From assembly GCA_030062745.1 (NCBI GenBank), contig CP099843.1, forward strand, positions 1,302,001 through 1,366,000: DNA of 64,000 nt, in the 5' to 3' direction. The position numbers and the translations under genes are program-made. Source of the DNA: Capitulum mitella (taxonomy: Eukaryota > Arthropoda > Thecostraca > Pollicipedomorpha > Pollicipedidae). Of the stretch, positions 1 to 64,000 are shown in pieces (within the stretch, counting starts at the first letter, position 1; every line of letters starts with the position of its first letter). Under the pieces are notes generated by a model, which was not told the origin of the DNA, made no database searches, and saw nothing but the letters and a program-made list of their open reading frames with translations.

Positions 1-80
1 GAGTGCATGCAGTTTTAAGTCTTCAGTTTGTTGTGTACCACCATGTGTTTTTCTGCGTTCCTTGACTGAAAGCTACTTAC

Positions 81-149
81 CTGAGGCCACAGTCTTTCAC
101 GCATTTCAAATTTGAACATGTAGGAATAATTACTATGTTGTTCACTGTC
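81..149 (-). CDS. candidate 69-nt internal exon, product unknown
   Basis: On the minus strand a run ending TTTTTCAG is followed by 69 open bases (23 codons) and then CAG|GTAAGT, a consensus splice donor. The encoded peptide (starts DSEQHSNYSYMF, ends RERLWPQ) is rich in aromatic and charged residues. I do not recognise the protein. Strong sites on both sides and an open frame make an exon of a minus-strand gene reaching beyond the left edge possible. It would be antisense to the PKA-C gene if that gene extends this far left. A chance pairing of splice-like motifs is the alternative. Confidence 0.25.
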
Positions 150-272
150 CTGAAAAACATGAAAACGCGTCGCTCATAAGGAAATCTCTGGTAAATTTTC
201 CATCCTCATTTTTGCCATTTTGTCACTCGTATTTTAAGATTGTCGGTTTTTTTGTCTGTTAAACCTAATCCA

Positions 273-530
273 GACGTAAATCTTGAGCTCAATATCGCTG
301 AGAGGGATTTAATCATCTCCCGGCATATCTCGGAAGTGATCGTCCAGTTCTGCTGCGAGACGGCTGAAGCGAATCCCTGTGATCTGATCTACAGTTTTGC
401 ATGCTTCAAGATCCGAGAGAACTTCAGTGGCGGTGTCATGAACCAAAAAGGGAGTTTTGTTTCCTGTTCATTGGTCGCCGTTGGACCGCATATTTTTGGT
501 AGAAGACTCGCAAGAATGAACGCAAATTGA
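273..530 (+). CDS. possible terminal exon with clustered cysteines, uncertain
   Basis: After an acceptor-like AATCCAG the frame stays open for about 85 codons to a TGA at 528-530. The first half reads like a folded protein and contains CCETAEANPCDLIYSFACF, a cysteine pattern loosely like the C-terminal part of PBP/GOBP-type odorant-binding proteins. The last 25 codons look unconstrained. No partner exon is visible. The resemblance rests on a few cysteines and is weak. Confidence 0.15.
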   Translation, partial: DVNLELNIAERDLIISRHISEVIVQFCCETAEANPCDLIYSFACFKIRENFSGGVMNQKGSFVSCSLVAVGPHIFGRRLARMNAN

Positions 531-2850
531 GCTCAAGAGTGGAAAACATACTTCTAATTGAAAAATACAAATTAGTTTGCAACGGCGGTACCAGGAACGA
601 AGAATGGGACGTTTGCCTTGATGGTTTGTAATGCATTAGGAATTATCTGTATGGGGGCGTAAATTTGGACTGCATACGCCGGAGTTCGGAGAGTCTGATA
701 TTATGCTGAGATGGTGCTAGGAATCGCAGCATGCATTAGTGGCATGGCCAGGAACCCAGTATGGGGGAAAGGGAGGGCAATGTTTGTTGCCGTCCTGCCT
801 AGGTGCTTTAGATGTTTATGTGGCCTAAAAGGAACTAAAAACTATTGTTGTGACTCAGCTTGCATATCTGTAGGAATAGGAACCACTAGTTCCTTGCCAG
901 GGGTCTGGAAAGGAGAGTAAAGGGATTTTTTTCTTGCGGAGTCACCACTCTTGTTAACAATGCTAAGAACGATATCGTGTTGCCTTGCGCGATATGGAGG
1001 CCTCAACTTGGGTTTCCTTGGGTCCCCCTGGCAATATGCACCTTAGGTTGTATGTTAGAAGACATTCTGCTCGTTAACTCGCAGACTAGTCCAAAGACGC
1101 CTTTGGAATCACATTATATGGACTTTTATGTGCTTGATATGCGTATGTATAGGTATACACCTATACCTATATATATATGTGTGTGAGTATGTGTCTGCGT
1201 GTGCATGTGCGTTTGCGTGTGCGTATGCGTGTGCGTGTGTGTAGATTAGTTAATTTGCCGAAAGTAATGTCTTCAGTACCCCCTGTTCCTTCCGTGGATT
1301 CGCCACCGGGTCCATAATATGTAACAGAAATGTCATAAGGCATGAAATGGGCAGACGCTTTGCAAAAAATGGTTACATGGCTCTCATGACATGGAATAGA
1401 GCGCGTCGAACGCTCGGCCTCGAAAGTGACGAAAAACGGCCGAATATCCCCCCCCCCACGCACACATACATACATACACACAGACTCATCCTGAACCCGC
1501 CTCTGATTCAGCTAAAATGTAATTTTTTCACAGTGCGAAAAACAGTGCCGGAAAAGGTCACCTAATTTTATGACTCGAACTCAAACCGCTCGGAAATGAC
1601 AGGTGGAAAATCTCAAGGAGCGAGGGGCTTATGAAGCAACCTCCCCAGCAGGAGTAGGGAAAACCAGTGGCAGAAATTAGTTCCTACCGGTTGCTGCCAG
1701 CCTTGATCTGAGCTGCAGGATGCCATAGGGTAGGATAGTGGGATTGGATACCCGTTGGTGATTTGGTGGCAATAAAGGAACGCCGTCTTCGCTGATATCT
1801 ACGCGAAAATCGGCAATCAGCGAAATCGTCAAATATTGGCTTGTGCCGTGGCCTGCGACCTGAACCATAATCTTGAGGTCCAAAAAATGTGAAATGTCTG
1901 AATTTTCGTCATCGAAGACTATTGGCTGTCGTCTGAATGGTCGGAATCGGTCCACTGGTGGCGTAGTGTCGGCACTGGCGGCTCAGGGTCCGGCCGCTGG
2001 GCGGGCCCGACTCGGACACAACTGCGGCCGGGTTTGGCGTTGGAATCGACTGTGATGGGGTTGTTCGCCTCTGAACGTTGTTGCGCGCCTGGACGGCGGT
2101 GCGTCGCGGTGAGCTGGCGCCGGATGTGGGCGTGCTGGCGCACGTGTGTGTTGGCCATCCGGAGCGCAGTAAATACTGGACGTCTGGTCGGCGGACGGCT
2201 GTCTGGAGCAGAGGTCCGCAGGCGTGGCGCGGCCATACTCCGCACTGAAACACAAACACCGCTGAGTGCGCACGTTTTGTGTTTCCTCTATCTTGTACTG
2301 CCGTGGTCTTTGATTCTGTACGATTGCGTTCTTTGTATGTAAGTTGTGGATACAGGTGCACTCTCAGTTTCACATTACGCCTATGGAGTTGCATAGAAAG
2401 AATCAGGCTCGAAGTGGCGTGCAAATAATTTTGGAAAAGGTCCGCAATGGTATACGGTTGTGTATTCCGCTGAGCTTACTGTCAACGTCTAACGCTGGTT
2501 TCCTGATTTTTTTGGGGGGATGGATAGTTTCCACGATAAACACTGGACGTTGATGAAACTTTGCGTGTGTCGATTTCTACCCAAGTACCGATTTTCGAAA
2601 AATGCTGGTCAGAATCGGACGACAAATTAGGCTGCTTTCTGTAGGCGCCGGATGGCATGGTAATGATATGGTAACGGTAATGGTTTGGAATGGCGACATA
2701 ACATGCTGAGGTTATGGAGGTATGACGTCACCCATCAGTGCTTGGCTCCGCCACCTTGCGGAGACAGGCTGACGCCGCGTCAGGTCATCCTGTCGGCTCT
2801 GCCGAAGTGGAGGGTAGTGCGTCATGACAAGCTCAGAAGCGACTTGGGAT
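531..2850. other. non-coding stretch left of the PKA-C exons
   Basis: No convincing gene. It contains a short purine/pyrimidine alternation (TATA then TGTG) near 1160-1240 and a GC-rich patch at about 1960-2240. A minus-strand open stretch at 1752-1918 (55 codons, weak acceptor CCAATAG, donor GTATCC) could be an exon, but I recognise no family. The stretch may be an intron of the PKA-C gene, whose upstream exons are not visible in this window. Confidence 0.4.
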
Positions 2851-2853
2851 TAC

Positions 2854-2978
2854 ACGCAGAAATGTATATATTAACAACGACTCAACGTTTCAGCCATAGG
2901 CCATCTTCAGGCGTGATCATTCTTGAAGATGACCTATGGCTGAAACGTTGAGTCTTTGTTACTATATACATTTTTGCG
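2854..2978. repeat. foldback inverted repeat, stem about 55 bp
   Basis: The left arm (about 2854-2909) and the right arm (about 2921-2978) are imperfect reverse complements separated by about 11 bases. The arms share CTCAACGTTTCAGCCATAGG and its complement. The size and structure fit a small foldback or MITE remnant. Transcribed RNA would form a long hairpin. Confidence 0.7.
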
Positions 2979-3162
2979 TGCAACTCCAAGCCCCTCCCGG
3001 TGTAAAGAATACTGTATGTTTTCACAGTCATGCCTAAAGCCGGGGAAACCGTACTGACCATGTTTGACTATTAAATGCTCAGAAGCCACAGTGGGACTTG
3101 AGGCTCCCAGCCGGGCCCTTGGACAGAAAATAAATGCCGGTGGCAAATTGCTCGGTAAAAAG

Positions 3163-3324
3163 ACCAGTAATGGCGGAATGTGTTTCGGCGGGGGGAGAGG
3201 GCGCCGGCTACTTCTCGAGCCATCTCTGTCCGTGCAACGCCAAAGAGTTAGTGTTAAATTTCGCCACTTGAAGGGGGGGTGGGGGTTGGGGTGCCCAGGT
3301 GCTCCCCCGTTCCGTCGCCTTTGA
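3163..3324 (+). repeat. dispersed direct repeat, copy 1
   Basis: This segment resembles 3970-4130 in the same orientation. Shared blocks include GGCGGAAYGTGTT, CCGGCTACTT.TCGAGC and GTTAATGTTAAATTTCGC, followed by a G-rich then C-rich tail. It is probably a fragment of an interspersed element of unknown class. Confidence 0.5.
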
Positions 3325-3969
3325 AGAAGATAACATAAACCAACCAGATAGTAAGCATCTTCCAAAACTGAAAATCCGGAGGTAAGATTAAGCGTCTAAG
3401 ATTGATATAAGCCGCTAAAATATCCATGTACGGATTCAAAATGAGGTTCGGGTAGCAGAGAAAAACAAGTAAAGAAGGTAATGCAATAAAGGAAGGTTAA
3501 GCCCATCTTTGCAAAAGAAATCCACTGTGGCACCACTAGAATTTGCACCGCATGTCCATACCCTCCAGGTTCACAAAGCCAAGTGACTTCCTCCGGAAGA
3601 CTAGGTGAGGTGAACTCGAAAGGTGTCGGCCAGTTAAGGACCGGAATTTGTCAGACCGTTCTTAAGTATTGTTTTACATTTAGGCAATATATAACTTGAA
3701 AAGTAAGCTATGCGTTGACTATCCAAGCAAATGTTTTAAGTTGAGTATGTAGAATATCTAAAAAATGAAATTACAGATTAATTTTGGCTTCGTTTGACTA
3801 ACTAAATCTGCGAAAGCAACACAAGTTTGGCGCAACCGACCTGTTTCCATCACTCGGCTACAGAAGAAAAGCCTTAACAGTCCAGTATATCTGGACTTGG
3901 TTCTATCGCTTGGGTTAGTTTTTTCTACACATTTCACAAAAAACCTAAGATGGACCACAGCGGAGGAAA

Positions 3970-4130
3970 TGAGAGCAGTAGGGGCGGAACGTGTTCTGGC
4001 AGTGGGATACCGGCTACTTTTCGAGCTATTTCGTTCCATGCAGCGTCCTAGGGTTAATGTTAAATTTCGCTAGTCAAGGGGTGCACGGTGCCCCGTGCCC
4101 TCCACCCCTCCCTCCCGGTCTGCCATCTTT
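3970..4130 (+). repeat. dispersed direct repeat, copy 2
   Basis: Diverged partner of the segment at 3163-3324, with the same block order. No open frame of note. Confidence 0.5.
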
Positions 4131-4729
4131 GATTGAGAGGCAGCAGTCACGCACGGGTGGTCGGGAGCCAGAGCAGGGGATGTCCGTCTTAATAATCCCA
4201 TCCCTTGCCTCGGCTAACGTTACCGTGCGTAAGCCCTGAACAGGCGCTGATAACGGGTAATCGGAAAAACGGCATGCGCTTCGCAGGGACCATAAAAACC
4301 ACCGAGCCGGAAGTTATCAGTAATACGGAAGAATTCGCTTGAAATTTGCGCTGTAAATCCATGAAACACGCACACACATACGCAGAGAGGCGCTCACGGC
4401 ATGTCCAACGCCACGACGCAAGTAACTCCGAAAGTAGTCATACTACTGACGCTGTCATGTCCCGCGTATCCCCATTTTTCTCGGTGCTTTCAGTAACTGG
4501 TTTCACGTCGATGAAGCTGCATATCGTCATTTCAGTTAAATTGCCGATTTCTAGAAAAGGCTGTCAAAATCCGACCAAAACCAAAGGTTCTTGTCGTAGG
4601 AGCCAGTGTTCTCAAAGTCAGTGCCACTGGGGATTTTCGATTAAAGGCGTTCGGATCTCCAACACGTCATCTTGTACATCACACCACCAGCTGGGCTGAC
4701 GGGCCCATTTTGTTGCTGAGTTTGATGCG

Positions 4730-4838
<109 letters not shown>

Positions 4839-5359
4839 TCGTACCCGAGTCCCAACTGTAGTCCATTGGTCGGAATTACAGAAGCGCGTGTCTTAGGGTA
4901 AATTATAAAGCAAATTATAGATACCCATGTTGTTTGCATTGAAAGTATTTTTAACGTCCAACTTGATAAACATGGGTGCTCTCGTGATTAGAGAAGCACG
5001 ATGGAACGGGAAAGCCGACAGGCGTGCGTCAATCTGCATGCCGTGGTTGTGATTACTTTCGGGCCATTTATTGCATGGCTGATGAATGCGTTAGGAAAAT
5101 TAAGACCATGTGCATTATATCGGATGACGCGAGCGGTAAACACGTTGCCAGCCGATGACCTGGACCTGGACAGGGCAGAGGGTCATGCATGGATGTATCT
5201 GTTTGTTTGTTATTTCCTCGTTTTCAGTTTTACGGAAAGTTGTTCGTTCTGGTGTCTTACCGCGCCCTGCTCCCGAATATCCGGAATCCTCGCCTTCACG
5301 CGTCGCATTGGCTGCCCGAAGCAGAGCGTTGAATTTCTGAGATGGACTTGCAGCGTGGT

Positions 5360-6070
5360 GTCTCCCGGTGGACGCAGCGCCAGCGTTACTCGCGGCGTTG
5401 TTGACGGAGGCAACAGGAGTCGCGGCCAGCAGGACGCTCCGTCAGGGCGCCTGCTCTTCGCCGGCGGCCGGCGGCGCAAAACGCGCCGCACCAGGCGCAG
5501 CTCAAAACAGCGAACTCAGCGCGCCGTCAGCGCCGCCGCCCGACACACGACCGGCGGCGCACGGGCGGCCTTGCGGTCCCAGCGGGCTCTGCTGACGTCA
5601 CCGGAGCTTGGGACGAAGGCGGCGCAGAATCCGGCCGTGATTGAACCGCCGGCCGCTATGCAGTGGGCCGGAGCGGCGCTCGGCCCGCACGCCTGGCGCC
5701 CAGTCGATTGCCGGCGGACGAGTCTCATTGGGATTCGGAGCACGGCTCGTGCCGCTAACGGCCCGGGCAATGGCCAGTCGGCGGCGAGTGTGAGCGACAG
5801 GCGCCGTCAGGTGGGGCCGTGGATTTTAACAAACGCGCTGGCGCCAGTCAGAATGGAGCGCCGGCGCCGGCCGCGGGCGGAACAGGCTCTGTGGGCCGGC
5901 CGCCTGGTGTCCGTCCGATGGTGTCCGGCCGCCCGACCGGCCCAGCCGGGCCCGGCCTGGTCGAGACCAGGCCAGCCACCCTGGCGGGCTTCTGCCGGGC
6001 TCCGGACTGCCAATCAGGCGGCGTTGGCCGGGCCGTGACGTGGTCACTGACGTCAGCTCCGCCGCACCGA
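5360..6070. other. GC- and CpG-rich island upstream of the visible PKA-C exons
   Basis: About 700 bases far richer in G+C and CpG than their surroundings. Long open frames exist in several phases on both strands, as expected from GC-rich DNA with few stops, and none resembles a known protein or the missing PKA N-terminus. It could be an unmethylated promoter or an alternative first-exon region. Confidence 0.4.
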
Positions 6071-6441
6071 ATGGGAAGTCGCATCTTGGGTGTTTTTTGG
6101 GGGCGGGAGGGGGCGCCAGCCGTTTTGTCTCGTGTGGCGTGGCGCTCGCGTTGGTTTTTGTGCACTTGAGTTCGATGCTGAGATGCTGCGCTGATGAGAC
6201 GGTTGGGGACATGATTGGCCCGGCCGCCTGGGTCAGCTTGTGCTGCCTCCTTCGCTTGGGTCACTAGGTCCAGGATCCTGGACCCGGTACATCTCTGGCA
6301 ACTGAGTGTTTTTTTTTTCAAGACGCACGTGCGCTGCTGTCAGGAACTAACCCCGAGCATGGACTTCGTGGCTTCCGTCCGTACGAGGAGTACTCTCGCC
6401 GTCGTAATCGTGTGCACCTGTGATCGATGGCTGGGCGCTAA

Positions 6442-11695
<5,254 letters not shown>

Positions 11696-12710
11696 CGGCT
11701 GCCCGCGCGCCGAGGCGGCCGAGACCGAACCAAGTGCCGTGTGGGTGCGTGTGGGCGTGTCCGGGTGTGTGCGTGGGCGTTAGTGCGCGGGTGCGGCTCC
11801 GTGCACGCGGGAGAGCCGGCGGCCGGCAGGAACCAGCCCGGATGGCCTCCGAGACGGCCCTAGTCAGCAGCGCCGGCCGCCCGGGCGCGCGCGTCGCCAC
11901 AGGACTGCTCCTCGGCCGGCAACAGAGGAGGACCTGCGTCGCGCTCGGCCGAGAGCGTGCCGGTCCCACCCGCCACCCCGATCGTTGTACTATTTTCAGT
12001 GTAATTGCTGGGTTTTATATTGGCGCCGTGCCGCCAGGCGTGCGGGGTGTCCTGGCGGCGCGGAGTCGGCGTGCGTGCGAGCGAGGCGATCGAAGCGGGA
12101 GCCAGAGAGCCAGACGGGGTGCCTGCGGACAGGCCGGACTGGGTTTATGCATCGTCTGCCCATGCCGCCATAGAGACTATATACAGTAATGTTGTACAAA
12201 CCCAGCAGCTGACCTAATCTCATTCGATTATTTCGTTATGTGATAGGGCCACGCGCTTGCGGCCTGAGGGCCAGCGGGCGCCGTAGCCGCCCGCCGGCTC
12301 GGTGGGCGGGTGCGGCAGTCGAGGCCGCCGCGTCGCCCGCAGTCGCACTCGACCTCGCGCGCCGCGTCGGCGGCGGGCCGGCCGGGCGCGCCGCTGGTGT
12401 GGTGTGCTGCCGGGGCGCGCGGCGCGCTGTGCCCGGCCCGGCCCTCTCTCCGTCTGTCCGTCCGCCTCTGTTGCCGACCCTCTCGATGGCTGTGTGTGTC
12501 TGTCGGGTGGCATCATATCCTGGCGGTCCCGGGCGCCCTCTCCCCCACAATGTCCTCGGATGCAGGGTTTGTTCTCTAGTGGACAATATGGGACGCGTCT
12601 ATATTCGTTCGTCAGTGTTCATTGTTTGTAGTTACAAGCTGCGTTCATATTTTGTGATTTTTCGTTGGAGATTTTCATTAATACATTAAAGTATATTGAG
12701 AATCCCGAGT
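11696..12710 (+). other. probable 3' UTR of PKA-C
   Basis: GC-rich sequence that becomes AT-rich after about 12560. An ATTAAA hexamer at 12685-12690 is a reasonable polyadenylation signal, about 1 kb after the stop. No other gene is seen. Confidence 0.45.
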
Positions 12711-14175
12711 CGGAGCTGGTTGCATTTTGTTTGTAGCAGTTGACCTGGAAAACGTTCGGGTGGAAGAGGTGAAGGTTTGAAGGTATGGAGGAGGTGAAGA
12801 TACGTCAAGGGTCGGAAAAAACCACAGACTCGCAAGCTCGCGAACCTTTAGCGAAAACACTGTCAGCAACCTTGGTGAATGTAGCAGTCTCTTAACGACA
12901 ATGCATTGAGATGATTTGATTCTTCACGACGATGCATCACTGAGATGGCAAATCATTGAGATGGTTTGGCTCTCGACGATGGATTGAGACGATCTGCCTG
13001 TCAGGTTGAATGGGCCCCTCTGCTTCCGCCCTCAGGCATCCATTTTAGCTGCATTCCAACACTCATTTTCCTTCCACTCCTTTTAACGCTATTTAATGGC
13101 CCAGTGTTTCGCCTTCTGTGAGCACCAGTTTTAAAATCTTTGTGCTTTTGAAGCAACCACTCCGATTTTCCAAAAATACAGCCGCGAACTTCATATTTAC
13201 TAGTGTGCTCTCGTCCTCACACAGACAATGACTACAGTTGTTGCACCGATCTCCCCCGGACGGAGTTTCTCAAACTAATCGGACGCCACCCACCCAGCTC
13301 CGGAAATTAAGGATATGGGATGTTATGAACTCTGGACAACACAGCCCTTTTGCAGTACTATTATGACCTATTTTTTATTTTCTTTGGATGCTTTGTGAGG
13401 GTGCTTTGGAATCACAGCTAGCATTAAACAGTGTTCAGGAGCGCAGGAACTTCTCCACAGTTCGGGGTGGGCAAGGAGCATTTGGGTCATTCATTTCCAG
13501 TCAACGTCCATGGGGCCAAGGTTGCCAGCTAAGAAAGAATTGGGGGCATTTACCCCCTGACCCCCCGCTTCCCGCTTCCCTGACAGTGGGTGTTGCACGG
13601 ACCCTGAATTTTGATCCCTACACCCGACCGTGTAAAGGCAGGTTAGCGGCGTTATTTTCAGACGAAATTTTAACGTACTAACAGGAACGGCACGACCACA
13701 CGTTAGCATGTGTGTTTTTAGGGCAGCTGCCAAGTAGCCTGTGGAAGAAGTTACGATCGTCAAGGTTTCTCGAACCAACCTTGCCAAGGTGGAGAACAAT
13801 GGCAGTGCCACGTATTAAGTATCCCGTATTCAGGACAGCTGGGCAAACGACGTTTTGCGTTTTTTTGTTTCCATGCGTCCATATTGGGATGATGTTCAAC
13901 TTTCCCGAGCTAGGGAGACAGCTTCTCCCGCTGCCTATTGGAATTTACAGCTTTGGATTCTACGATCATGTTTTCTCTTTGGCCAAGAAACGTAGGCCCA
14001 TCCAAAATATGGGGACGGGGGTGAAATGTTTTTTTCCTGCCGTAGTGCAAATGTGAAATTTCCCAAAACGGGAGACATGACACCCCTCCTCCCTTCTGTT
14101 CCTACGTCTTAGGTTTTGGATATTACTTACCTTGGAAGTTACGAACTCCTGGCATCGCGAGCGGTGTATAATGGT
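12711..14175. other. intergenic stretch
   Basis: No gene recognised. Short degenerate direct repeats of GAGATGGTTTGGCTCTCGAC type lie near 12900-13000, and a C-rich segment (CCCCCTGACCCCCC) near 13550. Confidence 0.4.
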
Positions 14176-14177
14176 CA

Positions 14178-14450
14178 CCGAGCAAATGTACGTCAAGCAG
14201 ACGCACGGATGGATATAAACAAGCAAATGGACGTGCGCAAATGTACGTCCGGCAAATGTACGTATGGCAAATGTATGTATGCGTAGACATACGTAGGCGA
14301 CAATGAACGCAAACGCAAATGTGCGCAAGACAAATGCACGTTTGCACAGGGCTACATGCAGGTGCGTAAATGCAAGCGTACTCAGGACAGATGCGCGTAA
14401 AGGCAAATGCACGTGTGTCCAGAAGTACGTACGTGGTAACCGCGTAAACG
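14178..14450. repeat. degenerate short-unit array (GCAAATGTACGT type)
   Basis: Many imperfect copies of a roughly 14-18-base unit with core CAAATGTACGT, drifting to CAAATGCACGT and GTAAATGCAAGC. Spacing is irregular, typical of an old simple satellite. Confidence 0.8.
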
Positions 14451-17150
14451 CAAAACACGCACACATTATAAAAGATAGCACACATTCATAAAACTGGTTT
14501 TAGGTTTGCCGCAGCATTATTGGTACGTAAATGATTCGTTGGGCTGACATCTGTAGAAATTTTCTTTAAAAACTGATGCAACACATCTTCCCTCGTCTTC
14601 CGCATCAAACATGCGGCTCTGCATGTAGTGTCGTGTGGTTATGACCAGACACTTCCAAGTTTTCAGTGTACAAAGTAGTAAACTTTTGTTAGATTAGTCT
14701 TGGGCAAAGCTGTAGAAATCGCAGATAAACGGCCACTTCGGCAGTAAGGTCCTGGTAAAACGGTGGCGTCGATTGTGTTAACCCGACGCCGCCTGTGGTC
14801 TCCCGCCATCCGCAACAGCCTGGGGGTTCAAATCGAACCCCTCGCATCTCAAGAATTAAGAGTGCACTCTAAATGATTTTAACGGCACTCAATACGGCGT
14901 ATCTTTGTCTTCCCACGATGCGAAAGCTGACGTCTTGCGTTGAACTGTGACGTCACAGTTCTGTCACGACAGGTCAAGACAATGCCAGAATTTGAGGCCG
15001 AAAATGTGCGATGTTTTTAATCAGATCTAGCAAATGTATCAGTTCAGCGAAAACTTGAAATCGGCATCAAACGAAAGATTACAGATAAGCGTAGTTAGTG
15101 CAATGTAATACGTACAATAAACGCTGTCCTGAAGTAGCCTGGGAGTCTTAAAACTTCCGGTTTTGAGGTTATGGCCCGACTGTGTGGCAGTGACCGCAAG
15201 ATTGAACACAGCTATAGGGATGTTCTGTCCGTTCCTCTGCTTTTAAACTCGTTTCTCGACCTTCCGCCTGGTGTTCACACACTTGGGGCTCCTAACCCCA
15301 CTTGGTTGTCAAGATAAGTCATTTTTCACAAGGAACAACTGCTCATTCAACAGCAGCTGACCAAAAGAAACAGAGTAGCGTGCCAGCGAACGAGGTACTG
15401 GACCATAAAGAGGTAAAACCCGTACCGTGAGGAGTGTTATCCTAACTAAAACCTTCGCCTATCAAAGAAGTACAGAAATCCTGTGAGACAGAAGACAGTC
15501 TTTACCCATTCTGGCCAAAGCCAAAATGGAATATAGCAGTGCTTTTACATAGTTATCGGCGAGCAGCGTCCGCTCGAAACCGTCGGCGACCGTAGACAGC
15601 AAGGCAATGTCTTGCAATGTCTTGACAACGTTTTAGCGCGGCAATGTCGCTCAGTCGAGGCTTCTTTCCATGACCGGAGGGGACGTTTATATCTCGGCAC
15701 ACCGCACCGGTAGGAGTGTCGGGCGGTTCCTGGTCCGACCGGTGGGTCGACTCTGTCGGCAGCGAAGGCGTGGCGGGCTCGGCGGCCGCGGCTGCGCAGC
15801 GTGGCTGGGCCGGCGGCTGTGCGACGCAGCGGCGGCGGATGGCGGCCCGAATGAGATGGCAGTTCGCTACTTGATGACTGGCTGCGACGGCGGCGAATGG
15901 TGACCTTGAATGAGACGGCGGTGCCCTTTTTGCACCGCACCGGCCCATTATGCATAGTCAGAAGCGTGTCGGGCGGTTTCCGGCCCGACCGGTGGGGCGG
16001 CTCTTTCGGCTGCGTGAGTGACGGGCTCTGCCGCAGCGGCTGAGCGGCGCGGCCTAGACGCTTGTGCGACGCGGCCTGGCCCGGATTTCCTGCGAACGAT
16101 GTTCGAGCCTACAACGGTTGCCGTGCCTAGTCTGCCTAGCGTCCCGCCGTCGAGAGGAACATTGCCCACACAGCCCACGGACAGCCCAAACTCGAAGCCA
16201 CTTCAAAATCGCCCAAACGTGTGACGTTGTCAACACACTCAAACGTGGGTGCATGTTGACTAAATGAGCTCACTAACACCATCAGACGTCCATCGCATCC
16301 TTTACTCTGCATTCTAGAGGATGAAAAACCACGACAAAAATATCACGACTACAAATGTATCTTAAACCACAACAAACAGGCATTCAAAATGTCTGTCTTG
16401 TGTCGTAGGCCCAAAAATACCGCATTTAGAACATTTGCCCTATAACTTTTTGAGTTATTGCGAAAAAGCCGTTTTACCTTCTGCTGTATTTTTCATTCAA
16501 TATGACATTCGACCCGACGGAACCGATTTCGGCGGACCCCTTTGATTTCGCCAATTTCGTCTGTATTTGTGCCCGAAACTGCAATATACATGAAACCACC
16601 CCCAGAACTCCTTCGCATTGATATAAACGCGATCAAATTGGGTTTCGCACAATATATGTGAAAACCGCTGAAAACCATATTTCTCAATTTTCTTCTGAAC
16701 CGGGTCAAATAGGTACTCAAAATGCTCGTCTTGTGACGCTGAGTCCAAAAATACCATATTAACGGCATGTGGCTAGTAACTTTTCGAGTTATTGCGAAAG
16801 GAATTAGTTTTTCTACGCTATGCTGTATTTCCCATCGGATTTAAGCTCTTGGGCCTCTGCCAAAACAGCGAGGCGTGGAATGGCGCATTGGGCGCATTCG
16901 TAGCTTTGAGACGGATCTGAGGCGGAGCTAGACGGAGCAGAACAAAAACAACGGCGCCACAGGACATAAATGCCCTGCCACGGAACACACAGCGAAATGC
17001 ACGCGACGTAGGGGTGTTAAAAGAAGGGTTGGGTGCTGGCGAGTGAGTGAAAAAAGAGGATCATTTCTACGAAAGCAAGTGAGATCGCAGAAGACGACGT
17101 TTATAAAACGTTCAGGTGAAATGGAAATGGGCCAGTTGACGGTGGCATCT
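14451..17150. other. intergenic stretch, CpG-containing
   Basis: No gene recognised. GGGGGTTCAAATCGAACCCC near 14823 resembles a tRNA T-arm/B-box but lacks a convincing A-box or cloverleaf. Segments near 15670-15770 and 15960-16060 share TGTCGGGCGGTT.C.GG.CCGACCGGTGGG and so are diverged direct repeats. The segments 16370-16500 and 16710-16830 share TTTTTGAGTTATTGCGAAA-like and AAATACC blocks. Confidence 0.4.
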
Positions 17151-17594
17151 TATAATCAGCTTTGCTTGTGATGTGTAAGGGCAGATCCAGGCCATGTGCT
17201 GAGGTGGGGGTTAGGGGGTGGAAGAGTGGCAAATCTTCATGCATGTAGGATTACCCACTCTCATCCCCAGGTGTTGATCTCTCCCCGGATCTCATGCACG
17301 TTTCACTATTTTCAGAATTCAGCATGTATTAAACAAATGTATGGAAAGTAAAATTTGCAGTTTTCCATTCTATTTCCAAGGGGATGGAAGGCACATTGGC
17401 CCATTTCCCAACAAAAGGGCTCTGTGGCCCAGATGGTCTTGGATCCAGGCACATACACAAAGGGGGGGGCAACCATGGCCCCTGGGGCTGAGCTATTTAC
17501 ACTAGGTATTTAGTGATCTGGGAGGAATGTGGGAAAGTGATCATATAAATGCTACAGAGCAAACTTTGTTTTCCCTTGCATTAAATAGGTTAAT

Positions 17595-17813
17595 TGAGGC
17601 ACATTGCCAGGATTTTCCTTGGGGGGGGGACAAATGTCAAATTTTGTGGTATGCCACAAGCATATGACAAAATTTACAAGTAAAGGCAACAGTTTTAGGC
17701 AATTTATCTCATATTTGATGCACAGGAAAACACAAAATGTTTGTTTTTGCAGCATATATATGATCACTATTACATATTCATGCAAAATCTCCATGTATCT
17801 AGTGTAGACCTCT
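17595..17813 (-). repeat. interspersed repeat, inverted copy 1
   Basis: Reverse complement of 19704-19916 over about 215 bases. Shared blocks include CACAAAATGTTTGTTTTTGC and AGGATTTTCCT. The opposed open frames encode related peptides (ILHEYVIVIIYMLQKQTFCV). With no longer frame, this more likely reflects shared ancestry of a repeat than a protein. Confidence 0.8.
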
Positions 17814-18683
17814 ATCTATACTTTTGGATATTTCACTGCTACATTGGATTGCCCTTTCAGCTTTTTCCTTTATTAAATTCCCACTAACTAATGTATCTTT
17901 GCATTCTGGGAGGGGCATGGCTCCCACGGCCCTCCCTTGGCTATGCCCCTGGGTTAATTACATAAAATTGCTGCCATTTGTGATAAACTTTGTCATATGC
18001 CAGTAGCATGTGATAAAATTTCATGTTTGGCCCCTTCCTGAGGAAAATCCTGGCTACGGGCCTGCCTGGATCTACCAATGGATGTGCAATGCTTGGCTGA
18101 CCTGCCAGCTTTTGGGACACACTATGCATTTCTACCAACCACTTATGTTTGTTAAAAATCAAAACTGATTAAAAATACTGTGATTCTGAGAAGGAAACAA
18201 GACAGAATTGTGATAAAATGACTTCTTTTATGTAGAAGCATTGCTTCCACAGCAAATCTTGCTCCTGTATAGTGATTGTCTTTGACATCAGTAGAAATTC
18301 TTTAGCAGATTGGTCAGGCAGTTTTTAGTAAGTTGATGTAAGGTAGTGCATTAATGTGAACAGAGTGTTGTTTTTCAAATTAAATGCAGTTTTGCATGAC
18401 ATTGGTTTGTGCATTATGCTGGAAACTGGGTTAATTGTTTGGAAAAGGCTCTTTACTTATATTCCACATTCCTAGTTTTGATTGTTTCGGATATATTATT
18501 TTAATTATTATGGCGATTATTTATATACTGTGCATGATGTATTATTTTCACATCTCTTGCAATTTATGTAATTGTGTTATTTTCATCTGCTGTTCCTATT
18601 TCATATATGTCTTGAATCATAGTATATTTTTTTGTTCCTGCTCAAATGCATTTGTTATTATGACATGCAATTGCAATGAATGG

Positions 18684-18715
<32 letters not shown>

Positions 18716-18724
18716 GTGTGTGTG
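18684..18724. repeat. TA/TG microsatellite
   Basis: An ATATAT run changes to GTGTGTGT and ends at GTGCGTGC. Confidence 0.9.
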
Positions 18725-19703
18725 CGTGCTGTTGTAATAAATATATATCTCACTGCTGTGCCGCATGGCTATGCTTAACACCATGTTCACAGAAAAGATT
18801 GTAATGACTGCTATAAATGGTTGCTGACATGGGACCTTGATGATGTTGATTGGTGAAATGAAGAATAGTCCAAAAAATGGAAAATGTACAGAAGTTGACA
18901 GCTGGAAGAAACATGATTTGTGCAAGCCATGTTACTGTATTAACTGTGTATAACATCAATACAAATTTAGTGTTAAAGTAAGACATCATAAATGCAAATG
19001 AACAACATGATGTATACTTGATGATAGGATACCATGTAACCTAACTACATAACTTAATTTCTATAAGTGTAAATAATGGAAAATTTTGTTCTCAGTTTGG
19101 TCAGTTCACAACTGGAATATCTTGATTGTGAGGCCTGGCTGCGTGTTTGAAATTAAGCATTGCTTGAAGTAGCATTGTATTCAGCTTTAGTGTGGCTCAA
19201 GAAAATTCAAAGCGTCCACTCCATCTTGATGGTGTGCATTTTTTGTTTTAAATGGGGTTATGCTTATGGCATTCCTTGATAACCTGACCTGTCCTGCCCC
19301 CCATTCTTTTTCCTCAGCTTTGGCCCACCTTATTTTGCACCCCAGCAAAAACCTCAGCCTAGGCATCAGAAATCCTGACCTTCAGATAGTAGTGGGGGAT
19401 GGAGGTGCAGTACAAGATTCCTAGGATTTTGGGCTAGGGTGTGGAACTTTGGGGCAGTTCTGACATTCTTGGGCTGCACCAAAGTTCCACACCACTGTGT
19501 TGGGTCATCCACCTTTAATCCCCAACAGGACCTCATCAGAACTTGCTAGGTTTTGCCAATTGGACAGTAATAATAGCATGTGGCCATGGAGTCAGGGCTT
19601 CTTGAAGTGTGAATATTTTCATTTATTTGGCACCCACAGAGGCAGGGACATAGCCAAGGGGGGCAATGGGGGTCATGCCCCCCCCCCCCCCTGAGCCAAG
19701 TGG

Positions 19704-19916
19704 TCTACACTATGTACATGGGGATTTTGCATGAGTATGTAATAGTGATCATATATATGTTGCAAAAACAAACATTTTGTGTTTTCCTGTGCATTGAATA
19801 TGAGATAAATTGCCTAAAATTGCTGCTTTTTCTTCCAAATTTTGTCATATGCCTGTGGCATATGACAGAAATTGACATTTGGCCACCCCTGAGGAAAATC
19901 CTGGCAATGTGCCTGC
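19704..19916 (+). repeat. interspersed repeat, inverted copy 2
   Basis: Partner of 17595-17813 in opposite orientation, preceded by a poly-C run after GGGGTCATG. A shorter copy in this same orientation lies at about 17945-18060 (shared CTGAGGAAAATCCTGGC). Confidence 0.8.
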
Positions 19917-21107
19917 ACAGAGGTGTATCTTTGATTACTGATGCACTGCTTTTACTAAATTCTTGACCACATAAAAAGTACATTGTTCTCAATATTTATC
20001 ATTTGGCATACCTCTGCTCAAATGGTATCTACTTTAAACCTGCCATCATCATTATCATCAATTTCATAAAACATGTAGTGTGCACAAGAATAATGTGGCA
20101 TTTGGCCCAAAAATGCAAGCACTTTATTTAGAGCACCCCTCACAGGCATTAGAGTGACATAAAACCCAGCAGTAAGCAGTAAAAGTACCAGCAGTAAGTC
20201 ATCTGTATGTCCAGACATCAGTTTGGCATTTTCTCTGATGGGGTTGTTTTTTGAAAGCCTGGGGTTGCACCTACAACCCACTTTACATGCAAAGTTACAC
20301 AACTGCTACATTCCCAAAGTTCTGTGCTTTACACTCAATGTGGAACAAATACTACAGAATTTGATTGCAGAGCTCTTGCACATAATGTCAGTTGTATCTT
20401 GTGATATGATTGACACGTTTACAGCAGTTGTGGGGCAGTTCATTTGTAAAGTTGTTTCTGATGTGTCAGCAAAGCCATGACACAGTTATGGCATTGTTTC
20501 CATATGGCTGCCCATCACTTCGTGAGCAGCAGTACTGGAACATCTTGCCTCAGATGCAGACTTTTCTGCATGTAATTGCTACCAAAGGAAAGAGCATCAT
20601 ATGGGTGGTGGAGTGAATGACTGCACAACTCTTAATACCCCAAGAAAGTCGTGATTGCATCAGATGTATGTTCTAGAGTCTGTGTTGAGCCCATCTTCTG
20701 CTGATATATTCATGGGCCATTAGGACCATGTGTACAATGATGCAACTTCTCAGATCTTTTTTGTTTCTGTAAAGCTCTTTGAACACTTGAAATTCTCATA
20801 TTTTAAATTGATATTTGCGTGTTCCATTGCCCACTGCAGTATGTAAAGAATGACGTAAAATGGCATATACTTTGTCAGCCAGGCCAGTGGATATCTGATA
20901 GCTTTGGTAAGCAGCATCTTTATCAGGCTAGCCAACCTTGTACGCTCGATCTGTGAAAGGTTCGTTACAAAATATGCCTGATACGGATGCATAGCACAGA
21001 CATAGATTGCGCAGCAGTGTCCCTCTGCCAAAAAAAAAGAAATGGGATGTCTCTGCCTTGTCAGGGTGCAGCTGACTGTCCTTCATTTGTTGGTCATGTG
21101 GTCATCC

Positions 21108-21480
21108 AGGCAAAAGTTCGTTGGACTCAAGTTCATAGGGCCATAATTCGTCAGGTAGCAGTTCGTATTGGCAAAAGTTTGTCGAGGGCGAGAGTTTGTC
21201 TCGCGAGAGTTCGTGTAGCAGTGGCTCGTGTAAAACGAAAGTTCGCCTTGCGAAAGTTCGGATTTGTTAGAAGTCCGTCATGGGCAAAAATTCGTCTCGC
21301 AGGAGTTCGTTTTGGGCAAATTTCGTCAAGGGCCAAAGTTCGTTCAGAACGAAAGCTCGTGTGGCAGCACTTCGTCCAGGACAGAAGTTCATCCAGGGCA
21401 AGAGTTTGCCTAGGGCAGAAGTTCACCTAGGGAGAAGTTCGTACAAGAAGAGCTCCTGTTCAGGGCGAGTGGTTTGCGTT
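21108..21480. repeat. degenerate short-unit array (GGCAAAAGTTCGT type)
   Basis: About 370 bases of imperfect ~18-22-base units with core AGTTCGT preceded by GGGCAAA or GGGCGAG. No stable frame is conserved. Confidence 0.85.
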
Positions 21481-22318
21481 CAAAAGTCCGTAAGGGCCTA
21501 CGTTGCGACTCAGGAAAGATAAGCAACTGTAGACGATAGCTCGTGAAGTCATGGTGGTGACAGAGCCTGCTTTGGGAACGGATCAGCCCAGTTGATCCCA
21601 CTCTGTCCTGCCGCTGTGCATTATAACAACCTGCCCCAATCGACTGGATGCTGGGTGTCGATTTGGAGGGTGACTAAACTGCAGCAGACTTCTCTAGCTA
21701 CGTCCTTCTGATACGTAGACGTGCGTGCAATAGAGGTCCGCTGAGAGCTGAAACCCGCAGTGGATGGGCCCGAATTCTCCCCTTCCAAAGATTTTGGGAA
21801 CGCGAAAGGACAGTCGCAAAACTTGCGGGATAGATAGCGCTTGTGAAGAACACTATGGTGTGAAAACTTCATTAGTCAAGATAAGTATCTTTGGCAAAAG
21901 CTTTGCCAGCTCGAGAGCAATATCGCATGTTTGAGGTCATCCAAGGTGAAGCCAGACTAAGCCAAGTCAAACGTGATCTAAGGGTCATGAACAAAAAATT
22001 GCCATTGTTGACAGTTTAACCTTGACTGACCTCCTTTGGCCCAACCTGTGGCTTTGTTAGTCTCATGTTGGAAATTGCGCCAAAATCATCACTTAACCCG
22101 AGAATTTCGTGTCCTCACTCTGAACCATTTCAAGGATTATGAGGCATGACACGCTGCCGCAGCATAAAACAATCGGTCAACGCCACGGAATAAATTGGGA
22201 GGCGCACCACGGCACAACGACAAGAGAACCTGTACTGGGGGCTGTGACACAGAAATGGGGCAGAGAAAAGGAGCATGGGGGTTGAGACAGTGGCTGGGTC
22301 AAGGTGCAGGGTGTGGGG

Positions 22319-22364
<46 letters not shown>

Positions 22365-22801
22365 TGTACACACATATATATTATGTTGTTATAAAGTTGG
22401 TGTGGCATGCCACACCATCTTGTAACAGTGAGTGTTTTCCAGCTTGGGATGGAGCCGTCCACATCCCAAATTTTACGTGTTTGCTTTTCCGAAATGTTGA
22501 GCATTCTGAATTGAAGTGTACTACCTTGTGGCAACATATATACATGTAAATATATAAATGTATACATATATGCACCCAAATTTTTGGTTGGGAAAATGAT
22601 TGGCTGTTACCATGTTTGCTGACTGAAAGCAGATATTAATGCATTTAAAAATAGAATCATCTTGATGTGTTTTTTTTTGTGTTGTAGTACCACAGCAACT
22701 GAACTGTGGTCTGATCTGTGTATGTTTTCCTCAGCATTCGTGGACGCATAAGGAGCAACAATACTGTGATGTGCTTCAACTCAGATGCGTGAGAAGACGC
22801 C
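21481..22801. other. intergenic region upstream of the Ig/LDLa gene
   Basis: An (AT)n tract at 22321-22363 is followed about 440 bp later by the start codon at 22802. No TATA box or initiator could be assigned with confidence. Nothing else coding is seen. Confidence 0.4.
22321..22363. repeat. (AT)n microsatellite
   Basis: 43 bases of perfect AT dinucleotides ending in ATACTGTACA. Confidence 0.97.
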
Positions 22802-28443
<5,642 letters not shown>

Positions 28444-29430
28444 CGGGCCGGCCGACGGTCGGCGGCCGCACCGGCGGACACCGGGCGACGGGGGAACGCC
28501 CCTGCGGCCAGGGCGGGGCGCTCAGGGTGTGTCGGTCCACGATAGGCCACGGTGTGCCACGCTAATGGACGGCAAGGCTACTAATCGTGTGTTTCGCGAT
28601 GACTGTCAGTTTTTGACGCAGGGTCTGCGTGATCGGCTTTGCTTTCACTACTCTGACGTGGGTGTTTCGAGTTGTCTCTGGGCAGGTCAGCTTTTGCCGC
28701 TGTCTCGTCTAAGTCTTCCGATAATTTCCCATTCCATCGCTTACATGAGACCAGTGGCACCTCGTGTGGACAAATTGCTCACAGGAAGGCGCGGCCGTTG
28801 CAGGCGTTTTATTATTAGCAATAACGCTTCGATTTTTTGCCGTCGATTTGCAGCTAGAAAGGCGCGGCCGTTGCAGGCGTTTTACTATTAGCAATAACGC
28901 TTCGTTTTTTTATAGTCGATTTGCAGCGATGTTAATGGGGTCCGCCTCGCCCCCTGCTGTGAAAGAGGATCAATATTTACCATGATACTCCGTAGCTGGA
29001 CACAGCTGCAAAGATGCTTACTCCTAGTCGCGTCAGTGCCGCAGCCAGTCGTTTAGTTAGCATTGCAGGCGATCCGGCCGGCTGGCGTTTTGTACGTTCG
29101 AGTACGGTTCGCGGTGTGCTGTAGATGAGCGTTTTTGTTTCGCTGGCGTTGCGCCGGGGCGGGGGAGGGGGGACCAGTGGTCCGGCCCGTGCCGGTTCGG
29201 CGTGTCAAAATGGATCTGATTTGAGGGAGTGACCGGGACGCCACGCCTGGCTTTGCCGGCCGTCTGCGGCCGCCGAGCGGCGGCGCTGCTGGGTCGGTCC
29301 GGACCGGGGGTTCTGTGTCGTCCTCGGGCCGGTGTGGTCCGTCGGCCGACCGCGGTATCGCGGCACTGAACGCAGCCGACGTCTGGAGGTCGGTCGTCTC
29401 CTCAGAAGCAGCTGGGGAGGTCTCTGGCCG
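28444..29430. other. 3' flank of the Ig/LDLa gene
   Basis: GC-rich at first (probable 3' UTR). No clear AATAAA was found near the stop. Contains the 73-bp tandem duplication at 28785-28931. No further gene recognised. Confidence 0.4.
28785..28931. repeat. 73-bp tandem duplication (2 copies)
   Basis: AAGGCGCGGCCGTTGCAGGC begins at 28786 and again at 28859. The two units differ at only a few positions. Confidence 0.9.
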
Positions 29431-29439
29431 ACGGAGTGG

Positions 29440-29625
29440 GCTCAGGCGGGGTGATCTCCGGCGGAGTGATCTCTGGCGGCGTGATCTCCGGCGGGATGAT
29501 CTCTGGCGGAGTGATCTCTGGCGGCGTGATCTCTGGCGGGGTGAGCTCCGGCGGGATTATCTCTGGCGGGGTGAGCTCCGGCGGGGTGATCTCCGCTGGG
29601 GTGATCTCCAACGGTGGGTGAGCAG
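29440..29625. repeat. 15-bp minisatellite (GGCGGGGTGATCTCC type)
   Basis: About 12 units of 15 bp with T/C and A/G variants. Because the unit is a multiple of three, both strands stay open (GGVIS repeats on +, PPEIT repeats on -). Nothing flanking supports a real protein. Confidence 0.9.
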
Positions 29626-30825
29626 GCTGGTGCCTCACGCTGAGGACGCAGGAGCGGGCGCCACGTCAGATGGCACGGAGTTTGCAGACGCCGTTAGCCT
29701 CAGGCGATGCCAGCAGCAGTCGACGATATCCATTTTGTCGCGAAAGGAGTGGCATTTGCGTACATCAGTTCTTTCGATGTATTACCAGTCGTATATTGTT
29801 TACTTGTAGCCAGCGCGCAGTTCCGGACCCTGGTGTTTGGCAGACAGGCAGCTGGCCCCCGGAGGCGGGTGGGGCTGCGCTGTGTGGCGATGAAGCGGGA
29901 TTGATCGGTTTGCGCTCGCTCGTCCTGCTTGTTCGCTGCAGTACAAAGGAAGCCGCTACCGGGGCCACCGCAGCCGCATCATCTACCGTGTAATCGGGCC
30001 GTGACAGACGTAAATATACATGGTCTCGTCTGATCTTTGGGTCCTTGTCAGTGTTGCGTGCGATTTGTAGTGGCCTGTGCTTCTGCTCACGTTGATATGA
30101 AAGTATCTGGCTGAGAGCAACGTGTCGTCGACGGCACTTCTCTTGAATGGTTCTGTTTGCGTACGCCAAATTGCGAACCTAGGGAAAGTAGAATGGAAAG
30201 CGCCGTTGGTAAGAAAGAAACCGGTATGTAAGTCCCGCATTTTATTCCTTGTCGAATGTAGAGTATTATCCAGTAGAATAGTGTTAAAAGCTTGATCATT
30301 TCAGTCAATATAGCAGCGGCTGCTGTACCTACACCACTTGGAAGGAAGGCATGTATGTTGGGGACTGCCAATACGACACTACCAGGTAATGATGGTTTGA
30401 CTGCTCAATCTTCAAGATCAGTTACTTCTGGCTCATGAAGTGACTGTCGACACCTTCGTAACGAACGCAATGTCAAACATCTAGATAGCAGCTGTCGGGC
30501 TAGGCTGTTTATCGTATTGACACAGTAAGGAATTAGATTTGTCGCAACAGAGTTGTGAATTAAATTAATTTAGCAGCTATGTATCCCGACCAGAGTCTGT
30601 CGCTTCGAACCTCGCACGCTTGGACGAAAAGGTCCTCTGAACGGTTAGAGGTTTCAGCAGGCGACGGGGTTGGAGAAATCCGCACGCTTTGTTTTGCTGA
30701 GGCCCGAGAATTTTTGAAACAGACAAGAAACTGAAAACAGAAATGAACAGGTGCGCTGAATATCCTCACCGCGGACTTCATGCCTGCACAAGCAGAATAC
30801 GGTGTATAAACCTTCTGTACCAATG
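29626..30825. other. intergenic stretch
   Basis: No gene, RNA gene or recognisable repeat could be supported here. Confidence 0.4.
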
Positions 30826-32052
30826 TTAACCCGCGCACGACCGTCGGTCCGTCCCGAACACCGTCGACTGGGGGGGGGCAGTTGACTGCCCCCCCTCTAA
30901 CTCACGAACGGTTGGTCGCACGATAAAAATAAGCATACCGTTGGAAAGCCCGTCACGAGTAGAGCTCGAAACTGGTCTCATTTTTAGTTTTAGATAATAT
31001 GTAAGCCAATTTACGCCCTATATATGTTTTCTCATAGCCGACTGCATGAGACCGAGAAATGGCCTGAATCTCAAGGGCTGTGACTAATAACGCATAGGTA
31101 AAGGCACCAGCGCACAAGTAAATGTCCGCGGATGCCGATACACGTCTAATTTCCTCAGATTTGTTCAATATATACGCCGAAACGTTGAGTTAAAGACACC
31201 GTAATTCTCCCGTCAGGCGTCACTGTGCGCCGCTGTCGTATGCGGTACCAAATTGACGGGAACTAATTTTAGCGTTCCTTCATTTTCCCGAAAAAAGACA
31301 ATCTATGTAAATTGTATTGATCTTTGTGGTTCTTGTGATGATTTCTCATGCTTAAATTTTGGAAAAATTGATTAGTTGCCAATCTACAAAGTTGGCGGAG
31401 CTTTATTCGCGAGAGCCTGTTTATTTGCAAAATATGCTACTTTTTCAAACTTTTTGAGGTTCCTGGTATTACTTACATCTGTGGAAGCTAGTTGTGCCAT
31501 TTTCTACCCATTCTGAGTAATTTATCGTCGATTTTGACGGTGGTACATTTTGGCCCACTTCAGTTATTCGTGACCTGACCTCAGGTCAATGGCTGGAAGT
31601 CACTGATACTTTGCCCAATGACGGTAACTAGATGTCTGCTTCACTCCACACTAAAAATGTGATGGAATATTCCGTCAATTTCCGAAAAAACGGCGATATG
31701 TCTTAAAAATGGGCTTGACCTTAGGTCAATGACCCGGAAAATTCCGAAAAATCCGAGATAGCAGATTTGTTGCATCTATCACGATCACTAATCCCTGAAA
31801 GTATTATTGAGATATCTTGTTTTGCGAAAAAGTTAGAGGGAGCTAAACTTTTTTGAACTTAGGTCTGTTTGACCTGGTCTAGGTCAGGCACCTGACCTGA
31901 CCTGAGGTCAAAATTTTGACACGAGACGTAAAATTGATGGAGCAAAAGGTACACAAAGTTTCGTGACTCTGTGTTTGTTGGTTCTCTCGCAGTCCCAGAA
32001 AAACCTCAGGGGGGGGCAGTCAACTGCCCCCCCCCAGTCGGGGACGGGTTAA
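30826..32052. mobile_element. 1.2-kb TTAA-bounded MITE with G-rich palindromic termini
   Basis: TTAA at 30826-30829 and 32049-32052. Both ends begin TTAACCCG and carry the near-palindrome GGGGGGCAGTTGACTGCCCC just inside (left at about 30870-30897, right at about 32011-32037). The interior is AT-rich without a transposase frame and holds repeated TGACCT/AGGTCA motifs between 31570 and 31915. A non-autonomous piggyBac-type element is the best reading. Confidence 0.75.
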
Positions 32053-33230
32053 AGGCAGGGCAATGAATGACGTCTATTGGCACTAAGGATTTATGTTTTC
32101 CGGGATGTTTAAATATTAGTTCTGGCTACTGCTGTGACTGGGGTTAAGCATTTCAACTCAAATCGAAATTTGCCAACAGTACTGATGTAAAAGTAGCAAC
32201 AAACATGACGTCCCATTTGACAGTACAGTTCACTGACAGCAACTAATAATCCGACGTACTCCGGGCGAACCGTCCGGATATACCTACGACGAGAGAACAT
32301 TACAGAACATAGACTAAGAAATGCTCAATACATGAAAATCGAGTACGTGTATTCGAGATAAAATATGGGACAAGCAAGTTCAACAATAAACTTTCACTTC
32401 CAGTGTGACCTGGGCTACCATCTTCCATGCACCAACACCGAACGGCAAAACGCGGTAGACCTCAACCACGGACATACGCCTCGCTACCGCAAACAGGCCC
32501 ATACAGCTCTTGGGCCGAACACATCCGACACCCCCGACGGCGTATCACATCCGACCAGATGGAACGCATTACACGCGCGTCCATCAAGCCCACATGGTTT
32601 TTCCACCAGACCCACCGCACGCTGTCCTGAAATACAAACTGCGTTCATCTGCCGACCAGTAACGCAGTTTCACACAGATTGGTCGTCAACTGTTATGACG
32701 ACGAAGCGCAAGTTGGGACTCTCCGTGCACAAACGTGCGATTTTCGTAACATTTTTTCCTGTGGAATGCATCGGGAGTTGGGAACAGACGGAAGATATTA
32801 AAACGGCAGTAAAGGGCAGTAAATATTACTCCAAGACTGCATATTTCGGGACGCTATTTGCAGAACTCGGCAACAAAAGCGGAAAACGAACCCTGAATAC
32901 ATGTGGAATGACTAAACGTCAAAAGCATCCGTGTATCCATAATATAAGGGGCCGATTTTTCCATGAACACTGAGGAATACCATAACAGTGGCAAACAATG
33001 GAGAACGGACCTGCTGTCCGAAGGCCTGCACGTCCTTGACAGCTTCCGCAAACGAGCACAAAGAAAAAAAATTGCATATAGGGGCAACACTGCATGATCC
33101 TCCACCACACACATAAATAAGACAAATAACGTGAAACCCAACAAATACAACATAAAGTAAATGGGATAAATAACGCACGACCTAAGGCGCCTCTGACCCG
33201 AAGAGCCGTCCAGGACAATCACCTGGTGGG
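32053..33230. other. intergenic stretch 3' of SRA1
   Basis: Moderately AT-rich. Some open frames exceed 90 codons, but none has recognisable content. It probably includes the SRA1 3' UTR, though no polyadenylation signal could be assigned. Confidence 0.35.
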
Positions 33231-34815
33231 TCAGGCTTGATCCCGGTTGTCGGTCCTGGCCGGCGTCTGAACCGCGCCGAGGTGGACGATGAGCTGTCTG
33301 ATGCCGGGCATCCAAGCGCCACATTCGCCAGGGTAGTCCACCATCAGGGAGCGCTGCAGCAGGTCGGCCGACGCCGTCGAGCCGGACTCCAGGGCTGTGG
33401 ACCGCCACACGCACGCCGTGTGGAACGAGTGTGGAACGGCCGCACGACACACGGCCCACATCACGAACGGTGCATGCTCGCGGAAGATGGCATGCAACAA
33501 TATGTCAACAACTGTGCGCTGAATGACGAAAAACTCCAGCACGAAAATAACAACAGAAAAACTGGGAATCGACTATTTTTTGTTATCCTTTCATATACTT
33601 GCAAACAGTAGAGGTGACACCACAATGACGACCTTTCTGTCATTGGCTTACACAGCAGATGAACAAGCTATGTCTGGGAGAAATGAGATGAAACGTAACT
33701 GGGCCCAGCATCCCAACACCCAATGGAAGAAAACAACTGCTTGTGAACTGTGCTTGCCTGTAACCAGTTGGTCGATTCTATTGCGGACAGGGGGGCTGAA
33801 CCTGTCTTCAGCAATGACCCTGCACAATACCTCGACACGAAGGCGAACATCATCTTTCAATTTTTCCTACAAAAGGAAAAACGCTTGGTTACCGCTTACC
33901 ATTGCATTCGAAACCATAAAGCAAGAAAGATGGAAGAATTATCAAAATTTTGTAATTCCACCCGAACAACTGCAGACCGCATTTTCTGCCCATTTTTACA
34001 GAGAGGCTACGAGCCACTCCTTCAAATTAACAACAAAAAATCTGGTAGCTTCCTCACGCACATAAAAACCTATCTGAAGGCAGCCCGAGCATGGTCTGGC
34101 AATATTCTGGAGATATTTATGTGGCCTGGCAAGTATGAACAGAACTAACAAAACAGCACAGTTTGCATGAATGGTAAGACCAGATTTCACAAGACAGGCA
34201 AGACCCCCTTGCCGTCACACACTAAGGGGTACCGCCATACAAATAAAACATCATCATACACTGCTTGATTTCTGCTTCACCTTCCAAACAAAAAACTACC
34301 TCGATTTCCTCCACGCTGTCCAGGATTGAAAGAAGTTTGGCCTTGACCTCAGCAGCATCGAGAAGACCAACAGACGAATCCATGCGGGCTGTGTCTTCCG
34401 ATGGTTGATGATTTGTGGTGGACGCTGACAACGATGCCACAGCATTGCTGGGCAACTCTGGTGAGGGTCCCAGGTCTGATACCACAGGAGTGGGTTCCTG
34501 GTTAGACATCTCAGGTGGGGTTCCTTGAGTGGGCACCACAGGACATGGCCCGTGTTTGGACATCACTGGTGGTGGCTCCTGACCGGGTACTGCAGGTGGA
34601 GGCCCTTGACTAGATGACAAAGGTGGCTGACCAGCCTCCTCGCAGGGATGGTGGAGGTCCAAGGCCTGGGGCAATGGGTGGCGATTGCCCAGCTGGCCCA
34701 GACAAGGGAAATGCCACTCTTTTATTGAGCGGTGTACGCTTTTTGGCTGCCTGAGCAGACAAAGCTGCATCATATGAGAAAACTGGTGGGTCGTTCCATG
34801 CCTTCTCATGGTTGC
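33231..34815 (-). CDS. SRA1: steroid receptor RNA activator 1 (SRA1) homologue, partial, frame broken
   Basis: SRA1 is a bifunctional locus in vertebrates, acting as a nuclear-receptor co-activating RNA and as a protein with a C-terminal helical bundle. Three exons are seen on the minus strand. Exon A (34815-34300) follows a strong acceptor (CTTCTTCTGCAG) and encodes GNHEKAWNDPPVFSY and NKRV, the conserved SRA1 N-terminal signature, then a proline-rich stretch and LLDAAEVKAKLLSILDSVEE. Exon B (33866-33758) gives KDDVRLRVEVLCRVIAEDRF. Exon C (33394-33231) gives ADLLQRSLMVDYPGECGAW, matching the SRA1 core (RSLMVD), and ends in TGA. Junction A/B is phase 0. B/C uses a GC donor (ACAG|GCAAGC) and CCACAG acceptor, phase 1. 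Within exon A the N-terminal frame hits TAG at 34610-34612, while the C-terminal half is in the +1 frame: an indel, an assembly error or an unseen small intron. The first coding exon (phase 1) lies upstream and is not identified. Confidence 0.82.
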
Positions 34816-37169
34816 CTGCAGAAGAAGGAAATAATATTAACAATCCAACACTAGAGATGCCAAACTGCCTAATCAAATCGCAGTAGCATTGCTTGTACTG
34901 CAATACAAATGAAAACATTTCCACAAAGACACTAAGAGCTCCAATTACAGAAAAAGCGATATTTTCAATATCTAAGTGGCACCTGCATTTGCACACGACA
35001 GACGGTGCATACAATATACATGAACTTAAAGCAATCTAGACTCAGTTCTTTCCATGTATAACTTTACTTATGAAGCCTTTATCAGAGGGTTACAATGTCA
35101 TCATATGCTATTCAGATGAATGGCATTGTAATCATAATGAACCCATTTTCTTTTGATCCTAAAAATCGAAGCACAGATCAGGTCAAGTTACTGGGTTACC
35201 TGTTGGTACTTTTGAAAGGCAGGGCCATTTTGAGGGTCACAACCTCTAATGCTGGCCATTGCTGGGGGTAACAACAGGGCAGGTATCTCACATGGGACCA
35301 GGGGATGACAACAAGGCTCTGCTCAGCTGTTGGTTTTCACCTAAAGTGACATCAAGAAAATAACTTTGGCATTACTTTCACTCTGAACTGGTGGCCTGGC
35401 CTGTGGCCTGGTTAGCCTGACCATGCCTGCACGTGAGGCCGGCCGCCCAGACCGGCTTCAGGCCGGCCACCCACAGACTAGTTGCATGACATAATGAGGG
35501 AAGGCCACGGGGCAGAGTCGTGCAACGTTACTAGGTGTTGCGGTGGTACGCTAACCGTGTTCTGGTCACTGGTGTGCAGGCAAATGAGTGAGCGAAATTT
35601 CTACCCCACAGGAATTTCTCAAGGAGCTTGGAGGAGGAGCCAGAAGGGAAGGGTTTTCAGTATTTCTTGGGCCAAAGAGTTTATCATCTCTTGGGAAGTG
35701 AGTGTAAGCAGAGGTGCGCTATGAGTCAGATTTTGGTCGACCCAAAAATCCTCGAGTTTACACGAGGAATCGACCAGAAATTGCCATCTGGCAGATTTAA
35801 AGCAAAATTTTTATGCTCACACGAAATTGGTCAGTAAAGCTAAAAAAAAAAACAAATAAGAAGATACGTAGTTTGCTACGTATTTTCTCCCATGTTTCCG
35901 TCATTCCTAGGACTTATTGCTGGCTTACACCATTGTTTACATGGATTAGGACCTGAAATCTGAATACAGATGTTTTAGGACCCTCTTCCTTTTGAAGGTA
36001 CCTAAATGTTTGAATCTTTCGTTTTTCACTGTCTCATGAAATTTTTACATGACAAAATGCTGAGCCCCAAATTTAGTTGCCACTCAAGGTTGCCATTACC
36101 GGTCACATAAGTTAAAAAATATTTCTAAAATTACTGTTCAATGCAAGTGTACCATCTTGAATTTACCATGCATGACACTTTCCCCTTTTAACATCCTGAC
36201 TGAGCCAATGGGGAATTTTTGCACTCAATGGTTGGAGGTTAGAGGAGGTCCTGATCCGCGTCCACGGAAATGCTTGGATGAGTTTGGATGAGGTATCAGC
36301 TATTTGCTCTGTTATGGCATACCAAATTGAGTTCAGACTGAGAGAAATAAGCTTCCTGTGCAGGACCGCACTTGTGCGCCACTACTGCCAACCACTGCAC
36401 CTACTCCAAACTCCTTCAAAATGCAGGTTTCATTTCGGAGGAGGTTCGAGGAGTTCTCAGGCGCCCTGGAACAAGCTAGGAGAGCTTGGAGGAGTTTAGG
36501 GGAATCGCAGGAATGGTTGGATGAGCTTGGAGGAGGTTGGATACGCCATGGGAACTGACCCAATGTGTAGAGTAGGATGCATCTGCCCCAATGACCTTCC
36601 GTGGTACGTCATACAGCCAGTCAGTGGCATAGCACCTTGCCCAGCCTGCAGGCATATTCAGGTGTACCATATGACCTTTATGGCCTTTGACCTTGGGACT
36701 CCAAAATGGGATCAAATGGTGGGAATGCCATCACCTGATAACTATCAGGACAGGCTATTAGCATGACCAAAGCAGCACCACATGATGGTCAGGACAATAT
36801 CAAGTCCACCTCAGTGAACTGACCATGACCTTTGACCTTGGGATGCAATGCGTGGTGGCAATAGTGGAGCACAGCAGTGACCTAACAGACAGCTAGGTTC
36901 TGCCTAGTCACATCAAATGATAGCTAGCAATAACAGATTCATGCAATTTATGCCAACAAAATACTTAATGCACCTACAGATGATGCCAGATTTTGTGTTT
37001 TGTGGGGCAGAATTTTGCAGGGGCCTTCTGCCAGGTATAGTGGAACCTCTGTGGAGATGGGGGGGGGGGCAGACATGATTTTTTAACTTGATTCTTCCCA
37101 TGCAACACCACAGCATTAATGCCCAATGCTGTCCGAAGTTGGGGGGCTGCCCCCTGTCCCCCCCCCCAG

Positions 37170-39110
37170 TTCCATTGCCCATGCCTCCAGGACAAAATGG
37201 GGCCTCCTTGCAGGCGATAGACTCCTGATTCATACAGATGGTTTTCCAATCCAGCAAAAGGCCTCCTTTCCCTGAAACAGGGCATACTGATTGATAAAAA
37301 GGGGCCTCCTTATCTCAAAACTGGGCCTCCTGATCCAGAGCACAAGATGCCTTTTCCAGAACAGGGACCTCCCAATATATCAAGGCAGGCACAGATCCTG
37401 GGGTGTGTGATGGGGGCGATTGCCCCCAGGCCTCAGAGGGGGCCATGAGAAGGGCCCCAAAAGAGCTCCTGTCACTCAAAAGAGGCTTCAAAGGAACTCG
37501 GCATGAGCTTCATGGGCCTCTGTGAAAATGTGATGGTTCCTGATGCAGTCAGGGGACCTACAGGAAGGCGAGACGACCCCTGAGATGCAGAGAAGGGACC
37601 CCGAAGCTACCAAAGGGCCCTGAGGCCACAACACTGCAGATTGTTCCTGAGACCACCAGAAGAGTCACAGAGCCCTAAGTTGGCCAAGATGAGGACTGAG
37701 TCCCTAGGACAGCATAGGGATCCTGGAATGCCATAAGGCCCTGAATGGGTTTCACAGACCTGTGTGAATAGCTGAAGGTTCCTGATGCAATCACAGGGCC
37801 CCATCACACAGGTCTTGGGAAGGTCAGACCCTGAAATGGCCAGATGGCCCCTAAGATGGCAAGAAGGGTCCCTGAAACTCCCTAAGTGCCCCTGGGACTG
37901 TAAAGGGGGCCCCAACATGGCAAGGGGTTTATGAGACTGCTAAAAATGCCAGAGGCCCCTGAGACAATATGAACTTAAGAGGATGACTAGCATGCCATAA
38001 GCCAGTGGGACCCCTGAATGGAGGTTCTTCAGTGATCTTAACCTCAAGAGGGGCCTCAAATAAGCTACACTGGTCTTTTTAAAGACCTGAGGGGTCCCTG
38101 AAGCAGTCAGGGGGCCCTGGGAATGTCATATGGATCCTGAGCCAGCAGGATGGGCCCCTACACAGCACACAGTCCAAGAACACCAAAAGTCAGAAGGCCT
38201 CTGCAAGGCAAAGACAATAAGCAGGCCTCTGAGATGGTATGGAGGCCCTGGATGGCCAGAGGGCCCCCAAATGTGTTAGGCAGGCCTATGAAACAGAAAA
38301 TACCCTCCTGAGAATGCCAGTGAGACCTCTGAAGTGCCAACAAAGGCCAATAATTTGGCTAGAGGGGCCTTAAGACTACTAGATATACCCCAAATAACAG
38401 AGGAAGACCCCTGATGCAGCCACAGAGACCACCAAAGATGCTCAGGGGGCCCATGACAGTGAAGTCCTTGAAGCAGTCTGAGGTGCCTTGACATTGCCAA
38501 AAAAGCACCCAAGATGCCCTGAGGAACATGCAAAACTGTACAAGAAACCTGAGGCCATTACAGGGCCCTGACACAGTAAATGGCCTAAGGACATCATAAG
38601 TGCTCCTGTATGTGCAAAAGGGAACCTAATCTGAGCTAGCACTTCTTCAGAAACCATGAGAGGGCAGGGGCTCCTAGATCAGATACAGACACAACATTCC
38701 AAACAAAGGGGGAATGTAGCCAAGTAAAACCCTGACACTGTTGTCATATTTTGGCCATTGTATAGGGGGCACAAAATGCAGCATTGTCTTAAATAACGTG
38801 ACATGTTGAATTCCTTTGTTACTTTATATGATAAAAAGTGCAAAATAATGTCAAATATTTCCTCTGAACCTGAGCAGACCAACACTTCTTCACATATGGA
38901 GACCATAAAATGGAGGAGACCCAGCCAGCAAGGGGCCCCAACTTTGACCACTTGTTCTCCCTTGGCAAGATCCTCAGTCTGCCTTGCATTCAGGGTGCCT
39001 GCTAATCCAGAACAGGGGCCTCTTTGTCTGCAAAGGGGCCTCTTTAACAGAAAATGACCTGACCCAGAGCAAGGGCTACCTAATCTATAAAGGGGCCTCC
39101 TTGATGCAGA
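37170..39110. repeat. degenerate ~25-30-bp array (GGGGCCTCCT / GGGGCCCCTGAGA type)
   Basis: Nearly 2 kb of irregular units such as AAGGGGCCTCCTTATC and GGGCCCCTGAGATG, separated by 10-20 variable bases. A related, CpG-containing array lies at 50575-50920. Confidence 0.7.
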
Positions 39111-39359
39111 AAGGGCATCCTGTACCCAAATAAGGACTACACAGCTGTTTTATGGGGGCCCTTGACCTGAATTATGATAACATGTGTCATTACAAAACTT
39201 TCAGTTTAGGTACAGAGGGCCTCCCAAAATTGGTCTGGGGGGTTGGCAAACTATACTTTTGCCCCCTGCCTGCCAACAGGAGGAAGTAACTGCCCATGCT
39301 GCACCACCCCTGACTGTGATTACACCAGCTACCCAAACCTAAGAATTCAAGACCTGTGG

Positions 39360-39960
39360 GCAAGACGAGAAGGCACGATATTCCGAAACTATAGTCTATT
39401 CGGTACTTTTTCTGCGCTAATGTTCGGTAGGTACATCTGTATAGAGTCTTGGATACTTCGTCCATGCTCAATATATTCCAAGAGCAGACGGTATGTTATT
39501 GAACAAACCTTCTCGCATCCAAGACATCTGAAGTTCTGTGTCTGACAGGGCCTTCGTGTCACACACGCTAAATGCGGCGCGCACGTGAATGCCGAGGCAG
39601 TTGAATGCTGATAATCGGCCTGATCCCCAATAGCGTCATCAGAGTCGTTCTTCTTTTATAGAAGAACCTCGATTTGTCACACTCCGCCCTATCTTACTGA
39701 GCGTACCTCCCGGATAAGAGATAACAGAAACGTCTTATGTGCGCAGGCTCTGTCTCATCGGAATAAATCCCTGTACATCATCCCAAAGGTCTGTCGAACC
39801 CAAAACAGGTCGAACCTGTCAATCATCCGAACCACGTCTGGAGGAGTGCTACGGAACAACGGGGATGTAAGCATGACTGAAGTAGTTCTCGATCGATTTT
39901 CTTTGAAATCCATCCACGTCCCCTGCCCGATTTTTCTGTGTGGGTGTGAAAGGAAATCCC
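39360..39960. other. CpG-retaining island inside a CpG-depleted block
   Basis: About 600 bases of ordinary CpG frequency flanked on both sides by CpG-poor DNA. It could be a promoter kept unmethylated or a young insertion. On the minus strand ATGTCTTGGATGCGAGAAG (39527-39509) ends at GTTTGT in phase 1, the phase needed by SRA1 exon A. This is a speculative first exon, as it lacks the YVKPG-like residues expected. Confidence 0.4.
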
Positions 39961-42528
39961 TGACATTCTGAGATGTCAGTTAAATTGGCAGTGCAAACTG
40001 CAAACTTTTATACCTCCAGTGAAGAACCTGAGAGGGGCACAAGGGCCTGACCAAAAACCGTTTCTTGGTCACAGGTTCATGTGTCTGGCTAGAATTGAAC
40101 TAGATGTATAGAGAGCAAAGGGGATGCATGCTGTTCAACTGTTATGGGGAAGAGGTTTCATCAGCATTACTGTAAAAATTTCTGTATATTAGGCAGCCTT
40201 TTTGTTTTGATTGGCTCTGGTTTCAGGTAGAGAAATTTCAAGGCAAAGTAATTTTGTGGGGTGAGATATTGTGTGGGCTGGTTCTACTAGACATTGAAAC
40301 CTTAGGTTGGCCTCTGGATCCACCTTCACTGAGCTGGGGTGGGGGAGCCCACAAGAACCCCTGAGATCTCGAGAACTAAAAAGCCCCACCGCTAAATCAA
40401 AAATCCTGTTGGACAGCCCTTTTCAGGACTAGATGGAAGCACCTGAACTTTTCAGATAAGGCCATCACTGAAGTCAACAAATGCCATTGTAAATCACATA
40501 ACCCTGTTCACATTTTTGGCAGAAGACTTTGATAGTGAAGGCTTTTACATGGTTCAAAAGGGGTTTCTCAGCAAAAAGAAGACCAGATTTACCTGTGTGG
40601 TACAGAAAAAGGGCACTTAAGGGCAAATTTGGCCATTTGAAGGAAAATGAGAAGTGAAGACAAAAAATATTTTTGTAAGGGCAAGTCATTTTTTTAATCT
40701 TGAAGTATGTGGTTTGGCTGGAATATACCACAGCTTTGCATGACACTCAGAACAGCTGCAACTGTGAGATTTAAGTTGAACAAGGTCATCCTATGTCAAG
40801 TAATTGACTCTTACACATTGCATTTCTGGTGTTTGTTGTATCATCTGCCATTATCATTGATCAGAAACCACACAGCATAAAATTTTGGAACATCAGCTAT
40901 TGTAATGTCTTTTCTGCATTATGGAACTTATGCCCCAGAATGTTTTTCATGTGAGTAGCTCAAATACTGGGAGGTAGGCACCACATTATATAGAAGTTCC
41001 ATGTCTGACTAGGAAGTTTTATTTTTGTCACTGAAAATAAGTGAATTGGGACAGTACAAATGAGTATAGTTCTTATCATTCATGATCATGTAAAGTGTGT
41101 TGGCATTGAAAACAAGTGTAATATTCTGAAAGGTCAAGCCAGGTCAGTTTGTGTGAGATGGTTAGGTCACTCTTTGTTCTTATCATAAATTAATGTCCTT
41201 GAAGCATATATGAGTACAAAAAAGATTCCAAGACTGTAAACAGTAACTGTCTTCATTAGGGTTTGAAAATTTGGTATGAAACCCATCTTGACCCCAGGTC
41301 ATGGATCAAGGGTTACATATGTGCAAAGGATGTGAAAAGCACCAGGGTGCACATACAGGTTTCAGTTGCTAAACCAGTCCTACAATCCCAAAAGCAAACA
41401 TACAATGGCCTGAATTTCAGTGTACCTAAAGTCAGTGGCCTTGGAATATCTGACAAATGTGAGATGGCAGAATTGTTACCTTTTTCATGTTCTGTTTATA
41501 TGCAGAATTTCATGTCTGATTTGTATTTTTTGCACAATATTCTGCCACTTTCATGTTTTGAAACATGGTCTTACTTGACCTGCCCTTGGGAAGTGACCTG
41601 ACATGACCCTGGATGTGAAAACTGACAAGGTGTAATCAAGTATCATATCTCTGCACCTTCTCATTTTTTGGCTAGCCTCAGAAAATCAGGGGGATGGGTT
41701 CTCATCAACCCCCAGCCTGGTGAAGGTTAAGAAACATAGCCTTACCTATCCTAATCACTGAGTAACTGAGTTGTGGCATCATTCTTGGGGCCATGCAAAG
41801 CAGTTTTGAAGACCTGACTTGTGTTTTGGCATCTTTTTCAGAAGTTGGATAAGATATGAGGTCAGTTTTGTGTACAGTACTGTTTCAGTGGAAAGACAAC
41901 ATGTTAGGTTTTGAAAGTTCAGTGACTGTTCCAGTGGCAAGTGAGGTCATTGGTTTTATATGACCACAAAATGTATTTGAAGTGACCAGATGGTAATTTT
42001 GCCACTGATTTCAGCAAAGGCAGCCATTTTTGTCTGTGTCAGTGACTGGAACTATATTCCGTGGCAATAGAACAAAGCTTTTGCTACCAGGTGCACCACA
42101 AAATATAATAATGACATTTGAGCCCTTTTCACCAGACCATGACCTAGAGAAGCAAAAACAGTGACAAAATAGAAGGGTTGGTCAGTTTTAGAATCACAGT
42201 GCTACAGAAGCATGGCTTGCAGGGACTTCTGCTATAAAATGGTATGATGACTGTGAGATGGCAAGTGGCATGATAACCTCTTTTGCAGTGAACTGAAGGG
42301 TCATCAGGTGACCTGAAGCAGTAAATCTAGTGTCAGTAGAATCAGTAAGTAACAGGTGGCATGCTGGCTTTTGTTTTGTGGTTCTACCCCAGTTAAGAAT
42401 GAAACAGATGGGTTGGAGGTGGCAGCCACCCTGGTGGTGCACATGGGTGAAAATCCTTATGTCTGGCAATTGTAAAATGACACATTATACATGTTATTAT
42501 GTCCATTTGAAGTGTTATTCACTGCACG

Positions 42529-42955
42529 TGTGGTTATGCCAGTGGTTTCAGACTATTAGCTTCTGTCTATGTCTGAGAGATCTAGTGAGTGACGCGATGT
42601 GGATGGTTTCAGACACACAGTTTCTGTGTATGTCTAAGAGCTCTGGCAAGTGTGGTTATGGTGGCAATTTCAGACTGACAGCTTCTGTGTATATGTGAGA
42701 GCTCTGATGAGTGTAGTTACACTGGTGGTTTCAGTCAGACAACTTCTGTGTATATGTCTGAGACCTCTGGTGAGTGTGGCTGTGCTGGTTGTTTCATACT
42801 GACAACTTCAGTGTATGTCTGAGAGCTCTGGTGAGTGTGTTTATGCTGGTGGTTTCAGACAGGTGGTGTGTCTGAGAGCTCCTGTGAGTGTGATTATTCT
42901 GGCGGTTGCAGACTGACGGCCGCAGTGTATGTCTGAGAGTTCCGGTGAGTGGGCA
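42529..42955 (+). repeat. ~61-bp minisatellite ending in the presenilin start codon
   Basis: Seven diverged units with TTTCAGAC starts at 42547, 42607, 42668, about 42729, 42792, 42853 and 42906 (spacing 60, 61, 61, 63, 61, 53). Most units read GGTTTCAG (acceptor-like), about 33 bases including ATGTCTGAGAGCTCTG, then GTGAGTG (donor-like). The last unit contributes ATGTCTGAGAGTTCCGGTGA, the first codons of the presenilin frame. Confidence 0.85.
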
Positions 42956-45900
42956 ACAGAGAACACCTCGCTGATGGACGCCGACGGGACGGCGGCGGCG
43001 GACGGCGAGCTGGCGCGCCGCGAACGCCGCTCGGGAGCAGCCGACACGGACCCGGCCCAGCAGCAGCATCAGCAGCAGCAGCAGCAACAGCAACAGGAGG
43101 AGGAGGAGGAAGAGCTCAAGTACGGCGCCTCGCACGTGATCAAGCTCTACACGCCAGTCACGCTATGCATGGTGGTGGTAGTGGCGACCATCAGCTCGAT
43201 CCAGTTCTACCGCGAGAAGTCCACCATCTATCTGTGAGTGTCCGGCAGGCCGGGCGGCGCAGCCAACGTCCAGGAGCCATCAGGAGGCAGTTCAGGGCTG
43301 GTGTTGGTAGCCGGGTTCGGGGTAATGTCCGGCAGTTGTCAGGGGGGGGAATCAGCTACATTTGTGCTGTCAAAGCCAGGCTTGCGTGCATGCTCGAAAT
43401 GAGAATGAGTTACATCGACGTGTGCTGATTAGTTGTATGCGGGAATTACTCGTTCTGGGCTATCGACAGTCATTTTGTGTCGTGACGTTGAGGCTAAGGG
43501 TAACTTAGATGTAACATGAGTGAATGTAACATTAGTATGATATGTTATCCGCCTGACCAATGTTGGATGAAAGCTTTTGGGGTCTGTTGCAGACTGTACA
43601 CTCCATTTCATGAGACCTCCGACGATGCTGGCACCATCGCCTGGAATGCCTTCGCCAATGCCGGCATCTTGATCTCGGTCATTGTTTTCATGACATTCTT
43701 CATCGTGATCCTCTACAAGTATCGCTGCTACAAGGTACAAAACGGATGTTTCTGTACTCTTTCTGTTCACCACGTATTCTCAGGCGACGTGGGTGTGTCT
43801 ACTACGATACCTACTTTTCGTAATTCATTGTGATTACTTCAGACATCTCAGAAATGCTCTTCTGTGCCACAAGATAGCTGGCAACGATGATGTGATACGC
43901 TACTTATATCGTTTTTGGTAGCATAGTTTAATTTTGCATAAATCTTATGCAGTGCTCTTTTCCGTGGTCTCCATGGAAGTGAAATAGGGGGATTTATCAG
44001 AAATGATTTTTTGTATGAATTTTTTATTAGGATGTGTGAAGACGTGGAGATATGTGGCAAATGTTTCTGAACCACAAAATGGTCGACATGCATACTTTTT
44101 AAAGTTTCTATTTTAATTGATGTGGGGATTTCGTTGAAATTGCATCACCAGTCACCGCGCTGTGGGTGAAATCGACACTGTATTTCGTTTGTTTTCAGTT
44201 TATCCACGGCTGGCTCATCCTATCGTCATTCATGCTTCTCTTCATGTTCACCTACTTGTACATGGAGTAAGTTTCCATTGGTGGATCCATCCATAGAACT
44301 TGAGAACTCGGTGATGAGTATTTAGTGTCACATGTGACAGTATTTATAAGCCTGACTGCAAACTAGGACCTCGTCATTTTTTACGCTATCATGTATGCAT
44401 AACATTGAAATCTTAATTTTTTTCTTTCCCAACTTGTAAGCATTTTCAGACGTGAATGTTTCCAGCTGAAGGCACCTTCAGCCATTGCATCAGCATCTGA
44501 GCTACTGGAATCTCATCACTGACAGTGGCTTGCTCCGCGAAGGGATTATTCAAGCCACTGAATTCTGCCTGCGTGTGTGTGTTTGACCACGGCATTCCTG
44601 CATCTTCAGAGAGGTGCTGACTGCCTACAATGTGCCTATGGACTATATCAGCATTCTGCTGTCAATCTGGAACTTCGGCGTGGTCGGCATGGTGGCCATC
44701 CACTGGAAAGCTCCGCTGATTTTGCAGCAGGTGCGTCGAGCAATCTGATACCTGCAGCTGGGACGGACTGTTTCTTTTTGAAGTGTTACAATTAACCCGC
44801 CGGGCATGAAGTTGGGTTCCAGGTTTGTCTCTCTCGCGCTTGGAGAGAAGGGGAAGGAGATGTAACGAGGAATTTTCACCCATCCAATATTGTTGGCTCA
44901 CTAAATTATTGGCCCAGTTATTTCTGCAGACAGTGCTTGTTTCATCCAGCCTGAGCTAAAAGAACTTTTTATGTTGTTTGGAGAGAACGGGAGATTTTTG
45001 GCGATGTCTGTTTTGATGCGGTGAGTCCTTGCGTCGTCTCACGTCATCAAACTCTAAGCACACATTCTCATTCTGTTGGCCACATCACGCGATTATGGTG
45101 CTGGCGTGCTGACGACACGTCTCCATCTGTGGGCCCGACCCCGGCCGTCCCCTGGTCACCCGTGACCCCCCATCTGTGGGCCCGACCCCAGCTGTCCTCT
45201 GGTCACTCACGGCCCTGCGTCCGACAGGCGTACCTGATCTTCATTTCGGCCCTGATGGCGCTGGTCTTCATCAAGTTCATGCCGGAGTGGACCACGTGGG
45301 TGGTGCTGGGCGTCATCTCGGTCTGGGACCTGATCGCCGTGCTCTGCCCGCATGGCCCGCTCCGCAAGCTGGTGGAGACGGCGCAGGACCGTAATGAACA
45401 GATCTTCCCAGCGCTCATCTACTCCTGTACGTCGACACGCAGGTCACCCTCGCTGGGTCGTGGCTCGGTGGTTTGAATATTGTCGCTGCGTCGTGGCGGT
45501 GGATGTGTTTACAAGACGACATTTTTTGTCAAGGTCGAGGGGACGGTCGCCTGCAAATGCATGCGTTGGTGGGCGTGTTACATTGCACTTGTGCCGTGAT
45601 GCCGAGCTGATACGGGAACTGTTATATAATCGGTCGTGTTGCTGACGAGACTGTTTTCGGGCGATCCCATGACGTCTGTGGCGCCGGTCAGCCCCGCATG
45701 ACGTTGCCACCGCTGCGGTCTGCTCCGCGTTTACTTGGGCGCACTGCGTCTGGAGAGGTCTCCGCCTGGTTGACACCGCTCGACTCTGCGGCAGCCACCG
45801 TCGTCTACAACACTGTGATGATGGCGTCCGAGGACGAGCCGCCGCCGCGGCCGCCCCGGCGCCGCTCGGCCTCCGAGGACGAGGACGGGGGGTTCGGCCA

Positions 45901-46976
45901 GATGAACGAGGCCAGCAGGGAGGAGCGCGCCGCCCGCCGGCGCCAGCAGGTCAGAGGTCACGGTCGGCGCCACCCCGGCACCCTCCCAGCGGCCGGTCAC
46001 CGACCGACCGCCGCCGGGCGGCCGTCTGCTCCGCCGCCCTGGCGGCCGTCCGTTGTCGTGGTCGGTTTTACGTTGTTGGGAGGCCTAGCTGGCTGTTGTG
46101 CGGTTGAATGCGGCCGGTGCGTGGCGCAGTGTCGGCACCAGGTAAAGAGCCGCCCAGTGACTGGGTCTACCTCGGCCGCCTCAGATGGCGAACCAGCCGC
46201 CGGCCGGCGAACGGCAGGCGCAGGCGCAGACTCGCTTCTCCGAGGACGAGGAGGAGCGCGGCATCAAGCTCGGCCTCGGGGACTTCATCTTCTACAGCGT
46301 CCTCGTCGGCAAGGCCTCCTCCTACGGCGACTGGAACACCACGATCGCCTGCTTCGTCGCCATATTGATCGTGCGTCGGCCGGCGGTGGTCGTCTCTTGG
46401 ATGTGTGGGGTTTAGTTCGGATCGTGGTGGTTATGTTCTTGCTTTGTTGATATGAGAGTAGATTTTAATTTTCCAGTATAGGCCCATGGAAGGTTTAAAA
46501 CCGCGTAGACCTTTTGCCAGCGTTGTTGTCTTGACCGGTGGAGTTTAAGAGCGGCATTGTTTTATGCTTTGGCGTTGACACAACTGTCCGTGTGCGGGAT
46601 CTCAGTCTGTGGTTGTGGTGACCTGCCTCTGGATCTGAATCTGACGATTTGGTGTCATTCGGTTTCAAGGTCTGAGTGACGATTTGGTGTAATGCTTCAT
46701 TATCTCAGTCTGACGATGTATCGTGCGTTAGGTTTTGGATCAGACAAGATATGTGGCTGCAGTGTTCCGAGTCTCACAGCGCGGCCAGAATTCGATTCCG
46801 AGACAGGCGATGTGTTTCAGGGTCTCAGTCTGACGCTGCTCCTGCTGGCCATCATCAAGGCGGCGCTGCCGGCCCTGCCCATCTCCATCACGTTCGGCCT
46901 GGTGTTCTACTTCGCCACGCGGGCCGTGATCGCGCCGTTCGCCGACAGCCTGGCGCTGCAGCAGGTGTTTATATAG
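42929..46976 (+). CDS. Psn: presenilin, catalytic subunit of gamma-secretase
   Basis: Multi-pass aspartyl protease that cleaves Notch- and APP-type stubs inside the membrane after autocatalytic cleavage in its loop. Exons: 42929-43233, 43593-43734, 44199-44266, 44610-44730, 45228-45426, 45795-45949, 46185-46370 and 46821-46976 (443 residues, all phases consistent). Catalytic aspartates are D246 (SVWDLIAVL) and D363 ([13 protein letters not shown]). The PALP motif is at 409-412, and the chain ends [22 protein letters not shown] and NFGVVGM mark the early helices. The cytosolic N-terminus has glutamine and glutamate runs (about 44-62), and the large loop (about 280-355) is short and acidic/arginine-rich. 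The start is uncertain: M1 lies in the last unit of a tandem array with a GTGAGT inside codons 6-8, and M16 (42974, MDADGT) may be the real initiator if an upstream intron ends at CAACAG. The length is similar to vertebrate presenilins (about 450-467). Confidence 0.97.
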
Positions 46977-46984
46977 CGGCGGCT

Positions 46985-47250
46985 GCCGACTGAACAGCTG
47001 CCGGACAGAGGCCGCTCGGTAGCCAGACAGCAACCAGACAGCCTCCGGTCAGCCGCCGGTCAGCTGTCCGACAGCCGCCGCTCGGTAGCCGGACAGCAAC
47101 CAGACAGCCTCCGGTCAGCCGCCGGCCAGCTGCCCGACAGCCTGCGGCCGGTAGCCAGACAGCTGCCAGGCAGCCTCCGTTTAGCTGCCGGCCAGCTGCC
47201 CGACAACCCGACAGCTACGGCCGCCGGCCGGTAGCCAAACAGCACCGGAC
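46985..47250 (+). repeat. ~66-bp GC-rich minisatellite just after the presenilin stop
   Basis: About four units marked by GGTAGCC at roughly 47018, 47084, 47150 and 47229, made of GACAGC, GCCGGTCAGC and CAGCTGCCCGACAG blocks. Degenerate CAGCTGCC/CCGACAG pieces continue to about 47460. It lies in the probable 3' UTR and could form stable hairpins. Confidence 0.8.
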
Positions 47251-47459
47251 ATTGGACGGACAGAAATACGACAGATAGCTGCCAGATGCTTGTCAGACGA
47301 TAGAACAGTGATTAACAGGTGTCCGATAGGCCCTGGGCAGCCGTTCAGCAGACACCGAACGTTCCTCCGCAGCCAGACAGCTGCCCAGCAGCCGCTGGCC
47401 GGCCAGCGCGCCACCAGACAGGAGCTGCCAGACAGCCGCTATGCGTTGGCCGGACAGGC

Positions 47460-50172
47460 GGCAGTGCCCGCAGTTTGCCGTCCGTCGGGCAGTCTGACGC
47501 GGGGCGGGCAGGCGCAGCGCTCGCCTCGACCAGCAGCAATCGTCCAGGCCCGGGACTCCTGGGCGGATCATGCGCGCGGATGTGATTGTCGTGAAGCCGG
47601 CGGTGGCTCCGCGCCGGTCCACTGAGGTAGACTGTCGTGCTCGTTGGCCCGGTTCATTCCAGTTAGCAAGCTTGTGTAACCAAAGATTCGCACTGATTGG
47701 ATTCTGTGGATTGTGCGTGCCTCCGTACTGGCATTGAGAAATACCTTTACAAGGCTTGGAAATTACCGGTATTGCACCTCTACGTTTCTTTTGCTTTCCT
47801 TGAATATTATTTAACACGCTTCGTAATACATGGCAGTGATTAGACGTTGCATACAACATGCGGTGCTTATCTCAAACTGGATTAGTCAAGGATGTGTACC
47901 TCATAAATGGAAGATTGCACTGAATCGAAGTACTTTTTTTCCGTCGCTGAAAAGTTCGCTGGATGATAAAGATAAGCAGACAGGGGAATCCACCATAACG
48001 TTTATTGGATACCAAACAAGATATGTCATCCAGCATAAAAGAAAAGGATGAGAATTGCACACGGCGTACATCAGCGTGAACTTAACATGCATATAACTGG
48101 AAGAGAACCAACATCTTTAGTCAAACGCGTTTATAACACTACCTGATGTCGCGTTTTAAGCAGTTGCTAGTATACAGGTGCAACAGTCGCCCAAACCGCG
48201 ACCGGTGGGCTATAAACAGACGCATTGACACAAGCACGTGCGATAATGGGGAAAAGCAACTGGGTTGTCTTATCACTTATTACTAATTAAGAAATAAACA
48301 ATTCAGTTTAATAAACAATCCACAGATTGTACCGGTTATGGATACCCATGTCGAGGTCTTGTTCTACTGAAAGCCAAAAGCCACTCCTTCGTTTGATGCG
48401 CCCCTGAACGTGTTATACTCCGTGACAAACAAAATGGCAAACTACTGGTGGACAAGACAAAGTGCGGGAGAAACCGCAACAGCTGGATTTCGCCTGACTA
48501 AAGGCGGCGGACGAGTAGAGTGCAAGATCGCGGAGGACCGCGGTCGGCCGTAGGAGGTTGTAGAAGGATCGTAGGAGGTTGATAACCTCCTGCGCCTCCT
48601 TACCAGCGGCCTACAGGCAGATCCGTCACTCCGACCAAACGCCAAAATCGGTCCGGAAACGGAAATAACTTCGAAAATATATTCAGGGTCAGATGTAATA
48701 GCAATGGTGGGTGAATCGTATGTCGGAGATAAATGCTGATACCATTTTCTACCGTGCAATCCCACGACAGCAAATGTGACTTAGTCTTTTGCAGCTTAAC
48801 GCAGGACCATGAATCCGTTCTGTGCCGAAGGCGTAAATTCACGCATTAGTGGTGACGGTATGTCACGCGTATGGCACGAAACATTGCACTTATGACCTGT
48901 ATCACAAGCAATTCCAGAACAGCACGACTGTTCAAACCGAGCAAGACAGAATACTGAAATACCGAGCACATGCCCAGGTGTACATGAAGCCACTGAAGAT
49001 GGCGTTGAGAGCATTGCACAATGCACAATGGCCACGGAGGAGTGCATAAAGTCCAAATGGGGCAACGGGAAGATCACGGACAACTTTTCCATGCTTAGTC
49101 ATTAGTCACAGGGCTCATGTTAAAAGTTGCCAAAAGTCCACTCGTTCCTACGCCCGCAAGGCCCACTTTCACGGGCAGATGAGCTATTGAGAACCACCTA
49201 GAACGTGGGTAAGAACGATGTGGCATTTAATGTTTTTGGAGACGTCCTGTCATTTTCCCTGAGCAGCCCCAGGCAGACGGCTATCGGCAAAATTCAAATA
49301 TCGTCAACTCTTTGGTATGATGAGCAATAGTCTGACTTCAAGAACAGGTCGTCCTAGCCAGTTCGAGAGAAAGACCAAAATAACATATCATTCCCAGCAA
49401 GCGCCGTCAAATCCGGTTTCAGCTGAAAGACAACTGAGAAGCATTCTCAGACGAAACCCGTTGTGGGAAACGTTTGTCCGGCGTACGAATGATGAAACCC
49501 GGGATGACGAGCATTTTTCACACTGGGAATGAGAGCAACTGAGGATTGGCTCATCCTCCTACCCTGACCTCAATTCAGTGCCCGAAAACCTCAGGACAGG
49601 GAAGAAACATCATAAAAACCCCATGCGCCCCAATATCGAGACTATGTCGATATCTGATTTTGGAAGGAACACCCGCGAATCGAAAAAATAAGCCACAAAC
49701 GTTACAGACGAATGTGTCAATGTAGTCAAAGCATCACATAAAGCTCGAAGACGCCTTCAAAACTGTGCTTCTGTTGTTCCACCACATCGAATGGTCTCCG
49801 CACATACAGATTTATCTCGTAACCAGCTGGTCAGACAGACGTATAGATACAGAGCTAACATCGCGAACCTGCTCACCCACGGTCTCAACGACTATCCCAA
49901 CCTCCTCCCACCGAAACGAGCTACACCGGTCCACCACCTCGATACAAAACGGCGGCTAGCCAAGGCGCTAAATTTCGGCTCGACCCCGCCCAGAGCAGGG
50001 AACGAGCGAAGCAGCATAAACACGAGATAATATCACCCAAGCCAGCGGACCGACGTTACGGCGCCGACCAATGGCAGTCCGTCACCAGGCCGGCCGCTGC
50101 TCCGTTCGGCCCCTCCACCCCCACCCGGCGCGTCTCCGCCCACTAACAAACTACCGGGCCAAGTGCCGGCCG
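47460..50172. other. region between the converging presenilin and AMDHD2 genes
   Basis: No gene recognised. AATAAA hexamers at 48293-48298 and 48310-48315 (+) are candidate presenilin polyadenylation signals, about 1.3 kb after the stop. A TTTAAT at 49226-49231 (ATTAAA on -) could serve AMDHD2. A short hairpin (TAGGAGGTTGATAACCTCCT) lies at about 48573. Confidence 0.4.
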
Positions 50173-53100
50173 CTACACCACCGGCACGTGCTGGAACCGG
50201 TGGCCGTCGGCCACGAACACGGGCCGGCCGCTGATGTAGGTAGCGCGCACGTGGATGTCGTCCGAGAGCAGTACGAAGTCGGCGTCCGAGCCGTACTCCA
50301 GCGTGCCCTTCCTGTCGGTGATGCCCAGCGCCCGGGCTGGGTGCAGCGAGGCCGCCTCCAGCGCCTCTACCGTGGTGCAGCCTGATGACAGCAAACGAAA
50401 ACAGGCTGACTATACGGTATAATCCTCCGGACGAGGGCTGGCAACAGCCAAGGAGGCCGCCTCCAGCGCCTCCACCGTGGCACGGTCTGACGACAGCAAA
50501 GGGAAACAGGCTGACTGCACGGTACAGTCCTTTAGACGAGGGCTAGCAACAAGCAGGTACCCAGGAACCGGCCACGGGGGGATCCTCAAAAGGGGGCCTC
50601 CTCACTCCAAGGCGGCCTTCTCAGCCCAAGAGGCCTCCACCAAAAGGTGCCGAGATGGCTCCCATGGCCACCTCGGCACCAAAAAAGGGACCTTATCATT
50701 TGCAGCAACCTCCTACAGTACGAGGAGATCTCCTATAGCGGAGGGAGCCTCCTATAACTTCAAGCGGACCTCCTACAGCATCGAGGGGCCTCTTATAACA
50801 TCAAGGGGCCTCCTATTGCTTCAAGGGGCATTCCATAGCACAAGGGGACCTTCTTTATCAAGGAGGCCTCCTATGACCTCAATGGGTCTCCTATGGACCT
50901 ATGGCAACATGGAGGGCCCACCATGGCTTCGAGAACCAAATCTGAGAATCCTGTAAACTCACACGGGGATGGAAAAGGGGGCCCTGACAGGAAAAATGGA
51001 GGCTCTGAAGGGGGCCTCCATTTTCATCTTTTTCCCAAGCGGGGGTCGACCATCCCCACCCCTGGCTACGCCCCCGGTTGCCAAGCCTCTTGGTCCTGAT
51101 ATTTCTCATCCAGCAGCATTGCAGAGATGAGCAACGTAAACATCAAGCACGCGTGAACACCACGACAGCTTCTGACGGTGGCTAGAACTCCGCAGAGGTC
51201 AACTGGGGAATTCAAATCGTGATGGATTCCACGGGACCACATTTTCGACAAAGAGCACACTATTTTTCCGTGATGACCACGTGATGACACGAAAGTGCGA
51301 CACCAAGAGTCTCGGCTCATCTGACACTGACGGGCCGAGTGGATTAAGTGCCTGATGCAGCTGTCCATGGTGACGATGGAGCCGCAGAGGGTCTCCGTGC
51401 CGGCGATCACGGCCTGCTCGCCCTGGATCTCCACGTCCATGTCGCCGATGTGGTGTCGACCAGAGCCCAGACCCATGGCTGAGACTGCGTCAGTCACCAG
51501 GCACAGACCTGCGGGTACGCCGGCGTCACCGCACTATCATCGCACAGAGGCCTGAGGGTACACCAGTGTCACCACACTGTCACCACACCGAGGCCTGAAG
51601 GTACACCGGCGTCTCAACAATGTCATCGCACAGAAGTCTCAGGGTACACCAGAGTCTCAACACTACACTGCCACCAAACCTGGGGTACACCTGGGTAACT
51701 ACACTGTCACCACCAGACTTCGGGTACACCAGGGTCACCACATGGTCCCCAGACAGAGACCTGAGTAAACACCAGGATCACCACAATGTCATCAGAGGTT
51801 TGAGGGCGTCCGTACGTAGGGAAACTGCAGCAGGGACAGAGCATCAGCCTGGTTTAGATGGTACATCATGGTCACTGACTACACAGGAAAGCAACAGAGC
51901 TCACGAACAAGGATCTCGACGGACGAGGTGCAGCGCAGCAGAGGCCAGTAACGGTGCAACATTTATTGGTTAGAGAATATGTATCAATAAACAGTCATTC
52001 TATGAATTGCATACCAATGAGTAAAAAAATTCACGTCTTACCAATGGGATGTGTCTTGTAGGCGATCCTCAGAGCAGCTGGATGTGTGTGGATGCCGTCT
52101 GATATAATGCCGTACCAGAGTTCTTCAAGCGGCAACATCTTCGAGGTCAGCATGCCGATGATGCCCGGGTCGCGGTGATGGAACTGTAGCACGGTCACAC
52201 CACGTCAACAACGTGCCAGGCCGTCTCTCCGACGTACACAAGGACAAAGGATGGTGGTACTGAAATATGCAGTCTTACCTCACACACTAGTCTCAGAGCT
52301 CACCAATGTACGGGTCTCCACAAGTTATGGTGGGTACTAGGCTCTGCGACAATATGGAGCGTATTTCCTGAGCTGTAGATAGTACATCGCCACAAAAACA
52401 CAGTATGGTAGGATGAAAAGCTTCGTATCATTCTATATACATGTCCGCATCTGCATTGTCTCAGCACTGCTAAATTTTCCGGAATAATGGTTTTTGCTTC
52501 ATTTGCCAGAGCTTTCGCCGCCTCTTCCTACATGCGTCCCCGCCCGTTACGACCCTTCGCTGACAAGTGGCCGGTTGTCTCAGGGGCATGTTTAGAGGCT
52601 ACCTTTCGTAGTAGATCGGACCGCTGTTAACACGCCGGCCAATGGGCGGATGTGTTTGGTGCGCCTTAAGAGGGAGGACAGGACCGGGCTTCCCACTGAT
52701 TGGCGTAGCGACTGGCACATCCGACTACTGTATGCTTATCTCACGGCAGTGCTACATTGTAAACCGTTTCACTCGTTTCCTTGAAATGATGCATATGCAA
52801 AGGCATGCATACCACTGGCATGAACCACTGGCAATCTGCGCGAACGGTTCAAACCGGGCCAAGTCAAACAGAAGTTGCAGTTGCATAAAGCCATCCAATG
52901 GAAGATATCGGTGACATGAGTGGATCCGTGCCGATGGTGTTAAAACTCACGCTCTCTAAAACACGACCAGTCATCCCAGGCTCATCGGACCAGGAACGGA
53001 TAGCTGACCTACCATTCGCTCTTTTCTTTTTATATTATCACTGACGCCACTGGAAATGTCAGATATGGGTGGATGCAAACGTCCATGTTTTCCAACATTC

Positions 53101-54845
53101 GCAGCACTAATGCCTACGCTTGTTTAACCTTCGCCGCACGACGGGGATTTTCACTCGCACCGATGACGGGAAGGGAGGGTAGGCACCCCATCGCCATTTG
53201 GCCCCCAACATCTCAGAACAAAAAGCAATCGATAGCCGTACGCCCAAGGATTCCAACGGCATCCGTAGTATAAGAACGGTCTAAATCAAAAGAGGTAATC
53301 TGGGGTTACTGACCTCGTCTGACCTACTTCAAGTGGCCTGTTCGCACGGGGACTATCATTCTGAACCGATTTCATGCTCGTCATCTGCCGTTTATGCATA
53401 CCTATTGCCCTAAAACAGTAAAACGCCGACATATGGCGCCAAAATCGCGCTGCAGACCTTCGGTAATGACGTCATAGCTCAGTGCCCTGAGATGACACGG
53501 CGTTGTTTTTTCAAAATATGTGCAACGAATATATCGTCAGCTACGCCAAACTGACGCTGTTGTGCGCCCTTTCGCCGTGTCTCTGAAACGAAGTTTCGGG
53601 GTGGCATCCACCCCACTTCGTCCGGCGAGGGTTAAGCTGTTGTCACTACGAACGGACAGAATACTGGAGGCCGAGTTCCAAATTGTGAAGGGGTTCGACC
53701 CGGCGTTAGGGAGCAGCTTAAAATTGGGGGATCAGCTAACACTGGTGGGCATGCCCCCCAAGAGATGCCAAGTTTCAGCCCTAATAATGCGTGTGTATAT
53801 ATGCCCGAATATATTCGGGAGAATTAAGTGCACGTATGTACATAAACGCAGTGCAGTGTTTGTCCGTTTAACCTCGTATCATTGCCATTAATCTACACTG
53901 CCAATGGCATTCACCATATAATAATCATAAAGGCTGCTACTGTACACCATATGAACCGTTCACTCGAGTGTAAGTTATTCCCAACGCTACTGCTCAGAAA
54001 TCGCTCTGCCGTCATTGTTCGGGTCGAATATTCACATTCAATCAAACGAAAAACTACACGTTTAGAGGGGACTGCGGGTCGGATACGGCCCGGTCAGTCT
54101 CCGCAACGTCTTCGCAGCCCCCCGGCAGAACATGTCACGGCAAAACACAGCACATGTCAACAAAACGCGCTCCCTCCTCATAGCTTCTACCCAGTACCCC
54201 ATTCATAACGCAACTGATCTCATCAGTATGACAGCAGAGGGTCAGCGCAGTGGCGGAACTACGAAACCTCACCAGCGGCCCCGCCTACCGAACGTAAATA
54301 TGGTTTTTCGTGTTTTCAGGCATGAAATTTACATATGAGGCACTGGTTTGAAGACATCACGCGTAATGTTACGTCACAGCAGCTAGCTGCTCAAATTACC
54401 TCACATTAGCACCGTAAATACCGGAGCTATGACCGGTTTGCCACAAAAACCCTAATACATTCCGTTACTTTTATGGAGACCTGTACATCTGTTGCAAGCT
54501 ATGCTGAAATACCAAATTAAAAGTCGCTACTAACCGTGATTGTCCACAAGGCTGTAATACCGTTTCATCAATCTAAATGATACATCAAAACTAATGCTTG
54601 TCCACATGCACCCGAAAGCATCACACATGTGCCTATGAGGCGTATGAGCTGTCATATTCACTACGGTAACGTAACCTCTCAACAGAGACCAGGTCACTCC
54701 CAGGTAGGGGAGGGCATCATATTGGCAGAGACGCACCCAGCAGGAGGTGGTCAGAACACTGGTGTTAGGGCTGCATTTCATCTTTCTTACAAATTTTAGG
54801 GATTTGGAATAGCTTGGGAAGGAAAAGCGTTGTACGATGACGATA

Positions 54846-54890
<45 letters not shown>

Positions 54891-54921
54891 CTATATATAT
54901 AGTGTTTATATATATTTATGA

Positions 54922-54997
<76 letters not shown>

Positions 54998-57900
54998 TCA
55001 TCAAAACGCTTCGCTAGGACGTTAAGGGATCAGAGTCCGCGCTAAACAGTGTTTGTTGCACGGAATCTGATCCCTAAACCCGATCGCGCAATTGCACGTT
55101 AACAACAACATTTTGAGGCGGAACCTTAATGTTGCCGCAGTCCGCGGTGATCATTTTGTTTTTGTTTGGTTGATGATTTAACTGCGCCGTTTGCGGCGAC
55201 CTTGTCTAACGTTTGTCTTTGAGTGTCACTTTGTTCCTGACTGGGAGGCCGGCACCACTCCGGAAAATGTAACTATTTAATTTTCTTTGTGACTAAAATC
55301 GAACTATTGCAGCTGTTTTCTCTTTTGATTGATTGATTGCCCATGATTACAGGTTTCTACGTAAACAAAAAGATTGTCTGAACCGTACACCGATCCTTAA
55401 CTAGCCAAAAGGCCGGTACATTTAACATGCTGACATGAACGACACAGTCGCGCGGTAGCTGCAGTGTCTCCCTCTACCGGTCAGCTGCCACGTGGCCCGC
55501 GGGGGAAACGGCGAGCGCAGAGGCGACTGGAACCCAGCCTCGCCACGGCGGGGAGCGGTGACAAACGCTCTAACAACTGAGCCATCGACACGATACTGAC
55601 ACTGAGCATCAGGTGAATTTCAGCCTTCCACTGCTTATGATCAGACAACTCCACTCGACTCTGCAACAGACCTAAGTACCTACCGCCACGTGGTCACCTG
55701 TATCAACCCGATGCCACCATGAGTGTCAATATTTGGTGTGTGCACCAACGCGTGCGTATCCGGCCGCAACAGACAACTCTGCAGCGGACCTAGGAGCCTA
55801 CCGTTACTTAAGTGACCGCCTGTATAAACCAGGTGTCACCGTCAATGTAAATGTTCGGTGTGCGCATCAATGCGCATGTACCATGCACCAATGCACCAAC
55901 GTACCCATGCATCCAGCTGCAGTGGACCAATGGGCACTCGAACGACGACGATCATTAATGGAGCGAGGACAAAACGTCATCTTCATCTTCGTCACGATCG
56001 GCTTCTGGTGTTGCCTCGTCCCACTGACCTTAGTCATGGCGTTGAAAAGGTGCGTCATGAAGCGGGCACCGCATTCGAACGCCTTCTCTCCGTCCACGAT
56101 GGATCCCGCCGAGTGTCCTGCGGAACCGTCAGCCGGCTCAACGCACTGCCGTGGCCGGGCGACTTCGCGACAGACACCCGTCACAAACGGACACGGCGAT
56201 TCAACGTGTTTCTACCTGCTTCTTCGTGCGTTACAGTCAGCCAACCCAACAGAGAGCAGCCGGCCTGGCGACTTCATAACAAAAGACACTGCTGTACACG
56301 AACATGAGGATCTAGCTTGCTTCTTGGTCTTTTCAAACGCAATAAATAAAGGCGCTTACACGAGTCCTCTTACAATATAGTACTGCGACCCCATGAACGT
56401 AGCAGCACTTAGCGTTTGCAGTAAAACTGAAACTGGCATAAATGAGTGTCCTGTAAACAATAACACCGATAAACTACAAAAAATCATACATAAAAAACCG
56501 AAGCAAATAATGAGTGTGCATGACATTAGCAAACTGGTACCCAAAGCTAACACACGAAAAACATGCCATTCCACGAGCTTTTGAAAAAAAAAAACATAAG
56601 CAGTTGGGGACACCGGGGCCTCAGACGCCTCACCCAAAGACTCACCGACTGACACCACGATCCCACGGTCAGTCAGGCTACGCACGGCGTCAAAAGAGGA
56701 CTCACCGACTGACACCACGATCCCACGGTCAGTCAGGCCCCGCACGGCGTCAGAAGAGGACTCACCGACTGACACCACGATCCCACGGTCAGTCAGGCCC
56801 CGCACGGCGTCAGAAGAGGACTCACCGACTGACACCACGATCCCAAGGTCAGTCAGGCCCCGCACGGCGTCAGAAGAGGACTCACCGACTGACACCACGA
56901 TCCCGCGGTCAGTCAGGCCCCGCACGGCGTCAAAAGAGGACTCACCGACTGACACCACGATCCCAAGGTCAGTCAGGCCCCGCACGGCGTCAGAAGAGGA
57001 CTCACCGACTGACACCACGATCCCGCGGTCAGTCAGGCCCCGCACGGCGTCAAAAGAGGACTCACCGACTGACACCACGATCCCACGGTCAGTCAGGCCC
57101 CGCACGGCGTCAGAAGAGGACTCACCGACTGACACCACGATCCCGCGGTCAGTCAGGCCCCGCACGGCGTCAAAAGAGGACTCACCGACTGACACCACGA
57201 TCCCACGGTCAGTCAGGCCCCGCACGGCGTCAGAAGAGGACTCACCGACTGACACCACGATCCCACGGTCAGTCAGGCCCCGCACGGCGTCAGAAGAGGA
57301 CTCACCGACTGACACCACGATCCCACGGTCAGTCAGGCCCCGCACGGCGTCAAAAGAGGACTCACCGACAGACACCACGATCCCGCGGTCAGTCAGGCTA
57401 CGCACGGCGTCCAGCGCATTGGGCAGCTCTGGGGCCAGAGTCACCATGGCAACGTTGTCCAAGCAGCCGTACACGTCTTTCATGGTCGCGAAACCCTGGA
57501 GAAGGAGGGCGTCCACTGGTACAATGACATGGTACACTGAGGGCGACTCGTAGAACTCCTTGAAGTCAGACCAACTAGTTGAGCATGGAGGATTAGTTTG
57601 GTACATTAGGATCAGTGCTGATCACACCCCATATATAGGCGATGATGTAAAATAGGATGTTCTCTCCATCCTCATGGCCGTGTGGCATTTGGAACACACA
57701 GAGGTTGACGGAGGAAAATATTAAATAGCAGTATCTAACTGCATTCTCTTCTTTTTTTAAGCGATACAACCATCACGATGTCTTCCGAGAAGAGGCAGGC
57801 CTATGGCAGGCATCCAATGCCTCACTACGATTCACCTCGTCAAGGTGGTGGATGTGCTGCTCTGGATGGGCACCCTTCTTTTCCTTGCTGATGAACGGCC

Positions 57901-60900
57901 CCTCGAGGTGCGCGCCAAGCACGCCGGCGCCCTCCTTCCCGCCAGGCCGCTTCTTCAGTAGTGGCAGCACCTGCACCCAGCCAGACACCGATAAAATGCC
58001 CAAAACTATTTTATCAATTCCCTGTCATCTTAAATTCGACCCGGCCAGATGTCAGATCGGCAAGGCAAGACAGTACAGATACACGACACTCACCTTCCTC
58101 CCCTTCGGCCCGCCACAGTTGCGGGCACAAAAACGAAACGGCACACCACCGTACATCTCCTCTTACACAGGCGGGCTTAAACTGCGGGCTTTACCAGGAC
58201 TCAACTACAAACGCACAGACGCCACTGTACCATCATTCTCAGACATGCTGACTTTGCAGTAACAGAGCGAACCTCCGTCCTCGGAGGATCTTTTTTGTTC
58301 GGAGGCCCCTTGAGCGTCGGCGGTCGGCCGCCTCCGGACCCACCTTGCGATAGACGCTGGGAGCGCAGGTGATCATCGTGGGCAGAAATGAGGTGACGCC
58401 ATGCGCCAGGATACCACGAGCCACTACTGACACAGCCTCTTCCGTCTTGTCCTCGTCAAAGGAAAAGTCGTACCCGAACCCCCCTGAGGCAGGACGACGT
58501 GTAAAAGTCAAGCAACAGAAGCACGCAACTGCGCGTGCAGCCGAATACTGCACGGCGGCAGGAAGACGTGTAGGAGTCAAGTAACAGAAGCACGCGACTG
58601 CGCGTGCAGCCGAATACTGCACGGATACTTTATATGGCTTAACCCTGCAACATTTAAATATGTCTATGTGTTGACAGCCGTGACTAAATTATTTACCATG
58701 GCGATGCTTAGGATCAGAGCCAGTGGTAAAAAATGTTGTTCTTGGGACTCTGAACTTCATGCCTTATATTGCAATCCCCGTTAATAGCTGATTTTGAGGC
58801 AAGGGTTGACCATGCTGCAAACAGGACAAATCGCCCACTTAACGGCACAATTTTCCACCCTCATCTCCCCGATTTGGTTGCAAACTGGTCCAGGAGGTTG
58901 TCTTGCTCACCAATCATGGCTGTTCGGGTTTTGGGCTCGGCAGACGTACGATCTGGGAGTTAATGCCTCTGACATTTTAGCACACCGCATGGCAAGGGGC
59001 ATCATTCATGGTAGATAAACCAAGTCACGTCCTGGACGGGATTAGTTATAGACGCGGTGAAGAGGAGACCCATCATTCTTCACAATCTTCCCGGATGTGC
59101 TAAAGAGAAGGGACCGCACAGGTAATCTACCTGGAATCTACCCACCAGCAATGCAAGCAATTTTACTTACATCTTCCCAGTCAGAAAAGTACTAAGTGCT
59201 TCCCTAGCGGCATTCCTCTGTTCGTAATAGAAAACCAAGCCAGGAATGATTAAATGTCTTACAATGAATAAAAATGAGCCATGACTTGTTTACTTGACGA
59301 CGCATACGCCCAGTTCTTGGAAGAAAAACTGCTATAGCACTGCTAACGCAATCAGTGGAGAAAATATGCCATTTGGTAGGCGCCTTCGACTTTCACGAAC
59401 GCTGAACTGGTCAACTAGCCAGGTGACAAAAAGGCAATGAAATGACGCATGCGCATCTTTAATAAATAAATAAGTAAATAAATAAAGACATGTCACAGAC
59501 CATCATGGGTTTGTGTTCCAACGATCCCCTGTTTTAGGACGCACAAATGAATAATTTAGTCCGAATTTTGTTAGAAGTGACGGCTGCGAGAAAATGTGTT
59601 CTGAATAATGAAAAAGCCAGACTGGAATTCGGGACGTCAAGCTGCATCTAAAAACAGCCATGCACGTAAGTTTTGTACAAACGTTTGCCTTAAACTACCC
59701 GTTGTGCACATGGCACTTCAAGTTAATGTTTAAGAAATATTACAAACAAAATGTATGGAGAAGACTTCTATCTTTTCACTGCTTAAAAAAGAAGTAAGGC
59801 GGCTGAGCTTCTATTCTTGCCGTAAAGAGTTAATGTTTTGCTTAGCGCAAGGTCACGCTGGGTCACGTGGTAATGGGTCACGAGATTAACTGGATACTTG
59901 CAACCAAATGCAACAAAATGACACGATATTTGGGTCTTTATTTCACATTTTGGTTATGTCTCAACGTTTTCTGATACACTGTTGTCATAAATTTCGTTTG
60001 CTTTATTGACTTACAGATATCATGCCAAAGTCTTTAAAACTCAGGATTCATAACTCTCAAACCCCTGATCTGGAAGGTGAAATATTTCGCCCGCCGTATT
60101 TAGCGCCTATGATTACCCCAACCTACGACCAATAATCATTAAAATCTGACAGATAAGGTTAGTGGGCACTGGTCGATTTGTCGTGGAACGGTCCGGTTGC
60201 CAGATGACCCGGATAACAAATATCCAGCACTAAAACGACTCGAGCCCACCCTGACAGAATGGGGAGATCGTAATGCTTTCCATGCTGAGCTACCGATAAC
60301 AGACATTAATCTCACGGAAATGAGCCACCGCAAATACTCCTAGAACACAAACGCTGCCTTCGCACAGATCCTGATGCTTTGAATCACAGCTGGATATTAC
60401 TGTGCAAATTTCATGAACGTCGACTAGAGGTTTCGTTGGAACGGACAAGGCCCCCAGCTTTTTGGAGCGCCCATTATGCCAACAGACTGCGTGGAAGAAA
60501 CCCAAACAGACTTCATTGTACCTCTGTCCCGAAAACCACATACACCACAGAACACTCTTACTAGCAATGAAAAGGACGAGAAACACGACTCATCAAAACA
60601 GGTTGCATTTTTCCGCAGAAAAGATACATCTGAGAACGACATCACGTTATCGCACAATACTAAAGTTAAAAAACTCGACATAGTGTAGCTCACGCTATGA
60701 AACATGTCTCGTGAGACAAGTCCTTACCATTGATCTGAACATCGATGAACCCTGGAGCTATGACTGCATTTTGGCAATCAACCGCAAAAGACGGAGGGCG
60801 CTTCTGTATATAAAATAATTCTTCTGGGTTAATGATGCGTCCATCTTCAACCCAAAGGTCTTCCCGGATCAGCTGGTGATTTCGCAGAATACGGCAATTC

Positions 60901-60923
60901 TTAAACTGTGTGACTCCAGACAT
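50173..60923 (-). CDS. Amdhd2: N-acetylglucosamine-6-phosphate deacetylase
   Basis: Amidohydrolase that converts GlcNAc-6-P to GlcN-6-P plus acetate, in amino-sugar recycling. Exons in reading order: 60923-60728, 58483-58344, 57970-57836, 57495-57366, 56117-56029, 52183-52042, 51508-51332 and 50381-50173. They give 405 residues, close to the human protein, with every phase matching. Motifs: FIDVQINGG (60-67), HLEGPF (133-138, metal-site Glu), GHS (201-203, split by intron 4), HLFNAM (223-228), SDGIH (258-262), VTDAV with the catalytic Asp (D284) and [14 protein letters not shown] near the end. The start was chosen at [13 protein letters not shown]. An in-frame ATG at 60956 follows an acceptor-like TTCACAG and may be 5' UTR. 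The exon 4 donor is repeated 13 times in a 60-bp array (56641-57411). Using later donors would add multiples of 20 residues, up to 240. Exons 2, 7 and 8 also have tandem repeats at their acceptors. Confidence 0.96.
50348..50557 (-). repeat. 105-bp tandem duplication across the exon 8 acceptor of AMDHD2
   Basis: GAGGCCGCCTCCAGCGCCTC starts at 50348 and again at 50453. The gene-proximal copy contains the working acceptor and first codons of exon 8. The upstream copy (in gene direction) keeps an acceptor-like TCGTCAG and TVEALEAAS but then diverges, so its inclusion would break the protein. Confidence 0.85.
50575..50920. repeat. degenerate GGGGCCTCCTAT array in AMDHD2 intron 7
   Basis: About a dozen imperfect ~25-30-base units such as AAGGGGCCTCCTAT. 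Same motif family as the longer array at 37170-39110. Confidence 0.75.
51508..51810 (-). repeat. ~43-bp tandem array starting at the exon 7 acceptor of AMDHD2
   Basis: GGTAC/GGTACACC recurs at 51514, 51557, 51600, 51643, 51684 and 51723, then as AGTA at 51764 (spacing 43, 43, 43, 41, 39, 41). In gene orientation most units read GTGTACC..CAG followed by a coding-like stretch, so several contain an acceptor-like TACCCTCAG. The unit touching the exon supplies the real acceptor (GTACCCGCAG). Confidence 0.8.
53124..53636 (+). mobile_element. piggyBac-like MITE in intron 5 of AMDHD2
   Basis: TTAA at 53124-53127 and 53633-53636. The left end TTAACCTTCGCCGCACG and the right end read backwards, TTAACCCTCGCCGGACG, are inverted repeats. 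About 510 bp, internally related to the copies at 25604-26286 and 7937-8535. Non-coding. Confidence 0.82.
53637..55480. other. remainder of AMDHD2 intron 5
   Basis: No coding content recognised. Contains the AT-rich microsatellites at 54849-54995. Confidence 0.5.
54849..54995. repeat. (AT)n microsatellite, compound
   Basis: Two AT tracts (about 54849-54889 and 54929-54995) separated by a short interrupted segment with ACACACA. Confidence 0.95.
55505..55588 (-). mobile_element. tRNA-derived SINE head, candidate
   Basis: On the minus strand TGGCTCAGTTGTTAGAGCG resembles an RNA polymerase III A-box, and about 40 bases later GGTTCCAGTCGCC resembles a B-box. The spacing and order match a tRNA. 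The cloverleaf stems do not close well, so a decayed tRNA-derived SINE is likelier than a functional tRNA. Confidence 0.45.
56641..57411 (-). repeat. 60-bp array: 13 copies of the AMDHD2 exon 4 3' end plus splice donor
   Basis: Twelve complete 60-bp units (56641-57360) plus the ancestral unit (57361-57411). Each encodes [16 protein letters not shown], then the donor G|GTGAGT, then codons ESSF or ESSS, without a stop. Units differ at a few sites: F or S (CAAAAG/CAGAAG), and R or L in TDRG/TDLG. The outermost units (56641 and 57361) share SLTDRG, while internal ones have GLTDRG. This suggests expansion from within. Confidence 0.97.
58484..58622 (-). repeat. 69-bp tandem duplication at the exon 2 acceptor of AMDHD2
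   Basis: AGGACGACGTGTAAAAGTCA at 58491 and AGGAAGACGTGTAGGAGTCA at 58560 begin two units of 69 bp with few differences. The duplicated part is the region just upstream of the acceptor (branch-point and pyrimidine zone in gene orientation). Confidence 0.9.
58623..60690. other. AMDHD2 intron 1
   Basis: No gene or strong repeat recognised. A short AATAAATAAATAAGTAAAT run lies near 59461. Confidence 0.5.
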
Positions 60924-60959
60924 TTTGATATTATAAGCTGTACCTGTGAATGACATTTA

Positions 60960-63900
60960 TTACACGTCACAAACATAACATATGATACGAACTTTGATCC
61001 GGGGGCAAATTCAACCTGTCCCCTAACCTGGAGTTTCCCAGCAGCAAGGCCGAATTACTTGTGTTGCAAAGTTGACACTCGGCGACTTTTCATGACCATG
61101 CCTTTTACAACTCAATCCAAAATTTACTTTCCTGCATGTCCGCAGGGCAGATCCAGGAGCAGTTTTACGAAACATGTCACACCAGTATGATCTTTTCGGC
61201 TGCATCATTGGGAGGGGAACGTCCGGAAGCATTTGGGGGAGGGGCCACAGGCTATTCCGTGACGGGCCGGGCACCGGCTCACATTGCAAAACCATTCTGA
61301 AAACAATATCTCACACTTGTCGAAGGAGGAAAACTAACAGGGAGCCTGCTACGTCAGACCTGAACCCACAGGGAGGCCTTTGGGAGATTATACAGTTAAA
61401 TGTCTCATCCCTCCGGCACATCAACTGCACATGCTTTGGTGACACAAAAGTGTTGTGTCGTAACTCCGGACATTCCAACCGCACTCCACATTAGAATGCG
61501 CTCACTACACGAAGTCCAGTCTCTAACCTTTCTATCCCTCAGCCGCCAGCAAATGGCAGCGCACAACGCACATTGCAAGGTCAGACGATCCTCCCCCAAG
61601 GTGCAGCAGGTAACTGTCCAGCAGCCAATCAGAGGCAGGTTCCGAAAATGAAGGTTATCAAGGTAATCCAGTTTCACATCACTGAAAGTCCCAGGGTCAA
61701 TAAAGCAATAAAAAGGCCAGTGGCCTCAATAAACAACGATGACAGAGCAGGATGGTTTTGGCCCAAGTACATGATAAGAAATGCAGGTCATCGACACAAG
61801 AGTGGTAATCACAGATATGGCCAAGTAAAAGTACACTAAACTATCGGCTATGTAATGATGGGTAGTCATATTATGAATTTTCATGAACAGCATGCCCTTC
61901 AGATGGGAGACAAATATATGACCTGTCATCATATTCTGTTCAATTTTTCAGTGGCATGCAGAAACGCTCCAAACATACCTGTGGGCCATTCCATGCCAAA
62001 TCAACCAATGAGCAGTCAGTGTTAACATCGGAACATCAGGAATTTCACCGAAAAAAATTCGGCGCACTTCGCACTGTCCCACCCGAGCGCCAAGGCCGGC
62101 CGCCGCTTCCCCAATCATGCCCTTCCCACTGGCGTCAGGTGTCTGAGGCGGCGCGGATGGGGAGAGGCGGTAGTTAATGGGTCACAGGGGGGGGGGGGGG
62201 GGAGTCTGCATGCTTTTGAGATGAAGCACGCTTAGGGTGTGCCATTCACATAACGAACGAAGCGTTCCGATTGTTGGAACAGGACAACGTGCCAGGGCAG
62301 TGGAGGGATCTTTCGCTGGTTCCATTCTAACCGTCACACTGAAAGATGCTCGTGAATCAGTCAGTGCCAAAAAGCAGAGGTACGGTTGTGGTCAACAAGA
62401 AGTGCTCCTTTAACGGACATGGCGCCTGCCACCAAAGAAAATTCATACGATACCACACTGTGAAACAACCTTAGGACCAACTGACCCTGCCATTTGCTCC
62501 TGCGTACGACGTATACTGGCAAAAAGATCGGGCGTTGGTGGTAGTGAGATATCAGCGATAAGCCCGCACAACGAGCCAGGTACTAGAAAGCCATGCGTCT
62601 GATTGCAGCTGTGCAAAAGTGCCAAACCGTTCGACAAACAACACCGAAGTAGAGACTGCCGGAATGGGTACGTCAGTTCCATCAAAAAACATGACATCCA
62701 CGAACTTTTGAAAAAAGGGGAAACACTATGCACATCTGCAGGAAACAAGCTACCAACAGACTCCCTCAGCTCAGGCAGCGAGCAGAGAAACCGACGGATT
62801 ACTGGATTATGACAAGCCGTCGACCAGCTCAGCACGCGCCGCGTATTCCGGGCCAAATGAGAGCGGCAGCAGCGTCGCCGACGCCTTACCACGGGTCACC
62901 GGCAGTGCCAGTACCTTTTCGCCGTGTACCGGGCCGTCCCCTGCTCCCTGAGCAGGGACGTCACCTGAGTTACCTCTACCCAGAGCAGGGATAACGACAC
63001 AGCAACCGGCTGACATGGCGACCTTCGGGGAGACGCCAGTGAATAAACTTAGTCAATGGTGATGGGTAAATAAACGGGAAGGCAACCCTTTTAAGACGAA
63101 GCTGTTTTATGACTTGGTGTGGCCCCAGACAAATGATTTCGGAGGTGCTAAATACACGTATATGCTATTTGCATACAAATATTTATTGTTTTTTTTCAAA
63201 AAGGCGACACACGCCGAACAGGTGTGTAACGGGGCGGGACAAAAGGCCTAAAGAAAAACCTCTGGGTAACCAATAAAAAAAAACTATACTGTGATGCCAT
63301 CGTATCAAATAAATCTTTCTTACCACGCACAAACCCGGATATTCTGGCAATTTTTCCCCTTATCGTATTGCTAGATGGGTCTTCCAAATACAGGAAGTCC
63401 TTCACGAATCCAAAGAGCTTCGAAACTACCGATGTTTTCATATTTTTCGATTCCCTACCCTTTATCAAGTCAACAGCGTACGGAAAAGTACAGGTACAGC
63501 GTACAGGGGAAACTGCAGTCAGTCATCCGAGACCTGAAAAGGCGTCTGACATCAGCATACAATGTTGAAACAAAAGATTCTGAAGAGGCTGAATTACCCA
63601 AAATGAACAATGAGAACTGTGAAACAATGATGACGGAAATGATCGAAAAATTAAACAGCCTCGAGTACGTCCTATCTACGTAAAAATGCCAAATTCCGGC
63701 TTTGTCTCCTTTCACCCTCCAACAAATAGCGAAGACATTCGGCGCTAACTTACACATGGTCAAACGAGCCAGAAAACTGATCGCGGATCTGGAGAATCTC
63801 GAAACATCCGCAATCAAAAACCCTTGAAAAGTTGCCAAAAAACGGAGAAGAGGCCGCTCAAAAGGTTTTCGAACGAGGCGACAATAACAGTGATGAAAAT

Positions 63901-64000
63901 CGCACCAGAAACGTCTGGTTATACCTGACCATCGAGCACGATTTCACATTGCAAAAATGGGACCGATGATCCCGTTTTCAACATGTGACAGTCTCTGCCC
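60960..64000. other. 5' flank of AMDHD2 to the window edge
   Basis: A 16-base G run lies at 62187-62202. The segment 62443-63016 keeps fairly long open frames on the minus strand (for example LFASIRRTQEQMAG and EKVLALPVTRGKA) that have the look of a decayed retroelement, but I could not identify motifs. The segment 63480-63683 (+) has an open frame with coiled-coil-like composition, also unrecognised. Confidence 0.3.
62187..62202. repeat. poly-G run (16 bases)
   Basis: Uninterrupted G homopolymer. Its length in an assembly is unreliable. Confidence 0.9.

Follow-up and report, generated by a model that had tools for sequence, protein, structure and literature searches.

Thirteen in-frame copies of a 5' splice site in the AMDHD2 gene of the barnacle Capitulum mitella, probably a tolerated minisatellite

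How the spliceosome chooses among identical 5' splice sites that lie next to one another is a classic question, and the AMDHD2 gene of the barnacle Capitulum mitella poses it in natural form. In the 64,000 nucleotides of contig CP099843.1 analyzed here (positions 1,302,001 to 1,366,000 of assembly GCA_030062745.1; hereafter the window, to which coordinates refer unless a contig is named), the end of an exon, together with its splice donor, recurs in tandem. An initial annotation, made from the letters of the window, offered two accounts of this array: a natural generator of isoforms of variable length, or a tolerated minisatellite of which only the first donor is used. The locus thus raises the question of which donor is taken and why such an array should persist inside a housekeeping gene.

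The gene can be modeled as eight exons on the minus strand, with GT-AG boundaries at 7/7 introns (Table 1). Use of the first donor yields a complete protein of 416 residues with zero insert, whose residues 14-409 align to residues 11-408 of human AMDHD2 (E 7.5e-148); exon 4 alone also matches the human enzyme (7nut, E 2.9e-6), and the exon 4-5 junction is ungapped in the alignment (vsvGHSag against vslGHSva). Exon 5 opens at 56117 with GACACTC, whose GA completes the Gly codon of the GHS motif. The junction reads G|GA CAC TCG (G-H-S), and the first codon lying wholly within exon 5 is that of the His of this motif, His211 in human numbering. The accessible text of a study of the human enzyme gives Glu143, His211 and His232 as zinc ligands and His242 and Arg243 as phosphate-binding residues, and reports homozygous loss in the mouse as embryonic lethal (PMC8970586). 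The zinc ligands, along with His242 and Arg243, are identical in the barnacle protein. The gene has the full-length similarity to characterized enzymes that is expected of an AMDHD2/NagA deacetylase. A search of the assembly with the TIGR00221 profile gave seven matches, six of which are exons of this gene while the seventh has an E value of 0.028, and by this profile no second NagA-type gene was detected in the whole assembly.

Table 1. Coordinates in the window of the AMDHD2 exons, the donor array and the repeats at acceptors
Feature	Position	Strand	Basis
AMDHD2 exon 1 (putative start codon at 60956)	60728..60956	-	gene model and human AMDHD2 alignment
AMDHD2 exon 2	58344..58483	-	gene model and human AMDHD2 alignment
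AMDHD2 exon 3	57836..57970	-	gene model and human AMDHD2 alignment
AMDHD2 exon 4 with first donor (130 nt, phase 0 to 1)	57366..57495	-	gene model and human AMDHD2 match
Donor array, 13 head-to-tail units of 60 bp	56632..57411	-	Tandem Repeats Finder and direct reading
First donor GTGAGT (yields conserved protein)	57360..57365	-	direct reading, gene model, human alignment
Donors 2 to 13, one per 60 bp	between 57305 and 56640	-	direct reading
Thirteenth donor GTGAGT	56640..56645	-	direct reading
AMDHD2 exon 5 (89 nt, phase 1 to 0)	56029..56117	-	gene model
AMDHD2 exon 6	52042..52183	-	gene model and human AMDHD2 alignment
43-bp x 7 array, 69% matches, reaching 8 nt over exon 7 acceptor	51501..51793	-	Tandem Repeats Finder and gene model
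AMDHD2 exon 7	51332..51508	-	gene model and human AMDHD2 alignment
105-bp x 1.9 duplication, covering 34 nt of exon 8 together with its acceptor	50348..50551	-	Tandem Repeats Finder and gene model
AMDHD2 exon 8 (including stop codon)	50173..50381	-	gene model and human AMDHD2 alignment

The thirteen-fold array announced by the initial annotation is real: Tandem Repeats Finder delimits it at 56639-57411 (period 60, 12.9 copies, 96% matches, score 1434), and on direct reading the first unit begins at 57411 and the others follow every 60 bp. The interval originally given for it, 56641-57495, amounts to exon 4 plus the array, and each unit takes up 46 nt of the exon-4 end, i.e., 15 codons and one base rather than the 16 codons first counted, followed by 14 nt of the intron start. 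The final exon base before each donor lies at 57366, 57306 and so forth, every 60 bp as far as 56646, and the context GTCG|GTGAGT is identical at 13/13 donors. Units 1-12 terminate in CCTCTTCT or CCTCTTTT, while in unit 13 the unique intron begins after GTGAGTC. Variation is confined to 10/60 columns, the other 50/60 being invariant, and seven of the variable ones are due solely to unit 1 or unit 13; for example, CGTAGC is found in units 1 and 13 and CGGGGC in the 11 inner units. Such older edges around a homogenized core are the usual look of a minisatellite, and the array has the head-to-tail arrangement, the unit length (roughly 10 to 100 bp), the many copies and the high identity that define one. 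A query of two units against the assembly (477 Mb, 16 contigs) returned seven matches among the best candidates scored, all of them within the AMDHD2 array. Tandem mutually exclusive exons were also considered and rejected, the units having a donor but, as read by eye, no pyrimidine tract and acceptor.

The further claims that the units are free of stops and that the reading frame is the same whichever donor is chosen are borne out as well. There are zero stops in the exon-4 frame of 13/13 units, in which the unit peptide reads DAVR(S/G)LTD(R/L), ten further residues and (S/F), with GESLG closing the last unit, and every donor supplies the one upstream G that exon 5 requires. The spliced model accordingly stays open to the normal stop for 13/13 choices, with predicted products of 416 to 656 residues. 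The 20-residue inserts would indeed be placed directly before the metal-binding GHS, i.e., one residue N-terminal of the zinc ligand His211, and proteins carrying them are expected to fold badly or to be inactive because the insert immediately precedes a zinc-binding residue. The openness of the frame is at the same time the sole ground on which an isoform generator has been proposed. A priori, one period in three is divisible by three, and an open frame then asks for only about four further codons, those from the 14 intron bases, so that an open in-frame array is expected by chance in about a quarter of cases. The consensus unit is open in 3/6 frames. The frame property by itself is weak evidence of function. 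Beyond the last donor, the coding frame runs open through intron 4 for 96 codons (56359-56645), a length equaled in 11/1000 shuffles, and this openness counts against a repeat that is simply tolerated.

Most likely, the AMDHD2 array is a minisatellite that arose on the exon 4 donor and is tolerated there, with donor 1 dominant. On this account, a 60-bp segment comprising the exon end and the donor would have been multiplied in tandem to 13 copies, the first of which would retain the original donor beside the original exon; the spliceosome would define exon 4 by its acceptor and that first donor, with copies 2 to 13 removed as intron, and arrays straddling splice sites might persist in the genome since the outermost site still functions. 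We infer tolerance to be the reason for the persistence of the array, and a minor share of AMDHD2 transcripts with at least one 20-residue insert is possible. Against this account, the shared GTCG|GTGAGT context gives the first donor no edge in strength over the other 12. Duplicated-donor experiments, moreover, have reportedly found the intron-proximal site to be preferred in some contexts, although no paper on them was found among the top-ranked literature matches. In DOK7, according to the available part of one report, SRSF1 suppresses the intron-distal site (PMC5585400), and such behavior, if taken as a precedent, would count against the first donor. Dominant use of donor 1 in AMDHD2 is nonetheless probable by analogy with other arrays of the same kind in this genome, which point to use of the exon-proximal donor.

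These sister arrays were sought as three copies of GGTGAGT lying 47 to 72 bases apart in the assembly, match counts including overlapping matches inside one array. At least 18 separate clusters are seen among the matches listed (C1, C2 and the first 3.43 Mb of C3), from which 17 loci were taken (the cluster at C1:10528628, with a unit much like a fetched one, being omitted) and 16 other arrays were read after L050, a weak array, had been dropped. In 11/16 the first donor ends an exon-like frame, as judged by eye (L035, L036, L038, L040, L041, L042, L044, L045, L046, L047 and L051), while at L037, L039, L043, L048 and L049 no recognizable exon was read at the array. Pfam supports 7/10 of the peptides submitted, which comprised 10 of the 11 with L047 left out: L038 (MST-like kinase) and L040 (myosin), both below the curated cut-off; L042 (insect-cuticle, PF00379) and L051 (V-ATPase), in both of which the match ends over 20 residues short of the donor; L044 (dynein heavy chain); L045 (SEMA5B-like TSP1); and L046 (acyl-CoA oxidase). 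The peptides before the first donor of L035, L036 and L041 had no Pfam match; we take L035 to be PHIP/BRWD-like, L041 GTPase-like and L047 Ig-like, and the V-ATPase subunit at L051 is presumably B. The next exon was found in 4/5 loci searched (L051, L038, L044 and L040) with a phase that fits the first boundary, the exception being L046, where no following exon was found.

When the 11 exon-end arrays are measured donor by donor, their spacing is irregular, and for 45/153 later donors the distance to the first is divisible by three, close to the one third expected by chance. This refutes an apparent deficit of in-frame spacing, considered because no Tandem Repeats Finder period in these arrays is divisible by three, and it suggests that arrays at donors are not in general selected for frame. 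A later donor that is in frame and has no stop before it is found in only 3/153 cases, one each in L035, L042 and L045, and use of a later donor in these genes would thus nearly always shift or stop the product. The second donor already shifts the frame in 9/11 arrays, the exceptions being L035 and L042, where it lies in frame and open at 72 and 51 bases, respectively. In contrast, 12/12 later donors of AMDHD2 are in frame and open, which sets this gene apart among those read. For the sister arrays, the simplest interpretation is near-constant use of the exon-proximal donor, though L035 and L042 weigh against it and other array-bearing genes could be damaged or spliced differently. Thus, of the two accounts offered initially, the tolerated minisatellite with donor 1 in use is the better fit and the isoform generator the poorer, in view of the colinearity of the zero-insert protein, the sister arrays and the chance level of the frame.

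Some arrays have features of their own. At L051 (around 4750-4960 of that locus), the frame-correct boundary is GTGGGT. Several GTGAGT copies come after it, starting 19 bases downstream, and not one is in frame and open; this locus offers a natural test of donor position against strength. Units of 34 bp recur in L036, L038, L040 and L047, and a double unit of 68 bp in L041, in arrays that are otherwise unrelated, the search pattern itself restricting the spacing that can recur. Separately, one stretch of the myosin-head profile (about 377-436) is matched several times within C16:5450234-5453643 and C15:16425920-16428593, at intervals of a few hundred to about 1,600 bases, the pattern expected of alternative muscle-myosin exons.

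A reading compatible with a tolerated minisatellite goes further and holds that 5' splice sites are favored starting points of minisatellites in this lineage, over and beyond tolerance alone—for example, through co-transcriptional RNA-DNA hybrids or a recombinogenic GGTGAG-like sequence. Many genes would then carry donor arrays in which the first donor must win, and AMDHD2 would be the case that happens to be in frame. We put this forward tentatively, as a possibility that has somewhat more against it than for it. The word AGGTGAG gives 1317 three-copy matches in the assembly, as against 210 for its reversal, 211 for AGATGAG and 47 for AGATGAG reversed, and it occupies 33 separate places on contig C1 against 2 and 2 for its reversal and AGATGAG (counted by eye, among the matches listed), whereas the words themselves are much closer in frequency (39, 21 and 33 occurrences, respectively, in 204.6 kb with the chosen arrays masked, a sequence that is not a random sample). 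Similarly, GGTGAGT gives 678 matches in the whole assembly against 317 for its reversal, 134 for GTTGGAG and 57 for GTTGGAG reversed. However, when clusters are counted by eye among the matches listed for C1, C2 and the first 3.43 Mb of C3, the 18 of GGTGAGT stand against 17 of the reversed word TGAGTGG (5 of them common to both) and 6 of GTTGGAG. GGTAAGT, a rare word with 10 occurrences in the 204.6 kb, is without excess (10 matches against 33 reversed), and the places of AGGTGAG are known relative to exons only where they are also GGTGAGT arrays. A 71-bp array at C2:6454648-6455009, found via a control word, contains GTGAGTGG after an exon end that we take to be WD40-like, and the reversed control is therefore itself contaminated by donor arrays. 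A preference of arrays for donors in this genome is at most suggested by word counts set against a few controls, with comparison sequence that is non-random.

A regulatory role has less to commend it. If several donors were used, AMDHD2 would be made in lengths differing by steps of 20 residues, with an effect on the hexosamine pathway, and the donors, which are identical across units, together with the 13/13 open choices in AMDHD2 set against the 3/153 of the other arrays, speak for this. There is also a precedent: the IFI6 minisatellite was reportedly described with its multiple splice donors by Turri, Cuin and Porter in 1995 (Nucleic Acids Res 23:1854). In the accessible text of a report on human IFI6 (6-16, G1P3), two neighboring downstream repeat units act as splice donors, with three mRNA species as the outcome (PMC4526556). 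IFI6 is the closest precedent for the barnacle array in that a tandem repeat at the end of an exon supplies several donors; in AMDHD2, too, a coding exon-intron boundary is spanned with a 5' splice site in 13/13 units, and the 60-bp length preserves the frame. It differs in being an interferon-stimulated gene with a 12-bp unit and proven transcripts, whereas the AMDHD2 array is known from genomic sequence and has a longer unit that would insert its residues beside an active site. That placement argues against a working ladder of isoforms, as does the chance share of in-frame donors in the sister arrays. Three sites vary among the inner units, two of them with a change of residue (R/L and S/F), and these few sites show no constraint on the protein. 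AlphaFold2 folds exon 4 with the array into repeated short strands (mean pLDDT 79.8), and this model was set aside as evidence because confident beta-solenoids predicted for perfect repeats are described as unrealistic in the available portion of PMC11795689. Pfam matches of the array-containing chain to 14 families were discounted as repeat noise, exon 4 alone giving one weak unrelated match. On balance, a functional series of AMDHD2 lengths is improbable.

Tandem repeats are prone to assembly error, but an inflated repeat number, or an array absent from the animal, is very unlikely in an array of 0.8 kb within a 477-Mb assembly in 16 contigs, with distinguishing variant units in non-periodic order and comparable arrays at other genes. 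Equally hard to credit is selection for U1-binding donors that, in the 5' part of the intron, block premature polyadenylation or tune the speed of splicing: the 13/13 donor hexamers are intact while other sites of the unit vary, but recent homogenization suffices to keep them identical and 50/60 columns are invariant too.

The reading of the array as a tolerated minisatellite with donor 1 in use also agrees with what is seen at the other end of the introns of AMDHD2. The repeats at exons 7 and 8 (Table 1) are the acceptor-side mirror of the donor array; in the former, the acceptor word TACCC.CAG is kept in just one other copy. A donor repeat leaves the first donor working and an acceptor repeat leaves the last acceptor working, and both may thus be tolerated, which fits a tolerance of any repeat that straddles a splice site. 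Within intron 4, a candidate alternative exon at 56374-56450, with the acceptor ttgtttacag|GACACTC at 56450, CAGGACACTC in common with exon 5 and a donor in matching phase, was treated as chance: its score was equaled by 95/1000 dinucleotide shuffles of the intron and by 689/2000 shuffled peptides.

A parallel might also be struck with two other bodies of work. The available text of a study of human genes in segmental duplications describes tandem repeats at exon-intron boundaries and 27 intron modifications (PMC2812944), and the parallel lies in minisatellite expansion at such boundaries, reported there to change gene structure and splicing. Those human genes, as far as that text goes, are recently duplicated and supported by transcripts, whereas AMDHD2 is one housekeeping gene, with no second copy detected in the assembly by profile search, joined to a hint of recurrence across the genome. 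In the Rogers model of intron gain by tandem duplication of AGGT segments, for which the accessible part of PMC4974935 names ATP2A1, 24-bp arrays of fission yeast and the potato RdRp, tandem copies likewise carry splice signals and duplicates become intron; in AMDHD2, on the best reading, an existing donor would have been multiplied and an existing intron lengthened. Among the top-ranked matches in the open-licence PMC literature, neither this AMDHD2 array nor a genome-wide occurrence of donor arrays in any arthropod was seen to be reported, and it is the recurrence of donor arrays within one genome that looks new.

AMDHD2 by itself is of lesser interest than the hint of a genome-wide recurrence of donor-straddling arrays. 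Such arrays, with 3 to about 30 near-equal donors at conserved exon ends, constitute a ready-made natural test of donor choice, and of those read AMDHD2 is the easiest to interpret, since every slip there stays in frame and open and should evade nonsense-mediated decay. They bear, moreover, on how introns lengthen and on the tolerance of repeats near genes. If 5' splice sites are in truth favored birthplaces of minisatellites in this lineage, the spliceosome would have to pick the first of many equal donors reliably in many genes, with AMDHD2 as the in-frame case in which any slip would add 20-residue steps to the translated protein.
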